From NCBI GenBank assembly GCA_027451445.1, contig DAIDJG010000074.1, positions 1 to 64,000 on the forward strand: a stretch of DNA of 64,000 nucleotides, written 5' to 3'. The translations under genes were made by a program, and so were the position numbers. How positions within the stretch are numbered: position 1 is the stretch's first letter; each line of letters opens with the position of its first letter. Shown one piece after another: positions 1 to 64,000 of this stretch. This stretch comes from Singulisphaera sp. GTDB taxonomy: Bacteria > Planctomycetota > Planctomycetia > Isosphaerales > Isosphaeraceae. The notes under the pieces were generated by a model, which was given only the letters and a program-made list of their open reading frames with translations, searched no databases and was not told the DNA's origin.

Positions 1-470
1 GCTTGAATGCCGCCTTGAGGGTCGAGCGGGCCTGATCGTGCTGGGCCTCCGGCAGGTGACCCAGCACGTTTCGGAGCTTGTGATTGCGGCACCGTTGCAC
101 CGGCGTTTCCTGGCCGAAAACCAGGCCGACCGCCTTGCGCAACGCCAATGCGCCGTCGATGACGAACAACCGCCGTCGGCTGGAGACCACGCCACCGCCG
201 GCCAAGTCCTCAAGCAACGCCTTGGCTACCTCGGCGTTCTCGGTCGCTCCTTCGCGAAGGCCGAGCACGTGCTTATGGCCCTTGTCGTCAACCCCCGCCG
301 CGCAAATGACGTGGTAGGGGCCGAGTTGGATTCCATCGATCCAGACCGCCAGAAGGTCGAGCCCGGAGAAGTCGCGCCTGGCGAGGTCGTCCAGAAGGTG
401 TTCGCCCGCCTCGATCGTGACGCGCGAGACCTGGCTCTTGGAGACGCCCACGGTCCCGGCCATCTCGGGG
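1..470 (-). mobile_element. IS256-like transposase fragment, N-terminus missing, continues outside the window
   Basis: This part of the chimeric frame carries the two N-terminal acidic residues of the DDE catalytic triad and the Cys/His-containing region that follows the second Asp in IS256-family (mutator-type) transposases. The first ~100 residues of the family and the element's terminal inverted repeat are missing on the cytochrome side. The third catalytic residue would lie beyond the left edge. Confidence 0.8.
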
Positions 471-667
471 AGGACGGCCTCGTCGCGTCGATCGAGCCGC
501 AGGTTTCCCTTGCGCGTGGCGCTATCGGGCCCGTGGCAGCGGAAGCATTTGTCGGAAAGGAGCGGCAGGATGTCGCGATTGTACTGGAGGGGCTCACCGC
601 GCGCCGGACTGGCCAGAGCACTCAGAAACACGCCGAAGCTCAGGCACAGACAGCGGAGACGCCACAT
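1..667 (-). CDS. Chimeric ORF: planctomycete cytochrome N-terminus fused to IS256-type transposase core (partial at window edge)
   Basis: Translation of the minus strand gives 222 codons without a stop, running off the left edge. Residues 1-24 are a signal peptide (MWRLRCLCLSFGVFLSALAS). Residues 28-62 match the start of planctomycete PSCyt1 proteins, with QYNRDILPLLSDKCFRCHG, a c-type heme motif C41-x-x-C44-H45 and the usual RKGNLRLD. From about residue 66 the protein becomes an IS256-like transposase: a helix-turn-helix-like VGVSKSQVSRV, the catalytic-type aspartates in LLAVWIDG (D111) and LFVIDGA (D171), GLREGATENAEV, and the QRCRNHKLRNVLGHLP segment. The transposase N-terminus and an IS terminal repeat are absent between the two halves. 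The most likely explanation is a deletion or recombination joining a truncated IS copy to a broken cytochrome gene, which is therefore probably non-functional. A real fusion is less likely. The two family calls are sure; the origin is inferred. Confidence 0.85.
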   Translation of the reverse strand, partial: MWRLRCLCLSFGVFLSALASPARGEPLQYNRDILPLLSDKCFRCHGPDSATRKGNLRLDRRDEAVLPEMAGTVGVSKSQVSRVTIEAGEHLLDDLARRDFSGLDLLAVWIDGIQLGPYHVICAAGVDDKGHKHVLGLREGATENAEVAKALLEDLAGGGVVSSRRRLFVIDGALALRKAVGLVFGQETPVQRCRNHKLRNVLGHLPEAQHDQARSTLKAAFK

Positions 668-950
668 AGGTCCGGATTCCCGCGGAAGGTAATGGCGATT
701 CGGGTCTCGGTGTGAGGACCGCGGAGAGCGCCGGGGCAGGCCGGCGGGGTTGTTGTGGTTGGCTACGCTCGCGGGCGTTTGAGCGAGGTCGGAGACCGAG
801 CGGGCCAACCTATTATCGACGGGCACGATCGACTGGTGCAACCCTGTAACACGTCTTCAATGCCCGCTGCGCGGCGTTCCGACGCCCTTTACGGGAATTC
901 GTTTCTTCTTGGAACGCCCGGAAACGTGGGGTATCGTAGCGAGATGCGAA

Positions 951-3900
951 ATGGTGCGGCGGGCCGAGGCCCGTACTCTCGGCATCGCGAGGGGTGTTCG
1001 TGTGGGAATCATCGTGAGGCGAAGGCCTGGCCGGAGGGTCGGCTTGGTCCTCGGGCTGCTCGCGGTCGGCTTTGCCGTTGGCGCGGGAGCCGAGGAGCCC
1101 GGTGGGGGGCTGCTACCGCTCGTTGGCAAATACTGCGTGGAATGCCACGGCGGCGACGAGCCCGAGGCTAGGCTCGACCTCGGGGTGTTGGCGAAGGCGC
1201 CGGCGTTCGGGCGGCGGTTCAAGGATTGGGAGAAGGTTGTCCGGGTGCTCCGCGAGCGGAAGATGCCACCGGAGGGCGAGCCGCAGCCGAGCGTCGTGCA
1301 GCGGGACGCGGCTGTCCGGGATATCGAGGCGGGGCTCCGCCGATTTATCGAGGAACACCAGGGCGACCCGGGGCCGGTGGCGATCCGGAGGCTGACGAGC
1401 GCCGAGTATGCATACACGCTCCGCGACCTGACCGGGATCGACCTGCGGGTTGCTGACGATTTTGTGAGCGATGCGGTCGCCGGCGAGGGATTTACCAATG
1501 CGGGCGACGCCCAGTTCATGCAGGACTCGACACTCGAACGGTACCTTCAGGCGGCCAAGGCCGTGGCCGAGCACGCGGTGATCGGTGCGGGGCCCTTGGG
1601 GTTCTTCAGCCATCCGGGCAAGACCGGGCGTGAGCTGTCCGCGATCACGCGGATTCAGGCGATCTACCGTGAATTTGGGTTCCGCACGGCTGCGGGCGAG
1701 GGTGCCAAACCGTTTGGGCTGGACCGCTACCCGCGGGCCATGTTCGTGGCGTGGCAGTTCCGCTTCCGCGATCGGCTCGGACTCGGGTCGACGAAGCTGC
1801 CGGAGATCGCGCGGGCTGAGGGTGAAAGCACCCGGCTTTGCGAGCACGTTTGGGATGTTGTGAATCGGGCGAATGCGCCCTTTCCGCTCTCGGTGATCGT
1901 CGAAGATTGGCGGTCGCTGCCGCCGCCCGGGGAGGCGTCGAAGGCGGAAGTGCGCACCCGTTGCGATGAGTTGGGCCGCGAACTCCGCGGTTGGCAGAAG
2001 ACGCTCGCGGCCGCGGCTGGCGACGAGGAGGAGGCGGCCGTTCTGACGGCGGGCGAGGTTCGCGTCGCGGCCAGGCATACCCTCACGGCCGACCTGAGCT
2101 GGCCGTTGGGAGCGAAGGCTGCGGACCTGGAGCTGTCGGTGGCCCGAGCGAGCAAGGACCCGGCCGAGGGTGCAGTCGTCGTGTGGGGGAAACCGAGAAT
2201 TCAGTTCCGGCACGCCGATCGTCGGCGCGACCGGCCGCGGGCGCTCGGCCCGGTTCTGACACCGGAGACAGCCGCCCGGGTTGCCCTCGGCAAGCACCCC
2301 CGCGGGGGCACGATCGACAGCCGCGACTTCGCAACCATCGGCGAGGCGAAGATTCCGATCACGCTCCGCATCCCCGAGGGGATGATCTCCGCCAGGCTCA
2401 TCGTCGAGGTCGCGCTGGAGACGCGCACAGGGGGCATCGTTCGTTGCCGGATCGCAGACGGTGAGGTCGAGGGGGAGACCGCGGCCGAGGTCGGCGACAC
2501 ATCGACGCTTCTGGCCGATCCGGCCGATCCCCATGTCGACGCGTGGCGGACGGGCGTCGAGGAGTTTGCCCGACTGATGCCCGAGGTCTCGCACCGCGAG
2601 CCGGCCCCCTCCGACCGCGATCCGATTCCCGCGCCGTTTGACAACGCCTATAACATGCCGGAGCGGAACCACTTTCACACCGCGATCAAGTACCACCGCG
2701 ACGATGCGTTCTTCGTTGCGCACGTCGCCGACGATGAGACCCGGCGAAGGCTGGACCAGGCGTGGGCCGACCTGCTCACGGCATTCGATTATCACGACGC
2801 GAATCTCAAGTTTCTGGCCGAGAAGTTTGGCCTCAAGGCCAGGACCATCGCCGAGCTCGACCGCGAGACGATCGACGGCTTGCCGGATGAGCCTGCTGGG
2901 CGGTTCGTGCGGCACCTGAAGTACGAGTACGACGCAATGCGCGCGGCCCTCCGCAGCGCGGAGCCGAGCCACGTGGAGGACGCACTACGATTCGCCGCGC
3001 AGGCGTGGCGCCGGCCTCTGACCGAGGACGAAGCCACACGGCTGCGTGACTTCTACGCCAGGCTGCGGCGCGTGAGCGGGCTCGACCACGAGTCCGCGAT
3101 CCGGGCGCTGCTGGCGCGCGTCCTGGTGGCTCCCGCGTTCCTGTACAGGGCCGAACCGCCGAAGATGGGTGGGGGCGCGATCGTGCCCCTGACGGACTGG
3201 CAACTGGCCAGCCGGCTCAGCTATTTCCTCTGGTCGTCGATGCCCGACGAGACGCTGCGCGCGGCCGCCGAGGCGGGCCGGCTGCACGAACCCGCAGAGC
3301 TGGAGCAGCAGGCCCGGCGCATGCTGCGCGACCCAAAGGCGCGCCGGCTCGCGACCGAGTTCTTCGGCCAGTGGCTTGGGTTCTACCGCTTCGACCAGTT
3401 CCAGGGGATCGACGCGAGTCGCTTCCCCGAGTTCACCGACAAGCTCCGCGCTGCCTTGTATGAGGAGGCCGTCTCGTTCTTCGAGCACCTCGTCCGCGAG
3501 GACCGGCCGGTCGATGAGGTTCTCTTCGCGGACTACACGTTTCTGAACCGGGCGCTCGCCGAGCACTATGGGGTTTCGGCCGTCGCGGCCAGGGGCGATG
3601 AGTTCGTCAAGGTGGATGGCCTGACGGAACAGCACCGCGGGGGCCTGCTGGGGATGGGGGCCGTGCTAGCGGCCACATCGGCGCCTCGGCGGACAAGCGC
3701 TGTGAAGCGCGGCGACTGGGTGCTCCGGCGCATCGTGGGCACGCCGGTCCCGCCACCGCCCGCGAACGTTGGCTCGATCCCGGCCGACGACGTGCTTGCC
3801 GACGGCTTGACGGTGCGGCAGCGGCTCGAGGCCCATCGTAAGAACGCGTCGTGCGCCAATTGCCACGCGCGGATCGACCCGCTCGGGTTCGCGCTCGAGT

Positions 3901-4214
3901 CGTACGACCCGCTCGGCCGTTGGCGGGACACCTACGGTGACGGGAAGTCCATCGACCCATCGGGCACGCTTCGCGACGGCACGACCGTGTCCGGCCCCGA
4001 CGGGTTGCGGGACTACCTCCGCCGCGAGGCGTCGAATTTCCACCGGACCGTGAGCGCCAAGCTGCTGGGTTACGGACTGGGCCGCGCTGGGATGATCTCC
4101 GACCGCCCGTTGATCGAACGGATGACGGACGGCCTCGCCCACGGGGACCGCTTCGGGGACCTCGTCGTGCGGATCGTCACCAGCGAGCAGTTCCGGAACC
4201 AACGATCGCAGTGA
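951..4214 (+). CDS. DUF1592/DUF1588/DUF1585 planctomycete cytochrome-like protein (pair 1)
   Basis: Large exported protein of the planctomycete DUF1587-DUF1592-DUF1588-DUF1585 architecture with an N-terminal c-type cytochrome domain. A basic stretch precedes a hydrophobic signal ([18 protein letters not shown]). A heme motif CVECH follows at about residue 62. The DUF1587-type motif [17 protein letters not shown] is near residue 155. A DUF1592-type segment includes [18 protein letters not shown]. The second heme-type motif [16 protein letters not shown] is near residue 965. The C-terminal DUF1585 part is present. The ATG at 951 is chosen; a GTG at 1014, directly before the hydrophobic segment, is an equally possible start. 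The stop overlaps the spacer of the DUF1552 gene, only 14 bases before its ATG, so the two form an operon. The biochemical role of the family is not established; extracytoplasmic redox function is inferred from the heme motifs. Confidence 0.93.
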
Positions 4215-4217
4215 GTT

Positions 4218-4224
4218 GGGGAGG
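4218..4224 (+). promoter_or_regulatory. Ribosome binding site for the DUF1552 gene
   Basis: The sequence GGGGAGG lies 4 bases before the ATG at 4229. It supports that codon over the in-frame GTG at 4211, which overlaps the upstream stop codon. Confidence 0.7.
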
Positions 4225-4228
4225 CCGT

Positions 4229-5602
4229 ATGAGCGAGCCAGCGAAACAGGCGGGTGCGAGCGTGGTCAGCCGGCGAGGCTTCCTCCGAGGCGGCGGGGGC
4301 CTGGCCTTGACCCTGCCATGGCTCGAGTCGTTGCCCGTGCGAGCCGAGGACTCCGGTAAGCTCGTCGCACCGAAGGACCCGCCCGCGCCGCCCGTTCGAT
4401 TCGCGTGTGTGTACTTCTCGAACGGCGTGGAACCGATCCACTGGTGGGCGCGGGGCGAGGGGGCCACGATGGAGATCGGCCCCGGGCTGAAGCCGATGGA
4501 GCCGTTCCGTGAAGACATGATCTTCCTCAAGGGCCTGTACAACGAGCAGGCTGCGCGGCACAAGAGCCCTCACCTGGGGCGCATGGCCAACATGCTCTCC
4601 GGCGCGTGGGTCAGCACCGAGCAGGGGGAGATTCGCGTCGGGCGGACGATGGACCAGGTCCTCGCGCAACGCCTGGGGGCCCAGACCGCCGTCCCGAGCC
4701 TCGTCCTCGGCATCGAGCCGACCGAGCTGCGCCTCGAGGACGGCCTCTCGATGATCTACGGCTCGTGCATCTCGTGGGCCAGCGACACCAAGCCTGCGAC
4801 CAAGGAGATCTACCCCGCACGCGTCTTCGACCTGTTGATCGGTGACCCCGCCGGCCGTCGCATCGACCGCACGATCCTCGACGAGGTGCTTGCCGACGCG
4901 CGCGACCTGTCCCGGCAGGTGAGCAGCTCCGACCGCCGGAAGCTCGACGAGTACCTCGAATCGGTCCGCGATATCGAGCGCCGGATCGAACGCGCGGCGG
5001 ACGACGGCCGCCTCGAGGGCCGCCGGCCCGCGCGCCCCTCCCCTGCCCTGATGCGTCCAGCGGAGCGCCTGCCCCAGGACATCCCGGACCACATGCGGCT
5101 GATGCTCGACCTGATCGTCCTGGCGTTCCAGATGGACAAGACGCGCGTCGCCACTCTGATGCTGAACAACGACCTCTCGCAGATGAATTTCGGGTTCCTC
5201 GAAGGGGTCCACGGCAGTCTGCACCTGGACCTTACGCACAACGGTCGCGAGCCGGCGCGCGAGGCGATGTACCTGAAGACGAACCAGTATCACGTCGCTC
5301 AGTTCGCCTACCTCGTCGGCCGCCTGAAGGCCATCGCCGAGGGCGAGGGCTCCCTGCTCGACCACTCCCTGCTGATGGGTTGCTCGAACCTGTTCGACGG
5401 CGACCGGCACCAGGCCGACGAGATGCCGATCTTACTCGCCGGCCGAGGCGGCGGGGCAACGCCCACCGGTCGTGTCCTCGACTATTCCGGTCGCCCCCCC
5501 GACGGACGCCGTGCTTGCGGGTTGTATCTCTCCCTCATGAACCGGATGGGGGTCCCCATTACCCGCTTCGGCGACGCGGATCGGCCCCTGGCCGAGCTGT
5601 AG
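4229..5602 (+). CDS. DUF1552 (HXXSHH-type) exported protein, Tat-like signal (pair 1)
   Basis: 457-residue protein of the DUF1552 family, which in planctomycetes and related bacteria almost always follows a DUF1592 gene. The N-terminus has a twin-arginine-type signal ([19 protein letters not shown]), implying export of a folded protein. Family features seen are [18 protein letters not shown] near the start, the acidic helical region around [15 protein letters not shown], and the histidine cluster of the family in [11 protein letters not shown] followed by [21 protein letters not shown]. The family is annotated from sequence only; no reaction is known. It starts 14 bases after the DUF1592 stop, with a good ribosome binding site, so the two are surely co-transcribed. 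Transport or surface redox chemistry together with the cytochrome partner is inference. Confidence 0.94.
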
Positions 5603-5949
5603 TGGATGGATTGGCGAGCGGATCGCAGGGGCGGCAGTAAGGGTTTCGTCGCCTCGGCCACGACGACGGTAAATACCGATGCGAACAATGTGGCAAACAT
5701 GGTAACGTCCGCAGTCTCGCGCCAGCGATGCCGGGCATTGTCGCTTACATCCGGGGCTCCCTGATCATCTCTTAATCCATGCTCAGAGCGGACTATCCGC
5801 AGGGTGAAGCGGCTCAACTCGGACCGGTCGGTCTCGCGAAGCATGCCGAGTGAGCGGTATGATCAGGCCCGAAAGCGAGGTCCCGTCGCGCCGAGATCAT
5901 GGTATGTTCGCAGTTCGCGCGTTTTGCCGCCGTGTCTGGATGTGGTCGC

Positions 5950-6050
5950 ATGCACATTCTCTTTGTACATCCAAATTACCCTGCGCAGTTCGGACACGTC
6001 GCGTCTTACCTGGCCCTTCAGAAGGGGTAGCCGTTCACCTCTCACATGCG
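5950..6050 (+). pseudogene. Remnant of a GT4-type glycosyltransferase N-terminus
   Basis: ATG at 5950 opens 26 codons reading MHILFVHPNYPAQFGHVASY and then LALQKG before a TAG. This is the highly characteristic first beta-strand and donor-side loop of planctomycete/proteobacterial family-4 glycosyltransferases. A +1 shift at the stop gives VAVHLSHAPK, which would continue the second strand, so the gene appears frameshifted. Nothing further of the ~400-residue enzyme follows, because the giant surface-protein gene ends at 6127. Interpreted as a decayed 5' stub. The family match is by eye and rests on about 25 residues. The rest of the 5603-6126 spacer shows no gene. Confidence 0.55.
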
Positions 6051-6126
6051 CCCAAAGCAAACCTTTGCGCGCCGTGTTGCATTCGGGAGGACTCGCATAC
6101 CCGTCTTGCGGTACGGTAGCCAGGCG

Positions 6127-9100
6127 TCAGCCGTTGGAGAGTACACCGTTCTTCACGACCAGCGCCTTCTCGTTGGCGATCATCTGCTTCAGCAAGATCA
6201 GGTTCAGGGGCTTGGGCATGTTGTACGTGTACAACGGCGCGGCGTCGAACAGGTCGGTGAGCGACAGTGACGCCCCCACCGACTTCGTGAAGATGGCGTC
6301 AATAGCAATCGCGCCGGGCGAACCCGCGGTCTGTTGCTTGAAGACGGTGCCTCCGATTGTCCCCGCGCTGTTGATCGCGCCCACCGCGGCAATGAAGCCT
6401 TTGTTCGTACCGCCGATCGTGACGGTGGTTCCCGCGCTGGCGTTGCCGATCCCGGCACCCGAGATAATCGCACTCGCGGCGTCGAGGCCGCCGCTGGCCG
6501 TCACGTTGCCGGTGAGTCCGTTCAGTGCCACAATCCGACCTGCCAACATCCGACCCGTGAACATGACGTTGCCGCTGTCCACTCCCGGAGTAAGGATCGA
6601 GCCGCCGAACGTGCCGCCAAACGACAGGTTGCCGGTAATCGCGCCGTTCGCGGCGATCACGCCGCTGAGCCCGTTGCCCGCCGTACTCGTCACGTTGCCA
6701 CTGACCGCGACGTTGCCGGCGAGGTTGCCCAGCGCCACGATCGTACCGCTGAACGGCCCATTCACCACGACTCCGCCAAGCGCACTTCCCGCCACTCCGA
6801 TGTTCCCCTGCGCCTCGACGACCCCCATGAGCCCCACGTCGGCGATGACCTGGCTGATCAGGTTGCCGGCGCTCTTGATCGTGCCGGACATCGTCGAGCC
6901 CGTGGAGTGGATCGTGGTCGTGGTCAAGGCGCCGTTCGCGGTGGTGTAAACGCGGCCGAGGTCGGCCGGCACCTGGAAGGTCGCGCCGGTGAGCGGGTCG
7001 GTTGCGAGACCGGTTGTTTGCACGATGCCACGTAGTGGCCCGCCGTTGAACGTGAGGGAGCCAAAGAGACAAGGCGCCGAGAGGAGACCGTTGAACGGCC
7101 CCTGCAAGGTTACGTCGCCCAGAGGTCCCGTGCTGGTCAGACTCTGGGCGATGGTCTGGGAGGTCGAGACCGACGCATTGTCTCCGTGGATCGCGATGGT
7201 CTGGAGGGACGCGTTCTGGGTCGTGATGGTCGGGTCGTACACGGTCACGAGCGCGACGTCCGAGCCGCGTGCAAGATTGTCGGCCGAGGGGGTCGGATAA
7301 GCGGTCGAGTCCTCAATCGAGAACAGAACGTCGCTCGGCGCGAACGCGCCTCCTGTGCCCACAGAGCCGTAGAAGAAGGCGACCGGGTTGACGTCGGCAA
7401 ACGGGACGACGAGCGTCGCCATGCGGGACGTGCTCGTCGAACCGGCGGGCACGACCTTGGTGGTCGTTGCGAGCAAGGCCATGGCGTTGCTCGCCTGGGC
7501 CGTTGCGGCGGAGACCGTCGTGATCCCCGACGTGTAACGGCCGAATGCAACCGCCTGGATGCTCGCGGCGTGGATCGAGCCGTTCGGCACGAAGTCGCGC
7601 ACGCCGACACCCTGGATCTTGTCGGCCGGCAGGTACACGCCCGACGGGTTGATCGGCCCTCCAAAGTAGGCAGAGGCGGCCGCGGTCACCGCCGACAGAA
7701 TGTCCCCTTCGACCGAGACGTTGACGACGCCGGAGGCGCTGTTGTTCTTCGAGTCGAGCCGCGCCAGGTCGAACTTCGCCTGGTTGCTGTCGGTCACGAG
7801 GCTGAGGTCGAAGAGGTTGGTGGTCGGGCTCGTGTTGCTAACCCGGACGGTCAAGATCGGGCTGGACGGTTTCGTCGTGCTCGCGAGCCCTTCGTAGTAC
7901 TCCTGGAACCTCACGGCGGGGAACAGGTTCGCCGGCATCATGGTGGGCGACTGCGACGGGAGCAAGGGCGTGACGGGCGAAGTGACTTCGACCATGCGCT
8001 CGATCCCCGCCTCGTTGACGATCAGTGCGCACGGTCCGTACGCCGCGCCCACGGCGATGCTGCCGACGGTACCCGCGACGACCGCCCCCGGGGCTCCGCC
8101 ACCGATGGTGGCTTGCTCGAGCGAGCCAGCGACCTTCACCTGACCCGCGAGATCCTTGCCGATCGTCAGCGAGTTGAGGCTGCCGGCCGATCCATTGACG
8201 ATGGACGTCGTGATCGCACCCGTTGAGGTCAACGAACCACCGACACAGAGAGTCTGGAGAGTGCCGGTCTCACACACGGAGCCGGACAGGTTACCAGCGA
8301 CTTTCAGGGTCGTGAGCGTCCCGGTGGTGAGTACCTGGCCCGCGAGGTCATGTCCCGCGGTGGGCGTGCTTGCCGGGCCGATCGTCACGTTGCCCAGGTT
8401 GCTGGCCGAAACCCTGGCGTTCGCGTGAATGCTACCGCCGACCGAGAGGAAGTTCAAAACGCCCGTGACGCTCAACAAGCCGTTCAGGTCGCCGAGGACG
8501 GAGGCGGTCTGGATCGTACCAGCGCCGTTCAGCGTGCCGCTGAGGTTGCCCGCGATACTCAGAGTTGTCAGGGAGCCGCCAACGTTGACGAGCCCACTGA
8601 GGTCGTCGCCGGCCGCGGGCGTCTGGGTGGGACCGATGGCCAGGGTGTTGACGTTGCCCGCGACGGTCAACGTGCCCGCCAGTGCGCCGGTTTCGGAGAG
8701 CGTCTGGAGGGCCGCCGTTTGCGGTGCCGCGGTATTGACGACGCAGAGTTTGCCGGTCGAAGCGACGCCGCCGCCGAGATAGACACCGTGGACGGTGCCG
8801 GTCTCCCGGACGGTACCCGAGAGGTTGCCGGCGACGCTCAGGGTGGTAAGCGTCCCTCCCACCTGAACGGTGCCGCTGAGATCGTCCCCCGGGGCGTATG
8901 AGGGCTGTGCACCGGCGAGCCCTTGCGCGACGCCGGTGGTGTTCATGCTTGCCGGGCCAACGTTGAGTGAACCGAGGTCGTCCGTAACGTTGATTGCGCC
9001 GGCCAGCATGTGGCCCACACTCATCGAGCCGATGCTCGGGGTGTTCACCGTCGCGTTCGCCAGCACCGAATCGCCGACCTGGAGCGACGCAATGGCGCCC

Positions 9101-12100
9101 GTTGTGTTCAAAGTGCCGATGATGTCACCGCCAAGCTTGACGGACTCTAGGGTGGGGAAGTCGGTGATCTGAAGGGTGCCGTTGAGGTTGGTGCCCCAGT
9201 TCAGTGTGGGCATGACGTTGGCCGGGTTGGGACCGCCGTCGATGTTCGTCGTCTGCGGCAGGTTCTGACCGGGGGCCACGTTCACCGCAAGGGTGTTCGC
9301 CCCCGAGCCAAGTTTGACGTTGAGCAGGTCGACGCCCGAATACAAGACCGGCCCTGCGCTCAGGCCGGTGAGCTGGTTGTCGGTGAGCGTGCCGGACTGG
9401 GCCATCGTGACACCGGTATCGTCCACGTTCAGCGTGTCGGTGCCCTCACCCACCAGGTCGAAGGTTCCGAGGACCGGCAAGAGCGTGCCCGCGTTGAACG
9501 GATTGACGCTGCCGACGTTCACGGTGTTAGCACCTCCGCCCGTCATCAGCGTGGTGGTGGTGCCCGAGGGAGTGCTCATCACGTTGAACGTGTCGTTTTG
9601 CCCGCCCAGGGAAATACTGAGCTGCTTCAACCCGTTGTACGTCATGCCGGCGGGCCCCAAACCCAGGCCCATGAGGGTATTGGCCGTGAGCGTGGCCGTG
9701 GTACCCGCGGTGTCGCCGGAGTCGTCCACGTTCACCATGTCCAGCAGATGCCCGTTCGCATCGCGACCCTGGCCGTTGATCACGAGCGGTCCCTGGATCG
9801 GGGAGTCCACGCCACCCAAATTGAGCGAGAAACCCCCGACGTTGACAAGGTCGGTGTTGTCGCCGGCGCCGGTGTTGATGGTCGAGGTCGTCACGGCAGC
9901 CGTCGACTGTACGTAGAACTGGTTCCCGCCCGTTCCCAGGCTGATGTTGAGCGCTTTCAGGCCGTCGTAGGCGATACCGGTGGTGTCCATGTTCAGGCCG
10001 TTGACCTTCGCGGCCGTCAGCATGCCGGTCGCCAGGCGGGTGTCTCCGGTGTCGTCGACGCTTACGGTATCCAGCACATGTCCGTTCGCATCCCGACCCT
10101 GGCCGTTGATCAACAGCGGCCCCTGGATTCGAGCGACCACTCCCCCGGTATTCGGCGCGATGCTGCCGACGTTGACGGTATTGGCGTTGCTGCCAGCACC
10201 GGCGTTGACGGTCGAGGTGGTCACGGCGGCCGTCGACTGCACGTTGAAGCAATTACCGCCTGTTCCCAGGTTGATGTTCAGCGTCTTCAGGCCGTCATAG
10301 GCGATCCCCGAGGAGCCCATCCCCAGGCCCGTGATGTCGGTCGCTGTCAGCGTCCCCGTCGCCTTCGACGTGTTGCCCGTGTCATCCACATTCAACGTGT
10401 CGAGCGCAGCGCCCAAACTGTCGCGTCCCTGACCGTTGACCACCAGCGCACCCTGGACCGGCGCCGCGACGCCGCCGACGGTCGGGGCCAGGCTGCCGAC
10501 ATTGACGACGTTCGGCAGATTCCCGGCGCCGGTGTTAACGGTCGAGGTCGTCACGGCGGCGGTCGACTGCACGTCAAAGACGTTCCCGCCGGCGCCCAGG
10601 TTGATATTCAGCGCCCTCAGACCGTCGTAAGCGATACCGGACGGGCCCATTTCCAGACCCGTCAGGTGCGTGGCCGTGAGCGTGCCGGTCGCGCTGGCGA
10701 CATCGCCCGTATCATCCACATTTACAGTATCCAGCACGTGAGCGGACGCGTCGCGCCCTTGACCGTGGATCACGAGCGGACCCTGGACCGGCGCGGCAAC
10801 GCCGCCCGTGCTCGGCGCGAGGCTACCGACGTTGACCACGTTCGGCGTGCTTCCGGCACCCGTGTTGATGGTTGACGTCGTCACGGCGGCGGTCGACTGC
10901 ACGTTGAAGGCATTACCACCGGTGCCCAGACTGATGTTGAGCGCCTTCAAGCCGTTGTAAACGATTCCCGACGGGGCCATGCCCAGCCCGGTAACTTTCG
11001 TGGATGTCAGCAGGCCCGTAGCGATGGCGGCGTCGCCCGTGTCGTCCACATTCACGGTGTCGATCAGGTGACCGGAGCCATCCCGCCCCTGCCCGTTGAT
11101 CAGCAGCGAGCCCTGGACCAGCGCGACGGTGCCGTCGGCGTTCGGCGTGAGGCTCCCCACGTTGACGACGTTCGCGTTCATGCCGGCACCGGTGTTCACG
11201 GTCGAGGTGGTCAAAGCCGCCGTCGACTGCACGTTGAACGTGTTCCCACCCGTGCCCAGGTTCACGTTCAACGTCTTTAAGCCGTCATAGGTGATCCCCG
11301 AGGAGCCCATCCCCAGGCCCGTAATCGTCGTGGCCGCGAGCGTACCCGACGCTGTGGCGGTGTTACCCGTATCGTCCACGTTCAACCTGTCGATCACGCC
11401 GCCGGCTCCGTCTCGGCCCTGACCGTTGACCACCAGCGCGCCCTGGATCGAAGCGACCACACCGCCCGAAGTCGGCGCGAGGCTCCCGACGTTCACGACG
11501 TTCGGCGCGGTGCCGGCCCCGGTGTTGACGGTCGAGGTGGTCACGGCGGCGGTCGACTGTGCGTTGAAGGTATTCCCGCCCATGCCCAGGTTGATGTTCA
11601 GCGCCTTGAGACCGTTGTACGCAATCCCCGCAGAACCCATTCCGAGGCCCGTGAGCCGGTTCGCCGTGAGCAGAGCCGTCGCGGCGGTGGCGTCTCCGGT
11701 GTCATCCACGTTCAAGGTATCCTGGACGTGTCCCGAGGCGTCCTGACCCTGACCGTTGACCACCAGCGGACCCTGGATCGTCGCGGCAATTCCGCCCGTG
11801 CTCGGCGCCAGACTGCCGACGTTGACGACGTTCGCTTTTGTGCCGGCACCCGCGTTGATGGTCGACGTTGTTACTACCGCCGTCGACTGCACGTTGAACG
11901 TATTCCCGCCCGTGCCCAGGTTGATGTTCAGCGCCTTCAGACCGTTGTACGCGATCCCCGACGGGGCCATGCCCAGACCTGTGACCGTCGTGGCCGTGAG
12001 CAGGCCTGACGTGCAGACGGTGTCCTCTGTGTCATTCACGTTCAACGTGTCGATCACATGGCCCAAACCATCGCGTCCCTGACCGTTGATCACAAGCGAA

Positions 12101-15100
12101 CCCTGGATCCGGGCAGTCAGGCTCCCGACGTTGATGGTGTTGGCGACGGCGCCTGCGCCGGTGTTGACGTAGGCCGTGGTCCCGGCCGCGGTCGATTGCA
12201 CGCTGAAGGTGTTCCCACCCGTGCCCAGGTTCACGTTCAGCGTGTTGAGTCCGCGGTACGAGATGCCCGAAGAACCCATGCCCAAACCTTTGAGATTCGT
12301 CGCTGTGAGAGTGCCGGACGCGCTGGTGTTGTCACCGGTGTCATCCACGTTCAACGTGTCGATCGCATGGCCCGAACCGTCAAGCGCCTGACCGTTGACC
12401 ACGAGCGGACCCTGGATCGGCGCGGTCGCACCGCCGACGCCCGGCGCCAGGCTGCCGACGTTGACAACATTCGGCACGCTGCCGGCACCTGTGTTGATCG
12501 TCGCGGTCGTCGCGGCCGCGGTCGCTAGCACGTTAAAGGTGTCACCGCCCGTGCCGAGGCTGACATTCAGCGCCTTCAGGCCACTGTACGCGATCCCCGA
12601 CGGGGCGAGGCCCAGGCCCGTAATCTTCGTGGCCGTGAGCGTGCCCGACGCGCCGGCGGCATCGCCCGTGTCATCGACGTTCAAGGTATCGAGCACCTGA
12701 CCCGATCCGTCACGCCCTTGACCGTCGATCATCAGCGGACCCTGGATCGGCGCGACGGTCCCGCTCGTGGCCGGCGCGAGGCTTCCCACGTTGACGGCGT
12801 TCGCGTTCGTTCCCGCGCCCGTGTTAACAGTCGTGGCCGTCCCGGCCGCGGTTGACTGTACGTTGAAGGTGTTGCCACCCTTGCCCAGGTTTACGGTCAA
12901 CGTGCTCAGTCCATGGTACGAAATGCCCGTTGGAGCCATCCCCAGGCCCGTAAGGCTCGAGGCCGTGAGGGTCCCGGACGCGCTGGCGGCATCGCCCGTG
13001 TCGTCCACGTTCATCGTGTCGATCACGTGGCCCAAACCGTCCCGGCCCTGACCGTTGATGACGAGCGGACCCTGGACCTGCGCGGTGACGCCACCGGCAC
13101 CCGGCGCCTGGCTGCCCACGTTGATCGTACTGGACGTGGTGCCGGTGCCTGTGTTGACGGTCGTGGTCATTCCAACCGCGGACGCCTGCACGTTGAAGGT
13201 GTTCCCACCCGTGCCCAGGTTGATGTTCAGCGCCTTTACGCCACTGTACAGAATCCCCCCGGAACCCATTCCCAGCCCTGTGAGCCAGCTTGCCGTGAGT
13301 GTGCCCGTCGCGGCGGACGTGTCGCCCGTGTCGTCCACGTTCAACGTGTCCAGCGGATGTCCCGTCCCGTCCTGCCCTTGGCCGTTGATGACGAGCGGAC
13401 CTTGAATCGTCGCGACAACGCCACCCACGCCTGGTGCGAGGCTGCCCACGTTGACGACGTTGGCGTTCGTGCCGGCGCCGGTGTTCACGGTCACCGTCGT
13501 CACGGCCGCCGTCGACGGCACGTTAAACGTATTCCCACCTGTGCCCAGATTGACATTCAGGGCCTTCAATCCGCCGTAGGTGATGCCCGACGGCCCCATC
13601 CCCAGTCCGTTGAGGCCCGCGGTCGTGATGGTGCCGGTCGCCGCGGCGCTGTCGCCCGTGTCGTCGACGTTCAGGCTGTCCAGCGGGTGTCCCGAAGCGT
13701 CTTGGCCCTGGCTGTTGATGACGAGCGGGCCCTGGATCGTCGCGGCAACGCCACCGATGCTGGGCGCCAGGCTTCCCACGTTGACGACGTTCGCGTTCGT
13801 GCCTGCGCCCGTGTCGAGCGTCGTGGTCATGCCGGTCGCGGTCGCTTGGACGTTGAAGGTGTTGCCTCCCGTGCCCAGGCCGACGTTCAACGCCTTCAGC
13901 TCGCTGTACGAAACGCCCGACGAGCCCATCCCCAGACCGGTAACGCTCGTGGTTGTGATCGCGCCGGTCGCGGCCGCGGTGTCGCCTGTGTCATCCACGT
14001 TTAACGTGTCGGAACCGTGTCCGGCGATCGCGAGCGAGCCTTGTACGCCGCTCACAATGCCGTCGTTGAACGGCGCAGTGCCGCCGACGTTGACCGTGTT
14101 CGTGCCGCCGCCCGTATCCAGCGCTGTGGTCGTCCCGGCTGCCGTACTCAGAACGTTGAAGGTATCAGAGCCCGAGCCGAGCTCGACGTTGAGTGCGCTG
14201 AGGCCCGAGTAGGCGATCCCGCCTGCGCCCATGTTCAGCCCTGTGAGCGCCGAGGCGGTTAGCGTGCCGGTCCTGGCCGCGTTGCTGCCGGTGTCGTCGA
14301 CGTCCAGCGTGTCCGAACCGCTGCCGATCACCGTCAAGGTGCTCTGAATGTTGTCGACGAGTCCGTTGTTGAACGGCGTAATGCTGCCCACATTGACGGC
14401 GTTCGGACCGGTCCCGCCGTTGATCGTCAACGGGGCGTGAATGGCGAGAACCGAGAATGTGTTGCTTCCGCCTTGACCGTTGAGCGTCGTGGGGACGGAC
14501 TCGTCATGGACCGTGAACGTGTCGGCGCCGCTTTGGCCGTTGACGGTAAGCGATTCGATCGCGGCAGTGTCATTCACCTGCTCCTGGCCCAGCGCAACCT
14601 GCGTGCCGTCGAGCGTGAAGGCATTATTCGAGGCGGAACTATTGACGATCACACTGTCGGTGCCGGTCGTGCCGGAATCGGCGATGTTCGTCGTGCCGCT
14701 TCCAGACCCGTTCAGGTCCACGGTGAAGGTGTCGCCCGCACCAGCGCCGTCGAGGTTGGCGACGCCCGACCATTGACTCACGGTGAACGTGTTAGCGCTG
14801 GCGCCGCCGGTGAGGGTGGCGTTCTCGATGCTGCTGAGGACGAAGGCGTCTTCGAGACTCGTGCCGTTGAAGCGGTTGAGCGCGGTCTGGGACAAGGCGA
14901 AGTTGGCGTCACCGGTGGCCGACACGGTATCCGTACCGATGTCACCTTCCACGGTGTTCGCGCTGCCCAGCACGTCGCCGCTGACATCGATCGTGCTCGT
15001 GGCCGTGCTGGCCTCTCCGTAACCACCGTGCAAGGTCACGGTCCCCTTGGTAGTGATCGAGCTTCCCGCAGTCACGGTAATGTTATGAGCAGCCTGGACG

Positions 15101-18100
15101 GTCACGGGCCCTGTGCTCGTCGTGACGGTCGATCCGGAATCGACCGCAAAGTTGCCCGACTGCGCGGCGGACTTCGTCACGATCAGCAGGATGGCCCCCG
15201 CGGCACTGACGCCATCAGCCGCCAGGTTGCCCGAGTTGTGGACGTCGAGCGAGCCGCCCGAGGAAGCTTCCAATGTTCCGACCTGGGTCTGGATCGGGTC
15301 GGCCGGCGAACCGATGTCGCCCGTCGCGATCAAGTCGATCGTTGCAGCGGACACATCGTTCGTGAGGTTCGAGTCCTCGATCGTTCCCGTTGCATTGATC
15401 GTCGTGGTGCCACTCGGGCTCGAGACCAGTCCGGTGAACACGGCGTTGGTCGCCACCGTGGTCGTCGAGCCGAGATTCAGGTTCACACTTCCCTGGCTGG
15501 CGGTGATGGCCTGCAAATCCACCGTCGCGGCGACCGGCACAACTTGCGTCGTCGTTGACGTGTTATCGCCGGAACCCGTTGTCACTTGCACCTGCCCCTC
15601 GCAGTCCTGGACGGAGACCACGATGTCTCCTGTGGTCGAGGAGATGTTGCCGAGCTGAACGACCGGCGCCGTCGTGCCGCCGCGCGGTGAGAGGGTGAGA
15701 TACACACCCGACGCCGCCGAGGCCTGCTGAAGACCCGACGGGTCATTGGGGTCGATGATCGGGGAAACCAGTAGGGGCGCGGTGCTCGTGCCGATGGTTC
15801 CTCCGGCCGCATCGAGGGTGAGCAGCCGCGTGTAGAGCAATGCCGACGACGTCCCCGCCAGGATACTGCCTCCCGCGGCCTGGATCGTGGTCATCCCACC
15901 GACGTTCACAATGTCGCCGTCGAGGATGATGTCGCCGCCGCTCGGGTTCGTGTTCTCGATGTCGAATCCCGATGCCGAGGCGTTCGTCGTCAGCTTGTAC
16001 TGCCAGGAGGTCATCGAGCTCATCGAGTCGTTGACGGTGATCGTGGGCGGGTTGCTGACGTTGAAACCCTCGATGTTCTGGAGCACGAGGTTCTTCGTCG
16101 ACGCATTGGTGATGTCCACGGAGTTGAACGAGACGGTGAACTGAAGGTTGGAGCTGCCCTCAGTCACTCCACCGGGAGCGTTCAGCTCGACCGATCCCGC
16201 GCCGCTGTTCGTGAGCGACGCGACGTCGACCTCGTTGCCATTGACCGTCGCACTGATCCCGTCGTCCTTGGTGATGTTGCCGTTGGCGTCCACGGTCAGC
16301 GCGGCGTCGGCCGTCGACCCAATCGCGACGTTGGAGTTGAAGTCGATTGTGTTTGCGTTCGTCTCCGTGCCCGGGCTGGTCGTATCCGTCGCGCCGCCGA
16401 GGACCGTCTGGATCGTCTTGGTGATGTCGTCGCATACTTCATCAGGACTGAACAGCAGACCCCCGAGGCTGACCACTTCGCCGACAACGTGGCAGACCGT
16501 ACCGATCACGACCGTGACCGTCTGAACGACCGTTTTCGCGTCGGTCGTGGCGTCGTGAACGTAATTGTCGTTGTCCGGCGTTGGCTGGAGCGCGTTGACG
16601 AGGAGGCTGCCCGCGGTGATCTGAGATCCGGAATCCGTGTGGACCTTGACATTCAAGGTCTTGTCGTTGCCGGCGTTCGAGGACAAGGTTCCCGTCAGGC
16701 CCGTCGTGGTGGTGTGCGCGTGTGAGACGGTGTTGGAGTTGACCGCCTGCGCGGTGATGGTCACCGCGCCCGAGGTGGTGATGGTGGTGTTGGAGCCGTA
16801 GATGTTCGCGAGGTCGCTCACGCCCGTGGAAACAGTCGAGTTCGCGGTGTTGGTCCCGGCGAGGTCGAACGGCACGCTCGAATCGCTGCTGGCGAGTTGG
16901 GTGATCGAACCGTCCGTGGCCGAGAGCGTGAGCTGAGCGACGAAGATCTGTGAACCGGAGTCGATGTTGGCGAGAGTTTGCGAGCCCTTGATGGTGCTCG
17001 TCGAATCGGTCTCGTTGTTGGCCACGGCGCCGCCGACGGTTTCGGTCGCGGCGGCCTCCAGGTCGTCGGTGTTTTGGGAGACGATCTGGAGGCTTGCGTT
17101 CGGGGCGTTCACGATCGTATTCATGCCCAGGCTGGCCTGGGTGATGGGATCGGTGATAGTCACCGTCGCCGCTGCGGCACCGTGGCCCACGATACCGCCC
17201 GAACCGCCCGTAACCTTGATGCCTGCGTCGGCGTAGTTCCCCTGGTTCTGATTATCCGCGGCAACGTTCGACGCGGTGGCGAGGAACGCGATCGAATGGC
17301 CAGCCGCCAGCCTGGTCTGGCCGGTGGTGGTGTCGTCCGTCCTGGCATAGACCGTGCTACCGAGCGTGCCGGTGGCCGACGAGGAGCCGGCGCCGATGAT
17401 GCCGCCGTTCGTGCCGTCAGCCTCGGCATGGAGCCGGTTGCTCGATGCGCCGGTAACGTTCAGGGCGTTCCCCGCGGAGATCGTGTCGTTGTTCTGAAGA
17501 TGAGCGGTGACCGTCGCGTCGCTCGTCGAGCTTGCATTGGCGCCGACCACCGAGAACGCGGCGCCGCCGCTGGCGGTTGCGGTCGACGAGGCCTCGTTGT
17601 TCGCTTGTTGCGCGGGAGTCGACGCGTCGCTGTAGTTGTTGAAGGCGCGGACGTCGATGTCGCCCGTGGTGGTGGAGATTTGCGTCCAGGGGCCGATCGT
17701 CGATTCGACGGTCGGCGTCCACTTGGAGGTCGCGTCGGAATCGCCGACACCAGCGGCGAGGCCGGCACCCACGCCATTGGCCTTTGCCGAGGTATTGCCG
17801 AGTGCAAACGACTTGATGTCGGCGGTGCCTCCGACGGTGAACTGGGCGCTGCTGTCGCCGGAGGACAGCCCCGCGTAGACGTTTGGACTTGCTTCGGCGT
17901 CCGCGCTGGCACCAGCCACACCTGCTCCCACGCCACCCGCGCCCGCTGTGGCGCTCGTGGTGACGTTGTCCGTTTCGATCGCTTCGTCGGTCAGGTTCCC
18001 ACCGGCCGTGAGACTGTTCAGGTCATTGAGATAGGCCTTCGTTGCGCCCGCGTTCTTGGTGGCCTTTGCCGACATCTCGCCAACGCCTCCCACCAGGCCC

Positions 18101-21100
18101 CCCGCGCCGCCGTCCGTTGTGCCGCTGAGGCTCGAGGTTGAGCTGGCCTCGATGCTGACTGAGCCGGATACCGACAGCGCCGAGCCGCTATCGACGTACG
18201 CCTCAACGTTGCCGGAGACCGTCTCGGTCCCGGTGCCGCCCGCGCCGGACGTCGCGAGGGAGGCGGCGATGCCGAAAACGTCGGAGCTAAGCGTGTTGTT
18301 GGCCGTGGCGTTGATGGTGAGCCCACCCAGGGTCTGCCCTGTCGACTGACCAAGCTGAACGTTCTGACCGAGGAACGCCAGAGTGTTGCCGGTCGACGCC
18401 ACCGACGCGGCGCTGACACCGGCGGAATCACCACCGGCGATGCTCACACCCTTGGCATTCGCCGAGAGGGTCCGCGTCGCCAGGGCGCTGACGTTCAACC
18501 CTGCGCCGCTTGTGACCACCGCGTCGCCCAGCGCGCCGGACGAGGTGTGTCCGACAAACGCTTGCTGTGTGGCGGAATCGTTGACGAAGGCTGCCTGCGC
18601 GCCGAGAGAGGAAGCGAGCCCTCCTTGACCGGCGTACGATTCGACCATCGGACTACCGCTCTTGGCCGGGCCCCCGGTGTAACCGGCCTGAACGTTGATC
18701 GCCCCGGAAGACCCTGCGCTGACGGTCGCGCCGTCGTCGACGTACGCCTGCGTCGCGTCGCCCAGATCGACGATGCCAACCGAGCCCCCGACGCTCGTTC
18801 CCAGCGACCCGCCGACGCCACCGACGATCGCGTGAACCAAGACGGTGTCCGTCGCCTTCACGTTGACGCCGGCGCCTCCGTACACGGTCGACCCCGAGCC
18901 GACGTAGGCCGTCACGTCGGTGGGCGGACTGGTGGTATTCTCTGCATTCTCGATCGTCGTCGTATCGGCTGGCCAGCGGTCGAGCGTCTCTCCGGCGAGA
19001 CTCACGTTCTTGGTGGTGCTAAACGCATTATTGACCGTCTGGCCAGTCGTCTGCGTGTCGTTCTGGGCGTTCTGAACCGTGCTCAGATTCGTGTTCAGCC
19101 CGACTGCGCCATTGTTGAGCGCGATGGTCGTGTTCACGTCCGTGGTCATCTTGGGGGAGAGCTGGCCTGATCCTTGCGTGTCAAGGCCGGTGCCGATGCT
19201 GATGAGCGCCAGCGCACCGTCGACGGCAAAGTCGGCACCGCCGGCGAAGGAGAAGACGTCGGTGGTCACCGTTTTGTTTCCGGTCGCGGCGATGTCCACC
19301 GCTCCTTGCGCGGCCTGGACGTTGGACTGGGCGACGTGCGCATCGACCGCGTTCTCGATGACGACCACGTTCACGCCGGCACCGACGCCGCCGTTGACGA
19401 CCCCGGCACCGATCGTGCCGAGGTCGTTGCTCTGATTGACGGTATCGTTGGCGTGCACGACGACACTTTGACTGCTTCCCGTCGCAAAGGCCGCGTTCTG
19501 ATTGACGTTGGCGGCATTGATCGACGCTGCCGTCGTCCCGTGGAGCAGGACCACCCCTGCCGAGAGCCCAAGCCCCAAGGCCCCGCCGGCGCCGACCGCC
19601 ACGACGACGTCGCTGACCGTTTCATGGGAATCGGCCTCGACCTGCGTTTCGCCGTTCGCGTTGGTGGTCGAGTTCGTGATGTCGGCCGTCGTCACGTTGC
19701 CGAGCAGGGCCACGGCCACCGAACCGCCGCTCCCCACGGCGCCTGCCGCCCCGATGTAGCCGTCGTCAAGCGTAAGCTTGGACTCGTCGTTCGCCACGAC
19801 GTTGAGGTTCCCGGTCGTGTTGACCGTCGACGAAGCGCCGATGTACGCCTGGGTTGACCCGCTTACGTTGACCCCCGAGGCGCCCCCCGCAACGCCCGCG
19901 AGCCCGGCGGCCGCGACTCCTCCCGTGATCGACTGGACCGTCTCGCGCGACCAGGCACCAACCTCGACTCCACCCGTAACGCCGTTACCCCCCGCAGTGA
20001 CGGTTGAGCCGGTGATCGAGGCCCGAGTGGCGTTCGAGACGATGTCGGCATCGGCGCCGACCGCCGCCGCCCCCGCGCCGGCGGCCACCACGCCGCCGCC
20101 GCTACTGATGTTCGTCGTCTGGATCGCGCGGACGACGACCGTTTGCCCGGGATTGGTGGTGTTATTGATCGTCGAACCGTCGATGTAAGCGTTGGTGCCG
20201 TCGCCGACGTTGTTGACGACGACGTTCATGCCCAGGCCCGCGGCTCCGCCCGCGGAGCCCGTCGCGGCGACCACGCTGATCTGGACCGAGTTCTCGGCAA
20301 TGACTGCAAGGCCGTTCACCGATTCCGTCGACGCCGTGTCCGCAGCCGGATCCCAGTTGCTCACGTTGATCGCACTGCCGTTGGCTGCCGCGTTGACGGT
20401 CGAGTTCTCAACGTAGGCATTGGTGTTCGTCTTCAGGACGTTCACCACGACCGTGCCCCCTCCGCTGGCTCCCGCCGCGGCAGAGAGGGTACCGGACCAG
20501 GCGGTGATGGAGTCGCTCGACGTGGCCAGCAGGTTGACGTTGCCATACGCGGTCACGTGCGAGCCGTTGATGAACGCGTTGATCGTGTCTTCGATCAGGT
20601 TCACCGATGCGGATCCGGCCAGCGCGCTGGCTCCCGACGCCGCGATACCCGCTCCCTTCGCATCGATCGTGGACGTCGAGAGGGCCTGCGCCGACACGTC
20701 GCTGCCGGAGGACGTGGCGGTGGAGTCGCTGATCGACGCCTGGATCGTGTTCTTGATGTCGTTGTAGGCGCCTCCGAGCCCACCGCCAACGCCGCCCGCG
20801 ACGGCGAGCGAGCCCGAAAGCGCATTGATCGCCGCGTTCTCTTGCGCCAGGAGAGCGATGCCTTGCGTTCCCGCGACGTTTGTACTGTTGTTGACGTTCG
20901 CCTCGACGTCGTCGCGGATGAAATTGAGCGCGACTGCTCCGCCGAACGCGAACGCTCCGCTGCCGGCGCCGGCGACCGTGTAGTTGTCGATCGTGGACGT
21001 GTCGGTGGCCTTGACGTCGATCGTGTTCGCCTGGATCGTTCCGGCGTCGTTCTTCAGGTACGCAAGGACCTTGTTGACGGTCGGCGACGCCGGCGCGTTG

Positions 21101-24100
21101 GGGTCGCCGCCGATATAGTTGTACGACACCGAGGCCCCCACGGCGGCGGCGCCGGCACCCGTGACGGTGCCGGCAGCCGCGTGAATCGTGGCACTATCGC
21201 TGGCTGTGACGTTGAATGTCCCCAAGTTCGCCGCAACGCTTTGGCTCGCGGCGAGGTCATCCACGTAGGCCTGGACCGAATTGGTGATCCAGTTCAAGGC
21301 GATCGAGCCGGCCGCGGCAGCGTCTCCCGCCCCAGCGCCGCTGATGGCCAGAGCGTTGATCTGGGCATCGAGCGAGGTACCGAAAACGCTGGGCAAGTTC
21401 GTGGGGGGCGCGAACGTCGCCGTCACGTCCACGTCGCCGCCCGAGGACTGCACGGTCGAGGCGTCAATGTAGGCCGTCAACGTATCGCCAACGTCGTTGG
21501 TGGCGCTGGCCACGCTGGCGGCCGCCGCGCCCGAGGCCCCCAGGGCCCCCGCCAGGACCGCGATGACCGAGGAATCGAGCGCGGCGACGTTGACGGAACC
21601 GGGTGCAGTTACGGTCGACATGTTCGCGATATGCGCATCCACCGTGTTGTGGATCTCGTTGACGGAAACCGAGCCGCTGACCGCCGCCTGCCCCGACGCC
21701 GCGCCGCCGACGGTGGCGTTGGCGATGAGCGACGACGACGTGGCTGTGACCGACACGCCGCCCAAGCTCGTCGACACGTTCGCACCGGCGATCTCGGCGC
21801 GCACGGTATTACTGATGTCGTTCGTGGCCACGGCCGCGCCGGCCGCGACGCTTTCCGCACCCGCGATACTGAACGCACCCGAATCGATCTGCGAAGCGTC
21901 CGTCGAGTAGACCGTGATCGGACCACCCGCGGTCACGGATCCGTTCGCGGGCGTGTTCGCGATGTAAGCGTTCTCGCTGTTTCGCACGAAATTGAGCGAG
22001 ACCGTCGCACCGAGGGCAAAACCGGCCCCGCCTGAACCGGCGATCGTGTTGCTGAAGAGCTGCGACGTATCCGTCGGCAGCTTGAACGACGTCACCACCA
22101 GCGCGCTGGTGGGGTCGGCCACCGACGAGGGGGGAGCGAAGCCCGCACCCACCGTGACACTTCCCCCAGCCTCGACCGTCGAGCCGTCGATGTAGGCGGT
22201 AATCCCGTTAGTGGTCGCCGAGTTGTGATCGACGGCGTCGGGGTTCGCCGGATCGAAGCTGCCCCCCATGTAGTTGTAAGCGATCGAGGCCCCGACGGCG
22301 GCGCTCCCCGTCGAGACGGCAATGCCACCCGCGAGGACGTACATCGTCGCGCCTTCGGAGGCCGTCACGCTCACGTTCCCGTGGGCCGTGATCGCCGAAC
22401 CGTTCGAGATATGGGCATCCAGGTCGTTCGCGATCGAGTTGATGGTGATCGAACCACCGAGCGCGAAGCCCGAGCCGCCCGAGCCGCCCACGGCGATCGC
22501 AACGAGCAGCGGACTGGAGGTCGCCCGCACGTTGACGTCCGACCCCGTGGAATCGACCGTGGAACCGTCGATGTAAGCCTTGATCGAGTTCGTGACCAGG
22601 TTGTAGCTCACCGCCGCGCCCACGGCGGCCCCTTGCGTGGCAATCGCCACTCCGCCCGCGACCGACACTATCATCGACGTGTCCGATGCGCTGACGCTGA
22701 CCGCGCCGCCCGCGGTCACGTCCGAGTTGCTGGCGATGTGCGCGTCCGTCGTGTCGGTGATCTCGTTGACCGACGCCGACCCCGCCCCTGCGATGCCGCC
22801 ACTCCCGGCGCTCACGCCGACGCCAACGGTCCCGCCAGCGATCTCGGCATTGTCGGTGGCGGTCACGGTCACCGTGCCATTCACGGCAACCGTCGAGCTG
22901 TTGATGTAGGCGTGGGTGTTCGCATCGATCTGGTTGTAACCGATCCCTGCGCCGATCCCGGTCTTCTGCGAGACCGTGACGGCGCCTCCAATGGAGATGA
23001 TCCACGAGTTGTCGAAGCTCGTGACGGCCAGGTTCGAGTTACCGGTCGTCCCGCCCGCCGCAGGCTGGATCGTCGAACCCGTCACGTACGCGTCGGTCTC
23101 ATCGGCGATGAAGTTGACGGCGACCATGCCCGCTCCCGCAGCGCCAGTCGCTTGCGTGTTAACGCCCAGCGACCCCGCGATCGCCACGATGCGGGGCTGG
23201 TCGGACGGGTTGGCATCCGTGGCGGAAACCGTCATCGAGCCGCCGGTCTGCGTGATCGTCGTCCCGGCGATGTAGGCGAGCGTCGAGGCACGGTTGTTTT
23301 CCGTCCCGATAATGTTGACCGAGATCGCCGCGCCGTAGCCGCCGGAACCGCCGAAAGCTCCGCTCCCGGCGATGGTCCAGATCTCAGAGTGGTCCGTGGC
23401 GGTGATGTTGGAGTCGGCCCCCAGGTTCAGCGTGGCGCCCGTAACATACGCCTCGGTGTCGGGCAAGATGATGTCGACCGAGACCGAGCCGGCGACCGCA
23501 TTGGAACTTTGTCCGGCGATCGCCGTCGCTCCCGAGGCGCCCGCGGTCAGCGACCCGATGTAACCCGCGTTATTCGCCGTCACGTTGAGCTGGTTCGTCG
23601 AGAGCGTGGCACCATCGATGAACGCCCTGGTCTTCGTAATCACCGCGTCGGCGCTGAACGAACCGGCCACGGCGGTGGCACTCGATGTGTTCGACTGGGC
23701 CGTCCCAATCGCGCCGGCGACGCTCACGATAATCGTCCGCTCCGCGGCCTGCACGTTCGCGGTCAAGGGTGTGAAGGTCTGCGTTCCCGACCCCTTGGAG
23801 AAGTCGAGTGCGATCGGGTTGCCGTCCAGGGCGTCGGCGTACGTGCCGGCCAGCTCGAAGTCGTTGGCATCGACAGGGATGACGTAGTAGACGCCGCCGT
23901 TGGTCAAGCCTCCAATGGGACTGCCGCTGGTCTTGTATTGCACCGCCTGTCCCGCAGCCAGAGTGTTCGGCGTCGTGAAGGCGATCACCGACGTCTGAAT
24001 CGCGGACGGCAAGAAGGTAAGCGCCGAGCCGTCGGCGGTCGTCAGAGTCTGCTTCCCCGTGGCGCCGCTGGCGGAGAGCGTGAGTGCCTGCCGCGATTCG

Positions 24101-27100
24101 GCGTGGGCCAGTGTGTCCGCAAGCTGGATGTCGTAGGGATCGACGACGATCGCGTAGTAGGTCTGGTTGTTGTTCAATCCACCGATCCCGCTCGTACCGG
24201 CGCTATAGGTCACGGGGTCGCCCGTGACGAGACCGGTCTTGGCGGCAAAATGGATCGTATTCGACGATTGCTGCTGGTCGGGGTTGAACGCCAGCGGCGA
24301 GGTCGCATTGGTGACGAACGTACCGTGGTCGTTGATGTAGGCTAGCGTGGTGTTCTGAATGACGTTGAGCGAGGCATCGCCCGAGACCGCGATGCCAGAC
24401 TTGCCCTGCACCTGTTCCTCGGTCTGGCCCGCCTCGCCGAACAGGCCGGGGAGGGAAACGCCGTCGAGCGGGTCTTCGGACTGCTTTGACTCGTCGAATA
24501 GGTTGGGGAGCGACGTGCCGTCGAGCGGGTCGTTGTTGTTGCTGCTGTTCTGCGGCTCGGGCGGGGTGGGGGGCGGCTGGGTTACGCTCACGGCGGCGTA
24601 GGCGACGCTGGCGACGAAGCCCGTATTCTGCGCATTGACGTTCAGGCTGCCGACGTCGTAATTCCCCTTCTGGGCCGGCGTGTTCAGACTGCCGATGACG
24701 GCCTCGGTTGTGCGGCTAACGTTGTTGACGGCGACCGTCACACCCACGCCCAGGTGTTGTGACTTGACCGCGCCTCCCGTCACGCCAACCGCGATTGTAT
24801 TGTCAGTGGCCTGGACCGAAACGGCCCCGGCGGGCAGCGGGTGGTTGTTCGCGTCGTAGCCGGCGTTGACGGTAACACCGTCCTGGATCTGGGCGATGGT
24901 GGTACTGTCCAGGTTGTACCAACTGATCGTGCCGTCGAAGCCGATGTCGCCCGAAGCACCGACACCCGCCTGAACGAGTGAGATCGCAAGCACCTGGTGG
25001 TTGGCGAGGACGTTCAGCGTGCCGGAGGCGCCCACTCCGATCTTCGCCCCCGAGCTGATTTGTGCAATCGTTGTATCGTCAAGGGCGTTGATGTAGATTG
25101 ATGCCCCGTAGCCGCTGCCCGCCGCGTCGTCGCCATAGAGGTTGAATGCTTCGCCCACCGCGCCTTTCGCGCCCTTCTCGCGGTAGTTCTTGACGAACTC
25201 CTCGGGGGACAGGTTGAGCGCGAATTTGCCGCCCTCGGCGATGTTGTTGTAATCGGTCTCGGCCGTCACAGCGACCGACTGGCCGGGGTTCTGAAGCGCG
25301 AGGTTCGACCCGTCGCCGAGGTAGTTCGGATCGCTCGCTTTCTGATTGATCTTGGCGTTCCCGACGATCGCCTCGGTGTCGTTGACATACACCAGGACCT
25401 GAAGGTTGCCCGCGATGCCGACGGAACCTTCCGCGCCATTTTTCACGCTCGATAGCGCGTCGTTGTTGATCAGTAGGCCCGCGGCCCCCAGCTCGCTGTC
25501 GCTCAGGAGGTCGCCCACGAACTTGGTGGGGTCTTCCCCGAATTTGGATTGCAGGGCCGCAGTGGTGGTGGGGACGATGAGGGGGTACTCGGTCTTCGCG
25601 CTGACCGTGAGCGTGCCGTAGGCGTCGAGTTGGGCGCCATCCTCGACGGTCGCGGTGACGGTCGGGAGGTAGACACCTACCATGATCGCGAGCGAGCCCG
25701 AGGTGCCGCCCGTCGCTTCGCCTCCGCCCCCACCGCCCTCGGCGCCCGCTTCTGGCTTGGCGAGCTCACTCGCCGCCTTGGTGTCCGTGTTGACCTCGAG
25801 GCTGGAATTCACACTCAGATCCGCGGCCGATTCCAGGACGGCGGTCCCGGTGATGTCGGTCTTGACCGTGTTGAGCTCCACCTGAACGACGATCGCACCG
25901 GCCAGGGAGACGCTCGGCGAGCTGCCGCTGCCGCCGGGCAGGCCTTCGACCGCGCTGGCGGGCGACTCCTTCGCCGTGCTGTTGTGGGCATTCGGGTCGG
26001 CCGGGGAAGCGAACAACTGGGAGGCCCACGAATTGATCGCCGGGGCAGCGACAGCGGGCTTGCTCAACTTGTCGCCGAGTTTCGGCTCCTCGCCGATGCC
26101 CGTTTCGGCCTCGCTGCCGTCGTCCACTCCGAGCTTGGAGCCAATCGTCAGGCCCTCGACGGCCACCGGCTTCAGGATGTGCTTGGTCCCGAACATCACA
26201 TCGGGATTGTTGCTGCCAAAGGAAATGATGTCAGTCGGGCGGTTGTCCACCGGAGCGAGCGGCATGGTGGCGTTGATGTGGGTCGACGTTGCGGAACCCA
26301 GCGAGATCGGGAGGGCGTTTCCGGCCAAAGCGTGGGCCAGGGAGTCGGCCAGTTCGTAGGTGCCCGTGGTAGCTCCCGGGATCACGTAATAGGTCGTGCC
26401 CGAGACCAGTCCGGTGACTCCGACATCGCCGGGAGAGGAGACGGGGCCTTCGTAAACGAACGGGTCGCCCTGATGATAGCCGGGGTCGAACGGGTTGCTC
26501 GGGTCCCCGAACGTGATGGCGTTGTTGCTGATGTGGATCGGCGTCTGGAACGGCGTGCTGAACTCGACCGTCGTGGTCGTGCCCGAAGTCAGACTGATGG
26601 GGACGACATTGCCGGACGCGTCCAGAAGCTGGATGACCCCAGGATTATTGACCGGGTCGGACACGGACACGTAGTAGGTGTTTCCCGGCGTGAGGCCGTT
26701 GATGGCTTCACTCCCCGAAGCGGGGCCGTTGTACACGACGGGCTGCTTGTAGGAGAAGCCGGGATTGAAGCCGAAGTCGAGCGTGTTCGCCGTTGAGTCG
26801 ACGGTTAGCGGGAAGGTACCAACGGGGGGCGGTGCGCCCTGGCGGACGGAGTCGATGGCCTGGGCCGTCCAGGTTGCGCCGAGAGCCGCGGCATTCGCCG
26901 TATCGGCGGCCGACTGCGTGGTCAGGTTTTGCAGGCCCGCCTGGTACGCCGCCTGCGCAAGCGCGGCGGTCGAGGCCAGTCGCATGATCCTCGGGTTCGC
27001 GGGATCCTGCACCACGTAATACGTGGTCCCGTCCGACAGGTTGGCGATGTCGGTCCCAAGCGCTCCGTAATAGACCAGCGCCGTGCCGGTCGGCAGCGTG

Positions 27101-29562
27101 TTCGCCAGGGCGTAGTTGAAGCCCATGTCGATCGTATTATCAGTCGGATTGATGCTGACCGACGGGTTGAATGTGAACGTGGTGGGACTGCCGGAGAGGG
27201 ACAGCGCGACTTTGTTCTGGGCGTTTTGCGCGGAGGAGGCGAGCTGGAAGTGGGTGGGGTCGGCCGTGGCGATGGGCCAGTATGTAACGCCATCCGTGAG
27301 ACCGTTGATTCCCGACCCTTCATAGACGAAGTGATCACCCGCCTGGAACCCCGGGGCGAACGAGAACTGAATCGTGTTGGTGGGCTGAATCGTGATCGGC
27401 AGGTTCTGCTGGAACCCCTGGAACTCGGTGTCGAGGTTGAGCGGGACGGCTGAACCACCCGGTGTGGTCGCGAGTTGAAGCGCGTTGGGGTTCGCCGGAT
27501 TCACGATCGCATAGTAGGTGCCGCTGGAGAGGCCGCCGATGCGGCGGTTGGCCGCGGGAGCATAGGTGAGGGCCTCGCCATTCGTGAACCCGGGATTGAA
27601 CCCGAAATTGAGCGTTCCGGTCGACTCGTCAACGCTCGTCACCGGGATCGTGAGGGGGACGCCCGAAACCGTGCCCGACAGCGTTGGATAGGCGGCAAAC
27701 GTGATCGGTTCATCGTTGAGGGCATCGTCGAGCGTTTCCGCGAGCTGAATCTCGTTGCTCAGGTTCGCGGGGACGATGACGTAGTAGGTCTCACCGTCCT
27801 TCAGGCCGTCGATGGCGCCGCCACCGTTGCTGTTGTAGACGAGTTGCTGGCCCGTGCGGAAGCTGGCGAAGTCCGCCGAGGGGACACGGATGGCGTTGTT
27901 GCCAAAGTCGACGGCGGTGTACGGGTTGAACGTCTCGGTGGGGATGGCGGACGTGCTGCCGGAGATCATTGTGCCGGCGACGGTCGTCCGAATGTTGCTC
28001 AGGGTAGCGTTGACGGTGATCGTGCTGCCGAACTCGCCGTCGTTGTACGAGGCCGACCCGGTGGCTTGTTTGTTGGTGCTGTCGCCGTCCGCCGCGAACT
28101 CGACGTTGCCAGCGGCCTTGACGACGGCGTTCTGTTCGACAGTCGAAAGCGCGGTGTCCTGGCTGATGCCGACGGCGAGCGAGACCTGGATGCTATCCGG
28201 GTTCTGCGGTGTGCCGGGCTGGTTTTGCGTGACCGTCGCCGACCCCTTGGCCGTGGATTTGGCCACTGACTTGATCGCGACGTCGCCGCCGGTGGATTCG
28301 ACAAGGGAGTACGGCTTGAGGTCGGTCTCGGCGTCGGTGACGCCCATCATGAACGAGATGGCCGCGCCAAACTGGGTCCCGGCCGAGTAGATCGCCTGCC
28401 CCGTGGCGTCCGCTGTGGCCGTCGACTCGATGTTAACCGCCTGCTCGCCGATGATCTGGGTGTACTGACCGACGGTGACCGTGTCGCCCGCACTCTTGTA
28501 GCTGACCGAGAGCGGAAGGGTGAGCAGGTTCATACCAGGGAGCATGTTGATGACCTGCAAGCCCGCGTTGAGCGCGCTCGGCACCCAGCTCGCCCAGCTC
28601 CCTGAGGAATCGCTCACATCCCCGGAACCCCCTGACGAGGCACCCGACCCGCTCGATTTCGCTTGCTGTGCCAGATAATCGTTGAGCGACATGTCGCCGG
28701 AAACGGCCTGGATCTCGACTTCGCCCCCCTGGACCAGGGTGTAAACGCTCGACGAACCGTCCTGAAACGTCACGGCGGCGGAGCGTACGGCGGCGGAGAG
28801 GGTCGGGAACGTCAGGCCGTCGAGCGTGTAGTTGAGGTTCGTCGCCTTCAGGCCGATCGCGCCCTCCTTGAACCCGTGGTCGGCCTGCGCCAGCAACTGA
28901 GAGCCCGCGTCCACGGTGATCTGGGGAAAGGCCGAGTTGATGTTCACAATCGGAATGAGCGGGTTCGGGTTCACGACGGTCATCGTCAGGTCCCCCGACT
29001 CGCCGACCGAGGGCGCGGTTGCATAATTCAGGTTTCCCCCGGTGTCGCGGGTCGAGACCGTGACACCGCCTCCGGTGCTCGTGCCAACCGTGATGTCGGC
29101 GAAGTTCGTGATCGCAAGCGAGCCGCCCTGGGTATCGATCGTGCTCTGGATCGCAACGTTGCCCTGAGGTTTTGTCACCGATTGACCGTCGATCGTCAGC
29201 GCTTTTCCACCCGTGGTCAGCCCTTCCAGGTAGAGCGTCCCGCCAACATACACCTCGACGGTCGTATCCTGGGCGTGCAGATTGACCGTCGAACCCCCGA
29301 GGTTCGAGGTGTAGGTCGTGGACGTCTGATCGTGGTAGAGCAGGTTCCCGCTTGTGTCGGTCTCGAGGTAGAGAGAGTCTCCCGCCGAACCGGAGAACGT
29401 CACCGTACCCTTCGAGACGACGGGTTGGACCGTGAGCAGAATTCGCTCTTCCATGCGCTCGCACCCCAGGGCCAGCGCGGCACGCTGCTCCCGGGTCCGG
29501 GTCGACTTCGTCCGTGATTTCAGCCGAGGCAACCATCCGCGAATACCGGAAGAGCGGGACAT
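6127..29562 (-). CDS. Giant modular repeat surface protein, 7,811 residues, with planctomycete LExLExR motif
   Basis: A single uninterrupted 23.4 kb frame. The N-terminus has a basic leader and the planctomycete extracellular motif in degenerate form (LGCERMEERILL, residues 32-43), typical of exported planctomycete proteins. The modules in order are: beta-rich region; six ~80-residue repeats with G(L)xxGTxYYxI (about residues 560-1070); acidic linker; Gly/Ala-rich region with more than 30 repeats of the type SVNxIxNTxxAYIxGSTVxxxG followed by VTVTAxD (about 1740-3850), suggestive of beta-solenoid; a long beta-rich stretch; 16 copies of a ~110-residue LNVDDTGD unit (about 5090-6715); VAGNLSGTV repeats (about 6790-7150); and a C-terminal domain ending KNGVLSNG. 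Almost no cysteine. A perfect AGGAGG precedes the ATG. Likely a secreted adhesin or matrix protein; no enzyme domain was recognised. The secretion route is unknown and no C-terminal membrane anchor is visible. Confidence 0.92.
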   Translation of the reverse strand: MSRSSGIRGWLPRLKSRTKSTRTREQRAALALGCERMEERILLTVQPVVSKGTVTFSGSAGDSLYLETDTSGNLLYHDQTSTTYTSNLGGSTVNLHAQDTTVEVYVGGTLYLEGLTTGGKALTIDGQSVTKPQGNVAIQSTIDTQGGSLAITNFADITVGTSTGGGVTVSTRDTGGNLNYATAPSVGESGDLTMTVVNPNPLIPIVNINSAFPQITVDAGSQLLAQADHGFKEGAIGLKATNLNYTLDGLTFPTLSAAVRSAAVTFQDGSSSVYTLVQGGEVEIQAVSGDMSLNDYLAQQAKSSGSGASSGGSGDVSDSSGSWASWVPSALNAGLQVINMLPGMNLLTLPLSVSYKSAGDTVTVGQYTQIIGEQAVNIESTATADATGQAIYSAGTQFGAAISFMMGVTDAETDLKPYSLVESTGGDVAIKSVAKSTAKGSATVTQNQPGTPQNPDSIQVSLAVGISQDTALSTVEQNAVVKAAGNVEFAADGDSTNKQATGSASYNDGEFGSTITVNATLSNIRTTVAGTMISGSTSAIPTETFNPYTAVDFGNNAIRVPSADFASFRTGQQLVYNSNGGGAIDGLKDGETYYVIVPANLSNEIQLAETLDDALNDEPITFAAYPTLSGTVSGVPLTIPVTSVDESTGTLNFGFNPGFTNGEALTYAPAANRRIGGLSSGTYYAIVNPANPNALQLATTPGGSAVPLNLDTEFQGFQQNLPITIQPTNTIQFSFAPGFQAGDHFVYEGSGINGLTDGVTYWPIATADPTHFQLASSAQNAQNKVALSLSGSPTTFTFNPSVSINPTDNTIDMGFNYALANTLPTGTALVYYGALGTDIANLSDGTTYYVVQDPANPRIMRLASTAALAQAAYQAGLQNLTTQSAADTANAAALGATWTAQAIDSVRQGAPPPVGTFPLTVDSTANTLDFGFNPGFSYKQPVVYNGPASGSEAINGLTPGNTYYVSVSDPVNNPGVIQLLDASGNVVPISLTSGTTTTVEFSTPFQTPIHISNNAITFGDPSNPFDPGYHQGDPFVYEGPVSSPGDVGVTGLVSGTTYYVIPGATTGTYELADSLAHALAGNALPISLGSATSTHINATMPLAPVDNRPTDIISFGSNNPDVMFGTKHILKPVAVEGLTIGSKLGVDDGSEAETGIGEEPKLGDKLSKPAVAAPAINSWASQLFASPADPNAHNSTAKESPASAVEGLPGGSGSSPSVSLAGAIVVQVELNTVKTDITGTAVLESAADLSVNSSLEVNTDTKAASELAKPEAGAEGGGGGGEATGGTSGSLAIMVGVYLPTVTATVEDGAQLDAYGTLTVSAKTEYPLIVPTTTAALQSKFGEDPTKFVGDLLSDSELGAAGLLINNDALSSVKNGAEGSVGIAGNLQVLVYVNDTEAIVGNAKINQKASDPNYLGDGSNLALQNPGQSVAVTAETDYNNIAEGGKFALNLSPEEFVKNYREKGAKGAVGEAFNLYGDDAAGSGYGASIYINALDDTTIAQISSGAKIGVGASGTLNVLANHQVLAISLVQAGVGASGDIGFDGTISWYNLDSTTIAQIQDGVTVNAGYDANNHPLPAGAVSVQATDNTIAVGVTGGAVKSQHLGVGVTVAVNNVSRTTEAVIGSLNTPAQKGNYDVGSLNVNAQNTGFVASVAYAAVSVTQPPPTPPEPQNSSNNNDPLDGTSLPNLFDESKQSEDPLDGVSLPGLFGEAGQTEEQVQGKSGIAVSGDASLNVIQNTTLAYINDHGTFVTNATSPLAFNPDQQQSSNTIHFAAKTGLVTGDPVTYSAGTSGIGGLNNNQTYYAIVVDPYDIQLADTLAHAESRQALTLSASGATGKQTLTTADGSALTFLPSAIQTSVIAFTTPNTLAAGQAVQYKTSGSPIGGLTNGGVYYVIPVDANDFELAGTYADALDGNPIALDFSKGSGTQTFTPLTANVQAAERTIIVSVAGAIGTAQSNTSSATAVAGSFSADAVITKTRAFIDGATLSTNQLNVTANNAGYIGSLTAGASGATAIAGQSSNAVAGSVSVDIILPDTEAYVTGATLNLGADSNITATDHSEIWTIAGSGAFGGSGGYGAAISVNIIGTENNRASTLAYIAGTTITQTGGSMTVSATDANPSDQPRIVAIAGSLGVNTQATGAAGAGMVAVNFIADETDAYVTGSTIQPAAGGTTGNSNLAVTSFDNSWIISIGGAVTVSQKTGIGAGIGYNQIDANTHAYINSSTVAVNGTVTVTATDNAEIAGGTVGVGVSAGSGGIAGAGSASVNEITDTTDAHIASNSDVTAGGAVSVSASDTSMIVSVAGGVAIATQGAAVGAAVSYNLVTNSIKAYIDGSTVDSTGSDVNVRATSSPLLVAIAVGGSGGSGFALGGSITINSIANDLDAHISNGSAITAHGNVSVTASEGATMYVLAGGIAVSTGSAAVGASIAYNYMGGSFDPANPDAVDHNSATTNGITAYIDGSTVEAGGSVTVGAGFAPPSSVADPTSALVVTSFKLPTDTSQLFSNTIAGSGGAGFALGATVSLNFVRNSENAYIANTPANGSVTAGGPITVYSTDASQIDSGAFSIAGAESVAAGAAVATNDISNTVRAEIAGANVSTSLGGVSVTATSSSLIANATVGGAASGQAAVSGSVSVNEIHNTVDAHIANMSTVTAPGSVNVAALDSSVIAVLAGALGASGAAAASVASATNDVGDTLTAYIDASTVQSSGGDVDVTATFAPPTNLPSVFGTSLDAQINALAISGAGAGDAAAAGSIALNWITNSVQAYVDDLAASQSVAANLGTFNVTASDSATIHAAAGTVTGAGAAAVGASVSYNYIGGDPNAPASPTVNKVLAYLKNDAGTIQANTIDVKATDTSTIDNYTVAGAGSGAFAFGGAVALNFIRDDVEANVNNSTNVAGTQGIALLAQENAAINALSGSLAVAGGVGGGLGGAYNDIKNTIQASISDSTATSSGSDVSAQALSTSTIDAKGAGIAASGASALAGSASVNLIEDTINAFINGSHVTAYGNVNLLATSSDSITAWSGTLSAAAGASGGGTVVVNVLKTNTNAYVENSTVNAAANGSAINVSNWDPAADTASTESVNGLAVIAENSVQISVVAATGSAGGAAGLGMNVVVNNVGDGTNAYIDGSTINNTTNPGQTVVVRAIQTTNISSGGGVVAAGAGAAAVGADADIVSNATRASITGSTVTAGGNGVTGGVEVGAWSRETVQSITGGVAAAGLAGVAGGASGVNVSGSTQAYIGASSTVNTTGNLNVVANDESKLTLDDGYIGAAGAVGSGGSVAVALLGNVTTADITNSTTNANGETQVEADSHETVSDVVVAVGAGGALGLGLSAGVVLLHGTTAASINAANVNQNAAFATGSSQSVVVHANDTVNQSNDLGTIGAGVVNGGVGAGVNVVVIENAVDAHVAQSNVQAAQGAVDIAATGNKTVTTDVFSFAGGADFAVDGALALISIGTGLDTQGSGQLSPKMTTDVNTTIALNNGAVGLNTNLSTVQNAQNDTQTTGQTVNNAFSTTKNVSLAGETLDRWPADTTTIENAENTTSPPTDVTAYVGSGSTVYGGAGVNVKATDTVLVHAIVGGVGGSLGTSVGGSVGIVDLGDATQAYVDDGATVSAGSSGAINVQAGYTGGPAKSGSPMVESYAGQGGLASSLGAQAAFVNDSATQQAFVGHTSSGALGDAVVTSGAGLNVSALATRTLSANAKGVSIAGGDSAGVSAASVASTGNTLAFLGQNVQLGQSTGQTLGGLTINATANNTLSSDVFGIAASLATSGAGGTGTETVSGNVEAYVDSGSALSVSGSVSIEASSTSSLSGTTDGGAGGLVGGVGEMSAKATKNAGATKAYLNDLNSLTAGGNLTDEAIETDNVTTSATAGAGGVGAGVAGASADAEASPNVYAGLSSGDSSAQFTVGGTADIKSFALGNTSAKANGVGAGLAAGVGDSDATSKWTPTVESTIGPWTQISTTTGDIDVRAFNNYSDASTPAQQANNEASSTATASGGAAFSVVGANASSTSDATVTAHLQNNDTISAGNALNVTGASSNRLHAEADGTNGGIIGAGSSSATGTLGSTVYARTDDTTTGQTRLAAGHSIAFLATASNVAADNQNQGNYADAGIKVTGGSGGIVGHGAAAATVTITDPITQASLGMNTIVNAPNASLQIVSQNTDDLEAAATETVGGAVANNETDSTSTIKGSQTLANIDSGSQIFVAQLTLSATDGSITQLASSDSSVPFDLAGTNTANSTVSTGVSDLANIYGSNTTITTSGAVTITAQAVNSNTVSHAHTTTTGLTGTLSSNAGNDKTLNVKVHTDSGSQITAGSLLVNALQPTPDNDNYVHDATTDAKTVVQTVTVVIGTVCHVVGEVVSLGGLLFSPDEVCDDITKTIQTVLGGATDTTSPGTETNANTIDFNSNVAIGSTADAALTVDANGNITKDDGISATVNGNEVDVASLTNSGAGSVELNAPGGVTEGSSNLQFTVSFNSVDITNASTKNLVLQNIEGFNVSNPPTITVNDSMSSMTSWQYKLTTNASASGFDIENTNPSGGDIILDGDIVNVGGMTTIQAAGGSILAGTSSALLYTRLLTLDAAGGTIGTSTAPLLVSPIIDPNDPSGLQQASAASGVYLTLSPRGGTTAPVVQLGNISSTTGDIVVSVQDCEGQVQVTTGSGDNTSTTTQVVPVAATVDLQAITASQGSVNLNLGSTTTVATNAVFTGLVSSPSGTTTINATGTIEDSNLTNDVSAATIDLIATGDIGSPADPIQTQVGTLEASSGGSLDVHNSGNLAADGVSAAGAILLIVTKSAAQSGNFAVDSGSTVTTSTGPVTVQAAHNITVTAGSSITTKGTVTLHGGYGEASTATSTIDVSGDVLGSANTVEGDIGTDTVSATGDANFALSQTALNRFNGTSLEDAFVLSSIENATLTGGASANTFTVSQWSGVANLDGAGAGDTFTVDLNGSGSGTTNIADSGTTGTDSVIVNSSASNNAFTLDGTQVALGQEQVNDTAAIESLTVNGQSGADTFTVHDESVPTTLNGQGGSNTFSVLAIHAPLTINGGTGPNAVNVGSITPFNNGLVDNIQSTLTVIGSGSDTLDVDDTGSNAARTGTLTASALTGLNMGAGGIAYSGLSALNVELGSGSDTFNVLSTAAGTTTALDTGGGTNTVNVGGTAPFNDGIVSGVQGSLAIAGHGSDTLNVDDTGDTAAATGAITTTSVTGLGMGSSGVSYSELKALNVGLGTGGNTFNVQATATGMTTTLDTGAGTNANVVNVGSLAPSIGGVAATIQGPLVINSQGQDASGHPLDSLNVDDTGDSAAATGTITTAGLNGLGMGPSGITYGGLKALNVNLGTGGNTFNVPSTAAVTTVTVNTGAGTNANVVNVGSLAPGVGGVVATIQGPLVINGQGQDGTGHPLDTLNVDDTGDTSAATGTLTASWLTGLGMGSGGILYSGVKALNINLGTGGNTFNVQASAVGMTTTVNTGTGTTSSTINVGSQAPGAGGVTAQVQGPLVINGQGRDGLGHVIDTMNVDDTGDAASASGTLTASSLTGLGMAPTGISYHGLSTLTVNLGKGGNTFNVQSTAAGTATTVNTGAGTNANAVNVGSLAPATSGTVAPIQGPLMIDGQGRDGSGQVLDTLNVDDTGDAAGASGTLTATKITGLGLAPSGIAYSGLKALNVSLGTGGDTFNVLATAAATTATINTGAGSVPNVVNVGSLAPGVGGATAPIQGPLVVNGQALDGSGHAIDTLNVDDTGDNTSASGTLTATNLKGLGMGSSGISYRGLNTLNVNLGTGGNTFSVQSTAAGTTAYVNTGAGAVANTINVGSLTARIQGSLVINGQGRDGLGHVIDTLNVNDTEDTVCTSGLLTATTVTGLGMAPSGIAYNGLKALNINLGTGGNTFNVQSTAVVTTSTINAGAGTKANVVNVGSLAPSTGGIAATIQGPLVVNGQGQDASGHVQDTLNVDDTGDATAATALLTANRLTGLGMGSAGIAYNGLKALNINLGMGGNTFNAQSTAAVTTSTVNTGAGTAPNVVNVGSLAPTSGGVVASIQGALVVNGQGRDGAGGVIDRLNVDDTGNTATASGTLAATTITGLGMGSSGITYDGLKTLNVNLGTGGNTFNVQSTAALTTSTVNTGAGMNANVVNVGSLTPNADGTVALVQGSLLINGQGRDGSGHLIDTVNVDDTGDAAIATGLLTSTKVTGLGMAPSGIVYNGLKALNISLGTGGNAFNVQSTAAVTTSTINTGAGSTPNVVNVGSLAPSTGGVAAPVQGPLVIHGQGRDASAHVLDTVNVDDTGDVASATGTLTATHLTGLEMGPSGIAYDGLRALNINLGAGGNVFDVQSTAAVTTSTVNTGAGNLPNVVNVGSLAPTVGGVAAPVQGALVVNGQGRDSLGAALDTLNVDDTGNTSKATGTLTATDITGLGMGSSGIAYDGLKTLNINLGTGGNCFNVQSTAAVTTSTVNAGAGSNANTVNVGSIAPNTGGVVARIQGPLLINGQGRDANGHVLDTVSVDDTGDTRLATGMLTAAKVNGLNMDTTGIAYDGLKALNISLGTGGNQFYVQSTAAVTTSTINTGAGDNTDLVNVGGFSLNLGGVDSPIQGPLVINGQGRDANGHLLDMVNVDDSGDTAGTTATLTANTLMGLGLGPAGMTYNGLKQLSISLGGQNDTFNVMSTPSGTTTTLMTGGGANTVNVGSVNPFNAGTLLPVLGTFDLVGEGTDTLNVDDTGVTMAQSGTLTDNQLTGLSAGPVLYSGVDLLNVKLGSGANTLAVNVAPGQNLPQTTNIDGGPNPANVMPTLNWGTNLNGTLQITDFPTLESVKLGGDIIGTLNTTGAIASLQVGDSVLANATVNTPSIGSMSVGHMLAGAINVTDDLGSLNVGPASMNTTGVAQGLAGAQPSYAPGDDLSGTVQVGGTLTTLSVAGNLSGTVRETGTVHGVYLGGGVASTGKLCVVNTAAPQTAALQTLSETGALAGTLTVAGNVNTLAIGPTQTPAAGDDLSGLVNVGGSLTTLSIAGNLSGTLNGAGTIQTASVLGDLNGLLSVTGVLNFLSVGGSIHANARVSASNLGNVTIGPASTPTAGHDLAGQVLTTGTLTTLKVAGNLSGSVCETGTLQTLCVGGSLTSTGAITTSIVNGSAGSLNSLTIGKDLAGQVKVAGSLEQATIGGGAPGAVVAGTVGSIAVGAAYGPCALIVNEAGIERMVEVTSPVTPLLPSQSPTMMPANLFPAVRFQEYYEGLASTTKPSSPILTVRVSNTSPTTNLFDLSLVTDSNQAKFDLARLDSKNNSASGVVNVSVEGDILSAVTAAASAYFGGPINPSGVYLPADKIQGVGVRDFVPNGSIHAASIQAVAFGRYTSGITTVSAATAQASNAMALLATTTKVVPAGSTSTSRMATLVVPFADVNPVAFFYGSVGTGGAFAPSDVLFSIEDSTAYPTPSADNLARGSDVALVTVYDPTITTQNASLQTIAIHGDNASVSTSQTIAQSLTSTGPLGDVTLQGPFNGLLSAPCLFGSLTFNGGPLRGIVQTTGLATDPLTGATFQVPADLGRVYTTANGALTTTTIHSTGSTMSGTIKSAGNLISQVIADVGLMGVVEAQGNIGVAGSALGGVVVNGPFSGTIVALGNLAGNVAVSGNVTSTAGNGLSGVIAANGAITGNLSFGGTFGGSILTPGVDSGNVMFTGRMLAGRIVALNGLTGNVTASGGLDAASAIISGAGIGNASAGTTVTIGGTNKGFIAAVGAINSAGTIGGTVFKQQTAGSPGAIAIDAIFTKSVGASLSLTDLFDAAPLYTYNMPKPLNLILLKQMIANEKALVVKNGVLSNG
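8100..9200 (-). repeat. Protein-level repeats VAGNLSGTV within the giant gene
   Basis: Short repeats of about 25-35 residues of the form VGGSLTTLSIAGNLSGT are repeated through this stretch, with linked segments such as GPASTPTAGHDLAGQV. They follow the 110-residue repeats and precede the C-terminal domain. They look like parallel beta-helix turns, which is inference from the periodic small hydrophobic residues. Confidence 0.7.
9419..14320 (-). repeat. Sixteen-copy tandem array with 330 bp period inside the giant gene
   Basis: The codons for NVDDTG recur at 9419, 9722, 10052, 10382, 10712, 11042, 11372, 11702, 12032, 12341, 12671, 13001, 13331, 13661, 13991 and 14294. Twelve of the 15 steps are exactly 330 bp, one is 309 bp, and the two end steps are 303 bp. 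Each unit reads approximately LNVDDTGD, ATGTLTATxxTGLGMG, GIxYxGLKALNxNLGTGGN, TFNVQSTAAxTTxTxNTGAG, VVNVGSLAPxxGGVxAxIQG and PLVINGQGRDxxGHxxDT. The Asp/Gly-rich unit ends suggest calcium binding, but that is inference. Internal copies are more alike than the terminal ones. Confidence 0.9.
18000..24360 (-). repeat. Gly/Ala-rich beta-solenoid-like repeats (more than 30 copies) in the giant gene
   Basis: The motif A(Y/H)IxGSTV, preceded by SVNxIxNT and followed about 10 residues later by VTVTAxD and then AGGVAxSG, recurs more than 30 times with spacing near 60-80 residues. Copies are diverged, unlike the 330 bp array. Similar repeats occur in very large bacterial adhesins. Fold assignment is by analogy. 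Confidence 0.75.
23760..27900 (-). repeat. GxTYYxI repeats, eight copies in two clusters within the giant gene
   Basis: Six copies lie at about 26350-27900 and two at about 23760-24300. Each has a core such as GLSSGTYYAIVNPAN followed by a QLAxTxxxA segment and a TFxFNPGFxxG segment. The second cluster is separated from the first by the linker region and by a proline-rich spacer at about 24440-24590, in which DPLDGxSLPxLF occurs twice. Confidence 0.75.
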
Positions 29563-29567
29563 CGGTA

Positions 29568-29573
29568 CCTCCT
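29568..29573 (-). promoter_or_regulatory. Shine-Dalgarno site of the giant gene
   Basis: A perfect AGGAGG on the minus strand, 5 bases before the ATG at 29562. It fixes the start of the 7,811-residue protein and suggests that translation is efficient. Confidence 0.8.
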
Positions 29574-30228
29574 GGTGTCGATCTGGGGGTTGAGCGTCTT
29601 GAGAATCACCGGCGCGCCGGAGCGAAGTCCCGGCCCGCAGGGCGCGCGGGACGGACGATCCTCGCTCAGGAGACTCGCTGCTTCGTGATTAACTGTCGAC
29701 CAGACGTCTTCGGCTGGTTTTGAGTAACCTGTTCGGCACCAATTACTTGGGGCCTCTTACCGTCGCATTTGAGAAGTTCGGCGTCGGCCAAACACGGCCG
29801 TGCGCGACGAGCGCGCAATACCAAACCTCGCGACGGAATGGCGACACAAAAGGAAGCCTAGAACACAAGTTTCACGTGCGCCTTTTTATTGCCAAATTTT
29901 TTGAGACCGACATGCCCAAGAGCTGATCGGTTGACCTCGATCCAGTCCGCCTCCCTGCCCTATCAAACACGAAGCATACTTATTAGACGTAGCGTCTACC
30001 GGTCTCGAACGCGCCGCCCCTGAGTCCCACACCGCTGGGCTGGCGGATTGCTTCCTCATGCTCGAGGTTTTAAACTGGCGAACATCCCGCTGAGTCGACG
30101 GACTGAATTCGCGACAACCAACCTACCTTGTTCGACAGCCGCACGGCGCCTGCCCGGATAACCTGCCACCCTCCTCATTTAAGAAAGCCCGGCGCTCGAC
30201 TCCGCCATACTCTTTCCTCGTTACGACA
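29574..30228. other. Divergent intergenic region, no gene seen
   Basis: This 655-base spacer separates the divergently transcribed giant gene and the second DUF1592 gene, and must hold both promoters. An AT-rich patch is visible around 29880-29905. No reading frame with protein-like composition and no clear promoter consensus or hairpin was recognised. Confidence 0.6.
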
Positions 30229-33200
30229 ATGACGACGATACCCCGTAAACGAAACGTTCGAAGTCAGGCCATCTCGGCCGCGACGTACTGTTACCGGCTC
30301 ACCTTGGTGCGTCGGGGCATCGTTCTGCTATTGCTTTCGGTCACAATGCTCGTTCAGGCCACGAGCTCGGCTGCGCAACTCGTGGGTGAGGAGAAATCGC
30401 TTGGTCAAGCCTTTGACGTCCAGGTGAAGCCGTTCTTGAAGAAGTATTGCGAACGCTGCCACAACCTGGAAAAACGCACGTCGGGGATCCGCGTCGATCA
30501 CCTCAATTCCGCGCTCGAGGATGGGCATCTCAAGACGTGGGCGGGTGTTCGGATGCAGATTGAGACTGAGGCCATGCCGCCCGAGGAGGAGCGTCAGCCG
30601 TCAACGTTGGAACGTCAACAGATGACGGAATGGATCACGAGAACCTTGTCTGTGGCACGTGCGCGGCCGGCACCCAAGAATGGCGGGGCACGCCGACTGA
30701 CCGTCGCGCAGTATCGCAACACACTGCGCGAGTTGTTGCTTCTCGAAGACGATCTTACGGATGTGCTGCCGCCGGATGCCGTCTCGCGCGACGGGTTCGT
30801 GAACAACCAGGAGACTCTCGCGCTCTCGCCGCTGCTGGTTGAGGCCTATCTCGCGATCGCCGAGAAGGCGCTCGATCGGTGCATTGTCGATCCGAAGTCC
30901 CGGCCTGTGATTCAATATTTTCGCGTCGATCTTGGCACGGCCATCAACCCCGCGCCTTGCCCGGACCGGCTCATTCTCGGGGCGAACAGTCTGCTCCTGG
31001 ACAATCGTGACTTCGTGGTCACGGAGCCAAAGCTCAGCAAGCCCTTCGACTTTGAGCCGTTCGTGATGCAGACGAAATATCGTTTCATCGAAGGCTACGC
31101 GGGGAATGACACCGTCCGCGGTTGGCGCGAGTACGACAGCATCTACCACGCCGTTTTCGCCTGTATGCGCGGCAGCGTCGGCTACCCGAAAGGGTTCGCC
31201 TACAATGTGGTGCCGCAGGGTTTGTTGCTGCGGCCCTCCATCACAAACGACGAGACCTTTGAAGGAGACAGTACCTACGGCCCCAAGGCAAATTTCAAGA
31301 TTTCGCTGCGCGAGCTCCCCGACGACGGTCGCTTTCGCGTCACGGTGACGGCGGCAAAATACGACGATGGGCTGTTGCTCGATCGAGGCGCCCCGCCACA
31401 ACCGGTGCGCGCGGACGCGGTGGTCGGCCAAGATTTGAAAAAGCCGCAGACCGTCACGATCAAGGAGGCTGGAATCTACCAGGTCGACGTGTATCCGGAA
31501 CGAGGGACAGTGGTCGAATCCGAAGGGCGGCCCGCGACCTCACCACCTCGCGGGACGGTTCCCAATATCACGCTCATGCTGGGGGAGAGGCAGTTCGCGG
31601 CGCGTTGGCAACAGCCCGCGTTCCTGGCGGTCCGGCTGCCGGTTGGCGAACTCGCGGTGCAGTCCCAGCAAACTGGGCTGGCGCGGTTCGACCGCATCGT
31701 CCTGACGCCGCTTGCCGCCGACACCGAGCTCGCCAAACGATTCACCGCGTTCGAGCAGCGATCGCCGAGGCTCGGCGTCCACATGGGTCTGCGACGCGAT
31801 TGCGGCAGCACGCTCAACCAGGTCGGAGCGGCTCAGACGGTCGGCGACAGCACACTCGCACGCTTTGTGTTCGAAGGAGCGATCCGCAACTTCCCCAGTC
31901 CGGACGTCGAGAAAGATAACGTCAATTACCTTGCCGGCATTCGTGAGATTGGCGTCCGCAGCGAATCGACCGACGGGCGGGACATTCCTCGACTGCTCAT
32001 CCGGTCCGTCGAGTTCGAGGGCCCGTTTTACGACGCGTGGCCACCAGCCTCACATCGCAACATCTTCATCGACGCGGAGCACAAGGACGATCCGCACGCC
32101 CACGCGCGTCAAATCATCCGCGAGTTCGCCGCCCGTGCGTTTCGGCGTCCGATCACGACGCAGGAAGAGTCGTCGCTCGCGGCCGTTTTTGACACCGCGT
32201 TCAAGTCCGGTGCGAGCTTTCAGGACAGCGTAAAGGATGCGCTGCAAGTGGTGCTGACATCGCCTCAGTTCCTGTTCTTGATCGAGAACAGCAGCACCTC
32301 CGAAGCCGAGCCGCTCGACGAGTACGAACTGGCGTCGAAGCTATCATACTTCCTCTGGAACGGGCCGCCCGATCGCGAGACATTGAAACGGGCCGCAGCC
32401 GGTACACTGCGAACAGGCCTGGATGCCGAGGTCGCTCGATTGATTGAGGATCCGCGCTTTGCGCGATTTGCGAGCGAGTTCACGGGGCAATGGCTGGCGC
32501 TCGACAAATTCCAGGTCCTCGAGCCAGATCGCGGCCGCTTCCCGAAGCTCACGCGCGACACACGCGGCCAGCTCCGGCAAGAGCCAGCGCAGTTCGTGCA
32601 GCATCTGATCCGCAACAATCTCCCGCTGCGGAACCTGATCGCGTCCGACTTCATCGTCGCGAACGAAGTCGTCGCAAGCTATTACGATCTTGGCGACCGC
32701 ACCGAAAGCGGGCTGGGATTCGTGGCGATCCCGCACGGTCGGCCTGAGCTGGGAGGTGTGTTTGGCCAGGCGGCGATCCTGGCGGGACTGTCCGACGGTC
32801 GCGAGTCGAACCCCGTCAAGCGCGGAGCCTGGCTCGCGCGCCGGATCATCGCCGAACCGCCGGACGATCCACCGCCCAATGTCCCTGCGCTCAAGGAAGA
32901 AACGAAAAAACTCTCCCTGCGCGAGCGGCTCGAGCGCCATCGCAACCAACGCGGATGCGCCCAGTGCCACGCGAAAATCGATCCGTGGGGCGTGCCCTTC
33001 GAGGAATTCGACGCCGGCGGCCGCCTGAAACGCGACCCCGTCGATGCCCGTTCGACATTGCCCGACAGGACCGAGGTCGCCGGTGTTAACGATCTGAGAC
33101 GATACCTGGCGGAAGACCGCATCGATCAGGTCGCCTTCAGCGTGCTCAAACACCTCGTGACCTACGCGACCGGCCGCACTCTTTCTCACAATGAGCTGGA

Positions 33201-33300
33201 GCTTTTGAAACGCGAAGGTGTTAAACTAAAATCCAACGGCTACCGCATGCAGGACATGGTCCGGTATGTCGTGAACAGTCCGATGTTCCTGGAAAAGTGA
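30229..33300 (+). CDS. DUF1592/DUF1588/DUF1585 planctomycete cytochrome-like protein (pair 2)
   Basis: 1,023-residue paralogue of the protein encoded at 951-4214. A hydrophobic signal ([20 protein letters not shown]) is followed by the heme motif C74-E-R-C77-H78. Other family landmarks are [78 protein letters not shown] and the DUF1585-type C-terminus [20 protein letters not shown]. The ATG at 30229 lacks a clear ribosome binding site, and an internal start is possible because 25 residues precede the hydrophobic signal. The DUF1552 partner follows after 73 bases. An exported redox or binding role is inferred from the heme motifs; the family reaction is unknown. Confidence 0.93.
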
Positions 33301-33373
33301 ACGTCGGGTATCCTCGGGCACGATCACGTTTTCGAGCGCCAACGCTTGGGCGAGTCTCACGATTGGAGTCCCC

Positions 33374-34714
33374 ATGACCTCATCGCGTCCCATCGACCGC
33401 CGGGCTTTTCTGCGAGGCATCGGCGGAATGGCGCTGGCTTTGCCGGTTCTCGACGCCATGGGCGCGGAGGTCGCGGAATCGATCCCCCGGCGTTTCTGTG
33501 CCCTTTATACTGCCAACGGCATGTCGCTGCCCCGGCCGGAGCACGGGATCGATGAGTGGAGCTGGTTCCCGAGAGCCCAGCAAAACGGCGAGTTCGTCTT
33601 CGGCCGATCGACCGAGCCACTTAGCCCGTTCCGCAAACAACTCAGCTTCCTGGGCGGACTCCATCATCCGAGCGGGCTCAAGTCCGATCCCCATGTGTGC
33701 TCGGACATGTGGCTCACGGGTGCCCCGCTGCACAATCCGAGGCCAGGCACCTACAACTCGGTCGGACTCGACCAGGTCGTTGCGCAGCACACGAAGCAGC
33801 ACTGCCGGCAACCGTCCCTGGTCCTCTCGATCGACGCGGGCACCGGCTTCCTGTCGCGGACCGGAACGATCTCCTACAGCCTCGAAGGGCGCCCGATCCC
33901 GGCCGAGAATAACCCCCGACGTGTGTTCGACCGCCTGTTTCGCGGCGACCGCGCGTCGTTGCAATCGGAACGCGACGCGCTCAAGCGGCGGATCAAGCTG
34001 GTGGACGCTGTTGTTGAGAGTGCGAAGTCGCTCAATCAGCAGCTCGGCAAGTCCGATCGCGAACGCATGGACCAGTATCTGACCTCACTCAATGAAGTCG
34101 AATCGCGGCTGATTGCCTCCGAGCACTGGATCGACATCCCGCTGAAGAAGCAAGATTACTCGCATCTGAATCTGAATGCGACGAACGAGGGGGAGCCCGC
34201 GGAATACTACCGCAACATGTTCGACCTGATCGCGCTGGCGTTTGACGCAGACATCACGCGGTCCGTGGCCTTTATGCTCAATCGCGAAGATGGCATGGGC
34301 ATCAGCGACACATTCCCACTCAAGCTGGGCCTTCCCAATACCCACCACTCGCTCTCACACGCAGGGGACAAGGCGGGCCAACTGGCGTTCGCAAAATACG
34401 ACCTGTTCCTGAGCCAGCAACTGGCGCACTTCTTTACGCGTCTCACGGAGTACCAGGATCGCGACGGAAGCGTGCTCGATAACACGCTCGTCCTCTTCGG
34501 CAGCGGGGCCAGCACGACGCACAATCCACGCAACTTGCCGACGCTGCTCGCTGGCGGATCCAGGCTGGGCCTGAAACACGGCACCTACTGGCGCAACGGC
34601 GAGTCAAGAATGTCGAACTTCTATCTGAGCATCCTGCACACTCTCGGAATCGCGCAGGAATCGTTCGCCGACAGCACGGGCACTCTCACGAATTCGATCT
34701 TCAGCCGCGCTTGA
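33374..34714 (+). CDS. DUF1552 (HXXSHH-type) exported protein (pair 2)
   Basis: 446-residue DUF1552 protein with a Tat-like N-terminus ([20 protein letters not shown]). Family hallmarks include [17 protein letters not shown], a coiled acidic segment ([18 protein letters not shown]) and the histidine-rich loop [14 protein letters not shown], which is closer to the HXXSHH consensus than the copy in pair 1. The C-terminus has [20 protein letters not shown] and [16 protein letters not shown] lies 5 bases before the ATG. It forms an operon with the DUF1592 gene just upstream. The role is unknown; co-export with the cytochrome partner is inferred from the conserved pairing. Confidence 0.94.
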
Positions 34715-34776
34715 AATCAGCGCGGTTGACATCGAATCGCTCTACGACGAAAGACCAACCCTCGGGCGGGAAACCA

Positions 34777-36144
34777 TTAGTGTCTCAAGGCCCCCGCCTG
34801 GGGCACCGGTGCGTAAACTGACGTCAACACCATACTCGTATCGTTCGCGTTACTACTCGTCAGGTTCATGAACGCCTGGCTGGGAGCCTGAGTGGTGAGC
34901 AGAACGAGCGTCGCGCTGTTGCTCCCGGCACTCAGGCCGCCACCGAAGCCGACGGTCAGTGTGCCGGCACCCGTTCCCGGCTGCCAGGTAAGCGACGCAG
35001 GGCTTACGATGGATTGTCCCACCGCGGCCTGAGGGGCGCTCACGGCGCCGACGGAACCGTCTACGATCACGTACCCATACGTTGACTGATCGGTGCCAGT
35101 CAAATCCGTCGCCGTCGGCGCGTTGGTGAAGTTCCACGACACGCCCTGGATTCCCCCCGATCCACTCTGAACGTCCACCTGGTAGACGTAGGCATACAGC
35201 CCGGCCGCGGCACCGGTCCCCTGGAAAACCTGGGATTCGACGTTCCCCGATAACCCCGAGCTGAATTGAAAGGTAGAAGCCATCTCGGGCGCTGAGCCGA
35301 GGGGTTGGAAGACCCCGGCGAATTGTTGGGAGCTCAGGACGGCCGCGTTAAGGGTTTGAGACTGCGGTGGATTCGGTGCGGTCAGGAACCCCGTCTTGAT
35401 CAAGTTCTCATTAGAAAGCAACATATCTACATAGACGGTGTTGAGAGTTCCTTGACCACTCCCCAGCATGCTCGTGAAAATCTGAAGTCCCGTCGGATCT
35501 GTGGGACGAGCGAGGACGTTGTTGTACGCAGTGTTGACCTCCAACGTGCGACATTCCGGCGAAGTGAGGAGCGCTTGCACAACATTATCATGGGTTGCGC
35601 CCAGGTTCAGCCAGCTCTGAAAGATGGCCATCCCTGCGGGGTCGGCGGCTCGCTGCAAGATATCGGGGTACACGGCGGCGATGAACGCGGCGTTTCCCGG
35701 ATGTTTCGCCTGGAACTCCGCGCTATCGAGCAACGCGCGACTGATGTCGGTCGGCGAAGCACCATAGTTCATCCATGTCTGAAACACGCTGATTGCCGTA
35801 GGGTCCGCTGGCCGGTTCAAGTCGGTCTGGAACAACGCGTTGATTTCCTGAGCCTCGTGCTCGGGCGAATAGAACAGATCGAGCATAAACGCTTGTGGCG
35901 TTAATCCGGCCTGCATTTGCTGTTCCCAGTAGACCAGCTCGTTCGCGCCGGGAGTGCGCTGGAGGATTTCAAGGTAAGCCGCGGTCAGCGCGTTCGGCAG
36001 CGTCTGTGAAGTCGCGGGCGTCAGAGCCGCCCGAGAAACCTCGGCCGCAGGAACGCCGCCACTGGCTGAGGGGACCACGCCAGTGAGCAAAAACCTCCCC
36101 TCAAGCTCCACCACCACCCTGGGCTGTGATCTCTTCCGCTTCAT
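34777..36144 (-). CDS. DUF4214-repeat exported protein with planctomycete LExR motif
   Basis: 455 residues. The N-terminus VVELEGRFLLTG (residues 11-22) is the planctomycete extracellular-protein motif, so the protein is probably exported. Residues ~45-240 are alpha-helical DUF4214-type repeats, seen as AAYLEILQRTPGANELVYWE, QTDLNRPADPTAISVFQTWM, AVYPDILQRAADPAGMAIFQ and NNVLARPTDPTGLQIFTSML. DUF4214 is common in bacterial surface and S-layer-linked proteins. The last ~170 residues are beta-rich, and the protein ends APVPQAGALRH without a hydrophobic anchor. The gene converges on the DUF1552 gene with a 62-base gap. Function unknown; attachment or matrix role is inferred. Confidence 0.85.
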   Translation of the reverse strand: MKRKRSQPRVVVELEGRFLLTGVVPSASGGVPAAEVSRAALTPATSQTLPNALTAAYLEILQRTPGANELVYWEQQMQAGLTPQAFMLDLFYSPEHEAQEINALFQTDLNRPADPTAISVFQTWMNYGASPTDISRALLDSAEFQAKHPGNAAFIAAVYPDILQRAADPAGMAIFQSWLNLGATHDNVVQALLTSPECRTLEVNTAYNNVLARPTDPTGLQIFTSMLGSGQGTLNTVYVDMLLSNENLIKTGFLTAPNPPQSQTLNAAVLSSQQFAGVFQPLGSAPEMASTFQFSSGLSGNVESQVFQGTGAAAGLYAYVYQVDVQSGSGGIQGVSWNFTNAPTATDLTGTDQSTYGYVIVDGSVGAVSAPQAAVGQSIVSPASLTWQPGTGAGTLTVGFGGGLSAGSNSATLVLLTTQAPSQAFMNLTSSNANDTSMVLTSVYAPVPQAGALRH

Positions 36145-36581
36145 GGTGCGCCGTCTCGTGGAATTCGATCAACAATTACTAGACCGACGTACACTAAATG
36201 ATCCGAAAGCGCCGACGCTGGCCCGACACCGCGAGCGGATCACTTCGATGATTGGGGGAGGAAACTCGACGATTCGCTCTCCCGTTCCGCGCCGCATCGT
36301 CGCAGCCGTTTTCGGTCCTCTCCCCGCCCTCAGGGACTGAGCCGACGCGATGGCATCACGCGTCGTTGCTGTGGCGTCATCGGCCGATTGGACCGGCTTC
36401 GGTCGCTGCTCTCACAAGGCACCTGAGGCGATCGCCTCATACAGACGTTAATACGAGCAGCAACTCTAGGCTTTGTGCGTTTCCGCGTCAAGCTTACGAC
36501 AGTGAGGCTTATCCGCATTCACGTGCGAATACATCGATTGTAGTGGTTGTAGTGAGAATAGCGGCATTCGACCAGCGTCGT
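36145..36581. other. Intergenic region, nothing recognised
   Basis: Upstream of the DUF4214 gene start and downstream of the sulfatase. No reading frame with protein-like composition was recognised, and no RNA gene. Confidence 0.5.
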
Positions 36582-36638
36582 TAAGTCCGCGGCGGGGCTT
36601 GATTTATTTCCGAACCGGACCGCCGCCGCGGGGACTTA
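36582..36638. terminator. Inverted repeat downstream of the sulfatase
   Basis: TAAGTCCGCGGCGG pairs with CCGCCGCGGGGACTTA across a ~27-base loop, with a two-base bulge. It lies ~130 bases after the sulfatase stop on the minus strand. It may act as a terminator or be a small mobile palindrome. There is no poly-U tract next to the stem. Confidence 0.4.
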
Positions 36639-36767
36639 GACGCTTCCGCCAGTCGGGTCCATCCGGCTCGATCTCGGCGTTGAGCGCCCGAAGACGTTGC
36701 ACCCAGGCAACATGACGGTCGATTTCTTGCAACGCGACGCCGTGCTCCGCGTGGGGATCAGCCTCCG

Positions 36768-38525
36768 TTATCGCTCTTGTCGACGTGCGACGGTGACGAA
36801 GAAGGCGCCGCACAGGTCCTTGCCGCCAGCGTCGGCGAACCAGGCTTTCAGCTTCGTACGGCCCGCGGGCACGCTCGCGTGCAGAGTCACCTCGGTCGCA
36901 TTCGGATCAGCCGCTGTTGACGCGTTGACTCCTGCAATGTCGAGTTTGGCGACCGCAATTGTGGGGAAGCCCACGGTGTGCAAGTTCGCCATGTTTGCGG
37001 GGGACGTGGCCGTCGGCTCATACTTGTCGCCCAGGGCGACATGGGCGCGTTCGGGCCAGCGCCGGAGTGTGAACGTATAATCACCGGGCTCCTCGACCTG
37101 GATGTTCCAATGCCCCCCGGTCGACCCACCGGCGGCCTGTCGAACGTAGCCCGAGTTGTCGGCGTAGATCCCTTCCCAGTCGCCGCTATTGAGCTCGACC
37201 ACCGGCTGAGCTTTCGCACCGATGCTGATCGGCACGAACTCGTTCAGTAACGGCTCCAGTCCGCGCCACCAACGTTCGTAGTGTTCGCGCATGGTCGACA
37301 CGACGTCAGCGTGTTGCGCCGCGAGGTCGGTCTGCTGCGCCCGATCGGCGTGGATGTCGTACAGCTCCGAGCCTTTCACGAGCCGCCACTTGCCCCAGAT
37401 GACGCAGGAGTCGAACTTCGCGGGAATCTGGCCGTACTGCACGACGAGCTTGCGGTCGGGTAGGTCCTCGCCCTCCCGCAGTAACGGGGCCAGGCTGATC
37501 CCTCGGTAGATTTCATCGCGTGTGTTGCCCTGGGAAGGCTTGATGCCGCAGAGTTCGTACAGAGTCGGCATGACGTCGGTATTTTGCGCGGGCACGTTGA
37601 CATCACGCGGTTCGCCGAGCTTGCCGTTGGGCCAGCGGATCCAGCACGGCACGCGATGGCCCCCTTCGTAAAGGGTCGTCTTGCCCGCGCGCAGGCCGGC
37701 GTTGAATGTCTTGACGCCCGCGGTACCCCCGTTGTCGGTCATGAACACGACGATCGTGTCATCCGCGAGCCCCTGCTCTGCCAGGAATTTCATCAGGTCG
37801 CCGAACCGCTTGTCGACATGGGCGATCATGCCGAAAAAACCAGCCGGCCCTTTGCCCTGGTACGGACGGGTGTACTCGTCGAGGTCGATGCAAGGGGCGT
37901 GAGGTGCGTTGGTGGGCAGGTAGCAGAAAAATGGCGCATTCTGTTGCTGGCACTCCTTGATCCATGCCGTCGCCGAGTCGAACCAGAAATCCGTGCAATG
38001 GCCCTTGTAGCGCTTTTCGACCCCGTTGTGAAAATATCGGCCGTCGATCAACGGCCAGTCGAACTCAGGTGTCGACTGGAGCTGACCCCAACCGAGGTGA
38101 TACACACTTTCCTGAAACCCCTTATCGATCGGCCGGTGGGGGTAGAAATCGCCAAGGTGCCACTTGCCGAAGATCCCGGTGCGGTAGCCCGCCTTGCCAA
38201 ACGCGTCGGCGAGCGTCGGGATCCCGGGCCGAAGGAACGTGCGGCCAGCCGTGACGGACGTCGCCCCGTTTCGAAGCGCCGAGAGCCCCGTAAGCAACTG
38301 TCCGCGCGTGGGACTACACATCGGACAGACGTGAAAATCCGTTAAACGTACCGATTGCCGGGCGTAAGCGTCGAGGTTGGGAGTTCGCAGTACGGGATTG
38401 CCCATGAACGAGAAGTCGCCCAAGCCTTGGTCGTCGGTCATGACGATCAGCACGTTGGGCGTCTTCGCGAGTGCTTCGGATGCGGAATTCAAGGTGATGA
38501 CGCCGAGCAGAAGCAGCCAGCGCAT
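36768..38525 (-). CDS. Arylsulfatase-type sulfatase (formylglycine-dependent), exported
   Basis: 585 residues. The signal peptide is MRWLLLLGVITLNSASEALA. The alkaline-phosphatase-fold sulfatase domain begins PNVLIVMTDDQGLGDFSF, with the metal-binding aspartates D31-D32. The signature C70-S-P-T-R-G-Q-L-L-T-G carries the cysteine that is converted to formylglycine. GIFGKWHLGD and FMTDNGGTAG provide the further conserved Lys/His and Asp/Asn metal and substrate residues. After the catalytic part there is an extended C-terminal beta-rich domain (from about residue 440) of the kind seen in planctomycete sulfatases. It would hydrolyse sulfate esters, probably of algal or mucin-like polysaccharides, outside the cytoplasm. 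The substrate cannot be told from sequence. No sulfatase-maturase gene is in the window. Confidence 0.93.
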   Translation of the reverse strand: MRWLLLLGVITLNSASEALAKTPNVLIVMTDDQGLGDFSFMGNPVLRTPNLDAYARQSVRLTDFHVCPMCSPTRGQLLTGLSALRNGATSVTAGRTFLRPGIPTLADAFGKAGYRTGIFGKWHLGDFYPHRPIDKGFQESVYHLGWGQLQSTPEFDWPLIDGRYFHNGVEKRYKGHCTDFWFDSATAWIKECQQQNAPFFCYLPTNAPHAPCIDLDEYTRPYQGKGPAGFFGMIAHVDKRFGDLMKFLAEQGLADDTIVVFMTDNGGTAGVKTFNAGLRAGKTTLYEGGHRVPCWIRWPNGKLGEPRDVNVPAQNTDVMPTLYELCGIKPSQGNTRDEIYRGISLAPLLREGEDLPDRKLVVQYGQIPAKFDSCVIWGKWRLVKGSELYDIHADRAQQTDLAAQHADVVSTMREHYERWWRGLEPLLNEFVPISIGAKAQPVVELNSGDWEGIYADNSGYVRQAAGGSTGGHWNIQVEEPGDYTFTLRRWPERAHVALGDKYEPTATSPANMANLHTVGFPTIAVAKLDIAGVNASTAADPNATEVTLHASVPAGRTKLKAWFADAGGKDLCGAFFVTVARRQER

Positions 38526-38739
38526 GCGAGGTTCTCCGTGCGGACTGGGTCGATAACCTGAAAACTCAAAAACGCTCAGCCTACGGTGCGCGTTGCCCGA
38601 TTAGAACACGCCTTTCGAGGACGCTGGGCTGGGGCAGAAGGTTTTTTATCGGCTCCTCATCGTACTGGTCTCCATCGGGTGCATGCTATTCGATAATCCC
38701 CCTCGCGGCCAACAGATTGTGCGTGAATGTGGGAGACCT

Positions 38740-38842
38740 GGGGTGGCCGGGGCCGAGGAGGCTGGAAGGCCGACGTGCCCCGGAAGCCTCTCGCGGCCCA
38801 CCGGGGCACGTGAAGCTGCGCTCTTCTTTGCCCCGGCCACCC
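38740..38842. repeat. Nested palindromic element
   Basis: The outer arms GGGGTGGCCGGGGC (38740-38753) and GCCCCGGCCACCC (38830-38842) are inverted copies. Inner arms ACGTGCCCCGG (38773-38783) and CCGGGGCACGT (38801-38811) form a second perfect stem. No coding function. It resembles a non-autonomous mobile palindrome. Confidence 0.65.
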
Positions 38843-39295
38843 ATCCCGCTCGTTGGGGCGCACGAACTGTTGGGCGCCAGGAACAAGTTGCGCCTGAAAC
38901 CCTCGCCACATGCCCGCCCATCCGACCTCGATCGAGGGTCGTTCCGGGTCTTCCGAGTTCCGAATCGTCGGCAGCCATTCGGAAGTGAACGGAAGCCCTT
39001 AAAAACCAGGAATTCCGTAAGCAATCAGGAACGGACGCCCGATCACCTTGGCTCCAATTCGACTCGTTTGGCTCCGCGCGCCCTTCTCCCCCTCGGTCGA
39101 ATCGACAAGATGCCAGGAGCCGGACGGTCCAGCGAACGGAACGGTGGTGAAGGTCGCGAGCCAGCGCGATAAGGAACGATAAGCCACAAAAACCGCTCGC
39201 CCGCTTTTTCCTTGTTTGCATCGAGCCGTTTTCACTCCCGTTGCGCACGCCCGGACCACCCGACATCATTCTATGTTTGGAACTAGCATGTTTTT

Positions 39296-39460
39296 GGGAG
39301 GGCGAGGCTCCGTCCGAGCCAGCCTTGTTCGGAGGACGAGTCTTCGAGTCCTCCGAACACCGCGTGTGATCACGCGGTCCCCTGGGCGGCACGCAATGAT
39401 CCGTCGGCTCGAAGACTCGCCGATAGATCAAAGCTGGCTCGGACGGAGCTTTGCCCTCCC
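39296..39460. repeat. Palindromic element family B, copy 1 (165 bp)
   Basis: The ends are imperfect inverted repeats of about 30 bp: GGGAGGGCGAGGCTCCGTCC with its extension at the left, and the reverse complement at the right ending TTTGCCCTCCC. Two internal hairpins are visible, one with arms around TCGGAGGACGAGTC. Near-identical copies occur at 60893-61056 and, diverged, at 50562-50717. Confidence 0.85.
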
Positions 39461-39540
39461 GTGTGCGCAACGTGACCGTAAACCGCTGGAATCCCGCGTC
39501 GGGATTACGGAGAACGACGCCCAGCCTCCTTGCGACAGTC

Positions 39541-39910
39541 TCACGACGTATCCGAAAGAGGCTCCCCGCGCCGGTCGGGCGCTACGGCGGCGCCGCCTCC
39601 TGGAACCGCCAAGACCGGGCGCACGCCCGTGGTCGCGGGCGAAAACGACTCCGAAATATCCGAGAAATCCGAGATAGGCTCCTCACGCCGGACGGCCGCG
39701 GCAGCCTTTTCACCATTTTGAACCGCGAGTCGCGTGCCCGTGGTCCCGGGCGAAAACGGCTCCGAAATATCCGAGAAATCCGAGATAGGCTCCTCACGCC
39801 GGTCGGTCACCGCGGCCACATCAGTGTTTTGACGGTCCCTTGACGGTCCCAGGCCCGTTGAGGCACTCGAAAACGGCTCCGAAATATCCGAGAAATCCGA
39901 GATAGGCTCC
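39541..39910 (-). repeat. C-terminal codon repeats of the DUF3987 protein
   Basis: The sequence CTCCGAAATATCCGAG recurs at 39649, 39760 and 39877, that is 111 and 117 bp apart. Both spacings are multiples of three, so the peptide ISDFSDISE is preserved in frame. A truncated, diverged copy (RRGEPLSDTS) forms the C-terminus. Confidence 0.85.
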
Positions 39911-41697
39911 CGGCGCCGCTCGGTCGTCGCGGCGTCTCCACCTTTTTGACCCACCAGCGCCGGGTGCACGTCATAGATCGGGCTGTGCTTCCGGCCGGCG
40001 CTCCCGGCCGGGCGTGGCGCGTCCGCCCGGCGCCGGATGGCATGATAGGCTTCGAGCGCCTCGAGCGCCGACTCAGGCTCGTCCGGCCTCGCGCGGAGCC
40101 AGCGCAGAGCGTCGGTCAGCTCGCTGACCGAAAAGTGCGTCCGCCCTGTCCGCCGGATCCAGTCGACGATCGCCCCGGCCACCGGCTCGCGCGTCCCTCC
40201 CCCGATCTCCCAGCGCACGCGACGCTGCTGCGCGCGGAAGTACGACCACAGCCGCAAACCCTTGCGTAACGACTCGACCCCCAGCGGCGGCAACGGATCG
40301 CCCGGTTTGCGCGCGCGGTCGAACGCGACGTCCAGCAAATGAACGATCAGCGCCAACCGCGCGGTGATGTCCCGGAGCTGGCACTCGGCCGCGCGCTGCA
40401 ACGGGTCGCAGCCGGGCGCATTGAACTCATCGGTGCGCGCGTTGTACCAGGCAACCCACGCCGCCTTGGCGTCCTCCGTGAACGCGATGAGCTCGCACCG
40501 GAGCCCGTCGCCGGGCGGCCCCGCCGGTTGGTGCAGCCTGAGCCATTTCAGCGCGGCAAACCAGGCGTCGGTCGTTGCTTTGGGGACGCTTTCGTCCGAC
40601 CAGTACGCCGTGGGAACGGGGTCCGGCAGCACGACGAGCATGTGATCGAGCAGCTCGCTTCCCCGCGACCCGCCGAGACGCCCTCGCCCCGGGCCTCGGC
40701 CGAACTGGCCGAGCACCTCGGGCGCCACGCTGCCACAGAACGACAGCAACGGCGTCTTTCTCGCCCCGCCGGGCACGCCGCGGAGGGCATGGTGCCAGAG
40801 GTCGGCGGACGGCTCTCCCTCACGCTTCCGCGGAGCGCTCAGGTCCGAGAGCCACGTCGTCGCGTCTTCGCGCGCGACCAGCAGCCCGCGCCCAGGGTTA
40901 TCGAGCCAGCGGACGAGATCCTGCTCGGTCGCAACCGGCACCCCACCGAGCTCGCGGAGTGCCTGGATCGCCGCATACATGGCCCGCGAGCCGCCGTCGG
41001 ACGGCTCGCCCACGTTCAGCGCGTGCAGCGTTCCGTACACACAGTGGCCCGGCTTCATCGCGAGCGCCGCGTTCCCGCCGATCGCCGCCCCGGCCGCGAC
41101 GAGCGCGGGGACCGCCGCGGAGTCGACCGGCGCACCCGCATCGCGGGCCACCGCGGCGACGAATTCCGCCACCGTGTCCGGCAGCACGTCGAGCGGGAAC
41201 GGCTCAACCAGCGGCCGCTCTCCCAGCCGCAACGGCGGCCACTCGTCTTGCACCTCTTCCGGTTCGACCCGCGGCACCTGCCCGCGCAGGTTCGCCTGCG
41301 CCTCCATCAGCAGCACCTGCGAGCCCAGCCCGATGGTCCGCTGCCGCCTTACGTACTCCCCAAGGTCGCGCGTCGGCGCGTGCTGCGGCGACTCGCGCGG
41401 CACCAGCACACCCACCCGTCGGACCGCGCCCGCCAGCGCCTCGGCGTCGCGCTTGGCTTGCTCCGGGTTCGCCTTTGGACCGTGGACGATCACGGCAACA
41501 TCGCGTCGCGCCAGGAGCCCGAGTGTTTCTCCGTCCCAAGCGCTCGGCCTCGCCAGCGCCAGCAATCCCCAGCCCCGCAGCGCCTCCGCGCCTCCCGCGT
41601 CAGCCGTGACGAACACCACCTCGGACGACCGCCGCTCCAGCTCTTCGGCAAATTCTTTGTGCCCTGCCTGCGCGTCCAACACCCTCACCGGCGACAT
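39541..41697 (-). CDS. DUF3987-type protein with repetitive ISDFSDISE tail
   Basis: 718 residues from the ATG at 41697; a TTG six codons upstream also opens the frame. Residues ~1-120 look like a TOPRIM/mobile-primase-like N-terminal domain (VVFVTADAGGAEALRGWGLL, VAVIVHGPKANPEQ). The central part matches DUF3987, a primase-helicase-associated family found in plasmid, phage and planctomycete proteins, with AAGAAIGGNAALAMKPG, NVGEPSDGGSRAMYAAIQAL and TPLLSFCGSVAPEVL. The C-terminal ~130 residues are low-complexity repeats of EEPISDFSDISEPFSP, three full copies and a degraded fourth at the stop. A classical P-loop is not evident; NVGEPSDGGSRA sits where one is expected, so ATPase activity is doubtful. 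It stands alone, next to mobile-element debris, which suits an accessory origin. Confidence 0.8.
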   Translation of the reverse strand: MSPVRVLDAQAGHKEFAEELERRSSEVVFVTADAGGAEALRGWGLLALARPSAWDGETLGLLARRDVAVIVHGPKANPEQAKRDAEALAGAVRRVGVLVPRESPQHAPTRDLGEYVRRQRTIGLGSQVLLMEAQANLRGQVPRVEPEEVQDEWPPLRLGERPLVEPFPLDVLPDTVAEFVAAVARDAGAPVDSAAVPALVAAGAAIGGNAALAMKPGHCVYGTLHALNVGEPSDGGSRAMYAAIQALRELGGVPVATEQDLVRWLDNPGRGLLVAREDATTWLSDLSAPRKREGEPSADLWHHALRGVPGGARKTPLLSFCGSVAPEVLGQFGRGPGRGRLGGSRGSELLDHMLVVLPDPVPTAYWSDESVPKATTDAWFAALKWLRLHQPAGPPGDGLRCELIAFTEDAKAAWVAWYNARTDEFNAPGCDPLQRAAECQLRDITARLALIVHLLDVAFDRARKPGDPLPPLGVESLRKGLRLWSYFRAQQRRVRWEIGGGTREPVAGAIVDWIRRTGRTHFSVSELTDALRWLRARPDEPESALEALEAYHAIRRRADAPRPAGSAGRKHSPIYDVHPALVGQKGGDAATTERRREPISDFSDISEPFSSASTGLGPSRDRQNTDVAAVTDRREEPISDFSDISEPFSPGTTGTRLAVQNGEKAAAAVRREEPISDFSDISESFSPATTGVRPVLAVPGGGAAVAPDRRGEPLSDTS

Positions 41698-42657
41698 GCA
41701 ATTGCCCCCGCTCAAGTGGGGAACGTGGCCCTCCCGGCATAAATAGGATTTGGCGTCCAGTCAACGCCCATTGTACGGGATACGATTCGTTTGTCCAGTA
41801 TAATCTGGATCGCTGAACGGATTTTTCCCATGTGGGCCGAACACAGTGGAAAAAGAAGGGAAAGCGCACGGGAAATACGAGCCGATGACTGCGGCGACGC
41901 ACGGCTGTCCAGTTGGCGAGTCGGTTGTGGCCAGGCCGTTTCCTTCTCGCACCGGAAGCCGCTCGTGCGAAGGCTTTGAAGTGCGCGGAGCTTGCTCCCG
42001 CTTTCGTGACACCCCTCGACATCCGACCAAGACGTTCCTGGTTTCGAGCGGCCCTTCTAGCCCTTCTGCGTTCGAACCATCCTTGAACGCGAAAGGGGGA
42101 GCGCGGCGACTCCACGAGACTCCAGGACTTGCAATACGTGGCTTCAGCGAGAGACGAGGGGGATTCCGACGCCGATTCGCTGCGCCGAGTTGGCCGAAAG
42201 TGCCGTTCGAGCAGGCGCATCGCTGGCGCTCCGTTCTGTGGCGGCGAACCCCGAGCTGCAATGCGCGTTCTCGCCCATTTGGCGTACCGTCGCGTGCTGC
42301 ACTGGCTCCGAGTCGTAGCGGCCAAATGCGCCGCATCCGATGAACCCGATCTGCGATCGGGACCGATACCCGTCCATTGGTTCTCGATCGAGGTCGATGC
42401 TGTCCAAGTTGACGCAAAATCCGTATATATAAGTGCGCGGCCAGATTCGGTCTGTTCGCCCCCGCGCCTATCAGTCGGCAGCACCGCCTAAGCGGTAGGG
42501 ACTGGCCCCGGGCATTTCTTCAAGGAGTAACGCGAAATCTTGTGAAGCGCAAACGATATCTGGGAAGACGGCGCTGCTGGGAAAATGCTGCTGGACCTTG
42601 AATGCGGGTGGCGGGTTATAATGACTGGAGGCGGCTTGAAGAAAAGGAGCGGAACAC
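41698..42657. other. Long intergenic region with one degenerate palindrome
   Basis: 960 bases between divergently transcribed genes. Frames here are short and Arg/Ser-rich on both strands, and none is convincing. A TATATATAAG island lies at 42424-42433, with TTGACG just upstream, but the spacing is too short for a standard sigma-70 promoter. The ribosome binding site AAGGAG (42644-42649) of the next gene is clear. Confidence 0.5.
41974..42118. repeat. Degenerate copy of the GGAGTGCGGTGGCTTGC palindrome
   Basis: The left arm CTTTGAAGTGCGCGGAGCTT and its continuation, and the right arm CGCGAAAGGGGGAGCGCGGC, resemble in order and spacing the perfect palindrome at 44838-44913, with many substitutions and indels. 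It marks an old insertion of the same repeat family. Confidence 0.5.
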
Positions 42658-43314
42658 ATGAAGGTCTTCAGAGAATTGTCCATCCGCGGCGAGCCCTCAT
42701 CGCTCGATGCCGCTGCGGAAGAAATCTGCCAGTCTCTTTCAGATGGCTGGAGTCGCGAAACTGATGCCGAAAGCCGAATTCGGGCGGATTCGCTGGGCGA
42801 TCATCGGAGAATCTATTGTTTCGCATGCACAACGGATGGCAGACGACAAGCCGCTCTGGTTTTTCTCTTCGGAGGAGAGCCCGATCTTCTGACCGTGGGG
42901 AACATCGTCCCTCGCGACAAGCACATGCTTACATACGAGGAATACAACTTCATTGCGGAGGAATTCTTTCGGCGGTTTGTCGAGCCAGCAGCACGAAAGC
43001 ATGGGGTGACGGCGGAGTTGACAGAGCCGCAGGTAGGTTTGGATCACTGGTTGCCTCCGCATGCCGTCGAGAAGCTGCGCCTGTTCAGTAGTTTTGCAAA
43101 CAAGTCAACCGGTTCGGCCCATCCGATGGATCGCGAGCGGTGGTATGACTTCATCATGGCGGTACACGAAGCCGACTCGGATTTCGACGCCTCAACATTG
43201 GCGAGATGGCTGACCGAGGAAGCGGGTTGGAGTGCCGAGAGGTCAGAGGAACTTGCCATCGAATACGAATTCGCCCGCGGCCTCCTCGCACACGGTGAGA
43301 GGGTTGGGAGTTGA
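42658..43314 (+). CDS. Conserved-looking protein of unknown function, first gene of PIN-linked operon
   Basis: 218 residues, no signal peptide or membrane segment, so cytoplasmic. A strong ribosome binding site (AAGGAG, 8 bases before ATG) supports the start. Visible features are an N-terminal alpha/beta part (MKVFRELSIRGEP; IYCFACTTDGRRQAALVFLF), a helical middle (YEEYNFIAEEFFRRFVEPAA), a segment with FANKSTGSAHPMDRERWYDF, and a C-terminal helix pair (LARWLTEEAGWSAERSEELA, EYEFARGLLAHGE). No named family was recognised. Its stop lies 2 bases before the ATG of the PIN-like gene, so the two are translationally coupled. That layout fits a toxin-antitoxin or defence module with this protein as regulator, antitoxin or sensor, which is inference only. 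The flanks are mobile or accessory DNA. Confidence 0.8.
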   Translation: MKVFRELSIRGEPSSLDAAAEEICQSLSDGWSRETDAESRIRADSLGDHRRIYCFACTTDGRRQAALVFLFGGEPDLLTVGNIVPRDKHMLTYEEYNFIAEEFFRRFVEPAARKHGVTAELTEPQVGLDHWLPPHAVEKLRLFSSFANKSTGSAHPMDRERWYDFIMAVHEADSDFDASTLARWLTEEAGWSAERSEELAIEYEFARGLLAHGERVGS

Positions 43315-43316
43315 GC

Positions 43317-44012
43317 ATGAGTATCGCCGACGCCGCTACTCAGGTGTCGGCGAGCGGGATGCCGGTGCTGTTCTTGGACACGTGCAGCATCCTGGACGTG
43401 ATCCGTGCTCCCGCGCGCGGTCTTGTTCGGTGCGTAGAGTCCGCGACTGAACTGCTCGAACTAGCGACGGCTTCCCGATGCAATTTCGTCGTTGGGTCGT
43501 TCGTTCCAGGGGAATGGAACGACCACCAGCAAGAAGTCCTCGATCTGGTCACCACCCACCTGGACAAGATGCAGGCGCAGGCAGCACACTTTCATGATCT
43601 CTGCAGTCACCTGAACTTGCCTATCACCTTCGCCCATCCGGAGTATCCAAGCAGTGGCCTCGCTGCTCAGCTCCATGCCCTGTCAGCGAATTTGCTCGCT
43701 GCTTCACTTGTCTTGGACAGGGCGAATGACACGATGGCAAGGGCATATGAACGCGTAGCCGTAACTCGACGTCGGCCTTGTCGAAAAGGCGGTGAATTGA
43801 AGGATTGCACGATTTTTGAAGAATGCCTGGAGGTTTGTCGGCAGGCAAGAGGAAATGGGTTCACGAGGAAACTGGTATTCTGCACATCAAACACGGATGA
43901 TTATTGTGCCCCGGGAGTGACTCCGCACTTGGACGTTGCGACCGATTGTGCGGCTGTCGGGCTCATTTTTACGACGAATCTTCCTTGGGCTTTAAGCGAA
44001 ATCAAGACATAG
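43317..44012 (+). CDS. PIN-like nuclease domain protein, second gene of operon
   Basis: 231 residues from the ATG at 43317; a TTG two codons upstream overlaps the previous stop. The N-terminus MPVLFLDTCSILDVIR is the classic first strand and metal-binding Asp of PIN ribonuclease domains. VVGSFVPGEWND gives a conserved acidic position, GGELKDCTIFEECLEVC a further Asp in the KDC context of the larger PIN-like (DUF4935-type) families, and LVFCTSNTDDYC a C-terminal strand with Asp residues. The four acidic clusters fit an Mg-dependent RNase fold. At 231 residues it is longer than simple VapC toxins (~130). Target unknown. Coupling to the upstream gene suggests they act together. Family assignment is by motif, without an alignment. 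Confidence 0.75.
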   Translation: MSIADAATQVSASGMPVLFLDTCSILDVIRAPARGLVRCVESATELLELATASRCNFVVGSFVPGEWNDHQQEVLDLVTTHLDKMQAQAAHFHDLCSHLNLPITFAHPEYPSSGLAAQLHALSANLLAASLVLDRANDTMARAYERVAVTRRRPCRKGGELKDCTIFEECLEVCRQARGNGFTRKLVFCTSNTDDYCAPGVTPHLDVATDCAAVGLIFTTNLPWALSEIKT

Positions 44013-44181
44013 ATTCTGGGAATGATCATGGCTCAGTTGCGTCGGACGATAGCGTGCTTAGACGCCCTTCGGCACGCGGCCGGGGAATACGAGTGGCAAC
44101 CCAGAAGAACCTGGCCAGGAGAAGAACCTGGCCAAGGCGCTGGGCGCTGGGGTCAGATACCATGAAGGAGGATAGCAGAGA

Positions 44182-44257
44182 GTGAGTCGCTGAAGGTAAG
44201 CTGAATATGTGGCTATCAGCATCCCTTTGGAGGGACATTCCCATGTCAGCGACTCAC
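44182..44257. repeat. Inverted repeat around the start of the IS110 transposase fragment
   Basis: GTGAGTCGCTGA (44182-44193) and TCAGCGACTCAC (44246-44257) are perfect 12-base inverted copies. They flank the ribosome binding site and start codon of the transposase fragment. The region may belong to the left end of the insertion sequence. Confidence 0.6.
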
Positions 44258-44685
44258 GACGGCCATTCTACCACAGCGACCAGACTCGTACTCTACCTGG
44301 CCTTGGAGCTGGGCCGGAACTCCTGGGAGCTGGCCTTCACCACAGGAGCCGCGCAGAAACCCCGGCTCCGCTCGCTGGCCGCCGGTAACTATGTCGAACT
44401 CCTCCTCGAGATCAAGAAGGCCAAGGAGCGGTTCGGCCTGCCGCCGGACGCCCCGGTGATCTCCTGTTACGAAGCCGGCCGGGACGGCTTCTGGCTCCAT
44501 CGCTTTCTGATCCATGAGGGGAGCGATAACCGAGTCGTCGACTCGGCATCGATCGAAGTCAATCGCCGCAAGCGTCGCGCCAAATCCCCCCGGCTGGACG
44601 CGACCAAGCTGGTCTCGATGCTCATCCGCTCGCACCAGGGCGAAGAGCACGTCTGGGCGGTGGTCCGCATTCCCACGCGGCCGGA
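44243..44685 (+). pseudogene. Truncated IS110-family transposase (N-terminal RuvC-like part only)
   Basis: ATG at 44243 with GGAGGG 8 bases upstream. The ~148 homologous residues match the N-terminal DEDD domain of IS110-family enzymes: LYLALELGRNSWELAF with the first acidic position, YEAGRDGFWLHRFLIHEG, VVDSASIEVNRRKRRAKSPR with LDATKLVSMLIR and VWAVVRIPT. After this the frame enters simple GCGGGGGTCAG-type sequence and the 316 bp palindromic element. The central part and the C-terminal serine-containing domain are missing, so the enzyme cannot be active. The frame stays open to 44947 but that tail is repeat-derived. IS110 elements recombine through a bridge RNA encoded near the left end; the upstream 44110-44242 region could be the relic of one. 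Confidence 0.85.
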
Positions 44686-44720
44686 CGGCGCGGGGGTCAG
44701 GGACGGCGCGGGGGTCAGAC

Positions 44721-45036
44721 CTAGAGCGCCGAACGGTTGGATTGCGCACGGGGTTCGGCAGGTCAAGGCGACCCGAGCCGCCCACCAGGCGTGCTGTCTT
44801 CATCGTGGTTTTGAATGGTCGACGGAGGCCGCAGGCTTTGGAGTGCGGTGGCTTGCTACCGCTTTCGAGCCACAAGGGCCGTTCGAAAGCGGTAGCAAGC
44901 CACCGCACTCCAAGGAGCCCTGTCGGGCTCGAAACACCGCAACGTAAACCGCGCTTCATCCGAGCTGACTTGGCTTCGCGCACCGGATGCGATCCGGCAC
45001 ACCGCTTGTGCGCAATCCAAACGTTGGGCGCTCTAG
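44721..45036. repeat. 316 bp MITE-like element with 29 bp terminal inverted repeats
   Basis: The left end CTAGAGCGCCGAACGGTTGG continues with ATTGCGCAC. The right end (45008-45036) is its reverse complement, with about three mismatches. Inside is a perfect 31 bp palindrome at 44838-44913. No reading frame of its own. It directly follows the point where IS110 transposase homology stops. Confidence 0.8.
44838..44913. repeat. Perfect 31 bp palindrome
   Basis: Arms TTGGAGTGCGGTGGCTTGCT(…)CGA and the exact reverse complement are separated by a 14-base loop. A diverged copy occurs at 41974-42118. Confidence 0.85.
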
Positions 45037-45072
45037 TTGTTCGTTTTTCCGATGCACCGGAAAAACGAACAA
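45037..45072. terminator. Perfect 15 bp hairpin adjoining the MITE-like element
   Basis: TTGTTCGTTTTTCCG and its exact reverse complement flank the loop ATGCAC. It could form a stem-loop in RNA. It lies upstream of the surface-protein gene at 45378, where the remaining ~300 bases show no gene. Confidence 0.5.
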
Positions 45073-45377
45073 TTAGGTCTGACGCCATGGCCCCGCAAGA
45101 TACGATTCACCGGCCCCATTTGGCGGGTCCTGGGTACCCCTAAAAGCAGCGAGATTATCGGGCCAGAATCATTCAAGAGACGTGCTTCTCTGGTGCACCG
45201 TCGTACCCATCGCCGGCGAGAGCCACCCGCGCATTGACTTACTTGCATGGAGATCGTTACGCTCTCCACTCTAAGCCGTGTGAATTCGGAGAGCGCGGCA
45301 GATTTCCGCGAGGCAACATCGAGGAGCGGGCGCGGACCTCGGCTGCCCGTCGAAATCCATCCGCCGTACCGACACTG

Positions 45378-48300
45378 ATGTGGACAGCAAATCAATGGTC
45401 GCGACGCTCGGACCACCGACGCAGAATGCGCTGGAGCGCCGGTCTCGAACCGCTCGAAGACCGCATCTTGCTCAACGCCAACCTCACCTATGACTCGGCC
45501 GGCGCTCTGGTCTTCGAGTCAGCCCCGAACGCGGGCGACGTGGTCGATTTCTCGGCGGAGACCGGTGTTACCACGATCTCGGACACCGGCAATGCCATCA
45601 CCGTGGCGCTCGCCGCAGGCCCGGGTGTTGTCGAGGGGAGCGGCAGCCACGTCGTGACGATCACGGGGTCCGTCGCGTCCGTTACGCTGGATGGGAATGG
45701 GCCGGGCGCGACGTTTCATGTTCTGTCCACCTCCGTCCCGACCACGGTAACGAATTCCCAGGGATCGCTCTCCGTGCCCGATACCGTGGTCGTTGGCACC
45801 TCCGCCAACGCGCCAACCCCCGGGGGTGTTCAGGGGATCGACGGCGCCCTCTCCATTACGAATGTGGGGGGCCTCACGGACCTCACCATCGACGACTCGG
45901 CCGATGTCACAGGGCAGTCCGCCGTGACGTTGACCGACCACGACGTGTCCGGCCTGGCGCCCGCCGCTATTGCGTTCGCTCCGACGGTCCTCGGTGCACT
46001 CACGGTTCTCGGCGGAGCAGGAGGCAACACGTTCACGATCGCGGGGACTGTTCCGGGCGTCACCACGGATCTCGACGCAGGCGCAGGCAACGACACCGTA
46101 AATGTGCTGGCGCTGGAACACACGAGCGTCCTGAATATCAACACCCAGACGGGCACAGATGCCGTTGCGGTCATGTCCCAGAGTGACCCGGGCGGCATTG
46201 ATGGAACGTTGAACCTCTCGAGCGCAGGGAACCTCGGCCTGACGGTCAGTGATCCGGGCGGGGGTCAAGGACTCCTCGCGAATGTCGTCGCCGGTGTTAC
46301 GACCCTGTCCGGACTTGCCGGCGGCGGAACGATCCGCAGTGCGTTGGGAACCATCGACGCGCTGACGATCGATGATCCACAAGTCACCGTCGACTTCAGT
46401 GGAGGCAACCCCTTGCCCTCCGGTGCGGGCTCCGCCCAGACGACAATTATGGACCCGGCCTGGTATGACGGAAACTACGGAACCGTCAACCTTCGGGGCA
46501 CTCCGCCGGCCGGACCATTCCAGGACGAAACGATGAGCGAAGGCTCAGTCTCTTTCGCAGGCGGAACCCCAGGCTTTTCGATGAGTTTTTTTGATAATTA
46601 CGCAGGGGCTCCAGCGGGCTATCCGGTGCTGAATGACACGGTATCGGCGGTCGATTGTAGTTTCACTGCCTTGGGCTACCTCTACGCGACCAGTGGCGTG
46701 GTCGACGGTCCGATTGTCGACGGTGTGCAGACTGCGGCGATCAGTAGGAGCACCGCGCCGCTGCGTGTCATCGCGACCGTGAACGTTGCGAACAAGACAA
46801 ACCTTTCAGTTTCGACGCGGTCTCCAACCGACGAACAGCCGCTCTACCAAAATGAGACATCGGTGGATATGCCGGCGGCCGCCGCCGGGTTGGCCTCGCT
46901 CGTCGTCGACAGTGGAGGAGGACCGTTCAGCACGAACGTGATTGCGATCCCGCCTGGCGTCTTCTTTCAGGCGAGTTCGAACCCGTTCTCGCCGAGCGAC
47001 ACTCAGAGTTTCGACGCAACGGCCGCGGGCATCCCCGTCGGCGCAACGGCGGTGCTCTCGAATGTGTTGGATCAAGCCGAATCAAATCCCGTGAATTCGT
47101 TTGCCGCCGTCCTCGATTATGTCACCACGGGCGTGACGGCGACAGAAACCGCGGATTCGCCGGGCGGACCGAATGGGGCCAACGGCATCCTCATTTCCAG
47201 TCCAGGCTCGGGGTCGGTGGACGCCGGTGGCTTCTCACAAATCAACGTTACGCACGCGGACCCGTTCCCGGTGGTCCCCGTATCGGGGTCGCTTCCGGAT
47301 ATCAACGAAGGGCAGCCCCTGTCCAATGTGGTGATCGCGTCGTTCACCTGCGCGGAACCCGGAGTCAGCGCGAGCGACTTCACCGCCACGATCGATGCGT
47401 ACGGGCTGTACTCCGCGCCCATCGACATCGTCCCGGACGCGAACGATCCGAATCTCTTCCACGTCATCGGCTCGCTCGTCTTCGATGAGGAGGGGGCGTA
47501 CACGGTCGGCGTGACCATTCAGCACAAGGACCCCACGCCGAACACAAGCATCAACGGCACTCTGATCACGTCGCAGTTTGCGGCGGTCCAGGTGTCGATA
47601 CCCATCAACGTCGCGACGCAGTCCCTCACCCTTTCCGTGATGCCGCTACCCGGAGTCGAGGGAACGACACGATACGACGTTCCGATTGCGACGTTCTCAG
47701 CCGGAATCGACTTTTCCATCAGCGATCTCTCGGTGGCGACCGGCTCGCAGGGCGGCTATGTCGGCGGGCAACCTTATATCGAACAAACTCAGAACTCGAA
47801 AGTTTACACGATTCTCGCCCCGAGCCTTTTCTTCGCGTCGCCGGGGCGTTTCGTACTCTCGGTGAGCGTGACGGATGCCGACTTCACCTCGAGCGGTCTC
47901 ACGAAAGCGGTATACAGCGGGAGCGCGCCTCTGGTCGTCAACGATGCCCCGCTCACGTCGTCCGGCGGCCCAATCGTAAAGACGACTGAAGGGTCGGCGT
48001 TTCAAGGCGTCGTTGCCTCGTTTAGGGACGCGGGCGAAAATCCTGGTGGAGCGCTCTTAGCCGCTTACTGGGTCACGATCGACTGGGGCGACGGTTCGCC
48101 GCAGGACCATACCGCCATGATCAGCCCGGGACCCTCGGGGAGCGCGCCCTTCGTCGTGACAGGAGAGCACATCTACGCCGATGCCGGCACGAACGGCGGA
48201 GTGGGTCACTTTACCATCACGACGACCATCGTCGACCCCGTTGGAGGCGCGAAGGTCGAGGCAACGACGCAAGCGCTCGTGACCGACGTGCCGATCACGC

Positions 48301-49088
48301 TCGCGGGAAAGCTTGATCCGGCCAGTGACACCGGGATGTCGCAGACCGACGGGATCACGAACGACGCTCAGCCCCGATTCGTCGGCACGACGGAACCGCT
48401 CGCGACGGTTCGGCTCTACGTCGTGCCGGTGGGCACCAACCTGGAAACGCTCGTCGGCACGGTCACGGCCGATGCGCAAGGCGCCTGGAGCATCATCCCG
48501 ACCGTGCCGCTTGCCGACGGGAATGATACGGTCCTGGCCTGGGCGACCGACAATGCGGGAAAAAGCACGGCGATGACGCAGCTTTTACCGAACGCCCAGC
48601 ACGGCCCACTCGTCATCGATACGACGGGTCCTTGCGTCACGCGTGCCTCTTACAACCGGGTGTTGGGCACTCTGAACATCGGCATCACCGACGCGGGGGC
48701 TGGCCTGAACCTCGCCGCGCTCGCCAATGTTGCGTTCTACGGCCTCGCCAGGCCGACTGCACGCCCGGTCTTCGCCCGCCCGAATGCGGTCGCCGTCGCG
48801 CCGGGGAGTGGGCCAAATTCCCAGACGGCCACGGTCACGATTCCGGTTGGCCGGGCGTTCCGTCGAGCACCGATCCTCGTTCTACTGCGCTCGGCGGGTG
48901 TGGTTGACGTGGCCGGTAATCCTCTCAACGGTTCGTTCCACGGTCGCCTCACCCCCTTCGGTCCGCGTTTCGGCGGCGATTTTCTGGCCCTCGTTGGACC
49001 CGCCGGAGCTACAGCCCATGCCCCGATTGCCGCTGTGTCGTCGCGGGTGCCGAGCGCGTTCGAACGGCTGGGAGTGCACCGTGAATAG
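45378..49088 (+). CDS. Large exported repeat/Ig-like surface protein with LEPLEDR motif
   Basis: 1,236 residues from the ATG at 45378. The open frame starts further up at a TTG, but the planctomycete motif LEPLEDRILL sits at residues 23-32 from this ATG, the usual distance. Residues ~60-330 carry beta repeats resembling those of the giant protein (LTIDDSADVTG, LGGAGGNTFTIAG, TTDLDAGAGNDTVNVLALEH). The middle is beta-sandwich-like (SLPDINEGQPLSNVVIASF, VTIDWGDGSPQDHTAMISPG, the latter PKD-like). Near the C-terminus is a bacterial Ig-like unit (DPASDTGMSQTDGITNDAQP, PRFVGTTEPLATVRLY, GTVTADAQGAWSIIPTVPLA). No enzyme domain or membrane anchor. Probably secreted or cell-surface; function unknown. 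Confidence 0.85.
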   Translation: MWTANQWSRRSDHRRRMRWSAGLEPLEDRILLNANLTYDSAGALVFESAPNAGDVVDFSAETGVTTISDTGNAITVALAAGPGVVEGSGSHVVTITGSVASVTLDGNGPGATFHVLSTSVPTTVTNSQGSLSVPDTVVVGTSANAPTPGGVQGIDGALSITNVGGLTDLTIDDSADVTGQSAVTLTDHDVSGLAPAAIAFAPTVLGALTVLGGAGGNTFTIAGTVPGVTTDLDAGAGNDTVNVLALEHTSVLNINTQTGTDAVAVMSQSDPGGIDGTLNLSSAGNLGLTVSDPGGGQGLLANVVAGVTTLSGLAGGGTIRSALGTIDALTIDDPQVTVDFSGGNPLPSGAGSAQTTIMDPAWYDGNYGTVNLRGTPPAGPFQDETMSEGSVSFAGGTPGFSMSFFDNYAGAPAGYPVLNDTVSAVDCSFTALGYLYATSGVVDGPIVDGVQTAAISRSTAPLRVIATVNVANKTNLSVSTRSPTDEQPLYQNETSVDMPAAAAGLASLVVDSGGGPFSTNVIAIPPGVFFQASSNPFSPSDTQSFDATAAGIPVGATAVLSNVLDQAESNPVNSFAAVLDYVTTGVTATETADSPGGPNGANGILISSPGSGSVDAGGFSQINVTHADPFPVVPVSGSLPDINEGQPLSNVVIASFTCAEPGVSASDFTATIDAYGLYSAPIDIVPDANDPNLFHVIGSLVFDEEGAYTVGVTIQHKDPTPNTSINGTLITSQFAAVQVSIPINVATQSLTLSVMPLPGVEGTTRYDVPIATFSAGIDFSISDLSVATGSQGGYVGGQPYIEQTQNSKVYTILAPSLFFASPGRFVLSVSVTDADFTSSGLTKAVYSGSAPLVVNDAPLTSSGGPIVKTTEGSAFQGVVASFRDAGENPGGALLAAYWVTIDWGDGSPQDHTAMISPGPSGSAPFVVTGEHIYADAGTNGGVGHFTITTTIVDPVGGAKVEATTQALVTDVPITLAGKLDPASDTGMSQTDGITNDAQPRFVGTTEPLATVRLYVVPVGTNLETLVGTVTADAQGAWSIIPTVPLADGNDTVLAWATDNAGKSTAMTQLLPNAQHGPLVIDTTGPCVTRASYNRVLGTLNIGITDAGAGLNLAALANVAFYGLARPTARPVFARPNAVAVAPGSGPNSQTATVTIPVGRAFRRAPILVLLRSAGVVDVAGNPLNGSFHGRLTPFGPRFGGDFLALVGPAGATAHAPIAAVSSRVPSAFERLGVHRE

Positions 49089-49276
49089 TCCGGTTCGGGA
49101 TGGACGGCGTGGTTGCTCAAACGATACCTAACGCGCTCGTCGCCCCGACCGACCGCAAATCCGTGGAGCGCTTGCTCGAGCGGTTTTCTCGTTGACTCCG
49201 AGTTTGTCAAATCGAGCAGCAACTACCTCGGCGACGTCAACGCGCGGTGCAACGGGACCGTCCATGCTGATCACCC

Positions 49277-50419
49277 TCACGCCCCGTGGCTCAAAGTCCC
49301 GTAAGCCACTCCGGCGCGGGTTCTGTTGGTCTGTCGCTCCAACCCGGTGATAACGCGCCGGCCGAGCGCCTGGCCGGGGACTTCGATGAGGTGATACGTC
49401 AGAGTAGCGGCCGCTGCCGTACCGGCGAGGGCGAGGCCTGACAGGGCGACGAAGCGGATTTCCGGCCGGCCCAGGCTCGGCAGAAGCCGGTCGACGGTTC
49501 TGAGGACTGCGAAGTGGACGATGTAGCAACTAAAACTAACTTTGCCGAGGTGACACACAAGCGGGTTTACGAACGCCCGCAACGGGAACAAGGCCAGCGA
49601 GTATGCGAACAGGCACAAGACGGCGCCAAACAGCGGAATCTCGAGCAGGCTCATATCATCGACGCCGGTGAGGGTTAGACCTACGAACGCACACGCCGCG
49701 ATGACCGTCCCACAGATCGCACGCGCGAAGTTCGACGTGTCGCCCTGGTCGGTCCGCCGTCGGAGCACATGATAGAGGACGAATCCTAACGCGAACGCAG
49801 GGAGCTGATTCGGCAGCCACCAGCGCAAGAACGACCTGCGAACGATGGGGGCCATCGACGTTTGTGCCAGAGCGTATTCGCCCACGTAATGAATCCCAAC
49901 GGCGAGTCCGCACGCTACGATCGCGAACACAATTGAGCGCTTGAGGCTGTTCAACGCGCGGTAGAGCCGGGGCACGAACAGGTAGAACGTCATCTCCACG
50001 GCGATTGACCATCCGCCCGGCACGATATGATTGATCCAGTAAGGACTCCAGCCGTGGATAAAGAGTAGCGTCGCGATCATCCCCGACAGCGTCGTGGCAC
50101 TTGCGCCGACCCGAACGCTCGAAGCCACGATGCCGTAAAAGAGGATTCCAAAGTAAAACAGCGGGGCGATTCGAAAGAACCGCCGGAGAAAGAAGTTCAA
50201 CTCCGGGCGGGACGACTCGTCTTTTCGGCTGTCGAGCGACAGAAAGAGTGTCAACGCACTCAGGATGAAAAAGAGCTGTACGCCTTTGTCGCAGTTGGCG
50301 AGCAGGGCCAGGACTCGTTCGTCGAGCCCTTTGCTCTTGAAGCTGACGTGGCAAGCCAAGACGCCGAGGAACGCAATCCCGCGCAGGGCATCGATGAAGG
50401 CATACTTCTTGGGTGTCAT
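49277..50419 (-). CDS. Acyltransferase-3 family membrane protein (O-acetyltransferase type)
   Basis: 380 residues. The start MTPKKYAFIDALRGIAFLGV at 50419 is chosen because this is where family homology begins. The open frame continues ~150 codons upstream, but through a copy of palindromic element B. The LRG motif (R13) and the conserved His in VLACHVSF (H24) are the expected active-site residues of acyltransferase-3 proteins. About ten hydrophobic segments follow, including GVQLFFILSALTLFLSL, the family GGWSIAVEMTFYLFVP motif, and the C-terminal LGKVSFSCYIVHFAVLR. Such proteins transfer acetyl or other acyl groups to surface sugars or lipids at the inner membrane. No polysaccharide genes adjoin it, so the substrate is open. 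Confidence 0.9.
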   Translation of the reverse strand: MTPKKYAFIDALRGIAFLGVLACHVSFKSKGLDERVLALLANCDKGVQLFFILSALTLFLSLDSRKDESSRPELNFFLRRFFRIAPLFYFGILFYGIVASSVRVGASATTLSGMIATLLFIHGWSPYWINHIVPGGWSIAVEMTFYLFVPRLYRALNSLKRSIVFAIVACGLAVGIHYVGEYALAQTSMAPIVRRSFLRWWLPNQLPAFALGFVLYHVLRRRTDQGDTSNFARAICGTVIAACAFVGLTLTGVDDMSLLEIPLFGAVLCLFAYSLALFPLRAFVNPLVCHLGKVSFSCYIVHFAVLRTVDRLLPSLGRPEIRFVALSGLALAGTAAAATLTYHLIEVPGQALGRRVITGLERQTNRTRAGVAYGTLSHGA

Positions 50420-50561
50420 GATGAGCCATCCATGGAGGCCGTTTCCGTCCTTAGAATGCCGGATTCTAGTCGTTCGTCGTTGATGCGACAATGGAGATTG
50501 GCACCCGGAATATAACTCCCATCTCTTGATGACCTTGAGAATGCGCGGAGTGCGACCCCAC

Positions 50562-50717
50562 GCGAGGGGACCCGTCGGAGCCAGCCTTGATCCACCGGCG
50601 AGACTTCGAGTCGGTGGATCATTGCGGGCCGCCACGCGGGAAAGCTCGTCACACTCGATGCTCGTAGGACCCAAAGACTTGTCCGCCGACCAGGGCTGGC
50701 TCGGAAAGAGTCTCACC
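50562..50717. repeat. Palindromic element family B, copy 2 (diverged)
   Basis: Left arm GCGAGGGGACCCGTCGGAGC followed by CAGCCTTGATC, and right arm ACCAGGGCTGGCTCGGAAAG followed by AGTCTCACC, correspond to the ends of copies 1 and 3 with substitutions. An internal hairpin TCCACCGGCGA/TCGGTGGA is retained. It lies upstream of the acyltransferase start. Confidence 0.7.
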
Positions 50718-50907
50718 TTCCGGCGATACGCGGTGCAACGGTTGACGGACGGCATCGGATCGTGTCGTTGTTCGCCCGGTCGGAGTGATGACCGCGTGAA
50801 GAGTCGTTGAAAAATGCCAGCGCACGATGGAACACTTGATTTTCGAGACGTCCCGCTCCGTACAATTCCCATTAGAGGCCCAAGTCTTTCATTCTCCTCG
50901 CCGACAC

Positions 50908-50913
50908 AAGGAG
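50908..50913 (+). promoter_or_regulatory. Ribosome binding site of the heme-oxygenase-like gene
   Basis: AAGGAG six bases before the ATG at 50920. It decides for this start over the in-frame ATG at 50827. Confidence 0.75.
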
Positions 50914-50919
50914 CCTCCC

Positions 50920-51831
50920 ATGTCCACCGTTCATGCCGTGGAGCCGCTCTGCCTCTCCACGCGAATCCGGGAGCGTCTCGAGAGCGGGGCGCTGACGGAG
51001 GAACAGGTCGAAGGGTTCGAGTCGTTTCTTCACGACGTCGATCACGACCTTCTGCATCACCGCATCATCCTGGAGAACCCGTATACGAGCTGGTTCCAGG
51101 AAGGAAAGGCGAACGACAACGAGTTGCGCCGGTTCGTGCAGCAGTTTTCGGTCTTCTCCAATCAGTTTCTGGTGGCTGCCCTCTTGCGGGTCATCAATGC
51201 GCCGACGCTTGCACAGGCCAGGTCGGCCAAAGAGATCCTGATGAACGAGCTCGGCGTAATCTATCGCCGACAGAATGGGGCAAGTGCACCGCGAGTCGTC
51301 GCGTCATCAGATCAGATGGACCGCGAAGGGGATCCCGAGCTGGTGAGCACGGAGGGGACCGTCGACGGCGGGACCTTCCGCTTCCGCGCGGCGCATTTTG
51401 AGTGGCTCCTCGCCGTGGGCGAGGGTCTAGGGCTCGGATTCAATGAGATGGGCAAGCGGCACCACGGTTGGCCGTCGACGCTCCATTTCTGCGACGAGCT
51501 CCAGCGTCTCTACGGTCACGAGGATCCCTGGATCGCCGAAGGGGCAAGCTTCGCCGTTGAGAACTGGGCCGCGGCGGGGTTCTGGCAGGAGTTGGAGGAC
51601 GGGCTGCTCGCCATTCAGAAGGATCGGCATCCGCACTTGCGCATCGCGTTCTTCACCTGGCACAACCGGGTCGAGGCGCAGCATGCGGGGCACACCATGG
51701 AGGAGCTGGAAGACGTGTACTTCAGCCCGGGGTTCGACCGGGAGCGGTTCTTCCAGGGCGGCCAGGAAGTGCTCGATGCCATCGCCGTCTTCTGGGACGG
51801 GCTGGAAGCGGGGAGGCGGTATCGGCGATAG
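50920..51831 (+). CDS. Heme-oxygenase-like, iron-containing redox enzyme family protein
   Basis: 303 residues, soluble, all-helical composition. It matches the TenA/PqqC/heme-oxygenase-like superfamily, specifically the diiron group, by its spaced acidic and histidine motifs: EILMNELG (E110), FRAAHFEWL (H159), FAVENWAAAGFWQELEDGL (E214), and FFTWHNRVEAQHAGHTMEEL, where H248, E252, H255 and H258 form a HxxxExxHxxH pattern. These are the expected metal-ligand positions for heme-oxygenase-like diiron oxidases/oxygenases. Substrate unknown. It lies 427 bases upstream of the HPPD gene on the same strand, separated by palindromic element A, so a role in aromatic or tyrosine metabolism is possible but only inferred from position. 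Confidence 0.75.
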   Translation: MSTVHAVEPLCLSTRIRERLESGALTEEQVEGFESFLHDVDHDLLHHRIILENPYTSWFQEGKANDNELRRFVQQFSVFSNQFLVAALLRVINAPTLAQARSAKEILMNELGVIYRRQNGASAPRVVASSDQMDREGDPELVSTEGTVDGGTFRFRAAHFEWLLAVGEGLGLGFNEMGKRHHGWPSTLHFCDELQRLYGHEDPWIAEGASFAVENWAAAGFWQELEDGLLAIQKDRHPHLRIAFFTWHNRVEAQHAGHTMEELEDVYFSPGFDRERFFQGGQEVLDAIAVFWDGLEAGRRYRR

Positions 51832-51913
51832 AGCGGTTGGCGTTGGGACGTCGCACGTTCTGGGGTCCACGCTATGGCCATGAGAGATACTTTTGCTTAA
51901 ACGTGGACGACAT

Positions 51914-52108
51914 ATAACTCCCCCCCTTGGGAAGGGGGGGTTAGGGGGGGTGGGCATTGGCCTCCGTTCATGCCCGGTGGCCTTTAATCGTCACAGTTCC
52001 GTCGTTTCCCCGGAAACTTAGGTTTCTACGGCCGTTCGTACGCATTGAACCGATGGCCGTGGCTATTCCCCACCCCCCCTACCCCCCCTTCCCAAGGGGG
52101 GGAGTTAT
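51914..52108. repeat. Palindromic element family A, copy 1 (195 bp)
   Basis: Terminal inverted repeats of about 45-50 bp: ATAACTCCCCCCCTTGGGAA then GGGGGGG, TTAGGGGGGG and TGGG at the left; the reverse complement at the right ends GGGGGGAGTTAT. The ~95-base centre is non-coding. Copy 2 is at 56768-56968, on the far side of the homogentisate genes. Confidence 0.88.
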
Positions 52109-52258
52109 TTGTTTCGCGCTTTTGAGGTGAGCGACTGTGAGCACCGGGCCGACCCGTCGTGCGCAACGCAATCGTGATTCGATACAACGACCATCTCCCA
52201 GCAGATCATGGCCGTCATTCTGTGTTCGACGTAACAGGCATTGTCGAGGAATCCGGCG

Positions 52259-53365
52259 ATGTTTCCCCAAGAGTTCCCGGTACGCCGCATCGACCACGTG
52301 CGCTTCGTGGTCGGCAATGCGCGCCAGTCGGCCTATTTTTATCGTAATGCGTTCGGCTTCGATGTAGTTGCCTACGCGGGTCTGGAGACCCGCGAGCGTC
52401 AAGAGGCAGGGTATGTTCTCAAGCAAGGGGACATTGTCTTCGTGCTCGCGTCGCCATTGCGCGGCGATCATCCCGATAACGCGCGGCTCGCGAAGCATGG
52501 AGACGGGGTCCAGGATATCGCGCTCGAAGTGGATGATGTGGCCGCGTGTTTCAATCATTGCGTGGCGAGAGGCGCGAATATCGCCTCACTCCCCAAAGAG
52601 ACCGAGGACGAGTACGGCGTCTTCACCAGTGCGTCTATTCGCGCGTACGGCGACACCACCCATACGTTCATCAACCGCGATCGTTACCGAGGCGTGTTCG
52701 CCCCGGGCTACCAGCCTCTCGCTCCCGGCCGCTATAGCTCTCGCACGTCGCACCCTGTGGGTTTGACGGCGATCGACCACATCGTTGCCAATGTCCAGGA
52801 AGGGGCGATGCAGGAGTGGGTGCATTTTTATGAGGAGGTCATGGGTTTTTCCCTCCTGGCCCACTTCGACGACAAGGATATCAGCACCGAGTACACCGCG
52901 TTGATGTCGAAGGTCGTGCAGGACGGGCAGGGGCGCATCAAGTTTCCGATCAATGAACCGGCGCGGGGACGCCGGCGGTCGCAAATTGAAGAGTTCTTGC
53001 AGTTCTACGGGGGGCCTGGCGTTCAGCACATCGCCTTGACGACCGACGATATCGTGTCGACCGTCCGCACCATGCGCGACAACGATGTGTCGTTTCTGCG
53101 GGTCCCGCCGGCGTATTACGAGATGCTCCCGAACCGGGTCGGGTCCATCCCCGAGGACATTCACGACCTGTCGGAACTGGGGATCCTGGTCGATCGGGAT
53201 GATGAAGGGTACTTACTCCAGGTCTTCACCAAGCCCGTGGAAGATCGTCCAACGCTGTTCTTCGAGGTGATCGAGCGTCACGGGTCGCGCAGTTTTGGCA
53301 AGGGAAATTTCAAGGCGCTCTTCGAGGCGATCGAGCGCGAGCAAGCGTGTCGGGGCACGCTATAG
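52259..53365 (+). CDS. hppD: 4-hydroxyphenylpyruvate dioxygenase
   Basis: 368 residues. Converts 4-hydroxyphenylpyruvate and O2 to homogentisate and CO2, the second step of tyrosine breakdown, in the cytoplasm. Two vicinal-oxygen-chelate halves are visible. The N-terminal half begins RRIDHVRFVVGNARQSAYFY. The catalytic half has AIDHIVANV (Fe ligand H174), GGPGVQHIALTT (H257) and LFFEVIERHG (E336). The C-terminal signature FGKGNFKALFEAIEREQ is intact. The ATG at 52259, with GAGGA 8 bases upstream, is preferred over the TTG at 52241. First of four same-strand genes (HPPD, unknown, FAH-type, HGD) that form a homogentisate route; the palindromes between them may split transcription. Confidence 0.97.
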   Translation: MFPQEFPVRRIDHVRFVVGNARQSAYFYRNAFGFDVVAYAGLETRERQEAGYVLKQGDIVFVLASPLRGDHPDNARLAKHGDGVQDIALEVDDVAACFNHCVARGANIASLPKETEDEYGVFTSASIRAYGDTTHTFINRDRYRGVFAPGYQPLAPGRYSSRTSHPVGLTAIDHIVANVQEGAMQEWVHFYEEVMGFSLLAHFDDKDISTEYTALMSKVVQDGQGRIKFPINEPARGRRRSQIEEFLQFYGGPGVQHIALTTDDIVSTVRTMRDNDVSFLRVPPAYYEMLPNRVGSIPEDIHDLSELGILVDRDDEGYLLQVFTKPVEDRPTLFFEVIERHGSRSFGKGNFKALFEAIEREQACRGTL

Positions 53366-53477
53366 GCGTACGTGCGCGATTCGCAATGCGCCCATTCGAC
53401 CGACTGCGAGGAATGATAGTGCGACTACCATCAATCGGACTCGCTGAGGCTCCGCCCCAAACTAAGCGGGGAAGGAT

Positions 53478-53547
53478 TTACACTAACCCGAAGCGCGAGC
53501 GAGGGATAAAAATATGATTTCCTCGCTCGCGATTCGGGTTAGTGTAA
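53478..53547. terminator. 26 bp stem palindrome after hppD
   Basis: TTACACTAACCCGAAGCGCG with AGCGAG and its reverse complement are paired with one mismatch across an 18-base AT-rich loop. It lies ~110 bases after the hppD stop and could terminate or stabilise the transcript. The sequence has the look of a dispersed planctomycete repeat rather than of a plain terminator. Confidence 0.7.
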
Positions 53548-53705
53548 GAGGCTATGGAACGCGACGCGCGAGGCGCAATCGGAAACGGCGCGAGGGGCGC
53601 ACGAAGGATGTTGACTGCGCAGATTCGGATGGTGATTGCGGTCGCCAACGGGACGGTTACAATCCAGGCGCTGTTCTTTGGAATCGAGACGGTTGGTTCC
53701 TCTCA

Positions 53706-53711
53706 AAGGAG
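53706..53711 (+). promoter_or_regulatory. Ribosome binding site of the CARDB-like gene
   Basis: AAGGAG eight bases before the ATG at 53720. The open frame extends 28 codons further up to a poor start. Confidence 0.65.
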
Positions 53712-53719
53712 ATCGGGCC

Positions 53720-54634
53720 ATGACCACACTCCTGCAGGAGGTGGGTCACCAGGACGTAAGGAGACCTTGCGCCCCCGAAAGCAACGCGACGCTGTATTTC
53801 GGCCGAGAGGATATTCACTTCCGCGATATTGCCCCAGGTCGAGTCCGAATCGAGATCACGGTTCGGAACGAAGGGGACGAACGTTCCGAGCCGACGCTGG
53901 CGCTCATCGATGCCGCGCCCCTGGGGGCGTTCGTGAGCTGGCAACCGCTGACGTTGTTGAGGGTACCGGGGATTGAGCCGGGCGGCTCGGCCGTGTTGCG
54001 AACGGACGTCATTCGCCCACGCACTGCGGCGCTCGGACCTCCGGATCGCGTCCCTCCCCGCCGGCTCTTGACCGCATTGGGCGCCGCGGACCGAGAGCCA
54101 TCGAGGGAGAGTTCCTGGGCGCGAAGCCCGCTGCTCTCCCGGCTCGTCCGCTCCGGGGCGTCGAACCCGGTGCTGCCGGCCGACCTTTTCGACCTGCTGG
54201 GCCGAGGGAACCCGCATTTTGCCGGCAACCTGAATGTGTTTATCGGCACGCGTGCGGTCGAACGGCACCTGGCCCAGGCGCTGCGGATCTATCCGGGCCG
54301 GACGAACATGGCCATGTTCGTCGTCGGCTCGGGCCCGGACGTGTACGCGTTTCACTTGACCGGTTACGGCGCGGACTGGGATGCGGCGCTTTTCGACATG
54401 TCTCGCTCCGAGTCGCCGGCCTTCAGCGTGCGGAATGGCTCGCCAATTGCACTGCACCAGTGGGTTGAGGTCAATGGCCCTTGCATGATGATGCTGGCCC
54501 TTTGCCCCCCCGAGTATTGCCTCGAAGAGACGGTGGAGGTCCATGTGACCCAGCGGTCGACGGGCCGAACTGCGGTGGTCGAGTTTAGCTTCGACCCCCA
54601 GGCGAGTGGGGCAGGTTGTTTCGTCGTCGAGTGA
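53720..54634 (+). CDS. Unknown protein in the homogentisate cluster, N-terminal CARDB/Ig-like fold
   Basis: 304 residues, no signal peptide. Residues ~25-95 look like a CARDB-type beta-sandwich (HFRDIAPGRVRIEITVRNEG, IEPGGSAVLRTDVIRP). The linker is rich in Arg/Ser/Pro. The second half is another beta-rich domain (NLNVFIGTRAVERHLAQALR, TNMAMFVVGSGPDVYAFHLT, VEVHVTQRSTGRTAVVEFSF). No catalytic motif was recognised and no family name can be given. It sits between HPPD and the FAH-type hydrolase on the same strand with its own good ribosome binding site, so it may be an accessory or unrelated passenger of the pathway. Confidence 0.75.
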   Translation: MTTLLQEVGHQDVRRPCAPESNATLYFGREDIHFRDIAPGRVRIEITVRNEGDERSEPTLALIDAAPLGAFVSWQPLTLLRVPGIEPGGSAVLRTDVIRPRTAALGPPDRVPPRRLLTALGAADREPSRESSWARSPLLSRLVRSGASNPVLPADLFDLLGRGNPHFAGNLNVFIGTRAVERHLAQALRIYPGRTNMAMFVVGSGPDVYAFHLTGYGADWDAALFDMSRSESPAFSVRNGSPIALHQWVEVNGPCMMMLALCPPEYCLEETVEVHVTQRSTGRTAVVEFSFDPQASGAGCFVVE

Positions 54635-54801
54635 GAGTCTGTCCCAGAAGTCCCGGGAGCGTGGATATGGGGACTGGCTCCGGCCGTCTTCGGACGGTGG
54701 CTGTCCCCATTTTCCAGGCCGGAAAAGGGGGACAGGCACCTCGAAGACTCGGAGCCAGTCCCCCTTTTCCGGATCCGCTCCACTTCCGGGACAGACTCTG
54801 A
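54635..54801. repeat. Palindromic element between the unknown gene and the FAH-type gene
   Basis: The outer arms AGAGTCTGTCCC (from 54635) and GGGACAGACTCTGAG (to 54801) are inverted copies. Inner arms GGGGACTGGCTCCG (54669-54682) and CGGAGCCAGTCCCC (54750-54763) form a perfect stem. It begins at the base after one stop codon and ends 19 bases before the next start. Confidence 0.85.
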
Positions 54802-54820
54802 GTGAAAGACGGGGTATTCC

Positions 54821-55531
54821 ATGCGTGGACCGGTCCCCAGGGTCGCAAGCCTTCGCGACTTCTATGCGTTTGAGCAGCATGTCAAGACGTGCCGGCGCCT
54901 TCGGGGGCTGGACATGGTCCCGGAATGGTACGAGATCCCCGTCTTTTACTTCTCCAACCCGGCCGGGGTCATCGGTCACGACGACCCCGTGGCCGGCCCG
55001 CCGACGAGCCAGGCCCTGGACTATGAGCTGGAGCTTGCCTGTGTCATCGGCCGGGAAGGGTCCGACATCCCGGCCGACGATCGTGCCATGGAGTACGTGG
55101 CCGGATTTACCATCATGAACGACTGGAGTGCCCGCGACCTCCAGCGCAAGGAGATGGCCGTCGGCCTGGGGCCGGCCAAGGGGAAGGACTTCGCGACCTC
55201 CCTCGGCCCCGAGCTCGTAAGCTTCGACGAGTTGAGTGACCGCTACCACGACGGCCGCTTGCAACTTGCCATGTCCGCCTCGGTCAACGGTAAGGTCTAC
55301 TCACGAGGCGACGCGTCAACGATGCACTGGACCTGGCCGCAGCTCATCGCGCACGCGAGTCGCGACACGCGGCTTCAGCCGGGCGACGTCCTCGGTTCCG
55401 GGACCGTGGGTACGGGATGCATCCTCGAGCTCACGCCGGACGCCGTCGGCGGCTGGTTGAAGCCCGGCGATGTGGTGGAACTGTCGATCGAGCGGCTCGG
55501 CACGCTGCGCAATCGTGTTGTCGCTCGCTGA
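54821..55531 (+). CDS. Fumarylacetoacetate-hydrolase-family protein, short N-terminus
   Basis: 236 residues. The FAH-family metal and catalytic residues are all visible: LRDFYAFEQH (D13, H20), DYELELACVIG (E69, E71) and FTIMNDWSARD (D101), followed by GPAKGKDFATSLGP and GDVLGSGTVGTGC. In this cluster it most likely performs the last step, splitting fumarylacetoacetate (or maleylacetoacetate) to fumarate/maleate and acetoacetate. Related bacterial proteins usually carry ~60-80 further N-terminal residues before the position matching PVPRVASLRDFYAF. Here the frame begins directly after a palindromic element, so the N-terminal segment may have been lost. The catalytic core is complete, so activity is plausible. 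The hmgA ATG follows 20 bases after its stop, so these two form an operon. Confidence 0.9.
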   Translation: MRGPVPRVASLRDFYAFEQHVKTCRRLRGLDMVPEWYEIPVFYFSNPAGVIGHDDPVAGPPTSQALDYELELACVIGREGSDIPADDRAMEYVAGFTIMNDWSARDLQRKEMAVGLGPAKGKDFATSLGPELVSFDELSDRYHDGRLQLAMSASVNGKVYSRGDASTMHWTWPQLIAHASRDTRLQPGDVLGSGTVGTGCILELTPDAVGGWLKPGDVVELSIERLGTLRNRVVAR

Positions 55532-55551
55532 TTCTCAAGGACGTCGGCGCC

Positions 55552-56721
55552 ATGCCGCCTTATCTGAAACACGGCTCGATCCCTCGAAAGCGGCACATTG
55601 CACACCGCACCGATCCAGGCTACCGCGGGGAGGGGATCTTCTACGAAGAGGTCGTCACCACCGCAGGGTTTGGCCGATCGTACAGCATTCTCTATCACCT
55701 TCGTCCGCCCACCAGGGTAGTCAAGGTGGAACCGGCGGGCGAAATCTTGTATGAACCGTGGGATGAGCCCGTTCTGAGACATCATCATCTCAAGACGGGA
55801 GCGTTTCCTCGCGCGGGCGATCCGGTGAGCGGGCGGGTGCCTCTGCTGTTCAACGATGACGTGATCCTCAGCCGCTGCCGTCCCTCCGCGGTTCAAAGCG
55901 AGCTCTTTCGAAACGCGGCCGCGGACGAGGTTCTCTTTGTGCACCGAGGGGAAGGGACGCTCCACTCGATGTTCGGTGTGCTCGCGTTTCGCGCGTTCGA
56001 TTACGTTGTGGTTCCTCGGAGCACAACGTACAGGCTCGAGTTCGCGAGCGGCAGTGAACCGGATCTCCTCGTATTCGAATCCTCGGGCAACCTGGAGATT
56101 CCCGCGCGCTATCTCAATCCGGATGGCCAGCTCCGGCTGGGCGCACCCTATTCCGAACGCGACCTGCACGGCCCGTCTGAACTCAATACGGTCGACCGGG
56201 ACGAGGAAACGACGTTGCTAATCAAGGATCGCCACCGGCTGACGCGCTACACGCTGGCCCAGCATCCGTTCGACGTCGTCGGTTGGGACGGGATGGTCTA
56301 CCCTTATACGTTCAATGCCGATGACTTTGAGCCCATCACGGGAACCGTCCACCAGCCTCCCCCCGTGCAACAAACGTTCGACGCCCCCGGCTTCGTGATT
56401 TGCACGTTTGCGCCCCGGATGCTCGATACGCATCCCGAGGCGATCAAGGTTCCTTACGCGCACTCCAACATCGAGGCCGACGAGGTGCTCTATTACGTCC
56501 GAGGCCGCTTCGGCAGTCGGCGGGGCGTGGAGGAGAGTTCGATCACGCTCCACCCGCGCGGCATTCCCCACGGGCCGCATCCCGGGACGATTGCGGCAAG
56601 TCGGACGCAGACGAGGACGGACGAACTGGCCGTGATGATGGACACGGTCCGGCCGCTTCAATTGACCGGGCAGGCGCGGGAGTGTGATGACGCGGCGTAT
56701 CCGCTGTCGTGGCTCGAATAA
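55552..56721 (+). CDS. hmgA: Homogentisate 1,2-dioxygenase
   Basis: 389 residues. Opens the aromatic ring of homogentisate with O2 to give maleylacetoacetate. The ATG at 55552 has AAGGA upstream; a longer open frame overlaps the FAH gene and is not used. Cupin-fold landmarks are DEVLFVHRGEGTLHSMFG, the conserved VDRDEETTLLIKDRH and WDGMVYPYTFNADDFEPITG segments, and the iron-site region PYAHSNIEADEVLYYVRG (H304, E310/E311) with LHPRGIPHGPHPG (H334, H340). At 389 residues it fits the shorter bacterial form of the enzyme. Last gene of the tyrosine catabolic cluster. A maleylacetoacetate isomerase is not in the window. Confidence 0.95.
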   Translation: MPPYLKHGSIPRKRHIAHRTDPGYRGEGIFYEEVVTTAGFGRSYSILYHLRPPTRVVKVEPAGEILYEPWDEPVLRHHHLKTGAFPRAGDPVSGRVPLLFNDDVILSRCRPSAVQSELFRNAAADEVLFVHRGEGTLHSMFGVLAFRAFDYVVVPRSTTYRLEFASGSEPDLLVFESSGNLEIPARYLNPDGQLRLGAPYSERDLHGPSELNTVDRDEETTLLIKDRHRLTRYTLAQHPFDVVGWDGMVYPYTFNADDFEPITGTVHQPPPVQQTFDAPGFVICTFAPRMLDTHPEAIKVPYAHSNIEADEVLYYVRGRFGSRRGVEESSITLHPRGIPHGPHPGTIAASRTQTRTDELAVMMDTVRPLQLTGQARECDDAAYPLSWLE

Positions 56722-56767
56722 AGGGCTTGCGCTGTGGCGCCGTCATCTGCTTCGCATATGCGAGCAT

Positions 56768-56968
56768 ATAACTCCCCCCCTTGGGAAGGGGGGGGTTAGG
56801 GGGGGGTGGGTATTGGCCTCCGTCCGCAGCCAACGGCTTTCGACCGTTGCGGTCCCCATTTGTATGCAGGTCATAACGGCAATCCATCACGATGTCCGTG
56901 GCGCTGAGCTAATAGCCGAGGCCACTCCCCACCCCCCCCAACCCCCCCTTCCCAAGTGGGGGAGTTAT
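56768..56968. repeat. Palindromic element family A, copy 2 (201 bp)
   Basis: Same inverted ends as copy 1 at 51914-52108: ATAACTCCCCCCCTTGGGAA at the left and GGGGGAGTTAT at the right, with a non-coding centre that shares TATTGGCCTCCGT-like sequence. It fills most of the convergent spacer between hmgA and the glycosidase gene. Confidence 0.88.
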
Positions 56969-57042
56969 ATGTTTCCACCTCGCGGCGCGGGCTTTTCGTT
57001 GGCTTCGGCCGTACCGGAGCGCTCTGCCGGGGTCAATTCCCC

Positions 57043-59718
<2,676 letters not shown>

Positions 59719-59783
59719 GAACCTTCGAGTCTCGCGGGGGCGAATGGGTGCTGTGGGAGAGGACACGGCACCATCATCGTCGA

Positions 59784-60767
59784 TCAGAGCCGCAAGGCGA
59801 AGTGGGCAGCGCCGAGAAGAGGGGCCTTGGGGTTGAGGCACACCCGCACGTCGATTTTTTCCAGGAACGGACGGAACCGGCCCTTGTCGACGAAGCTGGC
59901 GAAAAACTTCCCACGCTGGAGGGCAGGGAGGAGCTTGGGGGCGATGCCGCCGGCGACGTAGACGCCTCCGAGGGCGACGCCTCGCAGGGCGAGGTTGCCG
60001 GACTCGGCGCCGTAGATCGAACAGAAGAGGTCGACGGTCTCGACGCACAGTGGGTCGGTGCCCGCCAGGCCGAGCTCGGCGATGGTGGCGTTGGGATCGC
60101 CGGTCTTGAGCTGTTCGGCGACATCGGGCGACTCGGGCGCACTGCCTTGCTGGCGCAGGAAACCATAGATGTTCGAGAACGCTGGGCCGGACAGCACGCG
60201 CTCGTAGCTCACGTGGCCGCCGAACTTCGTGCGCAGGTAGCGGAGGAGTTCGATCTCGAGGTCGGTGTGCGGCCCGAAGTCGCCGTGCCCGCCTTCGGAG
60301 GCGATGGGATGAAAGCGCTTCCCGTCCCAGAACAGGAGTGCCTCGCCGAGTCCCGTCCCGGCCGCGATGACGGCCCGATTGCCCTCGGGGCGAGGCTCGG
60401 CGAGGGGATTGAGGTCGGCGAGCTGGTCGTCGCTGACGTAAAGCATCCCGTAGGCCGACGCCTCCAGGTCATTGATGAGCTTGACGCGCGCGACGCCGAT
60501 CCCTTCTTCGAGCTGGCGTTCATCCAGTACCCACGGGAGGTTCGTCGTATGGGAACGTCCGTCGATCACGGTGCCGGCGACCCCGAAGCACGCGGCGGAG
60601 AGCATCGGACCGGTGCGCGCCTTCAAGAAGTCGATCAGGATTTCGTCGAACCGCGGGTGGTCCTGGCTGTGGTACGTCGACTCGCTGACGAGCTTGAGCT
60701 CTCGGCCGGAGGGCTCGAACAGTCCCATCACCGTCTTCGTGCCGCCGATGTCGGCTGCGAGATACAT
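59784..60767 (-). CDS. glk: Glucokinase
   Basis: 327 residues, cytoplasmic. Phosphorylates glucose with ATP to glucose 6-phosphate. ROK/hexokinase-fold landmarks are [17 protein letters not shown] (phosphate-1 loop), [35 protein letters not shown] with the catalytic Asp, [26 protein letters not shown] and [14 protein letters not shown]. Length and order match the bacterial Glk family. It lies 65 bases upstream of the GH63-like glycosidase on the same strand, so the pair probably forms an operon in which glucose released by the hydrolase is phosphorylated at once. Confidence 0.95.
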
Positions 60768-60892
60768 GGGGTGTGCTTCCTAGGGGTCCTGGGTTGATGA
60801 GTCGCACTTTAGGGTTTTTTGTTCGCGTTGCACACCCCTGACATCCCTACCGGCCGCTCAACGTGATTTATGGTTGGCATCGGCACGTATTT

Positions 60893-61056
60893 GGGAGGGC
60901 GAGGCTCCGTCCGAGCCAGCCTTGTTCGGATGAGGAGTCTTCGAGTCATCCGAACACCGCGTGTGATCACGAGGCCCCGGCACGGCTCGCGATGATCCAT
61001 CGGCTCGAAGACTCGCCGACGGATCAAGGCTGGCTCGGACGGAGCCTCGCCCTCCC
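60893..61056. repeat. Palindromic element family B, copy 3 (164 bp)
   Basis: Ends GGGAGGGCGAGGCTCCGTCC and its reverse complement GGACGGAGCCTCGCCCTCCC are perfect over the outer 20 bases and extend to about 30. Internal arms around TCGGATGAGGAGTC/GACT-CATCCGA form a second stem. Nearly identical to copy 1 at 39296-39460. The remaining bases of the 60768-61227 spacer show no gene. Confidence 0.88.
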
Positions 61057-61227
61057 GAGTGTGCGCGGTACGACTGAAAGTTGCTCGGAGGAGCACACAC
61101 GGTCGAGGAGGACAAGTCTCCAACATGGAAAGCCTCCCTGTTGTAAGGCATTCGCCTTTGGCAGAATACTGAGCGTCGGGTTCAAGCGATGCGGGAAAAT
61201 CGAGCGGCTCGTGGAAGGGACTCAAAC

Positions 61228-62721
61228 ATGTTGAAGCGCCGAACGATCAATAAACACGAACTGGGGGTCGCTCTCCTTTTGTTCCTGGCCATCCCGGGTA
61301 CCGGTTCGGCGGAGTTCCTCTATTTCGCCAAGGGGGGGCAGGTTCAGATCGGAGCCGAAATCCAGGGTCAAACCGTGCGGCTGGACACGCCCGACGGCCC
61401 TATTGAATTTCAAAGGAGCGACTTCCGCAAGATCGTCCCGGGGAACTGGCCCGAGCGGGATTGGGACGCGAGGGAGCGCGAGGCGCGTAAAGGGAACGCC
61501 GACGCGCGCTTCCAGGCGGCGTGGTGGGCGCTCGAGAATGGTTTGACGCCGCAGGCCGAGTCGATGCTGCGCCGGGTGCTCGAAGCGGACAGGAGCCACC
61601 AGCCGGCAGGGCGGATGGTTGCCGTCCTCGATCGGCTCAAGAACATACGCAAGGAGCCGGGGCTGGAGACGTTCCGGGGAGCGCTGGGGAGCGACTTTGA
61701 GGTGGCGCGGAGTGACCACTTTGTGCTCTTGCACCAGCACACCGAGAAGGAAGCCGCAGAACGGCTCGAGCTGCTCGACCGTGTCGAACGCAGTTTCTTT
61801 CTGATGATGGCGGCCCGCGGGATCGAACTGCGGATTCCGCCGAGACGGCTGGTGTCGGCGTGGTTTGGGGAGCAATCCGATTATCTGACGTTTCTCAAGG
61901 CGCACAATGCCGGAGCCTTCCTCTCGACGAGAGGCTACTTCCATCCCACGTACCAGGCGGTTGTTGCGTTCGACGCGAGGAGCACCAGGCAGCACAAGGA
62001 CGGAAAAGAGAACCTGGCCGCACGGCGTCGGGACCTCGACCGTCTGGCGAAGGCGATCGAACAGATGCCAGCGCGCAGCCGGTTGCGCATCGAATTCACA
62101 GGAGAGCCGGCGCGGACGCTGGGTAAGCCGGAAGCGAAGGAAGCGCTCCAGCGCCTGACACGCGACGTCGCGCGCATGGAGCTCATTCAGGACCTCGACC
62201 GCCGCGCGATCGACGTGGGGACCGCCGCCCACGAGCTGATCCATCAACTGGTCGCCGAGACGGGTCTTGCCCCCAATTTCGATGATTTTCCGCGCTGGCT
62301 TCATGAGGGCTTCGCGGCTCAATTTGAGGTCGTGCGCGGGGGGCGTTGGGCCGGGATCAGCCGCGCGCATGACTTGCGACTGCCGGATTGGCGCGCGATC
62401 AAAGGTGCGCCGCGACTGATAACCCGCGTCCAGGACCATGGGGCGGGTCGCGGTTACGACCGTGATGTTTATGCCGAGTCGTGGGGTCTGGTCTACTTCC
62501 TGCGCCAACGACATCCCGATGCGTTCCTGACGTACGTCGACAAGTTGCGCAGTCCCGACCACGAGTCGGCACGTGGTCCGGAACGTAACCTCAAACTCTT
62601 TCAGGCTGCGTTCGGCGACGATCTCGTGAAGCTCGAGACGGAGTGGCGCGAATTCCTGGACTCGGTTCGCACGCCGTTGGAGGAGGCGGATTCCCCCGTC
62701 GTTCCGGAGCGCGAGAGGTAG
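61228..62721 (+). CDS. DUF1570-family exported metalloprotease-like protein
   Basis: 497 residues from the ATG at 61228, with GGAAGGG upstream. A signal-like hydrophobic stretch (GVALLLFLAIPGTGSAEF) is followed by a tetratricopeptide-like helical region (residues ~85-140), then the DUF1570 domain. This holds a zinc-protease motif H335-E-L-I-H339 (AAHELIHQLVAETG) and, 18 residues on, the third-ligand region PRWLHEGFAAQFE, the arrangement of gluzincin peptidases. The C-terminal YAESWGLVYFLRQRHPDAFL is also typical. DUF1570 is abundant in planctomycetes with unknown substrates. Extracytoplasmic peptidase activity is inferred from the intact motifs. Confidence 0.88.
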   Translation: MLKRRTINKHELGVALLLFLAIPGTGSAEFLYFAKGGQVQIGAEIQGQTVRLDTPDGPIEFQRSDFRKIVPGNWPERDWDAREREARKGNADARFQAAWWALENGLTPQAESMLRRVLEADRSHQPAGRMVAVLDRLKNIRKEPGLETFRGALGSDFEVARSDHFVLLHQHTEKEAAERLELLDRVERSFFLMMAARGIELRIPPRRLVSAWFGEQSDYLTFLKAHNAGAFLSTRGYFHPTYQAVVAFDARSTRQHKDGKENLAARRRDLDRLAKAIEQMPARSRLRIEFTGEPARTLGKPEAKEALQRLTRDVARMELIQDLDRRAIDVGTAAHELIHQLVAETGLAPNFDDFPRWLHEGFAAQFEVVRGGRWAGISRAHDLRLPDWRAIKGAPRLITRVQDHGAGRGYDRDVYAESWGLVYFLRQRHPDAFLTYVDKLRSPDHESARGPERNLKLFQAAFGDDLVKLETEWREFLDSVRTPLEEADSPVVPERER

Positions 62722-62814
62722 CGGTACGAACGCTCAAGCCAATTTGTACGGGCGTCTGGTCCACCCTTGTAGAATGTAGTGCGATACGAGCAAATGCGGA
62801 CGAGGTGGTATGCC

Positions 62815-64000
62815 ATGCGAAGGTGGATCGTCGCGTTGGGATTGCTAGTCGAATTTGTGGTTCCGTCGCACGCCCAAGAGACGGATTCGGCGGCCGACCG
62901 AGGCAGGCGGGCAATGACGGAAACCGGGTTTCTCAAACCCGCCTGGAGCGATGCCGCGTTTCTCCGCGCCGGGAGCCTCTGGAAAGAGGGAGCGCCTGAT
63001 CCGGAGGAAGACCGCGCTGACTACACCCGTGCCTTCACCCATCGATACGGATTGCACCCGGCACCGTTCGAGAACGACGGTCTGCCGATGGGTCTCAAGC
63101 GCGGCGTCCTGGCAGACGGGACGAAACGCGGAATCCAGATCGACTGCCTGGTTTGCCACGGAGGCTCAATCGGTGGAACCAGTTATGTGGGACTGGGGAA
63201 CACTCAGCTCAACCTCAAGGCGCTTCTGAACGAGTTGACGCTCGCCGATCGACGAGCGTTGCCTCCCAGCACGTTCGTGCTCAATTCGTCGCGAGGCACG
63301 GTGAACGCGGGAATGGTCGCGGCCGTGCTGCTGAGCGTGCGGAATACCGACCTGTCCTTCCGGTATTTCCCGCTGCCGATGGGAACCAACTTGCCGGAGA
63401 TGGACGTGCCCCCCTGGTGGCACATGGCGCGGAAGGCCACGATGTACTATGACGGGCGGACCGATGCACGCTCGGTCCGGTCGAGCATGCAGTTCTTGCT
63501 TGGCGAGAAGACGCTCGAGCAATTCAAGGACCTCGAACCCACGTTCCGGGATATCCTGGCGTACTTCAAGAGCCTGAAACCGCCGCCTTATCCGTTCGCC
63601 GTTGATCGGGCGCGGGCTGAGCGCGGGCGTGTGGTGTTCAAGGAGAACTGTGCCCGCTGCCATGGGACTTACGGCCCCGACGGCGTGTACCCGAACAAGA
63701 TCGTTGAGCTCGATGTCATCGGCACTGATCCGGCGCGAGCACACGGTTTGGGATTGCCGCTTGTCAAGCACTACAACGCGACGTGGTTCGGTGAGGACTA
63801 TCCGGTCAACGAGAAGATGACGGGCTATCAGGCCCCGCCGCTCGATGGGATTTGGGCGACGGCGCCCTATCTGCACAACGGGTCTGTCCCAACGCTCGCG
63901 GCGCTCCTCGACTCGAGCCAGCGTCCGACCCGATTCAAACGGCCGCCGTCAACCGGCTTTGAGCACTACGATACGGTCAACGTCGGCTGGAAACATGAAG
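62815..64000 (+). CDS. Diheme cytochrome c-type protein (partial, runs off the right edge)
   Basis: 395 codons are visible. The start ATG at 62815, with GAGGTGG upstream, gives a signal peptide (MRRWIVALGLLVEFVVPSHA). Two heme-binding motifs are seen: C111-L-V-C-H115 and C279-A-R-C-H283. Near the edge the motif WATAPYLHNGSVPTLAALLD is the region typical of diheme cytochrome/thiol-oxidoreductase or peroxidase-like proteins, supplying a distal Met or His ligand environment. A periplasmic electron-transfer or redox enzyme is likely. It follows the DUF1570 gene after 93 bases on the same strand, possibly as an operon. The C-terminus lies outside the window. Confidence 0.88.
   Translation, partial: MRRWIVALGLLVEFVVPSHAQETDSAADRGRRAMTETGFLKPAWSDAAFLRAGSLWKEGAPDPEEDRADYTRAFTHRYGLHPAPFENDGLPMGLKRGVLADGTKRGIQIDCLVCHGGSIGGTSYVGLGNTQLNLKALLNELTLADRRALPPSTFVLNSSRGTVNAGMVAAVLLSVRNTDLSFRYFPLPMGTNLPEMDVPPWWHMARKATMYYDGRTDARSVRSSMQFLLGEKTLEQFKDLEPTFRDILAYFKSLKPPPYPFAVDRARAERGRVVFKENCARCHGTYGPDGVYPNKIVELDVIGTDPARAHGLGLPLVKHYNATWFGEDYPVNEKMTGYQAPPLDGIWATAPYLHNGSVPTLAALLDSSQRPTRFKRPPSTGFEHYDTVNVGWKHE

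Follow-up and report, generated by a model that had tools for sequence, protein, structure and literature searches.

Two adjacent genes in a 64,000-nucleotide stretch of Singulisphaera DNA (the window) encode a protein that we assign by sequence to the PIN_12 nuclease family and, directly upstream of it, a partner protein that has so far escaped cataloguing. The pair is patchily distributed, horizontally mobile and co-inherited, and it probably represents an undescribed toxin-antitoxin or phage-defence module. What is new is the partner family; the PIN effector and the two-gene arrangement are of known kinds. If this interpretation is right, an uncatalogued family whose two-domain structure is modelled with confidence joins the PIN-nuclease conflict systems, and the little-studied PIN_12 family gains a concrete biological setting. 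The features of the locus are as follows.

42658 to 43314, plus strand: partner gene (ORF1), 218 amino acids, ATG at 42658, TGA at 43312-43314
43317 to 44012, plus strand: putative PIN_12 nuclease gene (ORF2), 231 amino acids, ATG at 43317, TAG at 44012
43312 to 43319, plus strand: gene junction, made up of the partner TGA, 2 bases and the ATG of the PIN gene

These coordinates bear out the layout proposed by the sequence-only reading, namely 218- and 231-residue proteins encoded with 2 bases from stop to start. The ribosome binding sites that it described can also be recognised by eye, as Shine-Dalgarno-like sequences 5' of both starts (AAGGAG before 42658 and GGGAG before 43317). The G+C content of the ORF1-ORF2 region is 0.56-0.59 as against 0.60-0.74 over most of the surrounding 14 kb, a difference compatible with acquired DNA. 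The proposed setting between a DUF3987 protein and IS debris agrees with what we found: the upstream gene, on the opposite strand, contains DUF3987 (PF13148, E = 1.4e-16), and downstream, the stretch at 44150-44677 recurs once each on contigs C360 and C162 of this genome, at 96-97% identity, consistent with IS debris or an IS-like fragment. Upstream of the pair, neither a sigma-70-like promoter nor an operator-like inverted repeat was found. Chance ORFs were ruled out by homologues and conserved pairing, both proteins having relatives, about 25-45% identical, in numerous phyla with gene order and spacing kept; the window's own genome has another, more distant version of the pair on contig C138.

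Two further repeats lie in the vicinity. Positions 39625-39933 of the DUF3987 gene (minus strand) hold an in-frame tandem repeat of 111 bases (37 codons) in 2.7 copies, and the C-terminal end of the encoded protein is composed of repeats of EPISDFSDISEPFS. At 44807-44940 lies a short palindromic sequence that has dozens of dispersed copies on both strands of the same genome, where a 951-base query returned 104 matches, most of them to this part; judged by sequence, it is a REP- or MITE-like family.

ORF2 had been called merely PIN-like. Its PIN fold and acidic residues agree with that description, to which a family can now be added. ORF2 itself matched Pfam PIN_12 (PF16289) over residues 18-195 (model 1-171/172) with 22.3 bits, below the cut-off of 32 (E = 1.9e-4). 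Because PIN_12 matched all 17 of the 17 aligned PIN relatives (alignment A9; best 3.8e-16) and two relatives from E. coli exceeded the cut-off with 42.6 and 47.0 bits, we place the whole subfamily in PIN_12. A literature search on DUF4935 and PF16289 found no functional work. The two motifs first pointed out in ORF2, LFLDTCSILDVIR and KDCTIFEECL, are both present.

The AlphaFold2 model of ORF2 (pLDDT 94.3, pTM 0.90) is predicted to adopt a PIN fold. When Foldseek candidates were realigned to it, the top-ranked chains were nearly all PIN or VapC proteins, with Z up to 10.5 and an rmsd of 3.1 over 140 residues in the best alignments. Residues D21, E66 and D163 are invariant or nearly so across the PIN alignment, and D195 is conserved in most rows, with D or E in the others. 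All four are candidate catalytic acids, placed where the acidic site of a PIN protein would lie, and from the fold they would be expected to cluster in space. The PIN active site, for which structure prediction had been suggested, is consistent with a model that aligns best to VapC/PIN proteins and in which the acidic residues are kept. From the fold and acidic site seen in sequence and model, we infer that ORF2 cleaves RNA in a metal-dependent manner.

PIN domains also occur in RNA maturation enzymes, and the model alignments include HARP and PRORP, as might be expected if ORF2 were a housekeeping RNA processing or decay enzyme and ORF1 its cofactor. Such a role is hard to reconcile with patchy presence, with location on plasmids, prophages and integrative elements, or with the broken copies described below, and we regard it as very improbable. 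Of the original proposal of a toxin-antitoxin, RNA-decay or anti-phage module, what stands is a distinct two-gene unit built on a PIN protein, whose partner is uncatalogued and whose pairing is conserved, in a mobile and defence-associated setting. Neither of the two outcomes named in advance as refuting the proposal, a match of the first protein to a known family or a lack of conserved pairing, was observed.

For ORF1, the initial verdict of no recognised family proved correct in Pfam, NCBIfam, PHROGs and PADLOC, none of which yielded a match. Its 22 relatives gave scattered single family hits only, with no consistency among them, and none of these 22 partners matched an antitoxin in Pfam, NCBIfam or PADLOC. 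Sequence searches of the PDB found nothing. The protein is acidic (pI about 5.0), and its model (pLDDT 94.4, pTM 0.77) comprises an N-terminal alpha/beta domain (about residues 1-125) followed by a C-terminal helical domain (about 130-218; helices 134-217). Conservation is strongest in the C-terminal half, which includes the family motif FSxxANKSTGxxHPxDxxRWxxF, located in the helical domain, and a final WLxxxGW...LL region; even the most divergent planctomycete partners still matched the C-terminal half of the profile. One member (L009, 473-1495) is longer at its N-terminus by about 100 residues, for which the other members have no counterpart.

Foldseek against the PDB returned nothing for ORF1 at E <= 0.001. 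A known fold for the N-terminal domain was considered and rejected, as VIA-align gave Z values only up to 7.2 and to unrelated proteins; the rows comprised the spermine synthase N-domain, KA1, TBP-like proteins and the RnlA NRD, and these likenesses may reflect only a common arrangement. ORF1 also aligned with the BFVD phage protein A0A345MLQ5 over 87 columns (rmsd 2.7, probability 1.00, E = 5.6e-3). A tblastn search of phages with the partner and C-domain consensus gave no significant match, so that this likeness was not traced.

Pairing of the two genes is conserved across genomes. About 30 non-redundant loci with both genes intact were collected from Planctomycetes, Verrucomicrobia, Alpha-, Beta- and Gammaproteobacteria, among them E. 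coli and two Sinorhizobium plasmids. Within the planctomycete order, a PIN homologue occurs in 11 of 45 genomes, and the partner gene lies directly upstream at each locus; every close PIN homologue found in PIN-first searches had its partner in this position. The pair is present in 1 of 294 genomes sampled across the phylum, that one being the window's own, and in 3 of 299 Sphingomonadaceae genomes, one of which was the centre of the sample while the other two were new and both paired. Samples of two proteobacterial classes contained no pairs beyond those already known. A scan of 84,980 species genomes recovered 22 loci, although, as it used the partner pattern, PIN-only loci outside the sampled clades may have been missed. 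These loci belong to Verrucomicrobia, Proteobacteria, Eremiobacterota, a Treponema MAG, a candidate phylum and Planctomycetes, and a PIN gene, intact or damaged, follows the partner at 18 of the 22.

In relatives, the stop-start spacing ranges from about -20 to +14 bases, often with a 4-base overlap, which suggests translational coupling. Distance matrices of the partner and PIN proteins from 26 pairs correlated with r = 0.71, a value reached in none of 5000 permutations.

The accessory and defence context originally suspected fits the mobile setting of the pair and the defence-type genes that lie immediately beside or near it in relatives. They include SAVED, AAA and SMODS genes, a type III restriction-modification (R-M) operon with RhuM, MmeI and a protein kinase, HipA, AbiEi/AbiEii, a DUF4062 protein and AAA/PLD genes. 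On S. meliloti pRRI128_3, a CD-NTase/ThiF/JAB/SAVED operon (type II CBASS) lies upstream, with the pair beginning about 160 bases after it, and CBASS-type genes are found near the Sphingobium copy. Such proximity would suit an accessory effector dedicated to a neighbouring system, for example type II CBASS, and placed under second-messenger control. However, CD-NTase linkage is not obligate: it was seen in Sinorhizobium and, nearby, in Sphingobium, and at no other examined locus. Most copies have no CBASS genes close by, and none occur among the ORFs surrounding the window copy. The neighbourhoods are too varied for a dedicated CBASS effector, an idea to which we give hardly any credence.

In the planctomycete order, which was searched both PIN-first and partner-first, a broken PIN gene accompanies an intact partner at four loci (L009, L011, L013/L016 and L067), whereas a broken partner beside an intact PIN gene occurs at none; at L008 neither gene is intact, and L064 is cut short by the end of its contig. 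Outside the order, the PIN gene is broken and the partner intact at L031 and L039, the PIN gene is absent and the partner present at L017, L023, L028 and L041, and in a remnant from Bradyrhizobium (L040) the partner is broken and the PIN gene missing. A broken PIN gene beside an intact partner thus outnumbers the reverse, although the counts are small, some frameshifts may be sequencing errors, and six of the cases outside the order came from partner-first searches, which are blind to PIN-only loci. As read from these sequences, the pattern suggests that the partner on its own is useful or does no harm and that the PIN gene is costly.

Lone partners were encountered on a plasmid of Fischerella, among the structural genes of a Pseudoalteromonas prophage, within a type III R-M operon of Treponema and in an Eremiobacterota MAG, and several of them keep the family residues. 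No PIN protein of this PIN_12 subfamily was found elsewhere in the genomes or records of L017, L023, L028, L040 and L041. Partners carried by a plasmid, a prophage or an R-M operon might serve as portable antidotes, acting in counter-defence or against addiction by neutralising PIN_12 nucleases encoded on other elements. We consider this unlikely; if true, it would constitute a new antitoxin family in mobile-element conflict, and the prophage and plasmid copies offer a test of antidote-based counter-defence. The lone partner of L041 (7508-8128) overlaps the RhuM stop and lies between RhuM and a methyltransferase gene of the type III R-M operon; L028 is also found as a viral contig, with phage-like genes, identified by eye, downstream of the lone partner.

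The Pseudoalteromonas pair, used as a blastn query, pointed to a pair in E. coli, where the locus is present in 9 of 5,426 genomes. Both genes are intact in the alleles EC01 and E7476. Comparison of these two gave dN/dS of about 0.23 for the partner (dN 0.053, dS 0.231) and about 0.15 for the PIN gene (dN 0.047, dS 0.324); both proteins are therefore constrained by purifying selection, and their function is directly testable in E. coli. Four genomes share a G-to-T change that creates a stop at partner codon 83; the rest of the locus is identical to E7476, with PIN intact. In three records of the E2348/69 lineage, a deletion took out the partner and the start codon of the PIN gene. These alleles have lost the partner but retained an intact or nearly intact PIN ORF, so persistence of the PIN gene does not strictly depend on its partner. 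The E. coli copies (L070-L076) adjoin RepL and H-NS-like genes and probably sit in integrative elements.

The same alleles bring the pair close to DS-5, a system reported from E. coli with DefensePredictor, in which a PIN nuclease and a DUF5830/AcrIF4-like protein provide anti-phage defence; when the second gene is removed, protection is lost but no toxicity follows, and DS-5 was reported not to be a toxin-antitoxin system (PMC13092281). Like DS-5, our pair combines a PIN nuclease with a two-domain partner. Unlike that of DS-5, the partner lacks a DUF5830 match, since hmmscan detected none either for the E. coli protein (E up to 10) or among the 22 aligned relatives (E up to 1). On this comparison of domain description and hmmscan we do not class the pair as DS-5, although it may yet prove to be the same system. 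AcrIF4 is not among the structural matches listed for the partner, which may nonetheless resemble it.

The pair might be a co-dependent anti-phage system in which the partner, as a sensor or adaptor, recruits or activates an otherwise inactive PIN protein upon infection, both being needed. A partner modelled as a folded two-domain protein, E. coli alleles that retain the PIN ORF after partner loss, the absence of unrestrained toxicity when DS-5 loses its second gene along with its defence (PMC13092281), and the CBASS, R-M and AbiE genes among the neighbours would all accord with co-dependence. Yet several partners persist with no PIN gene in their genome or record, which is unexpected for an adaptor deprived of its effector, and in the planctomycete order it is the PIN gene that breaks first (4 versus 0). 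We view co-dependence as a serious contender that falls short of an even chance.

Best supported overall is a nuclease effector under the control of its co-translated partner. The form of this that we prefer, about evenly poised in our judgement, is the proposal that the pair is a mobile, toxin-antitoxin-like conflict module whose partner inhibits the PIN_12 ribonuclease. ORF1 would be made first, in translational coupling with ORF2, and would hold the PIN protein inactive by binding it, probably with the helical C-terminal domain, the better conserved of its two. If the partner were disturbed, as by an infecting phage, the nuclease would be set free to cleave RNA of the host or the phage and so arrest growth. 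The toxin-antitoxin-like proposal draws on the PIN fold with its acidic residues, the upstream and closely coupled partner, the correlated distances, the patchy distribution, the lone partners, the PIN-first breakage and the defence-type neighbours. Loss asymmetry was given less weight here because the E. coli alleles run the opposite way. Against inhibition by ORF1 speak its two well-folded domains, unlike small type II antitoxins, its lack of a recognisable DNA-binding motif, the lack of an operator-like repeat upstream, the E. coli alleles that have lost the partner, and the DS-5 precedent.

The organisation resembles VapBC in that a PIN-fold nuclease is the second gene of a tightly coupled, mobile two-gene operon and the gene in the antitoxin position comes first. 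In contrast to VapC-type proteins of about 130 residues, the PIN protein here has about 230 residues with extra helices and belongs with PIN_12; the partner, of about 210-220 residues, is fully folded and has no recognised DNA-binding domain or antitoxin-family match. Membership in VapBC was rejected, as the 22 partners contain no VapB-type domain (RHH, AbrB, Phd or HTH), in keeping with the earlier impression that the partner is unlike VapB and free of a DNA-binding motif. Makarova et al. (2009) described PIN-associated antitoxins of the DUF433/COG2442, COG2886, DUF104/COG2880, DUF217/COG1753 and MerR-like groups (PMC2701414). These too are putative antitoxins adjoining PIN genes (PMC2701414), but they are DNA-binding types (HTH, AbrB, RHH), DUF433 having only about 70-80 residues, and our partner matches none of the corresponding Pfam families.

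A different arrangement was seen in Pseudoalteromonas, where L050 (1498-2502) and L053 encode a distinct and longer PIN_12-like protein of 334 residues. Its gene lies directly downstream of one for a 319-residue protein that resembles DUF2971 by eye, and the two are possibly another PIN two-gene module.
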